A DNA stretch of 64,000 nucleotides from assembly GCF_902170305.1 (NCBI RefSeq), contig NZ_CABHWW010000009.1:186001-250000 (forward strand). Direction: 5' to 3'. A program made the position numbers and the translations under genes. The first letter of the stretch is position 1; each line of letters opens with the position of its first letter. The notes under the pieces are model-generated. The model made no database searches. It saw only the letters and a list, made by a program, of their open reading frames with translations, and was not told where the DNA came from. This document shows, one piece after another, positions 1 to 64,000 of the stretch. The stretch is from Yersinia alsatica. Lineage in GTDB: Bacteria; Pseudomonadota; Gammaproteobacteria; Enterobacterales; Enterobacteriaceae.

Positions 1-60
1 GCACAGAGGCTAGTTCAAGGCCCGGCGAGTAGACTAATCAGATAATAAGGATTTTCGATA

Positions 61-576
61 ATGAAAGGTCATCACACCCTCCATTGTCTTGTTGCTGCAG
101 CAATACTCAGTGCCAGCTCCTGGACTATGGCACAGCCGGCTACCTCAGTGGCATCAGCACCTGTTCAGACCGCACCAGCTAAACCTCTTCCGACCACCGC
201 CGACCTTCTGCAACAGCCTGTTTATAAAAATAGTTGGCAAAAAATGGTGAAAAGCCAGAAAAATCTACCCGCATGGGCGCGTAAAGGGGTAGGGACGTCC
301 GGGCCTTATGAGGTCATCAACTGGGAAGGGCAGCAATATAAAGTGGGGCGTATCTGTAAACCCCATGATTGCAGCAATAACTTTATGTGGGTGGCATTTA
401 GTCGGGATAAAAAACAAAGCTGGCAGGCGTGGGGGATGCGAGTCTCTGTGGATGACAAGCCGCAAGCTCTCGATAACCCGAGCCAGTTTGCCACCCATCA
501 GTGGCTGGGCCGCCCTGATGAGAAGGTGCAGGCCATGTTGAAACAGCAGCTACAACAAGATCCTAACTGGCACTAG
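61..576 (+). CDS. ivy: Ivy-type periplasmic inhibitor of vertebrate C-type lysozyme
   Basis: A 171-residue secreted protein of the Ivy family, which binds C-type lysozyme and blocks its active site in the periplasm. Residues 1-24 form a signal peptide (basic start, hydrophobic core, cleavage likely after TMA). The diagnostic loop CKPHDC is at residues 99-104; in the family its His inserts into the lysozyme active cleft and the two Cys form a disulfide. A Pro/Ala/Thr-rich stretch (about residues 25-47) separates the signal from the folded domain and is longer than I expect for E. coli Ivy. The start has an AAGGA ribosome-binding site about 8 bases upstream. It is monocistronic: a hairpin follows and the next gene, gutQ, is convergent. 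Family assignment is confident from the loop motif; activity is inferred. Confidence 0.9.
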   Translation: MKGHHTLHCLVAAAILSASSWTMAQPATSVASAPVQTAPAKPLPTTADLLQQPVYKNSWQKMVKSQKNLPAWARKGVGTSGPYEVINWEGQQYKVGRICKPHDCSNNFMWVAFSRDKKQSWQAWGMRVSVDDKPQALDNPSQFATHQWLGRPDEKVQAMLKQQLQQDPNWH

Positions 577-585
577 TTAATCGTC

Positions 586-619
586 GGAGCATGATAATTA
601 ACTGCCACTATCATGCTCC
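586..619. terminator. Hairpin between convergent ivy and gutQ
   Basis: Perfect 11-bp inverted repeat (arms GGAGCATGATA and TATCATGCTCC) with a 12-base loop, between the stop codons of two convergent genes. There is no clear T-run on either side, so it may be a weak bidirectional terminator or only an mRNA-end hairpin. Confidence 0.5.
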
Positions 620-637
620 AATGATTGGAAGGAGGAG

Positions 638-1603
638 TCAGCCGACTCCGGCCTGATGCAAGTCATGCAGGTTGATCGCACCGACTAACTTCCCATCCAG
701 ATTCACCACTGGGGCCGCACTAATATGATGTTGGTGCAGGGCTTCCAGTGCTTCACCCGCGCGCCACTGTTCTGGCAACCGGTAGCCCGGTCGGGTAATT
801 GCCCCGGTAAGAGGTTGCTGTAAAGTCCCCCCCTTGACTAACCAGCGGCGCAAGTCACCATCGGTGAATACTCCCACCACCCGTTGATTTGGATCGCATA
901 CAGCGACCAGCCCTAACCCGGTGCGGCTTAACTCCAGCATGGCTTCCATCACGCTGTCAGACTCATTGACCACCGGCAAACGATCACCGGTTCTCATTAA
1001 ATGATGAACTCGGTTAAGCAACCGCGCACCCAAACTGCCACCGGGATGTGAACGGGCAAAATCTTCTGCATTGAAACCGCGATGGCGCATGAGTGCCATC
1101 GCCAGCGCATCCCCCATCATCAGGGTATTGACTGCACTGGATGTTGGCGCTAACCCCATTGGGCAGGCTTCGTGTTCAACACTGATATCCAACACACAGG
1201 CGGCACCGAGCGCTAATGGCGACTCTTTGCCCCCGGTAATTGCAATCACCGGAATGTGACTGTCGGCCAGCAAGGGCAGAATCAAATCCAGCTCTTTGGC
1301 GCGGCCTGAATAAGAGATAAAAATCAACACGTCCTGCGGGCCAATCATGCCCAAATCACCGTGCAATGCTTCGGCAGGATGAACGAAAAAGGCTGGGGTG
1401 CCGGTACTGGCCAGTGAGGCAGCGATTTTTTTGCCAATATGGCCGGATTTGCCGATACCGGAAACAACCGCTTTGCCAGTGCAGGCCAATAATAATTCAC
1501 AGGCTCGGACAAAATTATCATCTAAACGGGATAACAAGCGCTGAGCTTCGGTTAGCTCAATTTCCAGGGTTTCACGGGCATAGGTAAGCAGTGGATTAGT
1601 CAT
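638..1603 (-). CDS. gutQ: Arabinose 5-phosphate isomerase GutQ
   Basis: A 321-residue KpsF/GutQ-family enzyme that interconverts ribulose 5-phosphate and arabinose 5-phosphate, the precursor of Kdo. The N-terminal SIS (sugar isomerase) domain carries [12 protein letters not shown] and the [11 protein letters not shown] segment; two CBS domains fill roughly residues 200-321. I chose the ATG at 1603 (protein starts MTNPLL), which gives the 321 residues of E. coli GutQ; a TTG nine bases upstream is in frame. The start overlaps the end of srlR by 8 bases, so translation is probably coupled. It is the last gene of the srl operon, the same position as in E. coli. A housekeeping paralogue, kdsD, is expected elsewhere in the genome. 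Confidence 0.92.
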
Positions 1604-2366
1604 CTTTATCAACCAGAATGATGTTAATGCCCATTTTCTGCAGTTCCTGCAAATATTCGTCGCTAATACCTTTATCGGTAATCAGGGTATCAACCATATT
1701 CAGCGCACAAACTACATTCGGGCTTTTACGGCCAAATTTGGAAGAGTCAACGAGCAGGATGATGCGACTGGCGGCGTGACACATTGCGGTACTGACATGA
1801 TAAACTTCGTTAAACGTGGTGACACCAGCATTAAGATCAACACCATCCGCGCCGATAAACAGCTTATCAAAACTAAACTTATCAAAAGCAGACTCAGCCA
1901 GACTACCATGAAAAGAGGCTGAGCCTTTACGGTAAGTACCGCCTGGCATCAAAATGGTCTGATCGTTATCCAACTCGACCAATTCATTAACGATATGCAG
2001 GCTATTGGTCATCACCGTAATATTGTTGAATTTTGTCAGGTGCGGCACCATTTGCAGCACCGTACTGCCCGCATCAAAAACCAAACTATCACCGTCTTTA
2101 ATCAATTTGCTGGCAGCTTTGGCGATCTGTTTTTTCTTTTCAGTATTAATATGCGTTTTACGATCAATGGGTTGCTCAACATCATCGCGATTTAATACGA
2201 CCCCTCCGTAGGTGCGAATGACCGCCCCTTCATTTTCAAGGCTGGTTAAATCTTTGCGGATAGTGGTACCCGTAGTCGAAAAATGGGCGGCGAGTTGATC
2301 GACGGCCGTTTTACCGTGTTGCTGGAGATATTCCAGGATAGCGACTTGTCGCTGCTTTGGTTTCAT
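1596..2366 (-). CDS. srlR: DeoR-family glucitol operon repressor SrlR
   Basis: A 256-residue transcriptional regulator. The N-terminal DeoR winged helix-turn-helix spans about residues 1-60 (starts [18 protein letters not shown], with [14 protein letters not shown] as the recognition region). The C-terminal sugar-phosphate-sensing domain has the DeoR-type DAGSTVLQM and FIGADGV motifs. In E. coli, SrlR represses the sorbitol operon until the substrate is present. The start has an AGGAA ribosome-binding site 6 bases upstream. It lies between gutM and gutQ and overlaps gutQ. Two copies of a TTTCA/TGAAA palindrome lie just upstream (2411-2447), which suggests autoregulation. Confidence 0.92.
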
Positions 2367-2410
2367 AACGATTCCTGCTCAAGTATTTCCATTGCCTCTT
2401 TTTCAGGCAT

Positions 2411-2447
2411 AACTTTCACATGAAAAAGAATAACTTTCATTGTGAAA
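2411..2447. promoter_or_regulatory. Two TTTCA-TGAAA palindromes upstream of srlR, possible SrlR sites
   Basis: AACTTTCACATGAAA (2411-2425) and AACTTTCATTGTGAAA (2432-2447) are near-identical dyads 21 bp apart, two helical turns, in the gutM-srlR gap. The same TGAAAG half-site, also with 21-bp spacing, recurs upstream of srlA (6093 and 6114). Assignment to SrlR is inference. Confidence 0.4.
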
Positions 2448-2450
2448 ATA

Positions 2451-2816
2451 TCATGATTTCGGTTTAATCGCTAATGATAGTGCAGTTTGACATGCTGTAT
2501 CCGTAGGGAAGATCACATCCGGGATTAAATCCTGCTGATGCAAACCGTGAAGGTGCGTTAATGTACGTGGACGAGCAAAAACACTGATTCCCCGCATGAT
2601 CATGCTGTCACTGACGCGCATATTTTCATCAAAAGCCAGTGCCATCACCACTCTGGGTTTAAATCGACCACCAGAACGGCCAACGCCAACTGATTTACTG
2701 TGCTGGCATAACCGGTCAAAAGCGCGGTTAAACCGATTGATTTGCCACCAGCCGAGCAAAATTTGCAGTACCCAGGCAATAATAACAACGGTGATTAGTG
2801 CGGATGTTGGTGTCAT
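2451..2816 (-). CDS. gutM: Glucitol operon activator GutM
   Basis: A 121-residue protein matching the GutM/SrlM family (119 residues in E. coli), an auxiliary activator of sorbitol operon expression. It has one N-terminal hydrophobic segment (about residues 5-22, SALITVVIIAWVLQILLG), so it is probably membrane-anchored, followed by a basic region with GRSGGRFKPRVV. The start has an AAGGGG ribosome-binding site. It sits between srlD and srlR as in E. coli. Mechanism is poorly known; the assignment rests on sequence resemblance and operon position. Confidence 0.88.
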   Translation of the reverse strand: MTPTSALITVVIIAWVLQILLGWWQINRFNRAFDRLCQHSKSVGVGRSGGRFKPRVVMALAFDENMRVSDSMIMRGISVFARPRTLTHLHGLHQQDLIPDVIFPTDTACQTALSLAIKPKS

Positions 2817-2829
2817 ATTTTGCCCCTTT

Positions 2830-2876
2830 TACTCTTCGCCCTTGGTGTTACAGTGGTGCTCGCTGTAACACCAAAA
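2830..2876. repeat. ERIC terminal remnant forming a hairpin, gutM-srlD gap
   Basis: The segment resembles the outer end of the ERIC copies elsewhere in the window (compare 28730-28760), then folds back at once: arms GGTGTTACAG and CTGTAACACC are perfectly complementary. It looks like a deleted ERIC copy reduced to its ends. In the srl transcript it would form a stem between srlD and gutM. Confidence 0.45.
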
Positions 2877-2891
2877 ACCTTGAGTCAATAT

Positions 2892-3671
2892 TTAAAACAT
2901 CACTTGCCCACCAGTGATATTGATTGATTGGCCAGTACAGTAGGCCGCTTTATCACTGGCATAGAACAGCAGGGTGTTTAATACATCTTGGTAATCACAA
3001 CCCCGTTTTAGTGGCACTTTATCGGTATAATACTTTTCAACTTCTTCTGGCATAATGCCCAATTTAGCTGCGTATTGCGGTAAAAGTGACTGGAACATCG
3101 GCGATTTTAACAGATTGCCTAACATCAGTGAATGCACGGTGATACCGTAATCTGCCAAATCCAGTGCCAATGACTGTGTCAGACCCACACCACCGAATTT
3201 CGCTGCACTGTAACCGGAGTTGTGTTTGCTGCCCACTTTACCTGATTTAGAATTGATTTGGATGATGCGACCGGCAATACCATCACGAATCATTAAACGG
3301 GAGAATTCACGAGCACATAAGAAATAGCCCACCAGATTTACTTGGAGTGAACGGTCGAAATCATCCAGAGGGAAGTCAGTGATCGGGGCCGCTTTGGCAA
3401 TACCCGCGCTATAAACCAATAAATTGGTTTGGTGGAAGCTTTGATCGACGGCTTTTGCCAGCATCTGCACACTGTTTTCGTTGGTGGCATCCACCTGAAA
3501 ACCTTGCGCGCTGCCAGCACCATACTTGGCATTAATCTGGTCGGCAACTAACTGCGCGTTATCTGAATTTAAGTCAGCAACCGCCACTTTATAACCTGAT
3601 TCGGCCAGACCGTGGCACAAGAATGCGCCCAGAGTTTGCCCACCACCGATAACTACTGCTACTTGTGTCAT
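2892..3671 (-). CDS. srlD: Sorbitol-6-phosphate 2-dehydrogenase SrlD
   Basis: A 259-residue short-chain dehydrogenase that oxidises sorbitol 6-phosphate to fructose 6-phosphate with NAD+. The N-terminal cofactor motif is VVIGGGQTLGAFLCHG; the catalytic Ser and YxxxK appear in SKSGKVGSKHNSGYSAAKFGG. It is very close to E. coli SrlD, including the same length when the ATG at 3671 (MTQVAVV) is used. A start 12 bases upstream is in frame, but the strong GGAGG ribosome-binding site lies inside that extension and points to 3671. It follows srlB after a gap holding an ERIC remnant. Confidence 0.95.
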   Translation of the reverse strand: MTQVAVVIGGGQTLGAFLCHGLAESGYKVAVADLNSDNAQLVADQINAKYGAGSAQGFQVDATNENSVQMLAKAVDQSFHQTNLLVYSAGIAKAAPITDFPLDDFDRSLQVNLVGYFLCAREFSRLMIRDGIAGRIIQINSKSGKVGSKHNSGYSAAKFGGVGLTQSLALDLADYGITVHSLMLGNLLKSPMFQSLLPQYAAKLGIMPEEVEKYYTDKVPLKRGCDYQDVLNTLLFYASDKAAYCTGQSINITGGQVMF

Positions 3672-3683
3672 ATACACCTCCAA

Positions 3684-3787
3684 TACCCTTGGTCATTGAA
3701 GCTGCAGCTGTGTAAGCCCCGAATCACTGGTGCGAGTCAGTGATCCAGAACTATTGCTATGCTGCGACTTCAATAACTTTGGGGATA
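3684..3787. repeat. Internally deleted ERIC element, srlD-srlB gap
   Basis: Both ERIC ends are recognisable: an outer segment starting ACCCTTGGTCATTGAAGC and an opposite end CGACTTCAATAACTTTGGGG, with a shortened, diverged core containing CCCGAATCACTGG and AGTCAGTGATC. It lies within the srl operon, so its stem would be transcribed between srlB and srlD. One end abuts the srlD ribosome-binding site. Confidence 0.7.
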
Positions 3788-3801
3788 AATTAATAAATAA
3801 A

Positions 3802-4164
3802 TTAGCGAATAAATTTCAATGCACTGCCGACTGGAATATCACTGGGTGTCGGGCCAATAACATGAATGGAGCCGGGAAACTCAGGCTGCTCGTCACCATT
3901 GAAACGAATAGTGACGTGGCCCAGTTCTCGTAGGTTCTGGGTGGCAACTTCACCTACCGCGGTGATGACATAACGCTGTTGTGCCAGTTCCATAATGTTG
4001 CCTGCCTGTAATTCCCCATCGGTGGTGCTGTGCTGGTGGATAAAACAGAACTCTTCAATATCTTTAGGTGCCCCTTCGCGGAAGGTGATGAGCATGTCAT
4101 CCAACAGCGCCTCGCGGGCGCTATCACCGATATTGATAATGGTTGTCTGATAAATAGTATTCAT
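3802..4164 (-). CDS. srlB: PTS glucitol/sorbitol-specific EIIA component
   Basis: A 120-residue cytoplasmic phosphocarrier (E. coli SrlB is 123). It takes phosphate from HPr and passes it to the EIIB domain of SrlE during sorbitol uptake. The segment EEFCFIHQHSTTDGEL contains the probable phosphorylated His. It is encoded between srlE and srlD, the usual order. The C-terminus ends ALKFIR close to the ERIC remnant; no truncation is evident. Confidence 0.93.
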   Translation of the reverse strand: MNTIYQTTIINIGDSAREALLDDMLITFREGAPKDIEEFCFIHQHSTTDGELQAGNIMELAQQRYVITAVGEVATQNLRELGHVTIRFNGDEQPEFPGSIHVIGPTPSDIPVGSALKFIR

Positions 4165-4232
4165 ACGTACATCCTTAACCGTTGAATGTATTACCGAAAA
4201 TCCTTGTTATGCTCTTGCCGATTGCCTAAGTC

Positions 4233-5255
4233 TTACTGATAAATAAAGGCTGATGCGGCCCAGGCAATCAATACTGTTGGAGCCCCTGTCAGGAAGCGGC
4301 CGACCAGTACGGATGGAACCCCAACCCGCACGGTATCTTGCTTCGCTTCGGCCAGAGACAGGCCCACCGGGATAAAGTCACATGCCGCCTGAGCATTAAT
4401 CGCAAATAACGCTGGCAGGGCCAATTGTGGTGGGATATTCCCCAAACCAATTTGTACCCCAACCAATACGCCGATAACTTGCGCAATAACGGCCCCTGGG
4501 CCTAAGAACGGTGACAACAGCGGGAAGGAACAGATCAATGCCAAGAGCACTAACCCTATTGGGCTGCTAGCCAGCGGTGTTAAGCCGTGAGCAATAAAAT
4601 CACCTAAACCGGAGGCCATGATGATGCCGATTAATGCTGACACGAAGGCCATAAACGGCAGGATAGTTTTCAGCACCGTATCAATAGTGTCGCGGCCTGA
4701 CTGGAAGAAGACGGCAACCACAGAGCCCATGCCCATCCCAACTTTTGCCAGCAAACCATCACTTTGCTCAGTGATTTTCTTGCTGGTGTCGTAATCACGC
4801 CCCCCTTTAGCCGAGGTTGTCTCCGCCGCTTTTGGCTGGGTTTCAACCGGTTCTACTGCTGAAACGGCGGCTGTGGCATTGTCGGTTCCACTGATTTTCT
4901 GAATATTTTTTTCACGCACACCAGAGACATAAATATCTTCCAGTATGTATTGCGCCATTGGCCCAGATTGACCGGTTGAATGGATATTGACTGTCGGAAT
5001 GCGGCGCTTTGGATAAAGACCACAACGTAAGGTTCCGCCGCAGTCGATGATAGCAACCGCTATCTCTGCTGCTGGTGGTTCACCTTCTTTAAATCCATCT
5101 ACCGCTTCCCAGCCAGTCAGTTCACTGATGCGGTCAATAATGGCCGGGCGGGTACCGGCAGTGATGTAAACAATTTTTTTACCGGGGACGATTGGCAATA
5201 CCAGTGGGCCACCCCAGCCGCCTTCGCCTTTTTCAATCCGGATAAATTCACTCAT
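4233..5255 (-). CDS. srlE: PTS glucitol/sorbitol-specific EIIBC component
   Basis: A 340-residue protein (about 319 in E. coli). The N-terminal EIIB domain (about residues 1-125) contains [16 protein letters not shown], with the candidate phosphorylated Cys. A low-complexity linker follows at about residues 130-170 ([18 protein letters not shown]), longer than I expect and accounting for the extra length. The C-terminal half is hydrophobic with several membrane spans and belongs to the sorbitol channel. It works with SrlA and SrlB to import and phosphorylate sorbitol. I chose the ATG at 5255 ([10 protein letters not shown]); an in-frame start 12 bases upstream also exists. Confidence 0.93.
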
Positions 5256-5307
5256 GATCTGCTCCACACAGTCTGCCGTTAACTGACATTAAAAGTTAAC
5301 TGACCTA

Positions 5308-6200
<893 letters not shown>

Positions 6201-6211
6201 TCGAGAATAAT

Positions 6212-6237
6212 CATGGGCTAACCACTGCTAGCCCATG
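6212..6237 (-). terminator. Hairpin downstream of yegS
   Basis: Arms CATGGGCTA and TAGCCCATG (9 bp, perfect) lie just after the yegS stop codon in its direction of transcription. The following bases are AT-rich rather than a clean T-run, so terminator strength is uncertain. Confidence 0.5.
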
Positions 6238-6244
6238 TAGGGGA

Positions 6245-7144
6245 TTAACCTAATAACTCGCAATTGGGGGGAAGACGGCACTGAATGGCATTAGGGATGA
6301 CTGCAATGCGGAAATGTTTTCCTGAAAGCGGTTCACCATCCAGATTGAAGGTTATTTCATGTGGCGCAGTGATTTCGAGCCAAGGTAGCATTGTCTCAAC
6401 CACATTTTTGTTTTTTTCACCACTAAACACGCTGGTGAGAAAGGCGGGCAGTAACTCTTCAGCAATCAGCAAACGTAATTGCAGCAGACCATCATTAATC
6501 AGCGCGTCGGGGCAGAGAGGTTGCCCGCCACCGGCTTGCCGACCATTACCAATCCCTATCACCAAAGCATCACCGGACCACTCGAAGCTAGGGCCACGGA
6601 TTTCACAGCTATCGGCTTTAATCGTATCCATGCGCATCAGGCCATGAATAAAGTAAGAAGCACCGCCGAGCACCGCTTTGAGCTTGTCGGGAGTCTCGGT
6701 AGTGATGCGGGTACCAAAGCCACCGGTGGCCATATTGATGAAATAGTGTTCACCATTTACTTGCGCTAAATCGATGTCAACGGCCCGGCCTTTGACCGCC
6801 AATTGCAATGCATTCTCTATTTGCAGTGGGATATTACAACTGGTGGCAAAATCGTTGGCAGTGCCTAGTGGCAAAATACCCAAACTGGGGCGGTTAGCAT
6901 CGGGCAATGCCATCAGCGCAGTCACCACTTCATTGATGGTGCCATCTCCGCCACCGGCAATAATAGTATCAACCTTCAAGGTGGTAGCTTCTTGCACATA
7001 ACGTTTTGCATCACCCTGTTCCCAAGTGACACGAACATGAAGAGTTAAGCCTTCCTCACGCAAGTTTTTGACTGCATCGCGAACATCAAGATTACCGGAC
7101 CCCTTACCGTTCAGAATGAGAAGGGTATGTGGCATTGACGTCAT
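6245..7144 (-). CDS. yegS: Lipid kinase YegS
   Basis: A 299-residue member of the diacylglycerol kinase-like lipid kinase family; E. coli YegS (299 residues) has phosphatidylglycerol kinase activity in vitro. The nucleotide-binding motif [10 protein letters not shown] and the downstream GTANDFA are present; a metal-binding/catalytic region is in the C-terminal half ([16 protein letters not shown]). The ATG at 7144 ([11 protein letters not shown]) gives the E. coli length and has a GGAG ribosome-binding site 7 bases upstream; a longer in-frame start has none. It is flanked by its own hairpin and by the cyaR small RNA. Confidence 0.92.
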
Positions 7145-7426
7145 AACTTGCTCCAGATCATTTCTGCAATAAGGATAACAATAACCCATACCTGTTTAAT
7201 TTACCTATCAGATTATTCAAGGAATAATGGGGAATATCATCGATAGTTAGGCTTAATAAAAATAGGTTTAATTTTTACTGGAATGTTTATTTGATTGGGA
7301 TAATTATTATCTTCTGTAGGATAATTCGTGGTATCAGTTTTTTCTTATTATTAGTTAATGTCTTAATAAGAATCATTAATAACAACCAATTAATAAAAGT
7401 TAAGTATTATCAATGTATTAGAGGTA
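7145..7426. other. AT-rich gap between yegS and cyaR
   Basis: About 280 bp of strongly AT-rich DNA holding the yegS promoter region and the downstream flank of cyaR. I see no gene, repeat or convincing promoter motif beyond generic AT-rich hexamers. Confidence 0.5.
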
Positions 7427-7517
7427 AAAAAGAAAAGGCCAGCCCAAGGGAGATTGGGCTAGCCAAGGAGGTGGTTCCTAGTCTTGCTTTAAAACTTTTT
7501 TAGTTCTTGATTGTACT
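7427..7517 (-). ncRNA. cyaR: Hfq-dependent small RNA CyaR (RyeE)
   Basis: On the minus strand the core AGGAACCACCTCCTTGGC matches E. coli CyaR, including the CCUCC-containing seed that pairs with ribosome-binding sites of targets such as ompX. It is followed by AATCTCCCTT and a terminator hairpin (7437-7464, arms around AGCCCAA and TTGGGCT) ending in a TTTTCTTTTTT run. A -10 TAGTAT (7529-7524) puts the start near 7517, giving about 90 nt (E. coli about 87). The location next to trhP (yegQ) is the E. coli location. The terminator stem sequence differs from E. coli while the pairing is kept. The 5' end is inferred. Confidence 0.88.
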
Positions 7518-7550
7518 CGAGCTATACTACCCCAGTGTAATTATAATTGA

Positions 7551-7566
7551 TGTGATCCATTTCTAA
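7551..7566 (-). promoter_or_regulatory. CRP site at about -41.5 of cyaR
   Basis: TGTGATCCATTTCTAA on the plus strand: a perfect TGTGA half-site, N6, then a 3/5 half-site. Its centre (7558.5) is about 41.5 bp upstream of the inferred cyaR start, the class II position. CyaR is known to be activated by cAMP-CRP in E. coli. Confidence 0.6.
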
Positions 7567-7578
7567 TATTTGCTAAAA

Positions 7579-7608
7579 ATGCCATCTTGTCGATGGCATT
7601 ATTTTTTA
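7579..7608 (-). terminator. Terminator of trhP
   Basis: Arms AATGCCATC and GATGGCATT with a 4-base loop lie about 20 bases past the trhP stop. On the minus strand the hairpin is followed by TTTTTAG; on the plus strand by ATTATTTTTTATT. It could act in both directions. Confidence 0.75.
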
Positions 7609-7618
7609 TTGCTTTACG

Positions 7619-9013
7619 TTACGCTTTTTCATGGGGATTTCGGCTATTTGTCCCGTTGAGATTACGTATCAGTAAGCCATATTCTACATTAATGTCCGCT
7701 GGGATCGGCAAATACATGATATGCCCATTACCCGGTGCTATATCTGCTGGCTGACCTTTTTTATCCTGCATACTTTCGAGTGTAAACTGGATATTACCGC
7801 CTGGCGTCATCAATTCAACACTGTCACCGACTGAGAATTTATTTTTGACCACCACTTCAGCCAGGCCATCACGACGGACACCCGTGAACTCCCCAACAAA
7901 TTGCTGGCGCTCTGACACCGAATAGCCATATTCGTAAGTTTGGTGTTCTTCATGCACATGGCGGCGTAGAAAGCCCTCGGTATAGCCACGGTGGGCTAGA
8001 CCTTCCAGTGTGGTCAGTAAAGTTGGGTCGAAAGGTTTACCGGCGACAGCATCGTCGATAGCGCGGCGATATACTTGCGCAGTGCGGGCGCAGTAATAAA
8101 ACGATTTAGTCCGGCCCTCAATTTTCAGCGAATGCACACCTAATTGGGTCAGTCGTTCCACATGCTGGATGGCGCGCAGATCCTTGGAGTTCATGATGTA
8201 TGTGCCATGCTCATCTTCAGAAGCCGTCATATACTCACCGGGGCGCTGTGCTTCTTCAATCATAAATACTTTATCAGTGGGCGCGCCGATACCCAGTGTC
8301 GGTTCGACAGTTTTCACTGGAATAGGCTGGTGGATATGCACGATATTGCCAATATCGTCTTCTTTTCCTTCCTGAACGTTATATTCCCAGCGGCAGGCAT
8401 TGGTGCATGTGCCCTGATTAGGATCACGTTTATTGATATAGCCGGAGAGCAGGCAACGGCCCGAGTAAGCCATGCACAATGCGCCGTGGACAAAGATTTC
8501 CAGCTCCATGTCAGGGACTTGAACTCGGATTTCAGCTATTTCTTCCAGTGATAATTCACGGGATAGAATCACTCGAGTTAAGCCCATCTGCTGCCAGAAT
8601 TTTACGGTAGCCCAGTTGACGGCGTTGGCTTGCACTGACAGGTGGATATCCATCTGTGGAAAAGCCTCACGCACCATCATGATTAAGCCAGGATCGGACA
8701 TAATGAGCGCATCCGGGCCCATATCAATCACCGGTTTTAAATCACGCAGAAAGGTTTTCAGCTTAGAGTTATGGGGCGCAATATTGACCACCACATAGAA
8801 GCGCTTGCCTAAAGCATGTGCTTCCTGAATCCCTAAGGCCAAATTCTCGTGATTGAATTCATTATTTCGCACTCGCAGGCTATAGCGCGGTTGACCGGCA
8901 TAGACGGCATCTGCCCCATAGGCAAAGGCATAGCGCATGTTTTTCAGGGTACCGGCAGGTGATAATAATTCCGGTGTAAAAGGTGTATTTGATGCTGGTG
9001 TAGATGACGACAT
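7619..9013 (-). CDS. trhP: tRNA 5-hydroxyuridine synthesis protein TrhP (YegQ), U32 family
   Basis: A 464-residue peptidase U32-family protein. In E. coli, TrhP (453 residues) makes 5-hydroxyuridine at wobble position 34 of certain tRNAs from prephenate. The protein opens with FTPELLSPAGTLKNMRYAFAYGADAVY and has the U32 cluster EIFVHGALCMAYSGRCLLSGY and GTCTNACRWEY, whose Cys residues are conserved in the family and probably bind an Fe-S cluster. The N-terminus has about 11 extra residues (MSSSTPASNTP). It appears monocistronic: terminator downstream, ERIC remnant upstream, cyaR adjacent. Confidence 0.93.
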   Translation of the reverse strand: MSSSTPASNTPFTPELLSPAGTLKNMRYAFAYGADAVYAGQPRYSLRVRNNEFNHENLALGIQEAHALGKRFYVVVNIAPHNSKLKTFLRDLKPVIDMGPDALIMSDPGLIMMVREAFPQMDIHLSVQANAVNWATVKFWQQMGLTRVILSRELSLEEIAEIRVQVPDMELEIFVHGALCMAYSGRCLLSGYINKRDPNQGTCTNACRWEYNVQEGKEDDIGNIVHIHQPIPVKTVEPTLGIGAPTDKVFMIEEAQRPGEYMTASEDEHGTYIMNSKDLRAIQHVERLTQLGVHSLKIEGRTKSFYYCARTAQVYRRAIDDAVAGKPFDPTLLTTLEGLAHRGYTEGFLRRHVHEEHQTYEYGYSVSERQQFVGEFTGVRRDGLAEVVVKNKFSVGDSVELMTPGGNIQFTLESMQDKKGQPADIAPGNGHIMYLPIPADINVEYGLLIRNLNGTNSRNPHEKA

Positions 9014-9065
9014 ATAGTGGCTCTCAGTCTGAGTTCAAGTCAGAACCACGCCCGCAGGGGGTGGC

Positions 9066-9142
9066 TTTACCCCAAATAATTGCCGTTGCAGGTAGGCTGC
9101 TCGCCAGTAATCCTGCGACTTCAAGTATGAAGGGGATAAAAG
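9066..9142. repeat. Collapsed ERIC remnant upstream of trhP
   Basis: It begins TACCCCAAATAATTGCCGTT and ends CGACTTCAAGTATGAAGGGG, matching the two ERIC ends, but the central dyad seen in the intact copies has been deleted. It lies between the trhP promoter region and the gene start, so it may be in the leader. Confidence 0.6.
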
Positions 9143-9287
9143 CCGGGGATTGTAACCTCGTGCTTCTCGAAAATCAGCCATCGCACAATCTTTGTAAGGT
9201 TTAAATGATCTGGATCAATTTAAGCGATTTTTAGTGGTTTTTGCTGCGAGGAAGTTATCTGTTTATTGCATGAAAAGTGGTCGTAAA

Positions 9288-9312
9288 ATGCGCGGTCACT
9301 TGCCCCGCGCAT
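9288..9312 (-). terminator. Terminator downstream of yegP
   Basis: Arms ATGCGCGG and CCGCGCAT, 8 bp, followed on the minus strand by TTTTA. It lies about 55 bp past the yegP stop. Confidence 0.65.
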
Positions 9313-9366
9313 CAATTCTTAGGTAAAGAATATCGGTAAAAAATAGCTCTATCGAATCATTAAAAA

Positions 9367-9705
9367 TTACAGCGTCAGATCTTTAATTGTCGTGGTCGGG
9401 CCATTTTTTGTCACAGAGGCAATACCATTTTTGGCGGCAGCTTCAGAACTGTAGGATTCGCTGATACCAATAACTTGATGATTTTTTGCTTTCAAGACGA
9501 AATAAGGTTCATTTTTCGTATTGTGCTTCAGTTCATACTGGCTTTCATGTGGGGAGTTACTTTGCACTGAGGTGATGCCATTCTCAGCCGAAGCTTTACT
9601 GGCATACATCTCACTGGAGAGAATAATTTCGCCATTGCTGGCTTTCAGATTGAAATGGTACTGCCCATTCTTTGCCTTTTTAATCTCATAGTGACCCATG
9701 GCCAT
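9367..9705 (-). CDS. yegP: YegP, DUF1508 tandem-repeat protein
   Basis: A 112-residue protein with two copies of the DUF1508/YegP unit: about residues 4-52 (YEIKKAKNGQYHFNLKASNGEII) and 56-103 (YELKHNTKNEPYFVLKAKNHQVI). Each unit ends in a KASAENGI or EAAAKNGI signature. The biochemical role is unknown. The ATG at 9705 has AGGAG 7 bases upstream and gives nearly the E. coli length (110). The gene lies next to baeR as in E. coli. Confidence 0.9.
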   Translation of the reverse strand: MAMGHYEIKKAKNGQYHFNLKASNGEIILSSEMYASKASAENGITSVQSNSPHESQYELKHNTKNEPYFVLKAKNHQVIGISESYSSEAAAKNGIASVTKNGPTTTIKDLTL

Positions 9706-9795
9706 AGTTTTGCTCCTATTGGTGGTGGTACCTCTAATGAGTGTAGTCAACGACCTATACTCCACCAACATAATGCAAATTTGGCGCAGATTAAA

Positions 9796-10515
9796 TTACA
9801 GTAAACGGCAGATCTCTGCTTCCCAGCGATACCCCATACCATAAACCGCACGAATAAACGGTTTCTCGCCATCAAGAGCCTCCAACTTACGCCGCAGATT
9901 CTTGATATGGCTGTCGATAGTGCGGTCGGTCACCACGCGGTAATCGTCATACAGATTATTTAATAGCTGCTCACGGCTAAACACATGTCCTGGTTGGGTG
10001 GCCAGTATTTTCAGTAGACGAAACTCCGCCGGAGTCAGTTCCAGCAAATGGCCCTGATAGCTGGCTTGAAAGCGCGACTCATCAATCAATAGCGGTGCGC
10101 TATCACTTGGCTGCTCGCGTTGTTGCTGGCAGCGGCGCAGAATGGTTTTGACCCGCGCCACCACTTCCCGTGGGCTATAAGGTTTACAGATATAGTCATC
10201 AGCACCAATCTCCAGCCCCAATAAGCGGTCAATTTCTTCCGTTTTGGCCGTGACCATCATGATCGGCACATCAGAAAAACGACGAATCTCACGGCAAATG
10301 CTGATGCCGTCGGTACCGGGTAACATTAAATCCAGCAAAATGATCGATGGTGGTGCTTGGCGCACCGCGCCGACCACCTCGCTACCATGGGTCAACCATT
10401 GGGTGCGATAACCCGCAGCTTGCAGGTAATCAACCAATAACTGGCCGAGCTTAGGTTCATCTTCAACAATCAATACGTAACCAGACTGGCTGGCAGACTG
10501 AAGCGGCTCGTGCAT
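9796..10515 (-). CDS. baeR: Response regulator BaeR
   Basis: A 239-residue OmpR-family response regulator. The receiver domain has the acidic pocket at VEDE, the phospho-acceptor Asp62 in [11 protein letters not shown] and the conserved Lys in [10 protein letters not shown]. The C-terminal winged helix (about residues 140-235) ends [10 protein letters not shown]. BaeR answers envelope stress and toxic compounds and activates mdtABCD and acrD; both targets are in this window. It is the last gene of mdtABCD-baeSR, 9 bp after baeS. The weak ribosome-binding site suggests coupling to baeS. Confidence 0.93.
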
Positions 10516-10524
10516 TGCAATGAA

Positions 10525-11916
10525 TTACCCTATGGGATTGAGTAGAGGAAATACTACCGTAATCCGCAGGCCACCCAAAGGTGAATGTTCAGCACTGATT
10601 TTACCGCCATGGGCCTCGACGATATTGTGGCAAATCGCCAAGCCCAGCCCAGAGCCACCACTGGCACGGTTACGCGAGCTTTCAGTGCGATAAAAACGTT
10701 CAAAAATACGCTGCAGTTGCTCGTCACTCAGGCCGGGTTTACTGTCTTGCCACACGAGCGTTAATGTCTCTTCTTGCTGCGCTGAAAGATGAAGCTTGGC
10801 AAAAATTTCTAGCTGCCCACCCTCATTGGTGTAGCGCAGGCTATTTTCCAGCAAATTGTGAAATAGCTGATTCAGCCGGTCAGGATCACCAAACATGATT
10901 GCGTGTTCAGGCATATGGGTGGTGATCAGCATATTTTTACTTTGGAAACGGCCACGAAAACTGGCAATCGCGATTTGCAGTAGCCGCACGGCATCCAACT
11001 GGGTTTTGCGGTAGGCGAGTGCGCCGCGGTCAGACATCGATAACTGGTGCAGGTCATTGACCAGCTTGGTCAGAATCCCAACCTCTGCTTGTAGCGAAAT
11101 CAACGACTCAGGTGTTGGCTGGCGCACACCATCTTGCAGTGCTTCCAGCTCACCGCGCAATACCGCCAGTGGGGTGCGCAATTCATGGGAGACATCCGCC
11201 ATAAAGTCACGTCGCATTTGCTCGTTTTTTTCCAGCGAGCTGGCAAGCTGGTTAAAATCCTGAGCCAGACGGCCCAGTTCATCACGGCTGCTAACGGCCA
11301 CTCGAGCACTGAAATCACCGGCCGCCAGCCGATGGGTGCCTTCCACCAGGCGCTTGACTGGGGCTAACATTCCTCGCGATAAAATCCAGGTGACAGCTGC
11401 GGCCAATAAGGTCGATAGGCCGACAATTATCCAGCTGGTGCGGCGCTGTTGTTGATCAAAGTTAATGTCGGCATTGCGCGTCAGTTTTTCCGGTGGCGTG
11501 GACATCACCCAGCCAACTACCTGTTTATTCACGGTTATCGCCCGGCGGCTAGCTTCTTTCGGCAATTGACCGGTGTGCCCGACCAGAAGATTGTGGCGAT
11601 TATCCACCACCCAGAATTGGGAGCGCCAACCGCGCGGCGGCATGCTGCGGCTATTATCATTACTTTGGTCTAACGAGCGCATTATCTGATAAACCACTTG
11701 ATCATTGTTGCGCAGAAAATCCCAATTACCATAGTGCTGATACTGCACTTCGAGGGCATCCCCCAGCATATTGATCCGCTGCTCATTACTTTGCTTTATA
11801 TAATCGATAAAACCGCGCTCGAAGCTGGCTCTGATGCCCCAATGCATAGTGATCAACACCAGCATGCAAGTGGCAAATATGGCCATAAACAGTTTTCCGG
11901 TGATGCCGATTCTCAT
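10525..11916 (-). CDS. baeS: Sensor histidine kinase BaeS
   Basis: A 463-residue inner-membrane kinase. Membrane spans are near residues 9-28 and 160-180, enclosing a periplasmic sensor region. A HAMP domain follows (ARVAVSSRDELGRLAQDF), then the H-box MADVSHELRTPLAVL, an N-box HNLLENSLRYTN, and ATP-lid motifs SGGSGLGLAI. It phosphorylates BaeR in response to envelope damage, indole, flavonoids and metals in E. coli. It follows mdtD by 15 bp and precedes baeR by 9 bp. Confidence 0.93.
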   Translation of the reverse strand: MRIGITGKLFMAIFATCMLVLITMHWGIRASFERGFIDYIKQSNEQRINMLGDALEVQYQHYGNWDFLRNNDQVVYQIMRSLDQSNDNSRSMPPRGWRSQFWVVDNRHNLLVGHTGQLPKEASRRAITVNKQVVGWVMSTPPEKLTRNADINFDQQQRRTSWIIVGLSTLLAAAVTWILSRGMLAPVKRLVEGTHRLAAGDFSARVAVSSRDELGRLAQDFNQLASSLEKNEQMRRDFMADVSHELRTPLAVLRGELEALQDGVRQPTPESLISLQAEVGILTKLVNDLHQLSMSDRGALAYRKTQLDAVRLLQIAIASFRGRFQSKNMLITTHMPEHAIMFGDPDRLNQLFHNLLENSLRYTNEGGQLEIFAKLHLSAQQEETLTLVWQDSKPGLSDEQLQRIFERFYRTESSRNRASGGSGLGLAICHNIVEAHGGKISAEHSPLGGLRITVVFPLLNPIG

Positions 11917-11931
11917 TCTTTTTCCACCTGT

Positions 11932-13332
11932 TTATCGGTTGGCCGGTTGGCGCGTCAAATTGCGGTTAGTGCCAGTGTCAGGTGGCACTCGGTTAAAAAT
12001 TAACGCTGGCAGGGCAATAATGATCGCCATACACAAGTAGCTGTAGAGGAACGCACTGTGCGTCGCTGGGGTATTTGTTACCACCTGATTGTGAGCAAAT
12101 ATGCCAAGCAGAATCCCGGCGGTGCTGACCCCCAGGCTCATGGACAGTTGCATAACCATTGATAGCAGACTGTTGCCGCTGCTGGCCAAGCGGTTCGGCA
12201 AATCTTTCAGGGTTAAGGTATTCATAGTGGAGAAGCGCAAGGCATTCAGCATTCCCTGGAAAAATAGCACTACCGGCAGCAGTAATGTCCAGCCCATCAA
12301 GGCCACCATCGGGAAGCTTAAACTGACCAGCGCGAGTAATAATGTGGCGCTGACCAGCACCCGCCGGTAACCGAATCGATTGACGACGCGCACGATAATT
12401 CGCTTCATACCCATACTGCCGATAATCATCGGGATCATCATTAGCCCGGCATGGAAAGGGGTAAATCCTAGCCCGATTTGCAGGAAGACCGGAGTCATAA
12501 ACGGCAACATGCCACTGCCGATACGCGCGGTCATACTGGCTGTCAGGCCAAGAGCATAAGATTTATTTTTGAATAACCGCAGTGAAAACAGTGCCGAGCT
12601 GTTGCCTCTGGCATGCCACCAATAACCCACCAGCGCCGCAATACCACACAGCACCAAACCGACAATCGCCAGCGGTGGCAGCCCCAATCCCTTGTGACCA
12701 TCTAATGCCAGTGTCAGGGTCGCCATGCCAATGGCCAGCATAATAAAGCCGCTGATATCAAAACGCCGGGTGCGCATGGTGTAATTTGGCATCAGAATTA
12801 GGGTTGCCAGTGCGCCAATCACGCCGACGGGTAAGTTAATCAGGAAAATCCAGTGCCAACTGGCATACTGCACCAGAAACCCGCCCAATGCCGGGCCGAC
12901 CAGTGGCCCAATTTGACCGGGCAGTGTGACGAAGGCCATCGCCGACATATATTGCTCGCGTGGGACGATTTTCATGACGGTTAGGCGACCTACCGGCACC
13001 ATCATTGCACCGCCGACTCCTTGGATCACGCGAGAAGAGATCAATTCATTCAAGGTTTCGGATTGCGCGCACATCAGTGAGCCGAGGGTAAATAAGATAA
13101 TCGCCGAGAAGAAAATCCATTTCACGCCGATGCGATCAGCCAGCCAACCACTGGCGGGCAGCATCACTGCCACCGTCAATACATAAGAGACAATCACCGA
13201 CTGCATGCGCAACGGATTCTCGCCCAGACTGGCTGCCATTGAGGGCAGGGCGGTGTTGACGATGGTGGTATCCAGCGTCTGCATGAAGAAGCCGAAGGCA
13301 ACTATCCACAGTTGCCATCGTATACCCGTCAT
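11932..13332 (-). CDS. mdtD: MFS transporter MdtD (DHA2 type)
   Basis: A 466-residue, 14-span MFS permease (E. coli 471). The N-terminus [29 protein letters not shown] has the DHA2 motif, and [10 protein letters not shown] matches motif A. E. coli MdtD has been linked to citrate/iron export and is not needed for MdtABC drug efflux. The protein begins MTGIRWQLW where E. coli has MTDLPDSTRWQLW: the first four codons lie in the outer end of an ERIC element that separates mdtC from mdtD. The ribosome-binding site is weak (GAAAG). Transcription is with the mdt-bae operon. Confidence 0.9.
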
Positions 13333-13449
13333 CTTTCAACCCGCCGATGCGTTGGCTGCATTGGTTCACCCGAATTACTTACCGGTGTAAGCTCATCGGG
13401 CTTCACTTTCTTGCCGCCTTCCTGCACGTTGAAATCTATTGGGTATACC
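13321..13449. repeat. ERIC element between mdtC and mdtD
   Basis: An intact ERIC: outer end TATACCCGTCATCTTTCAAC, central dyad CCCGAATTACTTACC to GTAAGCTCATCGGGC, opposite end TTGAAATCTATTGGGTATAC. It includes the mdtD start codon (13330-13332) and fills the mdtC-mdtD junction, which is tight in E. coli. Confidence 0.85.
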
Positions 13450-13456
13450 ATATTTA

Positions 13457-16400
13457 TCATTCCAGTCTCATCAACGGCTGCTTACTAAAGCGGCTGCGGA
13501 GTCGGTCAAAATAGAGGTAAACCACCGGCGTGGTATACAAGGTGAGCAACTGGCTCATCACTAACCCGCCGACAATGGTTATCCCCAACGGTTGGCGTAA
13601 TTCCGTGCCGTCGCCACTACCCAATACCAGCGGTAAAGCTCCGAATAATGCCGCCAGTGTGGTCATCATAATCGGCCTGAAACGCAATAGACTGGCTTGA
13701 AAAATAGCCTCGCGGGCACTGAGATTGCCATTGCGTTGTGCATTAAGGGCAAAATCCACCATCATAATGGCGTTCTTTTTCACAATACCAATCAATAACA
13801 TAATGCCGATAAGGGCGATTAGACTAAAGGGCGCATTGAACAACTCCAGCGCCAGCAATGCCCCAACACCCGCAGAGGGCAGTGTTGATAGAATGGTCAG
13901 AGGATGAACATAACTTTCATACAAAATCCCCAGCACGATATACACCGTGGCAATCGCCGCCATAATCAGCCACAGCTGAGATTTCAAGGTTTCCTGGAAC
14001 ACCTGCGCGGTGCCGCTAAATGTGCCGCGCACACTGGCAGGAACCCCCAGTTCAGTCATGGCCCGCTCGACAGCATCGGTCGCCGCAGAAAGGCTGCCCC
14101 CTTCCGGTAAGTTAAATGAGATAGTCGACGAGGCAGATAAACCTTGGTGATTCACTGCCAATGGAGCATTGGCTGGCCGCCACTTGGCAAAATAGGACAG
14201 TGGAATTGATTGGCCTTCACTATTAATCACAAACATTTTGTCCAGCGAACTGACATCCTGCGTGTATTGAGGCGCGACTTCCATTACCACCTTGTATTGG
14301 TTTAGCGGCTGGTAAATGGTCGAGATCTGCCGTTGACCAAAGGCATTATTAAGCAGGGCGTTGGCGTCGGAGACATCAATACCCAGCCGTGCCATGGTTT
14401 CGCGATCATAAGTCAGGGCAACTTCGGAGCCTTTATCTTGTTGATCGGAGTTAACATCAGCCAGCTCGGGTAATTTTGCTAATGCAATCCGGACTTTGGG
14501 CTCCCATTCCCGCAGCGCTGCCAGATCGTCAGCCAACAACGTAAATTGATAACTGGCATTGGCTTGGCGGCCGCCGACTCGAATATCTTGTACCGGTGCC
14601 AAAAACAGACTGGCGCCCGGCTCTTTGGCTAATTTGGCGCGCAAGCGAGTGATTATTTGCTGGGCACTTTCGCGGCGTTCACTCAGTGGTTTGAGGGAGA
14701 TAAACATTGAGCCGCTGTTGGTGCGAGAACCGCCAGTAAAACCGGTCACATTATCGACAGCGGGATCATCATGAACTATCTTCATGAAATCTTTCAGTTT
14801 CTGCTGCATCGCCTGGAACGAAATACTTTGGTCAGCTTGAATAAACCCCATCATGCGGCCGGTATCTTGTTCAGGGAAAAAGGTTTTCGGGATGCTGATA
14901 TAGAGCCAGACATTCAGTGCAATAGTGGAAAGCAGCACGACCATTACCCAGCGTGCATGGCCCAACACCCAATTCAGTGAGCGACCATAACCTTGCTGAA
15001 TACTGAGCAGCACTTTACCAAAGCCACGAATCCGCTGCTGCTGACCAACTGGCTGCGCGCGCAGTAAATGGGCGCACATCATCGGGGTTAGTGTCAGAGA
15101 AATGACCAGCGAAATACCAATCGCCACCGACAGGGTAACAGCAAACTCGCGGAATAAGCGGCCCGGTAACCCTTCCATCAACAGCAACGGAATAAACACC
15201 GCCACCAGAGAAATACTCATCGATAGCACGGTAAAACCGACTTCACGCACCCCCTGTAGCGCGGCAACCATCGGCTTCACTCCCGCCTCCAGATGGCGGG
15301 AAATATTCTCCAATACCACGATGGCATCGTCGACCACAAAACCAGTGGCGATGGTCAGCGCCATCAGCGACAGGTTATTGAGACTGAAGCCGCACAGGTA
15401 CATGGCGGCAAAGGTACCGATCAGTGAAACCGGCACGGCAACCGCAGGGATCAGTGTGGCTCGGCCTGATCGCAGGAACAGGAACACCACCAGGATCACC
15501 AAGGCGACAGCAATGATCAGCGATTGCTCCACTTCATCCAGTGAGGCACGAATAGTGGGGGATCGATCTTGAGCAATACTCAATTGAATGGAGGCCGGGA
15601 TCGAGGCCCGCAGCGCAGGGAGTTCCGCCCGAATCCTATCGACCGTGGCGATAATATTTGCCCCCGGCTCACGGCTAATCACCAGCAACACGGCGGGTTT
15701 GCCATCAGACATCCCGGCATTGCGGACATCCTGTACCGAGTCGATGACATTGGCGACATCCTGCAATCGTACCGCCGCGCCATTGTTGTAGTTAATCACC
15801 AGTGGGCGATAACCCTCGGCGGTTTTGATCTCATCATTGGCCTGAACTTGCCAGTGCTGTTGGCTGTCGTCAATTGAACCTTGTGGGCGACGAACGTTGG
15901 CAGCACTGATGGCTTGGCGGACGGCATCCAGTGACACGCCCTGATTGAACAGCGCACTAGGGTTTAACTCGACACGCACCGCTGGCAAGGAACTCCCGCC
16001 GACGGTGACATCACTGACCCCCTCGGTTTGGGCAATTTTCTGTGCCAGTTTGGTGGAGGCAAAGTCATACAATTGCCCCTGAGTGAAGGTATCTGAGGTC
16101 AGTGTCATTATCATGATCGGTGCATCAGACGGGTTCATCTTGCGATAGGTCGGGCGATTTGGCATCCCAGACGGCAGCAAGCTTTGGGCGGCATTAAGAG
16201 CGGCCTGCACGTCACGGGCTGCGCCGTTAATATCACGATTAAGATCAAATTGCAGAATGATCCGCGTACTGCCCAGTGAACTGGTCGAGGTCATTTCATT
16301 GACCCCGGCTATTCTTCCCAAGGCGCGTTCCAGTGGAGTTGCAATGGATGACGCCATGGTTTCTGGATCCGCACCGGGCATCGAGGCACTCACCGCAATC

Positions 16401-16531
16401 ACTGGGTAATCCACCTGTGGCAGCGGCGATACCGGCAATAGACTAAAACCGATAATACCGCTGAGGGTGATGGCCAGTGTGAGCAGAATAGTGGCTACCG
16501 GGCGCTGGATGAACAGAGCAAAGAATTTCAC
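13457..16531 (-). CDS. mdtC: RND efflux transporter subunit MdtC
   Basis: A 1024-residue inner-membrane proton/drug antiporter (E. coli 1025). It has the usual twelve membrane spans with two large periplasmic loops. The start [23 protein letters not shown] and the region [15 protein letters not shown] in span 4 carry the RND signature and proton-relay Asp pair. MdtB and MdtC form a B2C heterotrimer that works with MdtA and TolC. The start overlaps the mdtB stop by 4 bases (ATGA), so translation is coupled. Confidence 0.95.
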
Positions 16532-19500
16532 TGTGGTTCCCTTCCATGTGGCAATTCAGGCAGGGGATCCGATGAATCAATGTCCTCATTATGGTGGCGA
16601 CCTTTACCGTGAGTGTTGCGTGCCAGCTTATCGAATAACAGATAGATAACCGGCGTGGTAAACAGCGTCAGTACCTGACTGACGATCAGCCCGCCGACCA
16701 TACAGACCCCCAGTGGCTGGCGTAGCTCGGCCCCGGTTCCGGTACTGAGCATCAAGGGCAGGGCACCAAACAGTGCTGCCAAGGTGGTCATCAGAATTGG
16801 ACGGAAACGCAGCAAACAGGCTTGATAGATAGCATCATATGGCGTCATGCCCTGATCTCGCTCGGCGGCCAGCGCAAAGTCGATCATCATGATGGCATTC
16901 TTTTTCACGATACCAATCAACAAGATAATCCCGATGATGGCGATTACATCAAGCTCATTACCCGTCAGCATCAGTGCCAGCAAAGCTCCGACACCGGCAG
17001 TTGGCAGCGTTGACAAGATAGTGACCGGATGAATAAAGCTTTCATACAACACACCGAGCACGATATACATTGCCACGATAGCGGCGATAATCAGCCATAG
17101 CGTCCCGCCCAATGCCGCCTGAAACGCCAGTGTAGAGCCTTGGAAGCGCGTCATAATATCGGCGGGCAACTGGATGGCTTTCTCAGCTTGCGTCACCGCA
17201 GTGACGGCTTCACCCAGAGAATAGCCGTGCGCCAGGTTAAATGAGATGGTGGCTGACGGGAACTGATTCAAATGGTTGATAGATAGCGGCCCGAAACGCT
17301 CTTCAATGGTGGCGATGCTGCTTAATGGCACCCCTTTGCCATCACTGCCAGTCAGGCGGATATCATTGAATGCAGCCAGACCTGGTGTGGCTTTCACGTC
17401 ATGTTCCAGCACCACCCGATATTGATTAGCTTGGGTGTAAATGGTGGAGATAAGCCGCTGACCAAAAGCGTTATATAGCGCGCTGTCGATAGCCGACATG
17501 GTGATCCCCAAGCGGCTGGCACTGTCACGATCGACATTAACAAACGCCACTAGTCCTTGATCCTGCCAGTCGCTGGTAACATCTTGGAAAGGTGCTTGCT
17601 GTTGCAACTCATTGATAAGCTTCGGAACCCAAGTGCTCAGTTCCTCCAGCGACGTCGCTTGCAGGGTAAATTGATATTGCGTACGGCTCAGTTGGGTATC
17701 AATGGTCAAATCTTGTACCGGCTGCAAATAGAGTTTGATCCCCGGAATACCGGCAACACTCTGCTGAAGGCGAGGAATAATTTCGGAGACACGATCCTCG
17801 CGGCTGCTTAACGGCTTAAGGTTAATCTGCAACCGGCCATTGTTAAGTGTGGCATTAGTGCCATCGACGCCAACAAATGAGGTCAGACTTTCGACCGCCG
17901 GATCTTTCAGAATAATGGCCGCGACCTGTTGCTGGCGTTCAGCCATATTACTGAAGGAAACTGATTGTGGTGCCTCCAGAGTGCCCTGAATCAGGCCATT
18001 GTCTTGCAATGGGAAAAAGCCTTTGGGGATCAGCAAGTAAAGGATCACCGTCAGCACCAAAGTACTGAGCGCCACACTCAATGTTAGCCATTGATGATTC
18101 AGCACTTTTTTCAGTGCTACCGCATAGTGGGCAATGACCCAATCAAAGAATTTCTCACTGGCACGGGACAGGCGGTTCTGTTTGCGCAGTGATTCATAGC
18201 TCAGCATGCGCGCGCACATCATCGGCGTTAGTGTTAAGGAAACCACGGCAGAAATCAGAATGGCTACCGCCAATGTGACCGCAAATTCACGGAACAGCCG
18301 GCCCACGATATCCCCCATAAATAGCAGCGGAATCAATACTGCAATTAATGAGAAAGTCAGTGAAATAATAGTAAATCCAATCTCACCGGCCCCTTTCAGC
18401 GCGGCATCCAGGGGTTTTTCACCTTTCTCGATATAGCGGGAGATATTCTCAATCACCACGATGGCATCATCGACCACAAAACCGGTAGCAATGGTCAATG
18501 CCATTAGCGTCAGGTTGTTGATTGAGAAGCCGAGAAAATACATGGCGGCAAAGGTTCCGACCAGTGATAGCGGCACCGCGATACTGGGGATAATCGTGGC
18601 TGCGGCGTTACGCAGGAACAGATAAATCACCATCACCACTAATGCAATCGCCAGCAGCAACTCAAACTGCACATCACTGACTGAGGCGCGGATGGTGGTG
18701 GTGCGGTCAGTCAGGACTTTGACATCAACCGATTTAGGCAGACTTTTGATCAGTTCTGGCAGCATCTCGCGGATACTGTCAGCGGTCTCTATCACGTTCA
18801 CCCCTGGCTGGCGCTGGATATTCAGCACGATGGCCTGCTGAGTGTTGGCCCAGGCGGCCAGTTTGTTGTTTTCGGCACCTTGTTCAATGGTGGCGACATC
18901 CTGCAACCGGACTGGTGCCCCATTTTGGTAAGCCACGATCAGGTCGCGATAATCCTCAGCGGATTTCATCTGGTCATTGGCAGACAGTGTGACCGAGCGG
19001 GTCGGCCCATCCAGACTACCTTTGGCTGAGTTGACGTTGGCATTGCTGATGGCGGTGCGGATGGTTTCACTGTCCAGCCCTAATGCCGCGACTGCTGGGG
19101 CATTGAGTTTCACTCGCACCGCAGGGCGCTGGCCGCCAGAAATGGTGACCAGCCCGACCCCGGTGACTTGCGAGATTTTCTGCGCAATGCGGGTTTCAAC
19201 CATATCTTCCACTTGCGTCATCGGAATTGCAGTGGAAGTGACTGCCAATGTCAGAATTGGCGGATCAGCCGGGTTAACTTTGCTGTAAATCGGCGGATAA
19301 GGCAGGTCAGTCGGCAACAGATTGGTGGCCGAGTTAATCGCCGCCTGCACCTCTTGCTCCGCCACATCTAATGGCAGAGTCAGTTGGAATTGCAGCGTAA
19401 TAACCGACGCGCCGCCTGAGCTTTGCGACGCCATCTGTTTGAGGCCAGACATCTGGCCAAACTGACGTTCCAATGGCGCAGTAATGGACGATGTCACCAC

Positions 19501-19698
19501 ATCCGGGCTAGCGCCGGGATAGAGTGTCACTACCTGAATAGTCGGATAATCAACTTCCGGCAGGGCTGAAACCGGCAAAGCACGGTAACCAATAATCCCA
19601 GCCAATAGAATGGCGACCATAAATAATGTTGTGGCAACCGGGCGCAGAATAAATAGCCGTGATGGCCCGCCACCGGGGGTTGGAGGCATCACTTGCAT
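16528..19698 (-). CDS. mdtB: RND efflux transporter subunit MdtB
   Basis: A 1056-residue RND pump subunit, partner of MdtC (E. coli MdtB is 1040). The span-4 proton-relay region reads [15 protein letters not shown]; the C-terminal RND repeat has [15 protein letters not shown]. The C-terminus is extended and polar ([23 protein letters not shown]), which may explain the extra length. It overlaps mdtA by one base and mdtC by four. MdtB contributes two protomers of the MdtB2C trimer. Confidence 0.95.
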
Positions 19699-21032
19699 TA
19701 GGATTTCTCCGCAGCACGGTTAGCGCCAGCCGCTGCATCCGTTGCGGGTTTCTTGCCGCCCCGATGGTGAGTGGCTTTCTCTGTCGTGGCCGATTGGTCT
19801 GCCGCATCAGTTGGGGCGGCATTTGCTGAACGCGGCGTGACGACCTCAACCTGTAAACCTTCCGTCAGACGATCAATACCGTCGGTAACCACACGCTGAC
19901 CGGCATTCAGACCGGCGCTGATAACCACTTGTTTACTGTCCTGAATCCCGGTAGTCACCAGATGTTTGCTGACTTTATTCTCGTCATTTAAGGTCCAGAC
20001 AAAGCTCCCTTCATTGCCCATCTGTACCGCAGCGGTAGGCACCACGACGGCATTTTGCAGTAAATCCACTTTGATACGGGCATTAACAAACTGATTCGGG
20101 AACAGCACATCATCTTCATTGGCGAAGCGGGCTTTCAGCTTAATGGTGCCGGTCGTGGTATCAATTTGGTTATCAATACTGAGCAGGTGACCTTGGGCTA
20201 GCATCTGTTTATTGGTGCGATCCCAAGCTTCAACTGGCACTGTTGTCTGGTTTTTTTCTGCATTTCTTTGAGCTTGCATGATATCCGGGATATCACTTTC
20301 CGGCAGGGTAAAGACCACATCAACCGGATGTGTTTGGGTGATCACCACAATCGGCGCAGTCGTACCGCTGGTAATATAATTACCAACATCGACTTGTTTT
20401 AGACCGACTTTACCGGAGATTGGCGCAGTTATGCGGCTATAAGTCAGTTGCAGCTTGGCACTATCAATCGCGCCTTGATCCGCTTTCACACTGCCTTCGC
20501 TCTGGCGTACTAATGAGGCCTGAGTATCAAGATCTTGTTGCGAAATCAGGCCGGTTTTAGCCAGTTTTTGATAGCGAGCCAGATCACGGCGAGCATTGTC
20601 GAGGGTGGCTTGGTCTTTGGCCAGTTGTCCTTGAGCTTGAGTCAGCAGGACTTCGTAAGGGCGCGGATCGATTTCCACCAGTAAGTCACCAGCATTGACC
20701 TGCTGGCCTTCGGTAAAGTGAATCGCCATCAGCTGACCATCAACCCGGCTGGTTACGGTGACCGTGTTGGCGGCAATCACCGTACCCAAACCGGTGAGAT
20801 AACGCGGTACGGTTTGCTCGGTTGCTGTTGCTGCTTGTACCGGGGACATCGGCATATTACGGCGGCCACCTGCCCGTCCAGAGCCGCTGCCTCCAGCCGC
20901 TTGTTGCGCCCCGGGAGCGTTGGTTTCAGGGGTAGCATTGAAGTGACGCCAGACAAACACAGCAACAATAATAACCAGCACTATTCCCGCCAAGGTGAGT
21001 AACCGGGAAGTGCGTTTGGATTGAGCTTTCAT
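19698..21032 (-). CDS. mdtA: Membrane fusion protein MdtA
   Basis: A 444-residue periplasmic adaptor (E. coli 415) linking MdtBC to TolC. One N-terminal membrane anchor (about residues 10-28, [18 protein letters not shown]), a Gly/Ser/Ala linker, then split lipoyl half-domains ([19 protein letters not shown] and [17 protein letters not shown]) around a coiled coil. The C-terminus is an Ala/Thr/Lys-rich tail. It is the first gene of the operon; a BaeR-like box lies about 100 bp upstream and copy A of the structured repeat about 170 bp upstream. Confidence 0.93.
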
Positions 21033-21129
21033 TATGTCGAAGAGTCCCTTTTGATGTTCTGATTATTTGCACACGGGCGCAATAAGTAAGTTTTTGGATA
21101 TGTTACTAGTTTAGCGGGGATTTACTGGA

Positions 21130-21150
21130 ACAAAATGGAGGAAATATGAA
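21130..21150 (-). promoter_or_regulatory. Candidate BaeR box upstream of mdtA
   Basis: The minus strand reads ATATTTCCTCCATTTTGTTC. It matches the central CTCCAT and some flanking positions of the E. coli BaeR consensus (TTTTTCTCCATDATTGGC) and lies about 100 bp upstream of the mdtA start. The right half matches poorly. Confidence 0.35.
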
Positions 21151-21203
21151 AATAGTGTCAGGGTATGTGGGGAAAGTTTTTTAATTTTAGGGGATAAGAG
21201 GGG

Positions 21204-21952
21204 GATGGATCTGGTTTGGTTGATATTGGTTCAGGTGATCGGGTTTGGTTGTCGGGTATGGAGCTTAGTTTCGGTTGATATTGGTTTAGTGATCTGATTC
21301 GGTTGACATAAGATTAGCGACAACCTTACCTCCGATGCCTCAACCGCCAAAGGGGTCACAAGCGCGTGACCCCTTGTGGAATCCCCGCGCTTGCGCACGT
21401 ATCGCTAGCCCACTGCGTGGGTGGCCCTCGACTCATCATTTCGCTGACGGTACGGTGTGATTCGCATCCCTGCTCAAGCACACCTCAACCCGCCGTCCAT
21501 GGCGGGTTGCCCTGGCTACACTCTTCACTCGGCTGCTCAAATGTGCTTTAAAAAATTAAAGTCAAAACCATGGTTTTGATTTTGAATTTCTCTTTTGACG
21601 TTGAGCGCAATCGGGAATATTGCCGACAAGGATGGAGGGTAGAGTGAGCCGCCATGGACGGCGGCGAAAAGCGCGCTCGGGCAAGGATGCCCGTCGCGCT
21701 GGCTCGTGAAGCCCGAAAGACGCAGGAGGTTTACCCGTAGGGCAATATTTCGCGCAAGGCGCGGGTGTTGGGCCGCCGCCTTGCGGCCCGACTCGGTTGA
21801 GGCTACGGAGAACAGGTATTCACTAAATGAATATCAACCGAAACCAGATCCATTTTTATATAAACAAAACCGGATCACCGGAATCAATATCAACCGAAAC
21901 CAGATCCATTTTTATATAAACAAAACCAGCTCACCTGAACCAATATCAACTT
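21204..21952. repeat. Structured non-coding repeat element, copy A
   Basis: A 750-bp element between mdtA and yegD, homologous over most of its length to copy B (58347-59150). Two 55-bp direct units on the left (GTTTCGGTTGATATTGGTT type, 21204-21310) face three 56-bp units in reverse orientation on the right (21831-21952). The core holds hairpins at 21350-21375, 21386-21399, 21409-21421, 21487-21508, 21648-21665, 21678-21693 and 21767-21792. A longer-range pair AATATTGCC (21616-21624) with GGCAATATT (21741-21749) encloses the 21648-21693 hairpins. Reading frames in it are not conserved as protein between copies. It ends at the yegD stop codon. I do not recognise the family; a structured RNA and a palindromic mobile element are both possible. 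Confidence 0.85.
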
Positions 21953-23305
21953 TTAACGAAAAAGCGTCTGCGCCCACCGCGCTAACCCTGCCGTCACGGA
22001 ACCAAAATCATTACCGCCGACTAATGGAATCCCCGGCAACTGCTGCTGCAAGGCTGCTCGCAATAATGGGGAACGCGCGCTGCCGCCAGTCAGATAAATC
22101 ACATCTGGCGTGATATGGCTGGTTGCCAGTGCCAGACTGACTTGCTCCTGAATCCGTTGCAGTGGCTGGGAAATCGATTCGGCCAGTTGCTGTTGGCTGA
22201 TGGTTTGCCCCAACTCTGGCTGAACAAAATCCAGTACCGTGGCGACTTGCGCTTGCTCAGACAGCGCAATTTTGCTCTCTTCTGCGGCGCGCACCAGACG
22301 GTAGCTCAGGCGCTGCTGATACACTTTTAACAGGCGCTCAACTTGCTGCGGATTTGCGGCGTCGCGAATCAAATCACGCAGGAAACGCCCATTGACGGTG
22401 CTATAGAAGTCGCTCTGCGCCGGAACATCGTTGGTGGCAACCGCATTCCAGTAAGGCAATGACGGCATGGCAATGCCTTTTTCGGTCTCGCTGCCCAGTC
22501 CAAACAGTGGCATCAGTTGCTTAAAGGCTAACATAATATCCAGATCATTACCCCCGACGCGGCAGCCACTGTGACCCAACAGACTTTGTTGACGATCGGC
22601 CATACCTTGCCATTTTGGCCCCATCAGCAGCACTGAGCAGTCGGTAGTCCCCCCGCCGATATCCACCACCAGCACGGTTTTCTCTGTCGTTAATGTGGCT
22701 TCAAAGTCTAGCCCCGCAGCGACCGGCTCAAACTGGAAGGCGATATCACGAAAACCGGCACGTTGCGCGGCACGCAGTAAGATACCTTCAGCTTGTCGGT
22801 TGGCCTCTTCACCACCGGAACCCTGAAAGTTAACTGGGCGGCCAATGACAGTTTGGCTGATTTCTGCTGCCAACACGGATTCTGCCTGACGTTTAATATG
22901 GAACATCATGGCACAGACCAAGTCTTCAAACAGCGCCAACTGCTGAGGTTTCAAGCCATTAGCACCCAAAAAAGATTTAGGAGATTTAACAAAGTAAACT
23001 TCTTCGGGGTCTTCGATATATTGGGCTAATGCCGATAAGCCGAACATCAGGCTATCGGCAGACACCGGAATATCTTCTTCGCGATTGAACGCCATGGCCC
23101 GGCGTAATAGTTGCTGGTTTTCGTCACTGCCTGTTGGCACTTGCCAATAGCGGTGCAGGCACTCACTTACGGCTTCACGAGTGGGCGCACACAGCATGGA
23201 TGGCAAATAGACGTCATTATTTTCCAGCGTCAGCAATTCGGGAGCATTATCCCGCATCACGGCAACCGAGCAGTTTGCTGTGCCGTAGTCAAATCCAATG
23301 AACAT
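21953..23305 (-). CDS. yegD: Hsp70-family chaperone-like protein YegD
   Basis: A 450-residue actin/Hsp70-fold ATPase resembling only the nucleotide-binding half of DnaK. Phosphate motifs are MFIGFDYGTANCSVAV at the start, VVDIGGGTTDCSVLL near residue 210, and the adenosine motif VIYLTGGSARSPLL near 410. It lacks a DnaK-like substrate domain. The ATG at 23305 gives the E. coli length and has a GGGGAG ribosome-binding site 6 bases upstream. The stop codon abuts copy A of the structured repeat. Its physiological role is not established. Confidence 0.93.
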   Translation of the reverse strand: MFIGFDYGTANCSVAVMRDNAPELLTLENNDVYLPSMLCAPTREAVSECLHRYWQVPTGSDENQQLLRRAMAFNREEDIPVSADSLMFGLSALAQYIEDPEEVYFVKSPKSFLGANGLKPQQLALFEDLVCAMMFHIKRQAESVLAAEISQTVIGRPVNFQGSGGEEANRQAEGILLRAAQRAGFRDIAFQFEPVAAGLDFEATLTTEKTVLVVDIGGGTTDCSVLLMGPKWQGMADRQQSLLGHSGCRVGGNDLDIMLAFKQLMPLFGLGSETEKGIAMPSLPYWNAVATNDVPAQSDFYSTVNGRFLRDLIRDAANPQQVERLLKVYQQRLSYRLVRAAEESKIALSEQAQVATVLDFVQPELGQTISQQQLAESISQPLQRIQEQVSLALATSHITPDVIYLTGGSARSPLLRAALQQQLPGIPLVGGNDFGSVTAGLARWAQTLFR

Positions 23306-23375
23306 AATTGCTCCCCAGGCCAAATAAAAGGGGCCGACTTTACCCTAGAGTGAGCAGCGGAGCAATCGTCTCGGA

Positions 23376-26300
23376 TTACTTGATAGCGAAATAGCCACTA
23401 TTGAGTACTTCGGACAACGGTTGAGTACGACCAATAGTTTCGCCATCGGCTAAATCAACACCAATCGCAATCAACTTATTGAGGGTGGGAGGTAATTCTG
23501 CCGGGCCCGCCAGTGTGGCAATATTGGCCCGCTGTGCTGTGCCATTGATGATGGATACCAGCACTTCATCCATTTGATTGATATGAATATGAGCAATTAA
23601 CTCACTGTTAAATTTGAGGTAATTAATAGTGTGCTCCGCCAGTAACTCAAAATCATTGAGATTATGACCAAACTCTTTAACTATTAATTTGCAGCCCAAT
23701 TGTTGCAGTTTGGCGAGAAAATTCCCAATTGCAAACGGATATTGCAGCAAGGTGGACTCATCGACCATCCAATATAAACTTTGCGCTGGCAGCACAGTAT
23801 TTTGGACTAAGGCAAGAAGTGACTGGCGGAAATCTTCTTTAAGCAGAGCCACTTCGGACAGCGGAATAGCCAGTGCCAGCCCTTTGTGATTAATCGCCTC
23901 GGCTTGTTCCACTAGCAGTTGCTCGCATACCCAATTGTCGACTTTGGCCCGCAAATTATACAGCAATGCGGCTTCCTCAAATGCAGACTGACTGACAATG
24001 ATGCTCTGCGGCTGGTTAACCTCATAGCTGACCTGATAGAAGCATACCGACAGCGGCGTTTTAGGGGGCGCGGTTGGCGTGAGCTGTAGCGACAATTGGT
24101 TCTTGCTAAGAATATCTTCGATATCTTCTCTACTGAGCAGCTCGTGTTGCCGGGCCAGTAGCTGCTTTTGCCGTGGCTGATAGAGATAAACCTGCCCACG
24201 GCCACTGTGTTTGGCGGTGTAGCAGGCAATATCAGCCTGCGCCATAATTTCACTGCGCTGGCTGTTGCTGCTGCTAATTTGAGTCACTCCGGCACTGGCG
24301 CCTATACGATACAGCTTATTTTCCCAGTAGAAATGATAGCCATTGATCATGGATACCAGACTTTGAGTAATAGCTTTGGCGTGGGGGAGGGTGCAATTAA
24401 GCATTAGTAAGCCGAATTCATCACCACCCAGACGTGCAACACAATCACTGTTACGTAAATTCTGGCGCATTAACTGGCTGAGCTCTTTCAGCAAAGCATC
24501 CCCTGCTGGGTGCCCAGCCGAGTCATTAACTGCTTTAAAATAGTCCAAATCCAGGAAAGCCAGCGCATGCTGCTGGTTTTGGTCGACACTTTTCTGGATC
24601 GCCATTTTCAATTTATTTTCAAAATTGGCCCGGTTTGGCAAACCGGTCAGATTGTCATGTGACGCGCTATGGCTGAGTTTGCGCATCATGGCACGCGACT
24701 CGCCGACATCCTGGAAGACTAAAACGGCACCGACAATGCCCCCTTCCAGCGTTTTCAGCGGCGCTACCGACTCTTGAATGTCATAATACTGCCCATCACG
24801 ATGATGCAATACCATCGACTCATTCAGTGAAGAGTAAGGGCGGTGGGTCAGACAATGCTCTATCGGATTGTCAATTTCTGGCCCATCCACGCCATTGGTC
24901 AGCTTGATAATCTGGTTGATGGGCTGGCCTAGCGCGATGGTATTGGCCCAACCGGTCATTTTCTCCGCGACCGGATTCATAAAGGTAATTTTCATTTCCT
25001 GATCGGTACACACCACGGCCTCACCGATGGAATCGAGCGTAATATGCAGCCGCTCCTTCTCTTCGTGCAGGGCTTCCGTCAGGTTTCTGATTTCAGTCAT
25101 ATCCAAGGTGGTGCCAATCACGCGCTGAATATTGCCATTTTTATCGCACACGATATTGGCCTGATTACGCAGGTGGACAATATCGCCGTTCGGCAAAAGT
25201 AGGCGAAACTCCAGCCGGTAGGGCTGGCGTTGATTGAGTGCGGCATTGTATTCATTGACGACATAATTGAAATCTTCTGGATGAATATATTGCTGCCAGA
25301 TAGCCTCAGTCACCGGAGTATTCAGCGGAACATGGTAGAGTTCATACATCCGCTTATCCCAGCTGATCTGCTGTTTTTTCATATCTAATTCCCAGATACC
25401 AATGCCGCCCGCTTCATTGGCCAGGGTGATACGTTCCATCAAGCGCCGGTTGATGATTTCAGTCTTTTTCAGGTCATTGATATCTTCGACCTGAGAGATG
25501 TAATAGAGCGGCTGCTGCTCGTGATCCCGCACCACACTCACTACTAACAGCGCCCAGACTATCTCGCCATCACTGCGGATATAGCGCTTCTCCATCGAGT
25601 AGCTGGGGATACGGTCGTGATACAAATCATCCAGCAATTTCAGGTCGGCGGAGAGATCTTCCGGATGGGTAATCTGTTGGAAATTCAGAGTCAGTAAGGT
25701 TTCCTGACTGTAATCCAACAGTTTGCACAGCGCCTTATTTACCTGCATCCACTTGCCTTCCGGCGAGACCAGCGCCATGCCAATCGCCGAGTATTCCATG
25801 GCATTACGAAAGCGGTTTTCACTTTCAACGATATGCTCTTTTTCCATCCGGAACGAGTGCATCACCATGGCCATGGCATGTGGCGGAATAAGCACCATCA
25901 ATAGCGGAATAAAAGAGAATGCCTGTACCGACATTTTGGGATCAGCCGGCAATGTAAATAGGTTGAAATTGATCATCATCGCAATCAGCAATGTGGCCAG
26001 AAAACAGACAGTAAAGGTTTCAAAACGGGGCAGTCGAATAGAGGTCCAGATCAAGGCCATAATCACGAAAGTGAAGGGGAATGGGAGATAAATCAAACCG
26101 ATATAACAAGCGGTTAAGGATAATATCATCATCCACATCATATCGAATAGCGCTTTGGTTTTAGTCGCGATATTGAAGTAACCGCGGCGGTAAAGCAGGC
26201 CGACCGGCCCTAACGCCAGCATGCCGATGGCTTCGGACATAAACCATACTGTCAGTACTTGGGTGAAGTTCCCATTATGGGGCGACAAGTACCAGGCTGC

Positions 26301-26726
26301 CGCCAAACCACTCAATAGAGGGACAATAATGACGGTGCAAACCGAGAACTTGAGCCAACTGAACAGATTATTAAGCGGGTCTTTGGGTTGTAGAAGTTTG
26401 CGCAGTAACCATGCCCCCACCGCCGATTCTGCAAGATTGATAAATGTGAGTGGCAGCGGGAACCAACTGACGCCATATAAGATAAAATTAGCAGCAACAA
26501 TGCAGATTCCTGCGGCCAATAATTGTAGCGACCAGTAGCGTATAGGATGGTGGAATAAAGCCACCATCAATACGGCGGTCGGGAACCATAAAGGGGCTAG
26601 ATTTTCTGATTGTTCAGAGAGTCGGATACAAAAAATTGCGAGCAAAAACACTACTATACTAGTGATAGTAATGTGCAGAAGGGGCTTATTATCAGGTGTC
26701 GGTTTTTCAGCTGCGCTGAGATCCAT
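23376..26726 (-). CDS. dgcE: Diguanylate cyclase DgcE (YegE)
   Basis: A 1116-residue membrane c-di-GMP synthase. MASE1 membrane domain at about residues 20-290; three PAS/PAC domains follow (NAMEYSAIGMALVSPEG, LANEAGGIGIWELDM, TLDSIGEAVVC); GGDEF domain with the active-site motif RLGGDEFGLL and an LDLDYFKAVND metal site; C-terminal EAL-like domain that lacks the catalytic EAL/DDFGTG residues. E. coli DgcE has the same order and drives curli/cellulose control. I chose the ATG at 26726 (MDLSAAEKP), with AAGGCG upstream; an in-frame ATG 54 bases earlier has no visible ribosome-binding site. Confidence 0.93.
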   Translation of the reverse strand: MDLSAAEKPTPDNKPLLHITITSIVVFLLAIFCIRLSEQSENLAPLWFPTAVLMVALFHHPIRYWSLQLLAAGICIVAANFILYGVSWFPLPLTFINLAESAVGAWLLRKLLQPKDPLNNLFSWLKFSVCTVIIVPLLSGLAAAWYLSPHNGNFTQVLTVWFMSEAIGMLALGPVGLLYRRGYFNIATKTKALFDMMWMMILSLTACYIGLIYLPFPFTFVIMALIWTSIRLPRFETFTVCFLATLLIAMMINFNLFTLPADPKMSVQAFSFIPLLMVLIPPHAMAMVMHSFRMEKEHIVESENRFRNAMEYSAIGMALVSPEGKWMQVNKALCKLLDYSQETLLTLNFQQITHPEDLSADLKLLDDLYHDRIPSYSMEKRYIRSDGEIVWALLVVSVVRDHEQQPLYYISQVEDINDLKKTEIINRRLMERITLANEAGGIGIWELDMKKQQISWDKRMYELYHVPLNTPVTEAIWQQYIHPEDFNYVVNEYNAALNQRQPYRLEFRLLLPNGDIVHLRNQANIVCDKNGNIQRVIGTTLDMTEIRNLTEALHEEKERLHITLDSIGEAVVCTDQEMKITFMNPVAEKMTGWANTIALGQPINQIIKLTNGVDGPEIDNPIEHCLTHRPYSSLNESMVLHHRDGQYYDIQESVAPLKTLEGGIVGAVLVFQDVGESRAMMRKLSHSASHDNLTGLPNRANFENKLKMAIQKSVDQNQQHALAFLDLDYFKAVNDSAGHPAGDALLKELSQLMRQNLRNSDCVARLGGDEFGLLMLNCTLPHAKAITQSLVSMINGYHFYWENKLYRIGASAGVTQISSSNSQRSEIMAQADIACYTAKHSGRGQVYLYQPRQKQLLARQHELLSREDIEDILSKNQLSLQLTPTAPPKTPLSVCFYQVSYEVNQPQSIIVSQSAFEEAALLYNLRAKVDNWVCEQLLVEQAEAINHKGLALAIPLSEVALLKEDFRQSLLALVQNTVLPAQSLYWMVDESTLLQYPFAIGNFLAKLQQLGCKLIVKEFGHNLNDFELLAEHTINYLKFNSELIAHIHINQMDEVLVSIINGTAQRANIATLAGPAELPPTLNKLIAIGVDLADGETIGRTQPLSEVLNSGYFAIK

Positions 26727-26897
26727 ATAACGCCTTATTTTGCTCGCAAGTATTTTGATTGTGATAGAAAAATCCACCACATAGCAATATACCGTTTTTA
26801 AAATACGGTCATATTCAATAGTTTAGTATAGATGAGCATTGACGAGTGATATTCGGCTGCTCAATGCTTAATTAATTATTTTCTATTATCATCATTA

Positions 26898-28373
26898 TTA
26901 GACTAAGAATATGGTGGCGAGTCCCAGAAAGATGAAAAAGCCGCCAGTATCAGTGATTGCTGTGATCATGACACTGGAACCGATAGCCGGGTCTCGGCCT
27001 AGACGTGCCATTGTCATCGGGATAATGACCCCCATCAGCGCCGCCATTAGCAAATTAAGAATCATTGCCAATGTCATAACGCCCCCCATAGCAGGGTCGC
27101 CATAGAGCAGATAAGTGACCACGCCCATAATGCCGCCCCAAACCAAACCATTAATCAGCGCCACACCTAATTCTCTGAACATCAAGAATGTGATGTTACC
27201 TTGCTGGATATGATGCAAGGCCAAGGCACGCACAATCATGGTGATGGTCTGATTCCCGGTGTTACCGCCAATGCCGGCTACAATGGGCATTAAGGCGGCC
27301 AGAGCCACTAATTGCGAGATGGTATCCTCAAATAAACCAATAACCCTGGAGGCGACAAAAGCGGTACAAAGATTGATGGCCAGCCATGACCAACGGGTCC
27401 GCACGGCACGACCTACCGGGGAGAACACATCCTCTTCCGGGCTTAAGCCCCCCATCCGTCTTAAGGTGGTATCGCTCTCTTCATTGACCACGTCAACAAT
27501 TTCTTCGATGGTCAAACGGCCCATCAGTTTGCCTTTGGCATCAATGACTGCCGCACTGATTAAGTCATAACGTTCAAAAGCCCCAGCGGCATCTTCTGCT
27601 TTCTGTTCCGGCTGGAATGTTATTGGGTTGCTCTCCATCACCTGAAATACTTTAGTATCCAGTGAGTTGAGGAGAATAGCCGTCAATGGAAGTTCGCCGA
27701 GTAAGGTATTTTTACGGTCAACGACGAAGATTTTATCTGTGGCATCGGGAATATTTTTTCGATAGCGTAAATAGCGGTGTACCGTTCCCAGCGAGACATC
27801 AGCACGAACTGTCACTAATTCGAAATCCATCATCTGACCGACGGTATCCCGGCCATACTGGATAACTTCCCGTACGCGAGCCCGCTGATCCGGATCCAAT
27901 GAAGTGAGCAAACGGCCCATCAAGTTACGCGGCAAGTATTCAGCCAGATAAGCCTGTTCATCGACATGCAAGGTGCGCATGGCCTTTAACAGGTCTTTAT
28001 CGCTCATCTCTTTGATCAGCGTGTCCCACACCGTCTCAGAGACTTCGACCAGCGTTTGACCGCGTTTTTCGTTTTTGACTAACCGCCACAATGCCAGACG
28101 TTCATCATTGGGCAAGGCTTCCAGCAAGTCGGCAAGGTCAGCTGCGTGCAAGTCATCAAGCAGACTCTTGATTTCAATTTTTTTTTCTAGCAGATCCTCA
28201 TCACTGATGGTTTCCTTTTCACCCTGACGGCCAAGAATACCGTCAACTAAGGCTTTATCATTCAGTAATAGGGTAAGTATTCGGTTGCGTATTTCAGCCA
28301 GTTTTTTAGCGTTGTTTTTAGCTTTACTTTTTACCATGGCGGAAAGTGGCACAGGAGTTATTGGCACTGGCAT
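26898..28373 (-). CDS. mgtE: Magnesium transporter MgtE
   Basis: A 491-residue Mg2+ channel/transporter. N-terminal regulatory MgtE_N domain (LLDDLHAADLADLLEALPNDERLALW), a pair of CBS domains (about residues 170-290), then five membrane spans with GGNTGNQTITMIVRALAL, the family's pore signature. I chose the ATG at 28373 (MPVPITPV), preceded by AAGGA; a longer in-frame start exists. It is not in E. coli K-12 at this place. An ERIC fragment and a large palindrome lie in its upstream region, where a Mg2+-responsive leader could also sit; I see no recognisable riboswitch. Confidence 0.9.
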   Translation of the reverse strand: MPVPITPVPLSAMVKSKAKNNAKKLAEIRNRILTLLLNDKALVDGILGRQGEKETISDEDLLEKKIEIKSLLDDLHAADLADLLEALPNDERLALWRLVKNEKRGQTLVEVSETVWDTLIKEMSDKDLLKAMRTLHVDEQAYLAEYLPRNLMGRLLTSLDPDQRARVREVIQYGRDTVGQMMDFELVTVRADVSLGTVHRYLRYRKNIPDATDKIFVVDRKNTLLGELPLTAILLNSLDTKVFQVMESNPITFQPEQKAEDAAGAFERYDLISAAVIDAKGKLMGRLTIEEIVDVVNEESDTTLRRMGGLSPEEDVFSPVGRAVRTRWSWLAINLCTAFVASRVIGLFEDTISQLVALAALMPIVAGIGGNTGNQTITMIVRALALHHIQQGNITFLMFRELGVALINGLVWGGIMGVVTYLLYGDPAMGGVMTLAMILNLLMAALMGVIIPMTMARLGRDPAIGSSVMITAITDTGGFFIFLGLATIFLV

Positions 28374-28388
28374 AGTGTGTCCTTGATT

Positions 28389-28525
28389 CGAAATATACCC
28401 TTCATCTTTCAAGTCGCAGGTGTGTGGCTACAGTCAATGACTCGGCCCTTCTCTAAGTCTCACCTCGGCAAACCGCAAAATATGCTGAGTATTTGCGTTG
28501 GAGGTGGCTAAGGGCGCTGAACACG
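28389..28525. repeat. ERIC end fragment fused to an unrelated imperfect palindrome
   Basis: 28391-28425 matches the ERIC outer end (TACCCTTCATCTTTCAAG), but no core follows. From 28444 to 28516 lies a separate dyad: GCCCTT and CACCTC on the left pair with GAGGTG and AAGGGC on the right, with an inner CCGCAAAATA/TATTTGCG pairing around TGCTGAG. It lies between yfgG (3' end) and mgtE (5' end) and could be a terminator-like or repeat structure. I do not recognise the family. Confidence 0.5.
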
Positions 28526-28529
28526 ACTT

Positions 28530-28721
28530 TTATGGGCTGAGATCAGTCTCATGCGGGCCCGCAGGCTCGCCTTCTACAGTCTGCTCAAGCTGCTGTGATT
28601 GCCGACGCTCCTGATGGTGGGACATAGACGCAATCCCCGCATACAATAAACGGCCAAATAGAATGAGAAAACTCACCAGCAAGATGATTTTTGTTAGCTG
28701 TGTTGATGGCCTTCTTTTCAT
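28530..28721 (-). CDS. yfgG: Small membrane protein YfgG (DUF2633)
   Basis: A 63-residue protein with one membrane span (about residues 9-30, KIILLVSFLILFGRLLYAG) and a polar C-terminal tail rich in Gln and Glu. It resembles E. coli YfgG, also encoded near ppx, which has been connected to nickel/cobalt stress. The ATG at 28721 has AAGGAG directly upstream; that ribosome-binding site sits at the outer end of an ERIC array. The function is not established. Confidence 0.75.
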   Translation of the reverse strand: MKRRPSTQLTKIILLVSFLILFGRLLYAGIASMSHHQERRQSQQLEQTVEGEPAGPHETDLSP

Positions 28722-28730
28722 AATCTCCTT

Positions 28731-29062
28731 GCCCTTCGTCCTTGGTGCTGCAGCGGTGTTAGCTGCTCTCACTCACCCGAATCACTGACTGGAGTCAGCT
28801 CATCGGGATTTGTTCGCTTGCTGCCTTGCTGCAATCCCAATGACTTTGGGCAAGCCCTTCGTCTTTGGCGCAGTGGCGGTGTTGGCTGCTTTCACTTACT
28901 CGAATCACTGACTGGAGTCAGCTCATCGGGATTTGCTCGCTTGCTGCCTTGCTGCAACCTCAATGACTTTGGGCAAGCCCTTCGTCTTTGGCGCAGTGGC
29001 GGTGCTAGCTGCTTTCACTCACCCGAATCACTGACTGGAGTCAGCTTATCGGGATTTGTTCT
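28731..29062. repeat. Array of three tandem ERIC elements, yfgG-ppx gap
   Basis: Three head-to-tail copies with an exact 123-bp period (shared GAATCACTGACTGGAGTCAG at 28779, 28902 and 29025). The third is cut short and ends 3 bp before the ppx stop codon. The copies resemble one another more than other ERICs in the window. Frames such as 28818-29117 that cross the array are artefacts of the repeat. Confidence 0.9.
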
Positions 29063-29064
29063 CA

Positions 29065-30627
29065 TTATGCTTTCGGCGCGTCGGCTTCAGTATCTTCCGC
29101 TGCTTCTTCTTCAATAATCAGTTTCCAGCCAACCACATCGTCCCAATATGCCTGCTCGCGCTCAAAATCCAGTTGCACCAGATTATTTTGCGCCAGATAA
29201 CCGGCAGGGAAACGCAGTGTCCAGTGACCATCATCAGTTATCAGTCGCAGACTTTCTGGCGTAGTCGTCGATTGGCGCTGATTGTTCAGTAAAGTACTCA
29301 AACGTAATAGCTGAATTAACGGCAAATAGTACTTTTTCTTGAATAAATTCAGACGCGGCAACTCATCGAGCTTAATCCCTTTACGGTGCATTCTCACCAA
29401 GGTTGCCAGCAATAATTGCTGCTCTTGATTAAAGCCCGGCAAGTTAGTGTTTTGCAGAATATAAGCCGAATGACGGTGCATCCCGCTGTGATTAATGCTC
29501 AGGCCAACTTCATGCAGCATCGCCGCCCATCTTAACAATGCTTCCAACTGCGGTTGTACCAGCTTGGAGTTCTGCGCCAACCATTGAGTGTAAAGCTGCT
29601 CGGTGGTTTCCAACACTCGGCGTGCCTGTTCCCGGTCAATGTTATAGTGCTCGGCCAGACTTTTGGCTGTGCGCTGACGGATATCCTGGTGGCGGAAACG
29701 GCCTTCCATTTCATACAGAACGCCCTCACGCAGCGCACCATCGGATAAACGTAACTCTTTGACAGCTAAGGCATCGAATACACCACACAAGATAGCCAGC
29801 CCCGGCACAAATACCGACTGACGATCTTCTGATAACCCCGGCAGACTCAGTGCGGAGAAATGTTTGAATTGCAGCACTTGATCAACCAGCATCTCAAGGC
29901 GTTCTGGCGTGATCAAACCATCTTTCTCGCCCATCTCCACCAACACTTCATAGGTGGCCTTGATAGTGCCGGATGCGCCAAGCGCATATTGCCAACCTTG
30001 AATCCGATATTGCCACGCCAGATTTTCCAGCTTTTGGGCCGCAGCCAAGCGCGCGCGCTTGAAATTCACTTTACTGATTTCGCCATGCGGGAAGAACTGT
30101 TGAGCAAAGCTGACACAGCCCATGCGGCGGCTTTCTACCAGCAATGGCTCAAAATCCTCGCCAATAACCAACTCGGTTGAACCGCCACCGATATCAATCA
30201 CCAGCTTGCGGCCTTTCTCCGGCTGAGTATGTTCGACGCCCATAAAAATCAGACGTGCCTCTTCCTGACCGGAAATGATTTCAATCGGGTAGGGAATCAC
30301 TTCGGCTGCGCGCTTGAGGAAGGTTTCCGCGTTAGCGGCTTGTCGCAATGAATGAGTACCGACGATGCAGACGTTATCGGGTGAGAAACCCTGCAAACGC
30401 TCAGCAAACAGTGCCAGACAAGCCAGCCCCCGCTCAATAGCTTCTTCGCTGAGCATATTATTGCTATCCAGACCATCAGCCAGATGCACGCGCTGCTTCA
30501 GGCGCCCCAAAACCTGCAAAGCACCGTTGACGACGCGGGCAATTACCATATGGAAACTGTTTGAACCCAAGTCGATAGCTGCAATTTCTTGCGGTTTTGT
30601 GGTAGTCGAATTGTTGGTTAGCGGCAT
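29065..30627 (-). CDS. ppx: Exopolyphosphatase Ppx
   Basis: A 520-residue exopolyphosphatase/GppA-family enzyme that releases phosphate from the ends of polyphosphate. The actin-like fold motifs are [17 protein letters not shown] near the N-terminus and [15 protein letters not shown] near residue 145; an HD-like C-terminal domain follows ([19 protein letters not shown]). It overlaps no gene but lies 10 bp after ppk in the ppk-ppx operon, so polyphosphate synthesis and breakdown are co-transcribed. The downstream edge is an ERIC array. Confidence 0.95.
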
Positions 30628-30637
30628 AGTTTTAGCC

Positions 30638-32701
30638 TTACTGCTCTGGTTGTTCCAGCGCTTTTAAATAATCATAGATGGCAATCTGTGCACGTACTTT
30701 GCGCCTGTTTCCACGCGGTACATAACGATTACTCAGTTCTTTATCAATATAACGGGCTTTTACCGTGTCGTTGAACAGCAGCTCTAAAATATCCAGCACC
30801 CGCTGTTTTAGTCTCGGGTCCAGCAATGAGACGGCGACCTCAATACGATAATCAATGTTACGTGTCATCCAGTCAGCGGAAGAGAGATACACCAGCTTGT
30901 CACCTTTATTCTCAAAGACGTAAACCCGGTCATGCTCGAGGAAGCGGTCTACAATACTGGTGACTTGTATATTATCGCTGATCCCCGGCATATTTGGGAT
31001 TAACGAACACATCCCTCTGACTAAAAGGCGTATTTTCACCCCTGCACTGGAGGCGCTATATAACCTATCTACCAGACCTTTATCCACTAAATTATTTATC
31101 TTCAGGGTAATCCCGGCACTTTCACCGGCCTGAGCATGAATAATTTCCTGATCAATCAATTGATACAGCATTAAGCGTGAGTTCTGTGGTGACACCATCA
31201 GATTATCGAACTTGACCGGGCGGTAAGGATTCTCAATAAAGTTAAACACCCGACGCACTTCATTCGTAATACGCGCATCTGCGGTTAATAAAGAATAGTC
31301 GGTATAAAGACGCGCCGTTTTTTCGTTAAAGTTACCGGTGCCGATATGGGCATAGCGCACAATCTCTTCGCCCTCAAGACGGGAGATTAGGAATAACTTG
31401 GCGTGAATTTTCAAACCCGGAGCAGAGAAAATAACGTGTACGCCAGCAGCGGTCAGACTTTTCGCCCAATGAATATTGGCCTCTTCATCAAAGCGCGCTT
31501 GTAATTCCACCACCACCGTCACTTTCTTGCCATTATGGGCGGCATGGATCATCGATTCGATAATGCGCGAATCTTTTGCGACGCGATAAATATTGATTTT
31601 AATCGCCAATACGCTCGGATCGAATGATGCCTGGCGCAGTAATTCTAATACGTGCTCGAAGGTGTGATACGGATAATAGAGCAGCACATCTTGTTCCCGA
31701 ATGGCATCAAAGCCATTGCGGAACTTATCAAACCAAATATGGCGCAGACGCGGCATGGGCCGATTAACCAGATTACTTTTGCCGACGTTCGGGAAGTTAA
31801 TAAAGTCTTTAAAATTGTGATACCGACCACCGGCAATGACTGAGTCATCATTAGAAATACCCAGCTTGCCGCGCAGCAATTCCACCATCTCATCGGGCAT
31901 ATCACGTTGATAAACAAAGCGCACCGGTTCTGCCGTCAGGCGCTGTTTCAAGCTCGATGACATCAATTCCAGCAAGCTGGATTCCATTTCAGTGACCAAA
32001 TCATATTCGGCATCACGGGTCATCTTCATGGAATAAGCATTCAGCGCATCATAATCAAAGAAGCCTTTGAATATCTCATCCAGGCAATATCTCAATATAT
32101 TATCAAGTAATATCATTGGTTTGCGGCGACGAGGAGCTTCTGGTGGCAAATTAACGAAACGCGGAACTTTATCGGAAGGAATTTCTAGCAGTGCATAGGC
32201 GATTTCCTGACCACGGATAATCTCCACCGCCAGATAGGTATAATCGTCTTTAAGGAATTGCACCAAATTGGTGTCGTGGTTAATCAGAATCGGCGTGATG
32301 TGTTGGCGCAGATGCTGCTTAAAATATTGTTTTAGCCAGATTTGCTGATTTTCGGAAATTTGCCGCTCATTAATCAGGAAGATTTGATTACGCGCCATTT
32401 CCAGTAATAAATCATTATATAGCCCGTCAAATTCTTGATCAGCTTTCACCACTTTGCTTTGAATTTTCTTCAGCAAGTGACGGGAAGTTACGGCGGAGCC
32501 TTGCTCTTCACTAATCAGAATGCGCCGTTTTAGATCAGCAAAACGGACTTTATAGAACTCATCAAGATTATTGGAGTAAATACCAAGGAACCGCATCCGC
32601 TCAATGAGTGGATTGCTCTTATCCGCAGCTTCCTGCAATACCCGCTCATTAAAAGATAACCAACTGAGTTCTTTTTCGGTGTAGAGCTTTTCCTGACCCA
32701 T
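30638..32701 (-). CDS. ppk: Polyphosphate kinase Ppk1
   Basis: A 687-residue enzyme that polymerises ATP gamma-phosphate into polyphosphate. Four domains: N-terminal ([20 protein letters not shown]), head, and two phospholipase D-like domains. The catalytic His is probably that of [13 protein letters not shown], followed by [20 protein letters not shown]; a second His is in [15 protein letters not shown]. The ATG at 32701 (MGQEKLYTE) gives about the E. coli length and has GGAG 6 bases upstream. It is divergent from the pst-like operon; a candidate Pho box lies in the shared 242-bp gap. Confidence 0.95.
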
Positions 32702-32842
32702 TGCAACTCCAGTAAGATTATTGTGGGAGTATTTAGTGTCCACAATCATTATTGCGAAAGATTGACAAGAAAGTCCAACAGATATCATTAGTTAACTTTA
32801 TTCGCCACCGTGGCAAACATCGTCAGGCCGCCATCAGCAACA

Positions 32843-32871
32843 TTGTCATGCAAACGCCACAAAACTGACAT
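32843..32871 (+). promoter_or_regulatory. Candidate Pho box in the ppk-pstC divergent gap
   Basis: Three 7-mers at 11-bp steps: TTGTCAT (32843, 6/7 to CTGTCAT), ACGCCAC (weak) and CTGACAT (32865, 6/7), separated by A-rich tetramers GCAA and AAAA. Spacing fits PhoB sites. Phosphate control of both the transporter and ppk would make sense biologically. Confidence 0.45.
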
Positions 32872-32943
32872 AAGATACTCGGTCATCTTAGGGTATAGAT
32901 GGGCGATTAGATTAATAACATAGACTGGATATAGCGTAAGGGC

Positions 32944-35148
32944 ATGGGGCAATCGAAGATTATGCAGCAAGCGGGCGTAGTGAGACCATCAGGGAGAGAT
33001 AAGCGCCGGGCTGTCATTGAACGTCTGGTGCGCATGATAGTAACAAGCAGCGGCTTGTTGGTTTTGCTGACCTTAATGCTGATTTTCGTTTATTTATTGT
33101 ACGCCGTTCTGCCTCTGTTTAAGCCCGCCGCCATCAATTTATCCCCATCCTTTGCTGTAGATCGTAGCGCGCCCACCATTGCTCTGGGGATTGATGCCTC
33201 GGGGCAGATGGGGTATCGCCTGGATGCACAAGGCAAAGGCTATTTTATTCGCCTCGAAGCTCAGGGGGAATCTCCTGCCGGGAGCTTAATTAGTGCGCAA
33301 CAGTTAGCGCCTGCGCCAGTGTCAATCAGCCGCGCGGTGGGTGGGCAGCCTTTGTATGGTGTTGGCCTGAGTAATGGCCGTTTTCTTCTGCTGCAACCCG
33401 ATTTTTCCGCCACACCGCCAGTTTGGCAATTTCCGCTAGGTGAACAACCGCGCTTTATGGATTTGAAAGGCCAGCGTCTGAATCAATTGGCGGTGGCTGA
33501 GCCGCAACCACGGCAATTTGCCATCGCGGCGGTTACTGATGATGGCCGCTTGATGACCGGGACGTTTAGCGCGCAAGGCCAGCAAGTCAGCGAACAGATG
33601 GATGTGCCCAAGGCCATCAATCAACTGTTATTAACGCCAGACGGGCGTTTGCTTTATCTCCTCTCCGGTCAGCAACTGTATATCTATCAATTCGGCCCTG
33701 GGCTGACACTGCGTGAAGTCGTCCCTTTGCTTGATGACAAATCTCGCGCCACCGGGCCACTGAGCCTCTCTTTATTGGCGGGTGGGAAATCGCTACTGGT
33801 GCAATCCTCTGATGGGCAATTAACCCAATGGTTTGATGTGCCAAAAGAGCCAGACAATCAATACCATTTGACGCGTATTCGCAACTTTACCCCCCAAGGT
33901 AAGGGCTTACTAACGACTGAAAACGCACGTCGGGTATTTGCTTCAGTATCACCCCCAGGTGAATTGTCACTGTTCTCCAGTATTCAGTCAGCACCACTGC
34001 TGCAACATAAACTGGCGCAGGGAGTAACCCATGCAGCGTTCTCTCCTTGGGGGGATCACTTGCTGGTGGAGAATGCCGCCGGTTGGTCAGCTTATCCCAT
34101 CGATAATCGCTACCCTGACATCAGCAGGCGCAGTCTATGGCAGCGGGTATGGTACGAAAATTATCCCGAACCGGCCTATGTCTGGCAGTCAAGCTCAGCA
34201 GAAGAGAGTTATCAAGCCAAATTCAGCCTGATACCGATTATCTTCGGTACCTTAAAAGCAGCAGGTTACGCCATGTTATTCGCCGTGCCACTGGCACTGG
34301 CAGGGGCAATTTATACGGCTTATTTCATGTCGGCGGGCTTGCGTCGCGTGGTTAAACCGGCCATTGAGATGATGGGCGCATTCCCGACGGTGGTTATCGG
34401 TTTGATTGCCGGTATTTGGCTGGCTCCGGTAATTGAACATTATCTGACTGGCATTCTATTGCTGCCGCCATTATTGGCGCTGACTATTTTATTGTGCGGT
34501 TGGGGCAGTGCCCGCTTGTCGGCAAAAACACAGCGACAGTGGCCTGCGGGCTGGGATGTGATGGTATTACTGCCCGTCATCCTGCTAACCGGGTGGTTGG
34601 CATTGTGGCTAGGGCCACTGTTGGCGGTATCGGTGCTGGGGATGCCATTGCATGAATGGTTGGGGGATAACTATGACCAGCGCAATGCTTTAGTGGTGGG
34701 TATCGCCATGGGATTTGCTCTGATTCCGGTGATTTTCTCGCTAGCCGAAGATGCTTTATTCAGTGTGCCATCGTCGCTAAGTCAGGGCTCGTTGGCGCTG
34801 GGGGCCACCCCTTGGCAGACCGTGATTCGTGTCGTGCTGCCTTCAGCTTACGCCGGTATTTTCTCTGCACTGATGATCGGTTTTGGCCGTGCCGTGGGCG
34901 AGACCATGATTGTACTGATGGCGACCGGGAACACACCTATCATTGATGGCAGTATTTTCCAGGGGTTACGGGCGATGGCCGCCAACATTGCTATTGAGAT
35001 GCCGGAAGCAGTGATGGGGAGTGGGCATTATCGGGTGCTGTTCTTGACGGCATTGGTTCTGTTTTGTTTCACGTTCTTAGTCAATACGCTCGCCGAATCC
35101 ATTCGCCTGCGGTTGCGTGAACGCTATCAGACGGAGCAGATTGCGTGA
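32944..35148 (+). CDS. pstC: PstC-like phosphate ABC transporter permease with large periplasmic domain
   Basis: A 734-residue permease, much longer than canonical PstC (about 320). One membrane span near residues 35-58 is followed by an extended extracytoplasmic region to about residue 420 rich in short beta-like segments (TPDGRLLYLLSGQQLYIYQF), then a standard PstC core with about five spans and the coupling motif SLSQGSLALGATPWQTVIRVVLPSAYAGI. The start is the ATG at 32944 (GTAAGGGC upstream); an ATG 18 bases later is possible. It overlaps pstA by four bases. Substrate assignment rests on PstC/PstA/PstB homology and on the ppk neighbour. Confidence 0.85.
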   Translation: MGQSKIMQQAGVVRPSGRDKRRAVIERLVRMIVTSSGLLVLLTLMLIFVYLLYAVLPLFKPAAINLSPSFAVDRSAPTIALGIDASGQMGYRLDAQGKGYFIRLEAQGESPAGSLISAQQLAPAPVSISRAVGGQPLYGVGLSNGRFLLLQPDFSATPPVWQFPLGEQPRFMDLKGQRLNQLAVAEPQPRQFAIAAVTDDGRLMTGTFSAQGQQVSEQMDVPKAINQLLLTPDGRLLYLLSGQQLYIYQFGPGLTLREVVPLLDDKSRATGPLSLSLLAGGKSLLVQSSDGQLTQWFDVPKEPDNQYHLTRIRNFTPQGKGLLTTENARRVFASVSPPGELSLFSSIQSAPLLQHKLAQGVTHAAFSPWGDHLLVENAAGWSAYPIDNRYPDISRRSLWQRVWYENYPEPAYVWQSSSAEESYQAKFSLIPIIFGTLKAAGYAMLFAVPLALAGAIYTAYFMSAGLRRVVKPAIEMMGAFPTVVIGLIAGIWLAPVIEHYLTGILLLPPLLALTILLCGWGSARLSAKTQRQWPAGWDVMVLLPVILLTGWLALWLGPLLAVSVLGMPLHEWLGDNYDQRNALVVGIAMGFALIPVIFSLAEDALFSVPSSLSQGSLALGATPWQTVIRVVLPSAYAGIFSALMIGFGRAVGETMIVLMATGNTPIIDGSIFQGLRAMAANIAIEMPEAVMGSGHYRVLFLTALVLFCFTFLVNTLAESIRLRLRERYQTEQIA

Positions 35149-36827
35149 TGACAGCCGCTGTAAAGTCCAGCTTTACCAAAAAATGGTTTGCATCGGGTTC
35201 GCCATGGATCTGGCTGACGGCTGGCGCTGTCAGTATCAGTCTGTTGGCCTTGCTCGGTGTAATCTTATTATTAGCCGGGCAAGGGATGCGCTATTTTTGG
35301 CCTAGCCCGGTTTACCTGTTTGAACTTAAGCAAACTGCTGCTGGCCCGGTGAGAGTCATTGGCGAGATTTATCAACAGCAGTCACTGTCACGTCAACAAT
35401 TAGAGCAGGCTGGAGTGACTTTGCCGCCAGAGGCGGGTGACACAGTGACTCGCTATCTGATTAAAACCGGTAATCGCGAGGTGCAAGGGCAAGACTTTCA
35501 CCGGTTACTAGACAGCGATATTCAGCAGCGCAGCCAACCTAAAGACTTGCTGGTATTGGATCGTCAGCACAATGGCACGGCTTATGGCTTCTTGGCCGGG
35601 ATGCTGGATAACGGCCAGCCGTTGGTGGGCAATGACTTAGCCCAAGAGCTGCAAAAGCGAATTCCGGTGATACAGGCGCTGGTCCGGCAAGCCAAAGATA
35701 TTCAATTCCGCCAGATGAACATGCTCAATCAACAATTTGAGGCATTGCGGCTTGAGAAAAAGCGCCTGCAAATGACTGGCGACTTTGACAGCAAATCACA
35801 GGACCGTTTTGATGCCGAGTGGGGGGAGTTGCAGCGCAGCCATCAGGTAATGATGACGAAATTGCGTGGCCTACAAACCGACCAAAACCGCTACACTCTG
35901 CTGTTACGGGATATGAATGGGCAAGTGCATCCACTTTCACTCAGCCAGATCAACCTCGCTTGGTATCCCAATGATATGAGTTTCGGGCAGAAACTACGTC
36001 ATTGGGCAGCGCAAACCCATAAGTTTCTGACTGATAATCCACGTAATGCCAATACGGAGGGCGGCGTATTCCCCGCCATTTTCGGCACGGTATTAATGGT
36101 GATATTGATGTCTATCGTGGTCATGCCGTTGGGGGTGATTGCCGCAGTATATTTACATGAATATGCGGGCAAAAACTGGCTGACTCGCATGATTCGTATT
36201 TCCGTGGTGAATCTGGCTGGTGTGCCCTCCATTGTTTATGGGGTATTTGGCCTCGGCTTTTTCGTCTATTTTATCGGCGGCTCGCTGGATAAACTGTTTT
36301 ATCCTGAAGCGCTACCTAACCCGACATTCGGCACGCCGGGCGTGCTATGGGCGGCATTAACGCTGGCTTTATTGACATTGCCAGTGGTGATTGTGGCGAC
36401 AGAAGAAGGGCTATCCCGAATTCCGGCCAGTTTGCGCCAAGGATCGCAGGCTTTAGGGGCCAGCAAAGCCGAAACCTTGTGGCATATTGTGTTGCCGATG
36501 GCCGCTCCAGCTATGATTACCGGGCTGATTCTGGCGGTAGCGCGCGCCGCAGGAGAAACTGCACCGCTGATGCTGGTTGGGGTGGTAAAATCGGCACCGT
36601 TATTGCCGGTCGACGGGGTGTTTCCATTCCTGCATTTAGAACGCAAATTTATGCATTTAAGCTTCCAGATTTACGATATGGCTTTCCAAAGCCCCAATGT
36701 GGAAGCTGCACGGCCATTGGTGTTTGCCACCGCGCTACTGCTGGTTATCATTGTGGTTGGACTTAATTTAGCGGCGATCGGTATTCGTCATCATCTACGT
36801 GAAAAATACCGAGGTTTGATGCTGTGA
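35145..36827 (+). CDS. pstA: PstA-like phosphate ABC transporter permease
   Basis: A 560-residue permease (canonical PstA about 296). An N-terminal span (about residues 25-48) is followed by a roughly 250-residue extracytoplasmic domain including a helical Gln/Leu/Lys-rich stretch (QQFEALRLEKKRLQMTGDF, likely coiled coil), then the PstA core with MVILMSIVVMPLGVIAAVYLHEYAG and coupling loop SLRQGSQALGASKAETLWHIVLP. The first codon is GTG at 35145 with an ATG right behind it at 35148. It forms the membrane channel with PstC. Confidence 0.87.
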   Translation: MMTAAVKSSFTKKWFASGSPWIWLTAGAVSISLLALLGVILLLAGQGMRYFWPSPVYLFELKQTAAGPVRVIGEIYQQQSLSRQQLEQAGVTLPPEAGDTVTRYLIKTGNREVQGQDFHRLLDSDIQQRSQPKDLLVLDRQHNGTAYGFLAGMLDNGQPLVGNDLAQELQKRIPVIQALVRQAKDIQFRQMNMLNQQFEALRLEKKRLQMTGDFDSKSQDRFDAEWGELQRSHQVMMTKLRGLQTDQNRYTLLLRDMNGQVHPLSLSQINLAWYPNDMSFGQKLRHWAAQTHKFLTDNPRNANTEGGVFPAIFGTVLMVILMSIVVMPLGVIAAVYLHEYAGKNWLTRMIRISVVNLAGVPSIVYGVFGLGFFVYFIGGSLDKLFYPEALPNPTFGTPGVLWAALTLALLTLPVVIVATEEGLSRIPASLRQGSQALGASKAETLWHIVLPMAAPAMITGLILAVARAAGETAPLMLVGVVKSAPLLPVDGVFPFLHLERKFMHLSFQIYDMAFQSPNVEAARPLVFATALLLVIIVVGLNLAAIGIRHHLREKYRGLML

Positions 36828-36855
36828 CTGAACTTTTTAACCCGCAGGACGAAAT

Positions 36856-37668
36856 ATGGGACTTTTGACGCCGGATTCACTGCCGCTGCTTGATGTACAG
36901 CAATTGACTCACGAGCAAACTGCACTGGCGGTAGAAAAGCTCAATTTATTCTATGGTGACAAACAGGTACTGCATGATATTTCATTTAATGTGCCGAAAC
37001 ATCGTGTTACTGCACTGATTGGCCCTTCCGGTTGTGGCAAGTCGACATTATTGCGCTGCTTTAATCGAATGAACGATTTATTGGATAACTGCCATCTTGA
37101 GGGTGAAATTCGTCTTGGTGGCGAAGTTATCACGGATAAAACTACCGATGTTGCCGCATTGCGCCGGCGAGTGGGCATGGTATTCCAGCGGCCTAATCCA
37201 TTCCCCAAATCAATCTATGAGAATGTGGTATATGGCCTGCGTTTGCAGGGCATCCGTGACCGGCGAGTGCTGGATGATGCTGTCGAGCGCTCCTTGCGGG
37301 CCGGGGCTTTGTGGCATGAAGTCAAAGACCGGCTGCGTGAAAATGCATTTCGCCTCTCTAGTGGTCAGCAGCAGCGCTTAGTGATAGCCCGAGCCATAGC
37401 CATTGAGCCAGAAGTGCTGTTATTGGATGAACCAACCTCGGCACTGGACCCTATTTCAACTCTAACCATAGAAGAGCTGATAACCACATTAAAGCAGCAA
37501 TACACCGTGGTCTTGGTGACTCATAACATGCAGCAAGCGGCGCGTGTTTCAGACTATACCGCCTTTATCCATCAAGGGGGGCTAGTGGAATATAACGATA
37601 CCGATGCCTTGTTTACTTCGCCACATCAGCGGCGGACTGAGGATTATATTACCGGGCGTTACGGCTAA
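36856..37668 (+). CDS. pstB: PstB-like phosphate ABC transporter ATPase
   Basis: A 270-residue ABC ATPase of the PhoT/PstB family. Walker [10 protein letters not shown] at about residue 57, Q-loop [16 protein letters not shown] (typical of PstB), signature LSSGQQQRL, Walker [14 protein letters not shown] and the switch His in [13 protein letters not shown]. It lies 28 bp after pstA. No PstS binding protein or PhoU follows; two ERIC copies do. It must borrow PstS from the main pst operon, or the extended permease domains replace it. Confidence 0.93.
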
Positions 37669-37670
37669 TA

Positions 37671-37893
37671 CCCTGCATCTTTCAAGCCGCAGGTGTGTTG
37701 GCTGCTTTCGCTTACCCGAATCACTGACTTATGTCAGCTCATCGGGATTCACTCTTTTGCCGCCTTCCTGCAACTCGAAATCTATTGGGTATGTGTAGCT
37801 GCCATCTTTCAAGCCGCAGGTGTGTTGGCTGCTTTCGTTTACCCGAATCACTGACTTATGTCAGCTCATCGGGATTCACTCTGTTGTGTGATA
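37671..37893. repeat. Two tandem ERIC elements downstream of pstB
   Basis: Two head-to-tail copies with a 127-bp period (GAATCACTGACTTATGTCAG at 37718 and 37845). The second lacks its right end and runs into the AT-rich fliB-like leader. The left end starts 2 bp after the pstB stop codon. Confidence 0.88.
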
Positions 37894-38008
37894 TAGCAGG
37901 CCAGTAAAATACTTTTCTAAGGTTTTCACTTTATTTATCTAACGCGATTTAAGTTTACACTTTCATGTGCCGCCCGTTATATGGGTGACTATTGAATGGA
38001 AGTGTTAA
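37894..38008 (+). promoter_or_regulatory. Leader of the first fliB-like gene
   Basis: AT-rich. TTAAGTTT (37949-37956) followed 12 bases later by GCCG (37969) resembles a sigma-28 promoter (TAAAGTTT, N11, GCCGATAA), but the spacing is one base long and the -10 half matches only at GCCG. Weak evidence. Confidence 0.25.
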
Positions 38009-39193
38009 GTGAAAGAATTACTGATAACTCAGCCTGATTTTATGGAATCATTTCGCTGTGCGAGTACAGCATGTCGAGAGCATTGCTGCAAAAACCAGCA
38101 TGTCATACTTGATAGAAACCGTTATCAGAAATATATCAAAAGCCCCTTTTCCGATATTAAACGCATCGCTGTTACCGAAATTTCTGTCACACAGACTAGC
38201 TTGGCGGCTTGGGCCAATATAACCCCTGATCGTCAGGGGAATTGCCCTTTCCTCGACGAGCAACAGCTATGCCAGATTTATAAACATATCGGTGCGAATG
38301 CATTGAGTAATAACTGTGCTTCTTACCCTCAGGTTGATCATGTTTATAAGAATCAAAAAATCAAAAGCATGTCACTTTCCTGCCCAGAAGTGACTCGACA
38401 GGTATTATTTTCGCCTAATGCATTAACACTGCGTTTTTCTACCATCAACCAATATGACTATTATAAAGCGCCCGATATCGTGACTGAGGAGCGGTTGGTC
38501 AATCGAGCTTGCGCTGCGATTACTGCTGCCTGCTCGCACGAGTCTATTGAAGAAAACCTGTGGGCAATAAGTCATTTTTTGCAGACTCATCAAATCAGTC
38601 ATGATGCGAGCAAAAATAAAATGGTCGAAATAGATCATCTGCGAGCAGAATTAATCGCGACGGTTGAGTCGGGGAAAGCGGCTTTGGCATTTATGGAGGT
38701 AGATTTTGACCCGCTAATTCGTCATGAACTCGTGGGTTATTTGCGCGATTTTATAACACAATTACCTGATGTTCGTGGGAAGAAGGTGCTTGCAACCTAT
38801 ATTTATACCTTGCTGGATACCCTTACCAATAAACTAACTGACCATAATCTAAAATATCTATGCCAACAACAAATATGGTCTTCGGCTATAGATCATAATT
38901 TAGTCTTTCGTCATTACTTTCTCTACCGCATTCATCATGATCAATTGGCAATGGGTAGCATGTCGGCAACAACGATGTTTAATCTGCAACTTATTGATTA
39001 TTTTTATTTAAAACTATTGATAAGCGCTCATATCGCTAAAAATGGTCAGCTTATTGAAGATGATGTGATTGATATTGTTTATTCCTATCATGCTTGCCGC
39101 GAGTCAACAGATAGGGCAAACCAACAACTTATACAGCAACTAACTGCCTTGGCGATGAGAGAGGATTTCTCGATATTATCTTTATTGATATAA
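38009..39193 (+). CDS. FliB-family flagellin lysine N-methylase-like protein (first copy)
   Basis: A 394-residue protein of the FliB type, which methylates Lys on flagellin in Salmonella and carries a [4Fe-4S] cluster. The cysteine pattern is intact: Cys17, 22, 26 and 27 (CASTACREHCC), Cys79 and 88 (CPFLDEQQLC), Cys103 (NNCASYPQ) and Cys125 (SLSCPEVTR). The residues after the CC pair read KNQ rather than the NGW seen in the second copy. The start is GTG (ORF begins GTGAAAGAATTA), parallel to the next gene. The gene is clearly more AT-rich than its neighbours and no flagellin gene is in the window, suggesting transfer. The substrate is unknown. Confidence 0.8.
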   Translation: MKELLITQPDFMESFRCASTACREHCCKNQHVILDRNRYQKYIKSPFSDIKRIAVTEISVTQTSLAAWANITPDRQGNCPFLDEQQLCQIYKHIGANALSNNCASYPQVDHVYKNQKIKSMSLSCPEVTRQVLFSPNALTLRFSTINQYDYYKAPDIVTEERLVNRACAAITAACSHESIEENLWAISHFLQTHQISHDASKNKMVEIDHLRAELIATVESGKAALAFMEVDFDPLIRHELVGYLRDFITQLPDVRGKKVLATYIYTLLDTLTNKLTDHNLKYLCQQQIWSSAIDHNLVFRHYFLYRIHHDQLAMGSMSATTMFNLQLIDYFYLKLLISAHIAKNGQLIEDDVIDIVYSYHACRESTDRANQQLIQQLTALAMREDFSILSLLI

Positions 39194-39224
39194 TAGAGAA
39201 TGCGGGCTGAAAAATTTAATTTAA

Positions 39225-39246
39225 CCGAGTAGTTAAGTTAACTCGG
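39225..39246 (+). terminator. Hairpin between the two fliB-like genes
   Basis: Arms CCGAGT and ACTCGG with a TTAA-rich loop, in the 105-bp intergenic gap. No T-run follows, so it may be an mRNA-processing or attenuation stem rather than a full terminator. Confidence 0.4.
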
Positions 39247-39298
39247 CAATGTGTCGTTTGTTATCTGTAAATTAGTCGTGATAATAGGACTCTATCTC

Positions 39299-40504
39299 GT
39301 GAAAAAATTACAGATTATTCAGCCCGACTTTGTTAAAAAATTCAGTTGCGTCGGATCAGCTTGTCGTGACCATTGCTGCAACGGCTGGAATATCAGCATA
39401 GATAAAAATACCTATCGAAAATATAAAAATAGCCAAAATCAAACGATCAGAAATATAGCAATCAAGAATATTTCAGTTACGCGTACTAACACCGCTGATT
39501 GGGCTAAAATACGTCTCAAGGACGATGGTAACTGCCCCTATCTTGATAAAACAAGATTATGTGAGGTGCATAAGCGACTGGGTGGCGAAGCATTGAGCCA
39601 AACTTGTGCAACTTATCCGCGTAGTCACCATCAGTACCAATCTGAAAAATTCGATACACTGACGTTGTCCTGCCCGGAAGTGACCCGGCTTGTTTTGTTT
39701 AATCCTAATGCCTTTAGCTTGCATCATGAGGCAGTAAACCAGAAACATTATTTCAATGAGAGAGTAATTAATTCTGAAGGGCAGATGATTAACTATTGTT
39801 GCAATCAACTGATACTTACACCTAACGAAAACATCGAAGAAAATATTTATGCTATTAATATTTTCATCCATTGTTGTCAGGATATCGATAAAAGCCTGGA
39901 AGATAAAATACCAACAATATCGGCATTGTATGAGTCTGTTCTTGACAAGTTAATTTCTGGCGAAATACACAATGAAATGACCCGCATTCCTTTTAATGCC
40001 AATGCACGATGGCATTTCTTGATGATATTTCAACGGCGTACAGTTAAAGCCTTGCAAAATCGGGGGCAGAAAACCCTGTTTAATTATATGGCATTTCTGA
40101 TTCATCATTTAATGAATGAGGTTGATGTTAATCAGTTGGAAGAGCGGATGAAGCAGTTGAGTTCTGCCTGGAGTGATAAAGTTATGCCTTTATTTAATCA
40201 ACACCCACATATTTTGCGTAATTTATTCCAATATAATTTCTACCATAATCAGTTTGCACTGAACGATACGGATAATCTAGTCGGGGATTTTTACAAATAC
40301 ACCATTGATTTCTTTATTATTAAATCGGTTATCAGCGCCTTTGTTATATATAATGATTCATTGAGTGAAGACGATATTATTAACATTGTATACGCATACA
40401 ATATTTTCAGTATCCACAGTGCTGGTGCGAAAAAACTTTTGTTATCAAATATAGACGCAGTTAATGTAAATGATAATATTACATTACTGAATTTGTTAAA
40501 TTAA
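39299..40504 (+). CDS. FliB-family flagellin lysine N-methylase-like protein (second copy)
   Basis: A 401-residue paralogue of the preceding gene. The N-terminus is KKLQIIQPDFVKKFSC and the Cys motifs are CVGSACRDHCCNGW, CPYLDKTRLC, QTCATYPR and TLSCPEVTR, closer to the canonical FliB pattern than the first copy. I chose the GTG at 39299, the position equivalent to the first copy's start; an in-frame upstream start at 39251 would add 16 residues with no homologous counterpart. AT-rich throughout. The two copies probably arose by old duplication or joint import, since similarity is strong in the Cys-rich half and loose beyond it. Confidence 0.82.
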   Translation: MKKLQIIQPDFVKKFSCVGSACRDHCCNGWNISIDKNTYRKYKNSQNQTIRNIAIKNISVTRTNTADWAKIRLKDDGNCPYLDKTRLCEVHKRLGGEALSQTCATYPRSHHQYQSEKFDTLTLSCPEVTRLVLFNPNAFSLHHEAVNQKHYFNERVINSEGQMINYCCNQLILTPNENIEENIYAINIFIHCCQDIDKSLEDKIPTISALYESVLDKLISGEIHNEMTRIPFNANARWHFLMIFQRRTVKALQNRGQKTLFNYMAFLIHHLMNEVDVNQLEERMKQLSSAWSDKVMPLFNQHPHILRNLFQYNFYHNQFALNDTDNLVGDFYKYTIDFFIIKSVISAFVIYNDSLSEDDIINIVYAYNIFSIHSAGAKKLLLSNIDAVNVNDNITLLNLLN

Positions 40505-40518
40505 CTCAATTTATAGAC

Positions 40519-40540
40519 ATTGGGGCCATATGGCCCCAAT
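40519..40540. terminator. Perfect GC-rich palindrome between convergent genes
   Basis: The 22-nt sequence with half ATTGGGGCCAT is fully self-complementary. It lies between the fliB-like gene and convergent speG and probably terminates both, although T-runs are short. Confidence 0.6.
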
Positions 40541-40543
40541 TGA

Positions 40544-41089
40544 CTAAGCACTCTTTATCGATGGCGTTTTATATTTAGCCAAATATTGTGGCTGGAAAAT
40601 GCACATACGAATTGCAGTACGGTATTCACCATTGATAAAGAACTCTTGTTTTAGCTCACCTTCCAATTCAAAGCCTAATTTGCTGTAGATATGGATCGCT
40701 TTTTTATTCTCTTTATCGACGATCAAATAGAGTTTATACAAATTCAGTACGGAAAAACCGTACTCCATCGCGAGTCTTGCGGCTGAGCCAGCATAACCTT
40801 TACCTTGATGGGCAGGGTCGATAATAATCTGAAACTCGGCGCGGCGGTGAATATGGTTAATTTCGACCAGTTCGACCAAACCCACTTTGACTCCCAGACC
40901 TTCAATAATAAAGCGGCGCTCGCTCTGATCATGAATATGCTTATCATAGAGATCAGATAGCTCGACAAAGGCCTCGTAAGGTTCTTCAAACCAGTAGCGC
41001 ATCACACTGGCATTATTATCTAACTGATGGACAAACGGCAGATCATCCCGCTCCAGTGGGCGTAACCGGACGCTGCTATTGGTAGACAT
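40544..41089 (-). CDS. speG: Spermidine N1-acetyltransferase SpeG
   Basis: A 181-residue GNAT-fold enzyme (E. coli 186) that acetylates spermidine and spermine with acetyl-CoA. It opens [20 protein letters not shown]; the acetyl-CoA loop is [24 protein letters not shown], and the C-terminal [25 protein letters not shown] is typical of SpeG. In E. coli speG lies elsewhere in the chromosome, so its position beside purN is a rearrangement relative to that genome. Confidence 0.92.
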
Positions 41090-41140
41090 ACTTATTCCTT
41101 ATAGGGCGACAGCGGCTGCTGCCTTGATAATTATAACCTT

Positions 41141-41254
41141 ATACCCTTCGTACTTGAAGTTACAGGTGTGTTAGCCGCACATCACTCACTTATGTAAACT
41201 CATCGGGATTCTTTCCCTCACCGCCTTCCTGTAATTCCAATGACGTTGGGGATG
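41141..41254. repeat. ERIC element between speG and purN
   Basis: Outer end ATACCCTTCGTACTTGAAG, central ATCACTCACTTATGTAAACTCATCGGGATT, opposite end AATTCCAATGACGTTGGGGAT. A few bases of the left central arm are missing (CCCGA absent). Confidence 0.85.
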
Positions 41255-41270
41255 ACAAAAGAATAAGTAA

Positions 41271-41302
41271 AAAGGCGCTCACCGTGGAAGGGGAGCGCCT
41301 TT
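41271..41302 (-). terminator. Terminator of purN
   Basis: Arms AAAGGCGCTC and GAGCGCCTTT, 10 bp, 12-base loop; on the minus strand followed by TTTTTAC. It lies about 22 bp past the purN stop. Confidence 0.85.
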
Positions 41303-41323
41303 AGCTAATCTATTTTAGTCGAA

Positions 41324-41962
41324 TTATTCTGCCGCATACCCTTGTGTGGGTAAGCGCTTGCCATCAAGCCAAGCTGCATTATCTTGCATCACTAAGCGGC
41401 CATCAGTAAACCAACTGACGACGAGCGGATAAATGCTGTGTTCCTGAGCTTGCACTCTTTCAACGACATCCTCTTCGGTGTCTTCACTGAAAACCGGGAC
41501 TTTGGCTTGCAGAATAACCGGGCCGCCATCCAGCTCTTCAGTAACAAAATGCACTGAAGTACCATGCTCTTGATCACCGTTTTCCAATGCTTGCCGATGA
41601 GTGTGCAAACCGGGATACTTCGGCAATAGGGAAGGGTGAATATTCAGCATCCGTCCAGCATAATGCTGAACAAATTCAGGGCTGAGAATCCGCATATAAC
41701 CCGCCAGCACCAGTAAATCCGGCTGATATTGGTCAATAGCTTGCGCTAATGCCAAATCAAAACTGGCGCGGTCAGAGAATGCTTGAGCATCCAGCGCGTG
41801 AGCTGGAATCGCGGCTTGCGTCGCGCGTTCCAAACCATAAGCCTGCGGATTATTACTGAATACCGCACAAATGGTTGCTGAAATGCGCCCTTGCTGCTGG
41901 GCATCTATCAGGGCTTGCAGATTGCTTCCTTGGCCGGAGACCAAAACCACTATTTTTTTCAT
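41324..41962 (-). CDS. purN: Phosphoribosylglycinamide formyltransferase PurN
   Basis: A 212-residue purine-biosynthesis enzyme that transfers a formyl group from 10-formyl-THF to GAR. The N-terminus IVVLVSGQGSNLQALIDA has the phosphate loop; catalytic Asn/His are in NIHPSLLPKYPG and the Asp in HFVTEELDGGPVIL. Start at 41962 (MKKIVVLV). The only ribosome-binding sequence, AAGGG three bases before the ATG, belongs to the outer end of the ERIC array upstream. In E. coli purN is adjacent to purM; here 490 bp of ERIC array separate them. Confidence 0.95.
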   Translation of the reverse strand: MKKIVVLVSGQGSNLQALIDAQQQGRISATICAVFSNNPQAYGLERATQAAIPAHALDAQAFSDRASFDLALAQAIDQYQPDLLVLAGYMRILSPEFVQHYAGRMLNIHPSLLPKYPGLHTHRQALENGDQEHGTSVHFVTEELDGGPVILQAKVPVFSEDTEEDVVERVQAQEHSIYPLVVSWFTDGRLVMQDNAAWLDGKRLPTQGYAAE

Positions 41963-42412
41963 ATACCCTTCGTACTTGAAGCGGCAGGGTTGTTAGCTAC
42001 GCTTACTCACCCGAATCACTTACCTGAGTAAGCTCATCGGGATTCATTCGCTTGCTGCCTACCTGTCGCTCCAATTACTTTGGGTATCCCTGAGTTTGAA
42101 GCGGCAGGGTTGTTAGCTACGCTTACTCACCCGAATCACTTACCTGAGTAAGCTCATCGGGATTCATTCGCTTGCTGCCTACCTGTCGCTCCAATTACTT
42201 TGGGTATCCCTGAGTTTGAAGCGGCAGGGTTGTTAGCTACGCTTACTCACCCGAATCACTTACCTGAGTAAGCTCATCGGGATTCATTCGCTTGCTGCCT
42301 ACCTGTCGCTCCAATTACTTTGGGTATCCCTAGATTTGAAGCGGCAGGGTTGTTAGCTACGTTCATTCACCCGAATCACATGCCTGAGTAAGCTCATCGG
42401 GATTTATTCGCG
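41963..42412. repeat. Array of four tandem ERIC elements, purN-purM gap
   Basis: Head-to-tail ERIC copies with an exact 120-bp period. Positions 42061-42180 and 42181-42300 are identical over 120 bases; the first copy differs only at its outer end (CTTCGTACTTGAAG versus CCTGAGTTTGAAG) and the fourth is diverged and truncated. The unit holds CCCGAATCACTTACC and GGTAAGCTC-like arms around the ERIC centre. The array is a likely variable-number tandem repeat. Confidence 0.95.
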
Positions 42413-42452
42413 ATGCGAAAATCTTAAATGGCTGAATGATTAATCGCTGATG

Positions 42453-43496
42453 TTACGGGTTAATCACCACTTGCTCTGCACCTTCGTCGGCGGCGGCAAT
42501 CACACCGATTTTCCAGGCTTTTTCACCGGATGCGGTCAGTAACTCAACTGCTTTATCGGCCAAATCAGCGGGAAGGGCGACCACCATGCCAACGCCGCAG
42601 TTAAATGTGCGGTACATTTCGTGGCGGCTGACATTACCGGCTTGCTGCAACCAGCTAAATACCGCAGGCCACTGCCAGCTAGCTTCATCGATAACGGCTT
42701 GAGTACCTTGTGGCAATACCCGCGGGATATTTTCCCAGAAGCCGCCACCGGTCAAGTGAGCAATGGCATGAATATCAAGTTGCTCAATCAGGCTAAGAAT
42801 AGATTTTACGTAGATCTTGGTCGGTTCCAGCAGATGGTCGGCCAGAGATTTACCTTCCAACTGAGTCTGCTCTGGATGGGTATTGCTGACTTCCAGAATT
42901 TTACGCACCAGCGAATAACCATTGGAGTGCGGGCCGCTGGCACCTAAAGCCACCAGAGCATCGCCGGGGGCAACTTTGCTGCCATCAATGATTTCGGATT
43001 TTTCGACTACGCCGACACAGAAGCCCGCAACATCATAATCTTCACCGTGGTACATCCCTGGCATTTCGGCTGTTTCGCCGCCCACCAGTGCACAACCTGA
43101 CTGTTTGCATCCTTCGGCAATACCGGTAATGACACTGGCGGCGGTGTCTACATCCAGTTTACCGGTAGCAAAATAGTCCAGGAAGAACAGCGGTTCAGCA
43201 CCTTGAACTACCAAGTCATTAACACACATAGCGACTAAATCGATACCGATGGTATCGTGACGTTTCAGGTCCATTGCCAGACGCAGCTTGGTGCCCACGC
43301 CATCGGTGCCTGAAACTAAAATAGGTTCACGGTATTTTTGTGGCAGAGCACACAGGGCACCGAACCCGCCCAATCCACCCATTACTTCTGGGCGACGGGT
43401 CTGTTTAACCACACCTTTTATGCGATCAACAAGGTCATTGCCGGCATCAATATCTACACCTGCGTCTTTATAGCTGAGAGAGGTTTTGTTGGTCAC
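42453..43496 (-). CDS. purM: Phosphoribosylformylglycinamidine cyclo-ligase PurM
   Basis: A 347-residue enzyme (E. coli 345) that closes the AIR imidazole ring with ATP. It begins [19 protein letters not shown]; PurM-family motifs include [37 protein letters not shown] and [16 protein letters not shown] chose the GTG at 43496, which aligns with the E. coli start; the longer frame upstream reads through an ERIC and is not real. A PurR operator (43686-43701) lies upstream, with the ERIC between operator and gene. Confidence 0.95.
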
Positions 43497-43533
43497 TGCG
43501 AGGTCCCCACGGCGGTTGGCTGTTTGAGCTTTT

Positions 43534-43657
43534 ACCCTTCTTACTTGGAGCCGCAGGGTTGTTGCTGCACACACTCACCCTAATCACTTACTGATGTAAG
43601 CTCATTAGGATTCGCGTGCTAGCTGCCTACCTGCAACTTCAATTACTTCGGGTATAG
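43534..43657. repeat. ERIC element in the purM leader
   Basis: Outer end ACCCTTCTTACTTGGAGCC, core CCCTAATCACTTACTGATGTAAGCTCATTAGG (a diverged but self-consistent dyad, CCTAAT pairing ATTAGG), opposite end AACTTCAATTACTTCGGGTAT. It lies between the PurR operator and the purM start, so it is probably transcribed in the 5' untranslated leader. Confidence 0.85.
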
Positions 43658-43685
43658 GAAGAAAACGCGACAATTCTAACAGCGC

Positions 43686-43701
43686 AGGCAAACGTTTGCG
43701 A
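43686..43701 (-). promoter_or_regulatory. PurR operator of purMN
   Basis: AGGCAAACGTTTGCGA matches the PurR consensus (ACGCAAACGTTTGCGT) at all central positions. It lies upstream of purM, as in E. coli where PurR with hypoxanthine or guanine represses purMN. Confidence 0.85.
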
Positions 43702-43779
43702 GTAGCTTGTGATATCACCCTGATTTTTAGCTTTCTTGACTTAATAATGATTTTCTATTGATCTGAATCAGGCTATTCA

Positions 43780-43825
43780 TTGTGGCGTTCAAAAAAAAAG
43801 GCGGTATAATCTCGCGATTTTTTTG
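43780..43825 (+). promoter_or_regulatory. upp promoter and UTP-sensing initial transcribed sequence
   Basis: A perfect -10 TATAAT at 43805-43810. Six bases later the transcript would start GATTTTTTTG (43816-43825). E. coli upp has GATTTTTTTTG here, where UTP-dependent start selection and reiterative U addition control expression; the feature is kept with seven T residues. The -35 is poor (TTGTGG at 43780, long spacer). Confidence 0.75.
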
Positions 43826-43855
43826 GCCGCCAGTCGCCTAACCAGGAGAAAAATA

Positions 43856-44482
43856 ATGAAGATCGTTGAGGTGAAACACCCACTAGTAAAACATAAACTT
43901 GGTTTGATGCGTGAGAATGACATCAGTACGAAGCGTTTTCGCGAGTTGGCGTCTGAAGTAGGAAGTTTGCTGACTTACGTGGCAACCGCCGATTTGGAAA
44001 CTGAAAAAGTGACCATCGAAGGTTGGAACGGTCCGGTTGAGATTGAACAGATTAAAGGTAAGAAAATTACTGTGGTGCCAATCCTGCGTGCCGGTTTGGG
44101 CATGATGGAAGGGGTGCTGGAAAATGTACCAAGTGCGCGTATCAGTGTGGTCGGTGTCTATCGTGATGAAGAGACCTTGAAGCCAGTGCCTTACTTCCAG
44201 AAACTGGTGTCAAATATCAATGAGCGGATGGCATTAGTTGTTGACCCAATGTTGGCCACCGGTGGCTCAATGATTGCCACCATCGACTTGCTGAAGAAAG
44301 CGGGCTGCCAGAGTATTAAAGTATTGGTATTGGTTGCGGCACCTGAAGGCATCAAGGCTCTCGAAGAGGCGCATCCTGATGTTGAGTTATATACCGCTTC
44401 CATCGATCAAGGTTTGAATGAACACGGCTATATCATCCCAGGGTTGGGTGATGCCGGTGATAAGATTTTCGGAACAAAATAA
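43856..44482 (+). CDS. upp: Uracil phosphoribosyltransferase Upp
   Basis: A 208-residue uracil salvage enzyme: uracil plus PRPP gives UMP. The PRPP loop is [18 protein letters not shown], and uracil-binding residues lie in [20 protein letters not shown] at the C-terminus. The ATG at 43856 ([19 protein letters not shown]) gives exactly the E. coli length and has AGGAG 7 bases upstream. It is followed by a strong terminator and uraA. Confidence 0.96.
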
Positions 44483-44490
44483 ACGATGAT

Positions 44491-44518
44491 AGCCGACTTG
44501 ATAGTCGGCTTTTTTTTG
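44491..44518 (+). terminator. upp terminator or attenuator before uraA
   Basis: Arms AGCCGAC and GTCGGCT with a 6-base loop followed by eight T residues, 9 bases past the upp stop and about 80 before uraA. It would reduce readthrough into uraA. Confidence 0.85.
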
Positions 44519-44595
44519 AATGATTTTCAGCGCAAACTTTTTTAAAGCAACCAACATCATATAACCATCTAATTCTAATTGAGAGGATAGAGATA

Positions 44596-45885
44596 ATGAG
44601 CCGTCGCACCATTGGCGTCAGCGAGCGCCCACCGCTGCTCCAGACGATCCCCCTGAGTTTTCAACATTTGTTCGCCATGTTCGGTGCCACAGTTTTAGTT
44701 CCTATTCTATTTAAAATCAATCCAGCGACGGTGCTGCTATTTAACGGTATCGGAACCTTGCTTTACCTGTTTATCTGTAAGGGAAAAATCCCTGCTTATC
44801 TCGGTTCCAGCTTTGCCTTTATCTCACCGGTATTGCTGTTACTTCCGCTGGGATACGAAGTGGCATTGGGTGGTTTTATCATGTGCGGCGTGCTGTTCTG
44901 TCTGGTGGCGCTGATTGTGAAAAAGGCCGGCACCGGTTGGTTAAATGTTCTCTTCCCGCCCGCGGCGATGGGCGCGATTGTGGCTGTTATCGGCCTTGAG
45001 CTTGCGGGTGTTGCGGCGGGTATGGCGGGATTGCTGCCTGCTGAAGGCGTGACGGTCGATTCAAATACCATCATTATTTCAATGGTGACGCTGGGCGTGA
45101 CCATTCTGGGATCGGTGCTGTTCCGTGGTTTCTTTGCCATTATCCCTATTCTGATTGGTGTGCTGGTTGGTTATGCTTTGTCATTCGTGATGGGGGTGGT
45201 GGATTTAACCCCAATTCGTGATGCTCACTGGTTTGCGTTACCAACGTTCTATACACCTCGTTTTGAGTGGTTTGCTATTCTGACTATCTTGCCAGCGGCG
45301 CTGGTGGTGATTGCCGAGCATATCGGGCATTTGGTGGTAACCGCGAATATTGTCAAAAAGGATTTAATTCGTGACCCAGGCTTACATCGCTCTATGTTTG
45401 CCAATGGTATTTCGACGGTTATCTCCGGCTTCTTTGGTTCCACACCGAATACCACTTATGGTGAGAATATCGGCGTTATGGCGATTACCCGTGTTTACAG
45501 TACGTGGGTGATTGGCGGCGCGGCGATTCTGGCTATTATGCTGTCGTGTATTGGTAAGCTTGCTGCTGCGATTCAGGCGGTGCCCGTCCCGGTCATGGGC
45601 GGTGTTTCACTGCTGCTGTACGGCGTCATTGCCGCTTCAGGTATCCGCGTATTGATTGAGTCAAAAGTTGACTACAACAAAGCACAAAACCTGATCTTAA
45701 CCTCCGTTATTCTGATCATCGGGGTGAGTGGCGCGAAAGTAAACATTGGCGCGACTGAACTGAAAGGTATGGCGCTGGCAACGGTTGTGGGTATTGGCTT
45801 GAGCTTATTGTTCAAAGTGATCAGCTTGATCCGCACTGAAGAAGAGATTATTGACGCACCGGATGAAGAGTCCGCGCTGAAATAA
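44596..45885 (+). CDS. uraA: Uracil permease UraA
   Basis: A 429-residue NCS2-family proton-coupled uracil importer with 14 membrane spans in the inner membrane. Family signatures: LFAMFGATVLVPILFKINPATVLL at the N-terminus, IAEHIGHLVVTANIV with the substrate-binding Glu, and GSTPNTTYGENIGVMAITRVYS. Start has GAGAGGA upstream. Forms the upp-uraA uracil salvage pair, separated by an intrinsic terminator. Confidence 0.95.
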   Translation: MSRRTIGVSERPPLLQTIPLSFQHLFAMFGATVLVPILFKINPATVLLFNGIGTLLYLFICKGKIPAYLGSSFAFISPVLLLLPLGYEVALGGFIMCGVLFCLVALIVKKAGTGWLNVLFPPAAMGAIVAVIGLELAGVAAGMAGLLPAEGVTVDSNTIIISMVTLGVTILGSVLFRGFFAIIPILIGVLVGYALSFVMGVVDLTPIRDAHWFALPTFYTPRFEWFAILTILPAALVVIAEHIGHLVVTANIVKKDLIRDPGLHRSMFANGISTVISGFFGSTPNTTYGENIGVMAITRVYSTWVIGGAAILAIMLSCIGKLAAAIQAVPVPVMGGVSLLLYGVIAASGIRVLIESKVDYNKAQNLILTSVILIIGVSGAKVNIGATELKGMALATVVGIGLSLLFKVISLIRTEEEIIDAPDEESALK

Positions 45886-45891
45886 ACAGCG

Positions 45892-45930
45892 ATCTGGCCG
45901 AGCGCTTATTGTCAGTTCGGCCAGATTTTC
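45892..45930 (+). terminator. uraA terminator
   Basis: Arms ATCTGGCCGA and TCGGCCAGAT (10 bp) around a 15-base loop, followed by TTTC. Located 7 bases after the uraA stop. Confidence 0.75.
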
Positions 45931-46015
45931 GCCTAAGATCAGGTTTTTATGCTGTTGTAATTTTTTGTGGTAAGCTTGCCATGTTTTCCCGCCCGTTTTG
46001 TTGGTTGAGGTGCTT

Positions 46016-46717
46016 CTGAATACGCCGGCACAGCTTTCACTGCCACTCTATCTTCCCGATGATGAAACTTTCGCTAGTTTTTATCCGGGGGAGAACCCGT
46101 CCCTATTAGCGGCGATCCAGTCCGCTGTGCATCAGTCTCATGGCAGTTATATCTATTTCTGGTCGCGTGAAGGCGGTGGCCGCAGCCATCTGTTACATGC
46201 CGCTTGTGCTGAGTTATCGCAAAAGGGCGAGGCTGTTGGTTATGTCCCACTAGATAAACGTGCCTATTTTGTGCCGGAAGTGCTGGATGGCATGGAGCAA
46301 CTCGCGCTGGTGTGTATTGATAATATTGAGTGTATTGCCGGTGATGAGCAGTGGGAAATGGCGATATTTAATCTCTATAACCGCATTGTAGAAACTGGTC
46401 GTACCCGCTTATTAATTACCGGCGATCGTCCACCACGCCAATTAAATCTCGGCTTGCCGGATCTAGCTTCCCGCCTTGATTGGGGGCAGATCTATAAATT
46501 GCAGCCGCTGTCAGATGATGAAAAACTGCAGGCTTTACAATTACGTGCCAAATTGCGTGGTTTTGAACTGCCGGAAGATGTTGGCCGTTTTCTGCTAAAA
46601 CGCCTGGACCGAGAAATGCGCACCCTATTTACGACGCTCGATCAACTGGATCGCGCTTCTATCACCGCCCAACGTAAGTTGACTATTCCTTTTGTGAAAG
46701 AGATCCTGGGGCTTTAA
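46016..46717 (+). CDS. hda: DnaA regulatory inactivator Hda
   Basis: A 233-residue AAA+ protein related to DnaA domain III. With the DNA-loaded beta clamp it stimulates hydrolysis of DnaA-bound ATP and so prevents over-initiation. The N-terminal clamp-binding motif QLSLPL is at residues 5-10; Walker A is [10 protein letters not shown], Walker B VCIDNIEC, and the DnaA-like arginine finger region is in [13 protein letters not shown] chose CTG at 46016 as the start: it gives the E. coli length, has GAGG five bases upstream, and E. coli hda is known to start at CUG. An in-frame TTG lies 18 bases earlier without a ribosome-binding site. Confidence 0.92.
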
Positions 46718-46721
46718 TCCC

Positions 46722-46940
46722 CCTGCGTCCTTGGCGCCGCAGCGGTGTTAGCTGCGCTCACTCACCCGAATCACTGACTTGAGTCAGCTCATCGGGATGA
46801 GCTCGCTGGCTGCCTTGCTGCAACCCCAATGACTTTGGGGTGTCCTGCGTTTGTGGCGCCGCAGCGGTGTTAGCTGCGCTCACACACCCGAATCACTGAC
46901 TTGAGTCAGCTCATCGGGATGAGCTCGCTGACTGCCGCTG
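46722..46940. repeat. Two tandem ERIC elements between hda and yfgD
   Basis: Two head-to-tail copies with a 122-bp period (GAATCACTGACTTGAGTCAG at 46768 and 46890). The second lacks its right end. They lie between convergent genes. Confidence 0.9.
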
Positions 46941-46961
46941 TACTCAGTTACTAACCCCGAA

Positions 46962-47318
46962 TCACGGCAAGATCTCCAGCACCTGCTCTGGTGGGCGGCC
47001 TATGCGTGCTTTGCCTTGATAAACTACAATCGGGCGCTCGATGAGCTTAGGATTCTCACTCATCGCTTGCAGCAATTGATCCTGTGTCAGTGCCTTATCC
47101 GCCAGATTCAGTGTTTTGTAGAGATCTTCTTTGGTGCGCATCAATTGACGGGCATCACTGAAACCTAGCTGTTGCAGTAATTCTTTCAGGGTTGTCACTG
47201 AAGGTGGGGTATCTAAATACAATACCACTTGCGGCTTAATGCCATGCTGTTCGAGGAGGGCGAGGGTCTCCCGGCTCTTGGTGCAGCGTGGATTATGATA
47301 AATCGTGACCTCTTTCAT
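46962..47318 (-). CDS. yfgD: ArsC-family reductase-like protein YfgD
   Basis: A 118-residue ArsC-like thioredoxin-fold protein (arsenate reductase family; E. coli YfgD is 119). The catalytic Cys is in YHNPRCTKSRETLALLE at residue 12, and the oxyanion-binding Arg in IERPIVVYQGKARIGRPPE. No arsB/arsR neighbours are present, so a role in arsenate resistance is not supported by context. It is 11 bp after bepA in the same direction, as in E. coli. Confidence 0.88.
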   Translation of the reverse strand: MKEVTIYHNPRCTKSRETLALLEQHGIKPQVVLYLDTPPSVTTLKELLQQLGFSDARQLMRTKEDLYKTLNLADKALTQDQLLQAMSENPKLIERPIVVYQGKARIGRPPEQVLEILP

Positions 47319-47329
47319 CGTAACTTTCC

Positions 47330-48823
47330 TTAAGACTTCTGATATTTGCGGAAGCGCTCATTCAATTGGCGCAACTGGTCAATGCGAGCATCATAGCGAG
47401 CTTGTTCTAAACTCCCTAACTTCACTCGTGCGCTGGCATCGCTAAGTAAACCAATGGCTTGCGTCAATTTACCACTTAATGCCAGACTTTCTGCACGAGC
47501 TGCCAGTTCTTGGTCGCGTAACCCCATTGCAGCAGCTGCTTGCGCCAGCAGATCCCAACCATTCGGATCATTTGGGTTAGCGAAGGTATAGCGGTTCAGT
47601 AACTTAATGGCAGCAGCCGGCTGCCCGCCCTGTACATACGCATTAGCCAGATTCAGCTGTAATACCGGCTGTTCATCTTTTTGTGCTGCGATCGCTTTTT
47701 GTAACCGCTCAATAGCTTGCGCCGGTTTGTTTTGCCCCAAATCGATATCTGTCATCAAATCGAGGAACCAAATATTGCCCGGCTGTTGCGCTAACAGTGG
47801 TTGTAACTGATTGCGGGCTTCATCATATTTTTTGGCTTGATACCACAAAATAGCCTGGCCATATTTAGCAGCCAGTTGCCCACGAGTGGTGCCTTTACTC
47901 AAGGTGTCTAACAGGTCTGGCGTTAGGCTGTTTTCAGTCGAACCATACATGCCAAGAATACGAACCTTGGCGAATAGATAGTCTTGCGACGAGGCAATAG
48001 GGTGCGGCTTCATCTGATTGGCACGGTTACGCGCATCGGATAGGCGGCTGTCCGGCAAGGGGTGAGTCAGCAGCATTTCGGGTGGTTTGGAGGCATATCG
48101 CGACTGATCGGCCAGTTTTTGCAGGAAGTTTGGCATGGCCTGCGGATCAAACCCTGAACGTTGCAGCACTTGAATACCAATGCGGTCAGCTTCCTGTTCG
48201 TTGCCTTGTGTGAAGCTGATGATACCCTGCTGAGCCCCCGCCAGAGTGCCACTCAAGCCCGCCATACCCGCTTGCGGACTGGCCATGGTCAGTAGAATTG
48301 AACCTAATACGCCAACCCACGTCAGCGGTGCCATTCGTTGCTGTTCTTCCATGGCTCGCGCCAGATGGCGTTGTGTCACATGGGATATTTCATGGGCTAA
48401 GACTGATGCCAGCTCACTTTCATTGTCGGTATAACGGAACAGGGCTGAGTGCAGCACCACATTGCCACCAAAGAACGCAAAGGCGTTGATTTGATCATTA
48501 TTGACCAGATAGAAGTGAAACGGTGTGCGCACGGAGTAGGCGTTGGCGACCAAACGGTTACCTAACGTATTAATATATTGCGTTAATAGCGGGTCATAAA
48601 TCAGCGGGGTACTGGCGCGCATTTGGCGGACATAAAAATCCCCCATGGCCTTTTCTTGATCAATACTCAAGGTTGCACCCGCTGAGGTGCCGATATCGGG
48701 CAGCAAATCTTGTGTCTGGGTTTCAGCTTTAACAGATACAGATCCGGTGAGCAGTAAACTACTCATTAGCGTGGCGATCACTGTCTTGCTTAACCGACTT
48801 GTTTTACATAACCAATATGTCAT
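47330..48823 (-). CDS. bepA: Periplasmic metalloprotease and chaperone BepA
   Basis: A 497-residue M48 metallopeptidase with C-terminal TPR repeats (E. coli BepA is 487). It supports LptD maturation and degrades stalled BAM substrates. A signal peptide is at about residues 1-33; the HExxH zinc site is in [14 protein letters not shown] and the third ligand Glu in [17 protein letters not shown]-like helices fill about residues 320-490. I chose the ATG at 48823 ([10 protein letters not shown]); longer in-frame starts would disrupt the signal peptide, but its ribosome-binding site is weak. Confidence 0.92.
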
Positions 48824-49175
48824 AAACGAGGTTGCCCCTACTAATGTAATGACAATTAGACTCCGAGATGTGTAAGAGTTCTTCTTCCTTGCTCTGCTCT
48901 CCAGTACAATCATCACGAAAGCGAGTTAGATCACAAAAATAGTCATAAATAGGTTAAAGGTTAAGCTCTTCATCCGTTGCTGAAACTCGCAACTATCTTA
49001 GTCAGCCTATCGTTATAAAGGAATAGTTATATAAAGGAATGGTGTCTAAGGCAATGACGATAAGATAACGGCCGACGCGTAAAACTTACCTTCGGGTTAT
49101 GCCTCTGTTTTTCGGGGCGATTAAAGGAACTCATCGATTTGTGGGTTCCTCATGGTACTTAAGGAGCAATTTCGG
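48824..49175. other. Divergent bepA-perM control region
   Basis: AT-rich gap of about 350 bp. A weak CRP-like sequence (GCGAGTTAGATCACA near 48920-48934) and two GGAATRGTT-type repeats near 49019-49042 are visible. No gene, hairpin or ERIC copy. Confidence 0.4.
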
Positions 49176-50240
49176 ATGCTAGAGCTGTTGTTACAATGGT
49201 ATCGTCGGCGTTTTACTGACCCGCAGGTTATCGCGTTACTGGTTATTCTGTTGGCCGGGTTCTGCATTCTCTACTTCTTTAGCGGTATTTTAGCCCCGTT
49301 GTTGGCGGCTATTGTACTGGCATATTTGCTGGAGTGGCCGACAGCTCGCTTGCAGCGTGTTGGTTGTTCACGCCCGTGGGCGGCCAGTATCGTATTGGTG
49401 GTTTTTGCCAGTATCATGCTGCTGGCAGTATTTGTTGTGGCACCAACAGTGTGGCAACAGGGCAATAATCTGATATCAGATATGCCAAAAATGCTCAATA
49501 AATTCAATGCATTTGCTCAGACATTACCTTCACGTTACCCCGCATTGGTGGATGCAGGCATCGTCGATATGATGGCAGAAAACCTGCGCAGCAAGCTGTC
49601 CGGTATGGGAGAGTCAGTGGTTAAAATCTCGCTGGCCTCATTAATCGGTTTACTGACCTTGGCAATCTATTTGATTTTGGTGCCATTGATGCTGTTTTTC
49701 CTGCTCAAAGATAAAGAGCAGATGCTGAATGCAGTGCGCCGTATTTTACCGCGTAATCGTGGTTTGGCCGGGCAAGTGTGGCTAGAAATGAACCAGCAGA
49801 TTACTAATTATATTCGCGGAAAAGTGCTGGAAATGGTAGTGGTCGGCATTGCCACGTATTTAGTGTTTTTCGTGATGGGCATGAATTACGCGCTATTACT
49901 GGCGGTATTAGTCGGTTTTTCTGTCTTGATTCCTTACATTGGCGCGGTGATTGTCACTATCCCTGTGGTGCTGGTGGCGCTATTCCAATGGGGGGTAGGT
50001 GCCGATTTCTGGACTCTTTTTGTCGCCTATCTGGTCGTACAAGGGCTGGACGGCAACTTACTGGTGCCGGTGTTGTTCTCTGAAGCCGTGAACCTGCACC
50101 CACTGGTGATTATTCTGTCAGTGATCATTTTTGGCGGTATGTGGGGTTTCTGGGGAGTATTCTTTGCCATCCCATTGGCCACCTTGGTTAAAGCGGTTAT
50201 TCATGCGTGGCCGGAGGAGTTTATCCCCGACGCCAATTAA
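49176..50240 (+). CDS. perM: PerM (YfgO), AI-2E-family transporter-like membrane protein
   Basis: A 354-residue permease of the AI-2E/TqsA-like family (E. coli PerM is 353). About eight membrane spans; typical segments are LLVILLAGFCILYFFSGILAPLLAAIV and the C-terminal GLDGNLLVPVLFSEAVNLHPLVIILSV. The substrate is unknown. The ATG at 49176 (MLELLLQWYRRR) has AAGGAG upstream; an in-frame ATG 24 bases earlier is less likely. It is divergent from bepA and convergent with bcp. Confidence 0.9.
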   Translation: MLELLLQWYRRRFTDPQVIALLVILLAGFCILYFFSGILAPLLAAIVLAYLLEWPTARLQRVGCSRPWAASIVLVVFASIMLLAVFVVAPTVWQQGNNLISDMPKMLNKFNAFAQTLPSRYPALVDAGIVDMMAENLRSKLSGMGESVVKISLASLIGLLTLAIYLILVPLMLFFLLKDKEQMLNAVRRILPRNRGLAGQVWLEMNQQITNYIRGKVLEMVVVGIATYLVFFVMGMNYALLLAVLVGFSVLIPYIGAVIVTIPVVLVALFQWGVGADFWTLFVAYLVVQGLDGNLLVPVLFSEAVNLHPLVIILSVIIFGGMWGFWGVFFAIPLATLVKAVIHAWPEEFIPDAN

Positions 50241-50243
50241 CTA

Positions 50244-50671
50244 TCCCCTGCGCCCTTGCCGCTGCAGCGGTGTTAGCTGCACTCACTCACCCGAATTACT
50301 GACTGGAGTCAGCTCATCGGGATGAGTTCGCTGGCTGCCTTGCTGCAACAGCAATGGCTTTGGGGATATATTGCGCCCTTGTCGCCGTGGCGGTGTTAGT
50401 TGCACTCACTCACCCGAATAACTGACTGGAGTCAGCTCATCGGGATGAGTTCGCTGGCTGCCTTGCTGCAACAGCAATGGCTTTGGGGATATATTGCGCC
50501 CTTGTCGCCGTGGCGGTGTTAGCTGCACTCACTCACCCGAATCACTGACTGGAGTCAGCTCATCGGGATGAGTTCGCTGGCTGCCTTGCTGCAACAGCAA
50601 TGGCTTTGGGGATATATTGCGCCCTTGCCACTGTGGCGGTGTTAGCTGCACTCACTCACCCGAATCACTGA
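50244..50671. repeat. Array of four tandem ERIC elements, perM-bcp gap
   Basis: Head-to-tail copies with an exact 123-bp period (ACTCACTCACCCGAAT at 50281, 50404, 50527 and 50650). All share a private variant, GCAATGGCTTTGGGGATATA, at the unit junction. The fourth is cut after its left half, where the bcp terminator begins. Confidence 0.93.
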
Positions 50672-50682
50672 ATTTAGCCAAT

Positions 50683-50709
50683 AAAAAGAGCGCCTAAGCG
50701 CTCTTTTTT
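50683..50709 (-). terminator. bcp terminator
   Basis: Arms GAGCGC and GCGCTC with loop CTAA, flanked by A-run and T-run on both sides; acts on minus-strand bcp (TTTTTAT follows) and could also stop perM. Confidence 0.9.
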
Positions 50710-50741
50710 GCAATGAAGGATAATGGCGAGTGCATCATAAC

Positions 50742-51212
50742 TTAGGCACTTTGGCGCAAATAATCCATGACGATATCGTGGTGGTTAGTGGTTTTGAAGT
50801 TATCAAACACATGCTCCACCTTACCATTTGCATCAATTAAGAAGCTGATACGATGGATTCCGTCGTAGGTTTTACCCATAAAACTTTTCTCACCCCAAAC
50901 ACCAAATTGCTCTGAAACCTGGTGATCTTCGTCAGACAGCAGAGTGAAATTTAGCAATTCCTTTTCGGCGAAACGCGACAGTTTTTCGGGTTTATCGGTG
51001 CTAATACCCAGCACTTCGACGCCTGCTTTCTTCAGTTCGTCCATGTTGTCGCGCAGACCGCAGGCCTGAACGGTACAGCCAGGGGTCATGGCTTTAGGAT
51101 AAAAATAGACTAAGACACGTTGTCCCTGGAAGTCGGCCAAACTAATTTGCTCGCCATCTTGGTCGGGCAAACTAAACTTCGGCGCAATATCACCGGCTTT
51201 CAATGGGCTCAT
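50742..51212 (-). CDS. bcp: Thiol peroxidase Bcp (peroxiredoxin Q)
   Basis: A 156-residue peroxiredoxin that reduces hydroperoxides with thioredoxin. Peroxidatic Cys46 and resolving Cys51 are in AMTPGCTVQACGLRDNMDEL. The N-terminus reads LKAGDIAPKFSLPDQDGE, typical of the family. It lies 2 bp after gcvR, as in E. coli, and ends at a strong terminator. Confidence 0.95.
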   Translation of the reverse strand: MSPLKAGDIAPKFSLPDQDGEQISLADFQGQRVLVYFYPKAMTPGCTVQACGLRDNMDELKKAGVEVLGISTDKPEKLSRFAEKELLNFTLLSDEDHQVSEQFGVWGEKSFMGKTYDGIHRISFLIDANGKVEHVFDNFKTTNHHDIVMDYLRQSA

Positions 51213-51214
51213 TA

Positions 51215-51802
51215 CTAACTCTCCATTCGTGAGTCATGCTGTGGATAGTTCACAACGCTAATACTGCCTTGCGCGTTGAGTTCTGTACATAGCTGATAAA
51301 AGGCTTGTTCGATTAATGAACTGTTTTGGCTGGCGGGGCTGTGTGCGCTGATCTGGATATGCAATCGAGGAGGAATGTCTCCTTCAGCCGGTTGTGTCTT
51401 GGAAACCAACTCCGCGATATTCATATTGTGGCAATGAAACAGATTGGTAAACCGTTCAATAATATGAGGGGAGTCATTGACTTCAACTTTTACCCATACT
51501 GTGGCAGGCATCGCTTTCTGATTTTGGGCATTGGTCCGCTTCATCACAATCAGCAAATCAAGCTCCGCGCCTTTTTGTGGCAAGGTTGATTCCAGTAGGG
51601 TAATAGCGTTCCAACTGCCGGAAAGCAGCATTATAAATGTGAACTCCTCACCAAACATGGCCAGCCGGCTATCTTCAATATTACAACCGCAGCTACTGAC
51701 GTGGCGGGTGATGGTATTCACGATTCCAGGGCGGTCAGCACCGAGTGCGGTAATGACCAGATAATGTTCATCAAGCTGCGGCAAAATCGCTCTTCCTGTC
51801 AT
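51215..51802 (-). CDS. gcvR: Glycine cleavage system transcriptional regulator GcvR
   Basis: A 195-residue protein with two ACT domains (E. coli GcvR is 190). It binds GcvA and keeps the gcvTHP operon off without glycine. Domain 1 starts HYLVITALGADRPGIVNTITRHVSSCGCNIEDSRL; domain 2 begins near WVKVEVNDSPHIIERFTNLF. I chose the ATG at 51802 (MTGRAILPQLDEHY), which aligns best with E. coli; ATG codons farther upstream lack ribosome-binding sites. Divergent from dapA. Confidence 0.9.
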   Translation of the reverse strand: MTGRAILPQLDEHYLVITALGADRPGIVNTITRHVSSCGCNIEDSRLAMFGEEFTFIMLLSGSWNAITLLESTLPQKGAELDLLIVMKRTNAQNQKAMPATVWVKVEVNDSPHIIERFTNLFHCHNMNIAELVSKTQPAEGDIPPRLHIQISAHSPASQNSSLIEQAFYQLCTELNAQGSISVVNYPQHDSRMES

Positions 51803-51948
51803 GCTCTTTGGGGTTACCATGGTAAACATAAAAAAAACCTGCTGCCAAGCGCTTACAACACAGTTGTTTGCTTGCTTTTGGATAGAGGTCAAAAGTACCA
51901 TGAGGAACTTGTTTAAGTAGGGGGTGGGCAATGTTTACGGGAAGTTCG

Positions 51949-52830
51949 ATGTTTACAGGAAGCATAGTTGCGCTGGTAACGCCGATGGACGACAAAGGTG
52001 CTGTCGATCGTGCGAGCCTTAAGAAACTTATCGATTATCATGTAGCCAGTAAAACTGCGGCGATTGTCTCCGTGGGCACGACGGGCGAATCTGCAACGCT
52101 GAATCATGACGAACACGTTGATGTGGTCATGCAGACGCTCGAACTGGCCGATGGCCGCATCCCGGTGATTGCCGGAACCGGCGCTAATGCCACCTCCGAA
52201 GCAATTTCACTGACCCAACGGTTTAATAATACCGGTGTGGTGGGTTGCCTGACGGTGACGCCATATTATAACCGTCCGATGCAGGAAGGGTTATATCAAC
52301 ACTTTAAAGCGATCGCTGAAAGTACCGATTTGCCACAAATTCTCTATAATGTGCCATCGCGTACCGGTTGCGATATGTTACCGCCGACTATTGCCCGCTT
52401 AGCCAAGATTAAAAATATTGTTGCTGTTAAAGAGGCAACAGGGAACTTAAGTCGTGTAAGTCAGATCCAAGTGCTGGTTGATGATGAAGATTTCATCCTG
52501 CTCAGTGGTGACGATGCGAGCGGACTGGACTTTATGCAACTGGGCGGCAAAGGTGTTATTTCGGTGACAGCGAACATTGCTGCGCGCGAAATGGCTGAAC
52601 TTTGTGCATTGGCTGCACAAGGTAACTTTGCAGAAGCACGCCGTTTGAATCAGCGCTTGATGCCGTTGCATCAGCATTTATTTGTAGAAGCAAACCCAAT
52701 TCCGGTGAAATGGGCCGCGAAGAAACTGGGATTAATGGCAAATGATACTTTGCGTCTGCCAATGACCCCGTTGACCTCTCCGGCTAAACGGATTGTGGAA
52801 GACGCGCTGAAAAGCGCAGGTTTGCTGTAA
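51949..52830 (+). CDS. dapA: 4-hydroxy-tetrahydrodipicolinate synthase DapA
   Basis: A 293-residue TIM-barrel lyase, first committed step of the lysine/DAP pathway: condenses pyruvate and aspartate semialdehyde. Schiff-base Lys is in [13 protein letters not shown]; catalytic Tyr in [15 protein letters not shown]; the TTGESATL loop is present. The start region is duplicated: ATGTTTACGGGAAG at 51931 and ATGTTTACAGGAAG at 51949. The second gives the E. coli N-terminus ([13 protein letters not shown]) and has GGAAG 5 bases upstream, supplied by the duplicate. dapE, of the same pathway, lies at 60.8 kb. Confidence 0.95.
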
Positions 52831-52846
52831 CTCTTAGGGAAATTTG

Positions 52847-53905
52847 ATGGCAATATCATTGCAAAAGTCGACGGTGGTAACGGTTGTGGGTGTTTCGCTG
52901 GCAATGCTGCTGGCAGGCTGCACCACCGACCAACGCTACAAACGCCAGGTTGGCGGTGACGAGTCTTATCTTGAAGCTCCAGGGCTAAGGCCGCTGAACT
53001 CACCGGCAGGGATGATCCTGCCAGTGCAAAATGGTGAGTATGATGTCCGTTCCGTCAACTCTCAAGGCGCTGTGGGTAAACAGTTGGACATCCGTCCTCC
53101 GGTACAGCCACTGGCATTGTTAAGCGGTTCTCGCGCTGAAAATGCTAACGATACCAGCAAGCTATTGTTAGAAAATAGCCCGCAAAATCGTAATCTGTGG
53201 GCGCAAGTTACCCACGTTCTGCAAGATAAAAACTGGACGATAGCCAGCCGTCAGGATGCCAGCCAAACGCTGACAACCGACTGGATCAAATGGAACCGTG
53301 CAGATGAAGACGTTCAGTTTGAAGGCCGTTATCAGATAAGTGTGCAGGAACAAGGTTATCAGTTGGCGCTAGTGGTCAAATCCCTTGCTCTACAGCAAGG
53401 TGGGAACCCAGTTACCGGCTATACCGAAATTCAGCGTTACAATGGCGCTATGTTGAATGCCATCGTAGAAGGCTTGGATAAAGTCCGTTCTGATAGCGAA
53501 AGCAGCCAGGCATCTCGTCGAGTCGGTCCTTTGGATGTTCAAAGTGGCAGCGATGATACCGGTTTACCACAATTAGTGGTCCGCGCACCTTATGCTGTGC
53601 TGTGGGAGCGCCTACCGGCCGCACTTGAAAAAGTGGGCATGAAGGTCACTGACCGTAGCCGTCCGCTGGGCACGATTAACGTTACCGTTAAATCTATGAG
53701 CAGCAGTAGCTGGGATGCGTTGGGCGCTAAAGACCCTGAATTGCCAGAAGGTGATTATAAGTTGCAAGTCGGTGACCTTGATAACCGCAGTAGCTTACAG
53801 TTCATCGGCCCTAAAGGGCAGACACTAACCCAGTCGCAGAATGATGCACTGGTCGCCGTGTTCCAGGCAGCACTTAGCCAGACAAGTGCTACAAGTACCA
53901 AATAA
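52847..53905 (+). CDS. bamC: Outer membrane assembly lipoprotein BamC
   Basis: A 352-residue lipoprotein of the BAM complex (E. coli NlpB, 344). The signal peptide ends in the lipobox LLAGC (lipidated Cys near residue 25). An unstructured segment (about residues 27-95) in E. coli wraps BamD; two helix-grip domains follow ([19 protein letters not shown] and [21 protein letters not shown]). Sixteen bp after dapA, the dapA-bamC pair of E. coli. ATG at 52847 with TAGGGA upstream. Confidence 0.94.
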
Positions 53906-53909
53906 AACC

Positions 53910-53929
53910 AAAGGGGCTGCGGCCCCTTT
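53910..53929 (+). terminator. bamC terminator
   Basis: Arms AAAGGGGC and GCCCCTTT with loop TGCG, followed by ATTTATTG, just after the bamC stop and 36 bp before purC. Confidence 0.75.
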
Positions 53930-53965
53930 ATTTATTGAACATTGTCATATCACTGGAGTAATAAG

Positions 53966-54679
53966 ATGCAAAAGCTAGCTGAGTTGTATCGTGGCAAGGC
54001 GAAGACCGTCTATACCACCGAAAATCCTGACCTATTGGTATTGGAGTTCCGTAACGATACGTCAGCACTGGATGGTCAGCGCATTGAGCAGTTCGATCGT
54101 AAAGGCATGGTAAACAACAAATTTAACCATTTCATTATGGCTAAATTGGAAGAAGCCGGTATTCCTACCCAAATGGAACGTTTGCTGTCAGATACCGAAG
54201 TGCTGGTGAAAAAACTGGAAATGATCCCGGTTGAGTGTGTCATCCGTAACCGTGCTGCAGGTTCGTTGGTAAAACGTCTGGGTATCGAAGAAGGTTTGCC
54301 GCTGAATCCACCGCTGTTTGATCTGTTTTTGAAAAATGACGCCATGCATGACCCGATGGTCAATGAGTCTTACTGCAAAACCTTTGGCTGGGCAACAGAA
54401 GCGCAATTAGCGCGGATGAAAGAACTGAGCTATTTGGCCAATGACGTGCTGAGCAAACTGTTTGATGATGCCGGTTTAATCCTGGTGGACTTCAAGTTGG
54501 AATTCGGCCTGTTCAACGGCGAAGTGGTCTTGGGTGATGAGTTCTCACCTGATGGCAGCCGCTTGTGGGATAAGAAAACCTTGAACAAGATGGACAAAGA
54601 CCGCTACCGTCAAAGTTTGGGTGGTTTGATTGAAGCCTACGAAGAAGTTGCACACCGTATTGGCGTAAAATTAGACTAA
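53966..54679 (+). CDS. purC: SAICAR synthetase PurC
   Basis: A 237-residue purine enzyme that joins CAIR and aspartate with ATP. Exactly the E. coli length from the ATG at 53966 ([16 protein letters not shown]), with GGAG 8 bases upstream. Motifs: [26 protein letters not shown] segment ([18 protein letters not shown]) and [20 protein letters not shown] see no PurR box in the 36-bp gap from bamC; the promoter may overlap the bamC terminator. Confidence 0.95.
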
Positions 54680-54718
54680 CCGCGCAATCGATTACGTTTC
54701 ATTGACGGCACTGTTTTA

Positions 54719-54742
54719 GGGGAGGGACTCTCGGTCTCTCCT
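54719..54742 (+). terminator. purC terminator
   Basis: GGAGGGAC and GTCTCTCC arms around TCTCG, about 40 bases after the purC stop; T residues are interspersed (TTATCCTTT), so strength is moderate. Confidence 0.55.
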
Positions 54743-54888
54743 TATCCTTTAGCTCCTTTGCTCATTCCTTGCGGCCTTGGCGAATCATCTGAATCCACCC
54801 CTCGGTACCAATCATTTTCGCTTTTAATGGTATTAGCTCCGGAGATTTCCTACGATAATGTGTAAGAAATATATCTGGGAGCATAGCT

Positions 54889-55749
54889 ATGCGTTGGCAA
54901 GGTCGTCGCGAAAGTGACAATGTAGAAGACAGACGCGGTAATTCATCTGGCGGTTTCCGGCCGCCAATTGGTGGCAAAGGTGGTTTGGTTATCTTGATTG
55001 TGGTGCTGGTGGCGGGCTACTACGGCGTCGACCTGACGCCGCTATTAAATGGCAACGATCCGATGTCACAAAGCCAAACACAGCAAAGTCCACCACGTTC
55101 TGTCAGCGCGAAAGATGACCAATATGCCAAATTTACCTCGGTGGTGCTGGCGGATACTGAAGATACCTGGAAACCTATTTTCCAAAAAATGGGCCGAACT
55201 TATCAGGAGCCTAAGCTGGTGATGTACCGAGGTGCCACCCACACCGGTTGTGGTACTGGGCAATCCGTTATGGGGCCGTTTTATTGCCCGGCAGACAGTA
55301 CGGTTTATATCGATCTCTCTTTTTATGAAGATATGAAAAATAAACTGGGCGCGGGCGGTGACTTTGCTCAGGCCTATGTCATTGCTCATGAAGTTGGCCA
55401 CCATGTACAGCATTTGATGGGAATTGATACCAAAGTGCGCCAACAGCAGCAGGGGGCATCTCAAGCAGAAGCCAATCGCTTATCGGTCAAAATGGAGTTA
55501 CAGGCTGACTGTTTTGCCGGTGTATGGGGTAAAGCGATGGAAGCGCAGAATGTGCTGGAAGTGGGGGACTTACAACAGGCCTTGAATGCCGCACAGGCCA
55601 TTGGTGATGACCGGCTACAGCAACAAAGCCAAGGGCGTGTAGTGCCGGACAGTTTTACTCACGGCACCTCGGCACAGCGCTATAGCTGGTTCAAACGTGG
55701 CTTCGACAGTGGTGACCCGAATAGCTGCAACACCTTTGCCAGCCGCTAA
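54889..55749 (+). CDS. ypfJ: Neutral zinc metallopeptidase-like membrane protein YpfJ
   Basis: A 286-residue protein with one N-terminal span (about residues 32-52, [18 protein letters not shown]) and a periplasmic peptidase domain. The zinc motif HEVGHH is in [16 protein letters not shown], with a distal Glu in [12 protein letters not shown]. Two Cys in [17 protein letters not shown] are conserved in the family. The physiological substrate is unknown. The start has GGGAG 8 bases upstream. Confidence 0.9.
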
Positions 55750-55786
55750 TAGCACTAGAACCTCAAGTAAGCAGGGATTATCATAA

Positions 55787-56296
<510 letters not shown>

Positions 56297-56297
56297 C

Positions 56298-58370
56298 GTG
56301 AATAATGCGATTATTGCTTGTCAGCCAATTGTTGCCCGCCAATCATTGATGGCGCAGCAGGGAATTCGGCGCTTATTGGTGCTCAGTGGCCGTGCCGATT
56401 GGGCACGACAGCAGGCGCTGGCGCTATGTGGGCAATTAGCCGGGGATTGGTTGTGGATTGGCGAGGATCTACCGGCAGGTATTAATGGCATTCGCCCGGC
56501 AGCAGCAAAAACCTTGCTTGGTCAAGAGTGGCTTCACGCGGTGTTTGATGCCACCGACGGTTTGAATACTGAAGCACTGGCGGTGCTGGCGGGAACATTG
56601 CGAGCGGGCAGTTGGTTGGTGCTGTTAGTGCCGGAATGGCACCGCTGGCCGCATTTGCCCGATCGCGATAGTCTGCGCTGGAGTGAACAAAGTGAGCCAA
56701 TCATAACGCCCAACTTTATTCAGCATATGCAACGGCAAATTCTGGCTGATTCCGATGCTATTTTATGGCAACAAGGTCAGCCGCTCTCGCTGAGTGCCGG
56801 GGATTGCTATCCTGACTGGTTCCCGCCGGAGGGTACGCCAACCACGGAACAGCAACAGATTTTGCAGCGCCTGATGCAGGCAGAGGCGGGTGTCTGGGTG
56901 TTGACTGCGGCCCGAGGGCGGGGGAAGTCGGCACTCGCCGGGATGCTGGTGGCATCTTGGCCGGGCAACTGTTGGGTTACCGGTCCGGGGAAAGCGGCCA
57001 CTCAGGTGTTGAGCCAGCGAGCAGGGGAGCGGGCGCGCTTTTGGGCACCAGATGCGCTATTGGATTACTGCCAGCAACATGATGTCAGTGAGATTGATTG
57101 GCTATTGATTGATGAGGCTGCCGCTATCCCGACTGCGCTGTTATCCGCACTCTTGGCCTATTTCCCTCGAGCATTATTAACAACCACGGTACAGGGATAT
57201 GAGGGCACCGGGCGCGGCTTCTTATTGAAGTTTTGCGCCACTTTGAGTGATTGGCATCATTTAACCCTGTCCGACCCGATTCGCTGGGCCAGCCATGATC
57301 CGCTGGAGCGCATTGTGGATGACATTATGTTGTTCAATGATGAGTTGCCAGCAGCTCAATCTCTTGGCGCACAAGTTGATATCATTCCTTGTGAGCAGCG
57401 CGCCTGGCTGGATAATCCTGAATTACTGCGGCATTTCTATGGCTTACTCTCCAGCGCGCATTACCGCACCACTCCCCTTGATCTCCGGCGTTTGCTGGAT
57501 GCGCCGGGAATGCACTTCTCAGTGGCGAAAGCCGCAGATTCAGTTATTGGTGCTTTGTGGCTGGTGGATGAGGGCGGCCTGGATAGCAGCTTAGCTCAGG
57601 ATGTCTGGGCTGGCAGGCGGCGGCCCAAGGGCAGTTTAGTGGCGCAATCTTTGGCGGCTCACAGTGGTCAATGGCAGGCACCGACCTTGTTATCACGGCG
57701 CATTAGCCGCGTGGCAGTCACGCCATCATGGCGGCGCCAAGGTATTGCCCGCCAGATGATTTTCGCCGAGTTGGCACGAGCACAACAGGACCAGCTTGAT
57801 TTTCTTTCGGTCAGTTTTGGTTATACCGCCGAGTTAGCCGCTTTTTGGCATGCCTGTGGATTTCATCTGGTGCGCATAGGCAGCCACCGAGAGGCCAGTA
57901 GCGGCTGTTATGCTGCTATGGCGATATTACCCTTGAGTTGTGCGGGGCATGCGCTCTATGACTCAGCGCGGCAGCAATTAGCGCGCGATTGGTATTGGTT
58001 GCAGCAATGGATTGATCTGGACACGCCACTATCGTTGCCACAGTCAGAACCGGTTGATATCACTTTAAATGACGACGACTGGCGCGAACTTACCGGATTT
58101 GCTTTTGCTTTCCGCCCATTAGAGGCTAGTTTGCCCGCTTTGCAGCGGCTGCTATTACAGCCTGAACTGTTGCAGACTGAGTTACCTCTTGTCGCATTGC
58201 GGCAATATTTACAGCAGGGCATTGCACCAGCAGAGATTGTTAGCCATCTGGGGATTTCAGGTCGCAAGGCATTGATGGCCCAGTGGCGGCAAGAGGCAGC
58301 ACAGGGGATGGCGGCGGTTGATGTTATTAAAGTGGGGTTGGCGGGCGGATCAGGTTTCGGTTGGTATTGA
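56298..58370 (+). CDS. tmcA: tRNA(Met) cytidine acetyltransferase TmcA
   Basis: A 690-residue enzyme making N4-acetylcytidine at the wobble base of elongator tRNA-Met. N-terminal DUF1726 domain, RNA-helicase ATPase module with P-loop [12 protein letters not shown] and Walker [11 protein letters not shown], then a GNAT acetyltransferase ([22 protein letters not shown]) and a tRNA-binding tail. The start is GTG at 56298. The last eight residues (GGSGFGWY) and the stop codon are encoded by the first repeat unit of structured element copy B, so the C-terminus has been rewritten by it. Confidence 0.92.
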
Positions 58371-59150
58371 TTCCGGTGATCCGGTTTGGTTATTGAGTAT
58401 CGGATCTAGTTTCGGTTGATATTGATTCTGGTGATCCGGTTCGGTTGACATAAGATTGGCTGCAACCTCACCTCCGATGCCTCAACCGCCAAAGAGGTCA
58501 CAAGCGCGTGACCCCTTTGGAATCCCCGTGCTTGCGCACGTATCGCTAGCCCACTTCGTGGGTGGCCCTCGACTCATCGTTTCGCTGACGGACCGCCGTG
58601 ATTATTGCCTCTTCGAGGCTACCCTTCGGGCCAACGCAAGCGTTGTTCAAAACTGCTCCGCAGTGTTGTCGCATCCATGCTCAAGCACGGCTCGCTCGGC
58701 ATCCATGCCTCGCGTCCTATCTCCACTCTTCACTCGGCTGCTCAAATGTGCTTTAAAAGATTAAGGTCAACACCATGATTTTGACGTTGAGCGCAATCAG
58801 AGATATTGCCGACAAGGATTAAGGGTAGAGTGAGCGGGCATGGACGCCCGCGAAAAGCGCGCTTGAGCATGGATGCGAATCGCGCTGGCTCGTCAGCCCG
58901 AAAGACGCGGGAGGTTTACCCGTAGGGCAATATTTCGCGCAAGCCGCAGGTGCAGGAGGGCCGGCTTGCCCTCCTGCTCGGTTGAGGTGGTGGAGAACAG
59001 GTGATCACCGAATGAATACCAACCGAAACCAAACTCCATACCCGACAACCGAACCGGATCACCAGAATCAATACCAACCGAAACCAAACTCCATACCCGA
59101 CAACCGAAACGGATCACCGAAATCAATACCAACCAAACCCAGCCCCCATA
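58347..59150. repeat. Structured non-coding repeat element, copy B
   Basis: Homologue of copy A in the same plus-strand orientation. Two 55-bp units on the left (TTTCGGTTG at 58355 and 58410) and three inverted on the right (ATACCAACCG type at 59016, 59071 and 59126; degenerate trace to about 59205). Core hairpins shared with A: 58492-58517, 58527-58540, 58550-58562, 58834-58851, 58952-58977. A block absent from A (58607-58664) holds four more short hairpins. A 16-bp inverted pair joins 58671-58686 to 58861-58876. The left end supplies the tmcA stop. Frame 58456-58764 is not protein-conserved. Confidence 0.85.
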
Positions 59151-59266
59151 CTCATGCACTCGGATCATCAATAATTCCCACCAACTCCATCAATAAAACC
59201 CAATATCCCTACCAAACCAACAGCGTATAGTCATTTTATCGTTACTTGATGATTAAAGGTCTTCCA

Positions 59267-59902
59267 ATGAGTCAGCAGAATATCGTGGTGCAGCAACCGG
59301 CAAAACCAGAGCAATTAATTTTACTGTTTCATGGGGTTGGCGACAGTGCCGCGGGCATGGCGCCGGTCGGGAGCCATTTCGCCCAAGCATTTCCTCAGGC
59401 ATTGGTGGTCAGTATTGATGCTCCTTTTGCTAGTGGCATGGGCAATGGGCGGCAGTGGTTTTCAGTTCAAGGTATTACCGAAGAGGGCCGTCAGGGGCGG
59501 ATTGATGACGTGATGGCGCAATTTGTCGCCACAGTGCGTCAATGGCAACAGCAAAGTGGTCTGAATGCACAGCAGACCACACTGGTGGGCTTCTCGCAGG
59601 GCACAATTATGTCGCTGGAGAGCGTGAAAGCGCAGCCGCAATTGGCAGGGCGGGTGATCGGGTTCAGTGGGCGTTTTGCCACTTTGCCGCAACAGCCGAT
59701 AGCCGATGTGGTGATTCATCTGATTCATGGTGAGCAGGATGGTGTTATCCGGGTCGAGCATGCCAAAGCCGCAGTCAGCAGCTTAACGGCATTAGGTCAT
59801 CAGGTGACGCTGGATTTGGATGCTCATACCGGGCATGGCATTAATCAGCCGATGCTGGAGCGTGCTATTGCCCAACTACGTCGGGATATCGCCGCGAAAT
59901 AG
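59267..59902 (+). CDS. ypfH: Serine hydrolase (carboxylesterase) YpfH
   Basis: A 211-residue alpha/beta hydrolase of the phospholipase/carboxylesterase family; E. coli YpfH has esterase activity. Oxyanion region LLFHGVGDSAAGM; nucleophile elbow GFSQGTIMS with the catalytic Ser near residue 113; Asp and His of the triad in IHGEQDGVIRVEH and AHTGHGINQ. The ATG at 59267 has AAAGG upstream. Its upstream region is the right end of structured element B, which may carry its promoter. Confidence 0.9.
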   Translation: MSQQNIVVQQPAKPEQLILLFHGVGDSAAGMAPVGSHFAQAFPQALVVSIDAPFASGMGNGRQWFSVQGITEEGRQGRIDDVMAQFVATVRQWQQQSGLNAQQTTLVGFSQGTIMSLESVKAQPQLAGRVIGFSGRFATLPQQPIADVVIHLIHGEQDGVIRVEHAKAAVSSLTALGHQVTLDLDAHTGHGINQPMLERAIAQLRRDIAAK

Positions 59903-59910
59903 TTATCTCA

Positions 59911-59934
59911 AACGAAGGGGAAGCCCCCTTCGTT
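59911..59934 (+). terminator. ypfH terminator
   Basis: Arms AACGAAGGGG and CCCCTTCGTT with a 4-base loop, 8 bases past the ypfH stop and before convergent ypfN. T-run is minimal (TTCAAT). Confidence 0.7.
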
Positions 59935-59954
59935 CAATAGGGTTCGTCACTTAC

Positions 59955-60149
59955 TTACTTTTTCTGGTTTTTATCCGGCCAGTCATCGTCATCATCCCAC
60001 TGCGCATTATTATCGCGATGCGGGGGTAACTCCGGCTTGTTGCTCAAAAATTTCTTATGATCAAGGCGGCGTAACTCTTTGATTCCATTTAAAATAATAC
60101 CCGCCAGCAGGATAAGAACAACCCACCAGTAATCTGCTAGCCAATGCAT
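59955..60149 (-). CDS. ypfN: UPF0370 small membrane protein YpfN
   Basis: A 64-residue protein (E. coli YpfN is 66). One N-terminal span ([19 protein letters not shown]), then a charged tail [16 protein letters not shown] and acidic [10 protein letters not shown]. Function unknown. Its start overlaps the end of the M15 peptidase gene by 13 bases, so it is likely translated with the dapE cluster. Confidence 0.9.
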
Positions 60150-60814
60150 GGTTTAATTCCTATAAATCGTGAAAAAATCATCGGTAAATGGCGGATAAGC
60201 CACTCACTGCCTGCCACATCTTGTGACTGCCAAGCTTCCAGCAAAATAGCTGGAGTCAATAAATGTTCCGCCGCTTGCGCCAGAGGCCGATAGCTCAGAT
60301 GCCAAGGCTCGGCGGCAACACCGCCAGTGTCTTCACTAAAAGGCCGGTAAAAGCCAAACTCGACCATATGAGTATCAAGCCATTGCGTTAGTGGATAAAA
60401 ATAGCCACCCGCTAGATATTCCCATGGCTCCAGCTGTAATTTTGCCTGTGCTGGTAACAGTGATGGATCGTAAATATCTAAATCGCTGCCCCAGTGATGG
60501 CGGCTGGCTCCCGGCAGTGCTGACCAACGTAAAATAGCTTCACAGCGCGCAGCATCATCAAGCTGAGAAACATCGATTGGATGACTGTCTTTATCTAATA
60601 CTGGTCGCTCACCGCGAAATTTACCATTCCAGATAGCTAATTGGCGGTCAAAATCACGAAAAGTACTGGCTGGTTGTAAATCAAAACCTGCCACTTTAGC
60701 TGCCTGCTGCATTGCCAGAAAGGCGTCAACCGCTTGCGGCTGCATCCGGTGGTTACCTGTTAACACCACTAAATGCTCTGTTGAACGCCCGGTAAGCATC
60801 TGTGGCGTTATCAT
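60137..60814 (-). CDS. M15-family (VanY-like) D-Ala-D-Ala carboxypeptidase without signal peptide
   Basis: A 225-residue M15B-type zinc peptidase. Ligands lie in [13 protein letters not shown] (His and Asp of the HxxxxxxD motif) and EPWHLSY (catalytic Glu and His). Related enzymes trim D-Ala from peptidoglycan peptides, but this one has no signal peptide or membrane span, so it probably acts in the cytoplasm, for example on recycled muropeptides. It overlaps dapE by 4 bases (ATGA) and ypfN by 13. I do not recall it at this place in E. coli. The substrate is inferred from the family. Confidence 0.8.
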
Positions 60815-61938
60815 GCGATAAGTTGCTCCATGATTCTTTGATACATCCGGCTCAGCAGTTGTAAATCAGCAGCGTGGACGCATTCATTTACTTTATGGAT
60901 GGTGGCATTGACGGGGCCAAGCTCCACCACCTGTGCCCCCATTAAGGCGATAAAACGGCCATCAGAGGTGCCGCCGGTGGTTAATAACTGCGGTGTTAGT
61001 TCGGTGTAATGCTCAACAGCATTAACCACGGCATCAACCAGTGCGCCACGTGCGGTCAGGAACGGTTGGCCGGACAGTACCCACTCCAGAGTGTAATTGA
61101 GTTGATGACGTTGCAATAATTCCTCAACTCGCTGCTTAATCATGCTGTCGGTCAGTTCAGTACTGAAGCGGAAATTGAACTGCACATAGAACTCGCCGGG
61201 AATCACGTTATTGCTGCCGGTACCGGCATGCAAGTTAGCTATCTGCATACTGGTGGCAGGGAAGAACTCATTGCCTTCATCCCATTGGGTGGCAACCAGT
61301 TCATTTAGGGCGGGTATTGCGCGGTGAACCGGGTTATCCGCCAGATGCGGATAAGCTACATGCCCTTGAATACCATGAATATGTAAGTTGGCGGTGATGG
61401 AGCCACGGCGGCCATTTTTCACCACATCACCAACGCGCTCGGTACTGGATGGCTCACCGACCAGACAATAATCCAGCCGTTCATTGCGTGCCATCAGGGC
61501 ATTAACCACTTTTACCGTGCCATTAATCGCTCTGGCTTCTTCATCAGAGGTAATCATAAATGCCAGCCGGCCTTTATGGTCCGGGTGTGCGGCCACAAAG
61601 CGCTCAGCGGCGACCACCATTGCGGCCAGCGAACCTTTCATGTCTGCGGCACCACGGCCATACAGCATGCCATCGCGGATGGTAGGTTCAAAAGGCGGGC
61701 TGCTCCAGTGGCTTTCATCACCGGTTGGAACCACATCGGTATGACCGGCGAACGCCAGTGTTTCACCTTCACCACGCCAGGCCCAGAAATTGAGAGTGTC
61801 GCCAAAATTCATCGGCTCGACAATAAAGCCAATGGCTTCCAGACGCTGAATCATGATCTCCTGACAACCCGCATCATAAGGGCTGAGCGACGGGCGTTTA
61901 ATCAGTTGTTGAGCCAGTTCGATTACCGGACAGATCAT
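60811..61938 (-). CDS. dapE: Succinyl-diaminopimelate desuccinylase DapE
   Basis: A 375-residue di-zinc M20 peptidase-fold enzyme in the DAP/lysine pathway. Zinc ligands lie in [27 protein letters not shown] and [12 protein letters not shown]; the dimerisation domain is at about residues 180-290. ATG at 61938 ([11 protein letters not shown]) gives the E. coli length, with GAGG 8-9 bases upstream. It follows yffB by one base and overlaps the M15 gene, forming a tightly coupled cluster. Confidence 0.95.
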
Positions 61939-61939
61939 G

Positions 61940-62341
61940 TTATTGCACCTCAATTGCAGTTTGATTTTGTTGAATAAAATGTTGGTAACTTTCAATGTTG
62001 AAGCCCAATAACATCGCGCCATTGGCGGCTTCCAGCAGTGGGCGTTTGATTATCGCTGGCTGCTCTAACATCAGCACTTTGGCCGTTGGCGCATCAGTAA
62101 TGGCATCTCGCTGAGCTTGCGGTAACTTACGCCAGGTGGTGCCGCGGGTATTGAGCAGCGGCTCCCAGCCCAGTTTATTAATAAAGCCTTGCAGGCGTTC
62201 GTCACTCAACCCATCCACACGATAATCGTGAAACTGATAGGCAATGCCTTGTTCTTCCAGCCAGCGGCGGGCCTTTTTTATGGTGTCACAATTTTTAATG
62301 CCATAAAGGCGCAATGATGGGGTTGCTGGGTTATCTGACAT
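61940..62341 (-). CDS. yffB: ArsC/Spx-family protein YffB
   Basis: A 133-residue thioredoxin-fold protein of the ArsC-like YffB family. The Cys is in [20 protein letters not shown]. Family function is unclear; structural work on Pseudomonas and E. coli homologues suggests a glutathione-linked reductase. It precedes dapE with a one-base gap, as in E. coli. Confidence 0.88.
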
Positions 62342-62491
62342 GGAAAAATAATACCTCGGCTAGAATGGCAAATCAGGCCAGTCACTGAGGTGGCTGGCCG
62401 AGCTATTTGTCCATAATGCGGGAAAATGAGGTTTGAATCCAGACAGCTAGCGGCAGATTAACGCGTAAATACGCAACGACTGCCGGAGCCT

Positions 62492-63013
62492 TTAGCCAAT
62501 TCGGTCAAGGTCAGCGGCATATTGGCGGATAGCTTTTTGATAAAGGCTGATGTCCTGATGATTTGAGGTTTCAGCCAGCAGTAGCAATAATGCGGCGACC
62601 GCCTCTTTGGTTTCACCCAGATTGTACAGAGTCATGGCCCGAAACAAGGTTATCTCTTTCGCTTGCGGAAAACGGGCCAATGCGGCATCAAATGTGTCTA
62701 ACGACGCCTGATATAACCCCAATGCTCGGTAAGTGCTACCTAGCCCCAGATAAGCTTCCTGTAACTCTTTACCCGCCAGATTATGCTCGATAGCCGCACG
62801 ATAGAAGGGGACGGCTTGCAACTCTAACCCTTGTACATCATACAGAGAGGCGATTTTAAACAGCAGACTGGCGTTATCAGGGGAGCTGCGCAATAAATCT
62901 TGCGCCATTGCCACCGCATCATCATAACGGCCCAGCTCTTTTAGCGAATCAATAGAGTGTTTCATGGTTTTGCTCTGCATTTTACCAATAACGGGTTGTG
63001 TCAAAAACGGCAT
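62492..63013 (-). CDS. Tetratricopeptide repeat protein
   Basis: A 173-residue protein made of about four TPR-like helical pairs (YDDAVAMAQDLLRSSPDNASLL, AVPFYRAAIEHNLAGKELQEAYLGLG, ASLDTFDAALARFPQAKEIT). No signal peptide or enzyme motif; a protein-protein adaptor is likely. The start at 63013 has AGGGG close upstream; a later in-frame ATG at 62965 (MKHSIDSLKELG) begins at the first TPR helix and cannot be excluded. No E. coli counterpart that I recognise. Confidence 0.75.
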   Translation of the reverse strand: MPFLTQPVIGKMQSKTMKHSIDSLKELGRYDDAVAMAQDLLRSSPDNASLLFKIASLYDVQGLELQAVPFYRAAIEHNLAGKELQEAYLGLGSTYRALGLYQASLDTFDAALARFPQAKEITLFRAMTLYNLGETKEAVAALLLLLAETSNHQDISLYQKAIRQYAADLDRIG

Positions 63014-63213
63014 TCACCCCTAACTATCTCAGCACGCTACTCCTGAATGACAAAACAGGCAAATAAAGTCGTACCCACCCAAGTCACTCCTTTGAACCGC
63101 CAAATTCCATATCTCTGCGATAGATCTCATTTCCACGATTAGATAGCCTGCTCTCAATTTTGACTGTGCAAAAAATAAGCGTATAATTGGGGTCAATAAC
63201 TAGAGAGGATGTT

Positions 63214-63276
63214 ATGGTTGAAGTTGAGTTGAGCACATGGAAAGAGTTTATCGATGCTATGCTGCGTAAGGCATAA
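63214..63276 (+). CDS. ypfM: YpfM, 20-residue protein
   Basis: ATG at 63214 opens a 20-codon frame MVEVELSTWKEFIDAMLRKA. It aligns with E. coli YpfM (19 residues), sharing W9, K10, F12, I13, and the ending MLRK. GAGG lies 6 bases upstream. A bidirectional terminator follows about 80 bp on. Location between yffB and acrD is the E. coli location. Function unknown; an amphipathic helix is likely. Confidence 0.85.
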   Translation: MVEVELSTWKEFIDAMLRKA

Positions 63277-63353
63277 GCGAATAAACCAGCAGTAAGAATT
63301 TTTATCTTTTTGTTGTTTTATCGATACACACCTAGGGGCGAGTTACCGCTCGC

Positions 63354-63389
63354 AAAAAGGCAGAGACTGTAAAGTTTCTGCCTTTTTTT
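63354..63389. terminator. Bidirectional terminator between ypfM and acrD
   Basis: GGCAGAGACT and AGTTTCTGCC (one G-T pair) around GTAA, with AAAAA before and TTTTTTT after. It would stop ypfM and, read from the other strand, acrD. Confidence 0.85.
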
Positions 63390-63391
63390 AT

Positions 63392-63512
63392 ACTCTTCGC
63401 CCTTGAAACCACAGGGGTGTTAGCTGCGTGCAGTTACTCGAATCACTGACTTGAGTCAGCTCATCGGGATGCGTTTACTTGCTGCCTACCTGCGGCTCCA
63501 ATAACGTTAAGT
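63392..63512. repeat. ERIC element downstream of acrD
   Basis: Outer end ACTCTTCGCCCTTGAAACC, core TACTCGAATCACTGACTTG and AGTCAGCTCATCGGGATG, opposite end CGGCTCCAATAACGTTAAG. It ends about 8 bp before the acrD stop codon. Confidence 0.85.
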
Positions 63513-63519
63513 CAGCGGC

Positions 63520-64000
63520 TTACTTTGACTCTTTAGCGCGTGGTGGTCTGCCGGGGAAGCGGCGGCGCACCAAGACAAAGAACAGCGGAACAAAGAAAAT
63601 CGCCAGCACTGTGGCCGAAATCATTCCCCCCATGACACCGGTACCGACCGCATGTTGGCTGCCTGAACCCGCGCCCTGACTGATTGCCATTGGCAGTACA
63701 CCAAAGACAAATGCCAGCGAGGTCATCAGAATTGGCCTTAGCCGCTGGCGCGATGCTTCCAGAGTCGCCTCTACCAAATCCTTGCCCTTGTTATTCAACT
63801 CACTGGCAAATTCGACAATCAAGATGGCGTTTTTCGCCGACAGCCCAATGATGGTCAGTAACCCAACCTGGAAATAAACATCATTCTCCAGACCGCGCAT
63901 CCAAGTGGCGGCAACCGCGCCAATCACCCCGAGAGGCACCACCAGCATCACCGAGAATGGAATTGACCAACTCTCATATAGCGCCGCCAGACACAAGAAC
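63520..64000 (-). CDS. acrD: RND aminoglycoside/acidic drug efflux pump AcrD (3' part)
   Basis: The last 160 or so codons of an AcrB-type RND pump, running off the window's right edge. The sequence [22 protein letters not shown] starts near a membrane span; span 10-12 motifs [38 protein letters not shown] and [21 protein letters not shown] match AcrD closely, and the C-terminus [15 protein letters not shown] is short as in AcrD rather than AcrB. Its place next to ypfM-yffB-dapE is where E. coli acrD lies. BaeR, also in this window, activates acrD in E. coli. Confidence 0.88.

Follow-up and report, generated by a model that had tools for sequence, protein, structure and literature searches.

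The question raised by this locus is what the two similar stretches at positions 21204-21952 and 58347-59150 of the window (the whole stretch of Yersinia alsatica DNA that was analysed, 64,000 nucleotides long) represent, and what such a sequence might do behind genes. The initial annotation took them for an undescribed, hairpin-rich repeat of two copies with common end repeats. Comparison of the window with itself bears out the shared repeat: the two stretches are copies of one noncoding element, with aligned blocks that are 81-92% identical, long inverted repeats in both copies, and tandemly repeated ends (unit of 55-56 nt) that oppose each other across the element. Each copy contains two arms on opposite strands that resemble the Rfam family TwoAYGGAY (RF01731, gathering cut-off 43 bits), and these arms were also scored with R1, an arm covariance model built from 10 sequences (alignment A1) and run on 56 sources. 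The features of the two copies are as follows.

21204-21952, no strand assigned: copy 1, between mdtA (on the element's 5' side) and the yegD stop codon
21215-21294, plus strand: left end repeats of copy 1, units of the GGTTTCGGTTGATATTGATTC type
21438-21519, minus strand: arm B of copy 1, a TwoAYGGAY-type domain that scores 38.1 bits with Rfam (21445-21514; cut-off missed) and 89.8 bits with R1
21465-21472, minus strand: hairpin-2 loop octamer of arm B of copy 1, which reads CANGGAYG on that strand
21494-21501, minus strand: hairpin-1 loop octamer of arm B of copy 1, which reads CANGGAYG on that strand
21635-21718, plus strand: arm A of copy 1, a TwoAYGGAY-type domain that scores 42.2 bits with Rfam (21640-21718; cut-off narrowly missed) and 93.3 bits with R1
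21653-21660, plus strand: hairpin-1 loop octamer of arm A of copy 1, CATGGACG
21682-21689, plus strand: hairpin-2 loop octamer of arm A of copy 1, CAAGGATG
21826-21950, minus strand: right end repeats of copy 1, in inverted orientation to those on the left and with a unit of 56 nt in tandem
58347-59150, no strand assigned: copy 2, between tmcA (end altered) and ypfH
58347-58447, plus strand: left end repeats of copy 2, within which the frame of tmcA now stops (58368-58370)
58646-58726, minus strand: the diverged arm B of copy 2, scoring 18.4 bits with R1 (E 0.007) and matching Rfam weakly at 21.1 bits (E 1.9)
58821-58903, plus strand: arm A of copy 2, which scores 44.3 bits with Rfam (58826-58908; cut-off passed) and 90.8 bits with R1
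59010-59119, minus strand: right end repeats of copy 2, with a unit of 55 nt in tandem

The diverged arm B of copy 2 retains both loop octamers (at 58672 and 58700), and those of its arm A lie at 58839 and 58868. Copy 1 directly follows the stop codon of yegD, as had been claimed for both copies, but at copy 2 the last codons of tmcA (58343-58370) are seen, by comparison with relatives, to have been replaced by element sequence, which gives the gene product a new C-terminus. Both copies are real, but they are members of a larger family, since the source genome (G000) holds 18 matching pieces, which amount to some six copies of near-full length in addition to several that are truncated. A scan of this genome with the end-repeat pattern gave 11 matches, nine of them inside recognised copies, against none in the control.

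At least one match, in some cases a weak one, is present in all 25 genomes of the genus searched, the source genome included. When 84,980 GTDB species genomes were scanned for an exact 24-nt core pattern, 38 stretches were found, all of them in Yersinia; the pattern is absent from the viral contigs searched, and the element core had no match in the phage, plasmid or E. coli searches. Within a sample of 198 genomes of the family, seven have matches (three of the genus and four of others), where copy numbers are lower bounds as only three candidates were scored per genome. In three of the four genomes from outside the genus the matches span only about 22-45 nt, and the fourth (G071) harbors an element that is clearly related and shares the end motif.

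Orthologous sites vary in the presence or absence of the element among species, in line with the initial suggestion of a non-autonomous mobile element. The yegD site carries an element, a fragment or a stub in 15 of 25 genomes, in either orientation, and in the nearest relative a stub of end repeats alone remains. Between tmcA and ypfH anything is seen in only four of 23 loci, viz., the full copy of the source genome, an element in the distant genome G016 and remnants in two others. Two further sites are more widely occupied, one (L005) by an element or fragment in 18 of 25 genomes, eight of these being at least 550 bp long, and another (L004) in nine of 24, four of them at least 590 bp. The dispersed copies, their inverted ends and the lack of coding capacity are all features expected of a MITE. 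Because many sites are common to several species, the presumed transposition looks old and rare; the insertions look old, decaying and in part lost, and current transposition, if any, seems rare. The target duplication in print for the Yersinia repeats ERIC and YPAL is TA, and no clear target site duplication is seen at the yegD, tmcA and L004 sites, where the flanks are decayed or tandemly repeated.

At some loci (L074, L077 and L084 beside yegD; L003 and L132) the edge of the element also carries six-base microsatellites, (TTGATG)n and (AATTGG)n, whose number of units differs between species. Between the two genomes of the last two loci the element is 99.5% identical over 550 bp with flanks that are about 91-94% identical, and this high identity may reflect either recent exchange or strong constraint.

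The core of the element is known in part. One of the four window arms, arm A of copy 2, passes the gathering cut-off of TwoAYGGAY, and across both copies the matches to this family lie on the plus strand in the right half and on the minus strand in the left half, the latter being weak in copy 2. Matches above the cut-off are present in eight of the 25 genus genomes. The two hairpins with AYGGAY-type loops and covarying stems that characterize RF01731 are likewise found in the arms (118 R1 matches, 91 of them distinct). The initial annotation had named a match to an Rfam family as an outcome that would speak against it, and TwoAYGGAY is such a match; its word "undescribed" therefore fails for the core, but stands for the composite form, since no description of an element with two divergent arms on opposite strands, 550-800 bp long and placed at gene ends was found in the open-access literature searched. 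The arm is a known Rfam motif, and the composite is a new variant within the reach of that literature. Two catalogued repeats, Kristensenii39 and Aldovae3 (142 and 154 bp; named in PMC2847712), may be pieces of the element, so the composite has perhaps been partly catalogued. TwoAYGGAY was first described in 2010 (PMC2864571), and a proposal that it binds CsrA has already been published (PMC4333381); a tested function for the motif was not found in the open-access literature searched. The available portions of the main text of a Yersinia enterocolitica transcriptome paper (PMC6478967) mention neither TwoAYGGAY nor repeats. What the present analysis adds to the published CsrA proposal is where the motif is located and how it is built into a repeat.

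Hairpins, and not reading frames, dominate the conserved sequence, as had been noted at the outset. Both window copies fold beyond chance (z of -15.6 and -16.5, reached by none of 20 shuffles for either copy). In the minimum-energy fold of each full copy the two halves pair as one giant hairpin, in competition with local hairpins, and the consensus of 49 copies (604 nt) likewise folds as one hairpin at -302.9 kcal/mol. Over the same 49 copies there is no reading-frame signal. A conserved small protein is therefore next to inconceivable despite the short open frames that are present, given that the longest open run averages 104 aa as against 121 aa in shuffles, that only 12.5% of the gaps under 30 nt are multiples of three, and that the frame pointed out in the initial annotation, when searched by its motif, occurs in six of 49 copies. 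We reject the coding reading on these grounds.

The stems of the arms covary, which supports the suggestion of a structured RNA that the initial annotation had also made and for which a covariance model was the proposed check. In the alignment of 91 distinct arms, which was fitted to the structure and hence favours a covariation signal, 88.9% of paired cells form pairs as compared to 69.9% after shuffling, double-change cells number 316 against 90 (sd 16), and the covariation score is 0.446 against 0.153. Double changes are seen in 16 of 19 pairs, the shuffled mean being 12.4 and the observed value being reached by one of 500 shuffles, and the signal collapses when the partner columns are slid by one to three positions. 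In alignment A1, which comprises 10 arms aligned using MAFFT without a model, six of 11 predicted pairs show double changes that keep the pair. The inner helix of hairpin 2 is weaker, with 73.4% standard pairs; at two of its five pairs G stands opposite A, and standard pairing is lacking there in 56 and 59 of the 91 rows.

The arms of a copy are not alike. R1 gave 118 arm matches in the 56 sources, one of which (L001) duplicates copy 1 of the window, and in all 47 loci with exactly two matches the arms fall into different sequence clusters; these loci are not independent cases because orthologous copies are included. Forty of the 47 are plain combinations of clusters, (2,4) or (3,4), two come from another genus and five have altered arms, where variants 5, 6, 8, 10 and 11 were read from their letters as altered A arms. 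Over 46 loci, an arm resembles the arms of other copies (0.62) more closely than the second arm of its own copy (0.54), and all 2000 permutations were as high. The element is thus a fusion of two unlike arms that has been inherited as such, and since each copy pairs unlike arms it is not maintained as a matched palindrome; a homogenised palindrome is rejected. Some arms carry additional hairpin-like inserts (L072, L073, L084, L141 and the window at about 58604-58670), and those of L072, L073 and L084 add one more GGA hairpin. In one species two loci (L120 and L121) have arm-A units in tandem, four and six of them, with a period of 332-344 bp.

The most constant part of the arm is its loops. 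In hairpin 1 the loop letters A, G, G and A are each found in 88 of the 88 letters present, and in hairpin 2 the corresponding counts are 84 of 88, 88 of 88, 74 of 88 and 75 of 75. Irrespective of the column, GGA is present in the hairpin-1 segment of 90 of the 91 arms, in the hairpin-2 segment of 89 and in both of 88, a few of these rows being rearranged arms; the R1 matches do lean towards GGA, because the 10 source arms all carry it. The mean entropy is 0.12 over the eight loop-core columns, 0.91 over 36 other unpaired columns and 0.80 over 38 stem columns. Some of the other hairpin loops of the element vary more (for example, TTC in 14, TGC in 11 and four other triplets, among 31 copies), and one cap loop hardly varies (15 of 16). 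Since the copies share ancestry, conservation alone is weak evidence.

These loops resemble CsrA binding sites in their layout. According to the portions available of a review (PMC7652899), the selected CsrA site is RUACARGGAUGU, mostly in six-base loops, the selected ligands mostly have four or fewer pairs, and one CsrA dimer can bridge two sites that are 10-63 nt apart, best beyond 18. In the arms, CANGGAYG or CAGGAYG is present in hairpin 1 of 87 of 91, and a regular ANGGA is found after the first loop in 64, many of the others having a four-base AGGA loop. Within these 64 regular arms the two GGA are 28-30 nt apart in 60 and 13-42 nt apart in four, so that, as read from the sequence, GGA in short hairpin loops and two putative sites within the bridging distance are both present. 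Hairpin 1, with six model pairs that are mostly G-C, exceeds most selected CsrA ligands in stability. Of the 17 CANGGAYG octamers on the two strands of the 64-kb window, nine lie inside the two elements, which occupy 2.4% of its length and would be expected to hold about 0.4; as a control, ANGGA is found in two of 13 ends of the ERIC-like repeats in the window. Of 26 R1 matches that come from other families of the order, 25 retain GGA in hairpin 1 and 22 in hairpin 2, counts that come from a model favouring GGA, and the other letters differ much.

The arms are not assembled in the manner of a CsrA sponge. A CsrB gene is present in the source genome (275 bits), and a strict GGA-hairpin counter finds 11 such hairpins in CsrB as compared to 1-3 per element strand, values that do not stand out clearly from shuffles for any of the four strands (reached by 35, 276, 335 and 214 of 500). 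As stated in part of a published account (PMC8144298), nine (CsrC) to about 18 (CsrB) GGA motifs are carried by one sRNA, and such multiplicity is lacking in the element; we therefore reject a CsrB-like multi-site sponge because of the few GGA hairpins per strand.

The element lies at gene ends. For most counts the loci are the best BLAST matches to copy 1 and not a random sample, the gene calls being mechanical and the locus groups assigned by hand. Among 54 such loci, 22 are between convergent genes, 26 between tandem genes and two between divergent genes, with four unresolved. Of the 54, 52 have a stop codon facing the element, which lies at most 60 nt away in 46, and in six a gene overlaps the matched span. 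Grouping yields 20 sites (nine convergent, nine tandem, one divergent and one unresolved), and against the small baseline of 34 gene pairs of the window that are separated by 30 nt or more (five convergent, 26 tandem and three divergent) convergent sites are enriched (p = 0.02); the depletion of divergent sites is not significant. Where an arm A is recognised in a tandem locus, the sense strand carries arm A in 10 cases and arm B in 10, not all of which are independent. Scans for sigma-70 promoters and for terminator-like signals did no better than shuffles, and no promoter was found.

Based on these observations, we hypothesize, with confidence that tips only just past an even balance, that the element is an old MITE-like Yersinia repeat which supplies the 3' ends of mRNAs with a two-hairpin CsrA site, whichever strand is read. 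This CsrA mechanism is the best-supported reading of the sequence evidence. The proposed old, non-autonomous repeat carries as its cargo a divergent pair of TwoAYGGAY-type domains, arm B on one strand and arm A on the other. Because the element sits mainly just behind stop codons, read-through transcripts arriving from either side would each carry one arm in sense. The sense arm would then fold into two short hairpins with GGA in their loops, and the usual spacing of 28-30 nt could allow a single CsrA dimer to span both. Such a two-site dock at mRNA 3' ends may stabilise or mark the mRNA, or titrate CsrA in small doses, and would in this way affect the host genes.

The same observations can be accounted for without CsrA. 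The element may be a purely selfish MITE or foldback element with no part in host regulation, its hairpins and GGA loops serving, as single-stranded DNA, for recognition by a trans-acting transposase. Its occurrence throughout the genus, the inverted and tandemly repeated ends whose pattern falls mostly in recognised copies, the varying occupancy of orthologous sites, the lack of a conserved protein, and the arrangement of related arms in other families as minus/plus pairs or tandem arrays are all what such an element would show. We nonetheless regard this as improbable, as no clear target duplication marks the compared sites, the sharing of many sites by several species points to old and rare transposition, and the loops match a known protein-RNA motif, and Rfam places TwoAYGGAY in one clan (CL00106) with CsrB.

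More doubtful still is a 3'-end hairpin that protects mRNAs or terminates transcription from both sides independently of CsrA. The proximity of stop codons, the excess of convergent gene pairs and the very stable fold are consistent with it, and the Yersinia repeats ERIC and YPAL, which were proposed to act as RNA hairpins in the available portions of three studies (PMC2267715, PMC2759123, PMC3733652), provide a precedent, but it leaves unexplained why the loop letters are more conserved than the stems, and the terminator-like scans do not favour it. The giant hairpin formed by the 49-copy consensus could also be taken to mean that the whole palindrome is the functional unit, as a cruciform or a chromosome-organising site. 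The unmatched arms within copies and the different positions of the element between species make this very improbable, and the chromosomal organisation signal that the initial annotation had considered gained no support.

The proposed CsrA docks may bear on TwoAYGGAY at large. In an order-wide scan with six candidates scored per genome, so that copy numbers are lower bounds, TwoAYGGAY is found at E <= 0.001 in 90 of 394 genomes (71 of them over the cut-off) and in 22 of 115 genera, frequently more than once per genome. Three loci from other families of the order (L200, L201 and L204) have minus/plus pairs of the motif 69-96 nt apart, in the same layout as in the element, and others have it in tandem (20 of 30 loci rescanned). 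Thus, TwoAYGGAY acts as a dispersed repeat well beyond Yersinia, and here it is the conserved cargo of a dispersed, two-stranded repeat. It is tempting, if speculative, to suggest that a transposon-derived family has scattered strand-symmetric CsrA docks behind genes throughout the genus, where either orientation would put downstream RNA under Csr control, and that TwoAYGGAY in general is a mobile CsrA-site cargo in many gammaproteobacteria and not a fixed RNA gene. Eukaryotic transposons spread transcription-factor sites, and, if CsrA binds, the element would be a clear parallel in which mobile DNA spreads sites for a global RNA-binding regulator.

Compared with known systems, the element shares with the Rfam TwoAYGGAY family the two-hairpin arm with its AYGGAY-type loops, and the presence of several copies, some as minus/plus pairs, in other families of the order, whereas Rfam models a single arm and the element fuses two unlike arms of opposite strands and has its own ends and cap hairpins. 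With CsrB/RsmB (RF00018) it has in common the loop GGA of the form CAGGATG and the Rfam clan; CsrB, in contrast, is a dedicated sRNA with its 11 hairpins in 322 nt, and the element has two per arm. YPAL (RU-2, 168 bp) is likewise a Yersinia MITE, and its printed sequence, in the part of PMC2759123 that gives it, has two CANGGAYG on one strand, 24 nt apart, but YPAL is shorter and has no detectable homology to the element. We reject YPAL as an ancestor, as its printed sequence had no match in the window by nhmmer or blastn and none in a search of the genome run without a positive control. RsmU of Xanthomonas, going by its description in portions of PMC7694677 and not by sequence comparison, is an RNA of a 3' UTR which binds RsmA, a homologue of CsrA, much as the element is predicted to bind CsrA; unlike the element it is a single locus that yields a processed sRNA, and its function survived replacement of the predicted GGA motifs.

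ERIC is, like the element, an intergenic repeat of Yersinia, but at ~120 bp it constitutes a separate repeat family. Some 16 repeats of about this length, which we take to be ERIC-like, are present elsewhere in the window (for example, 28731-29097, 41965-42325, 46720-46962 and 50245-50611), so that the chromosome around the two copies is not the otherwise unique sequence that had been assumed. Several of them form head-to-tail arrays of two to four with a period of 120-123 bp. The window also contains a gene for the CyaR/RyeE sRNA on the minus strand at 7432-7520 (Rfam RF00112, 92.9 bits).
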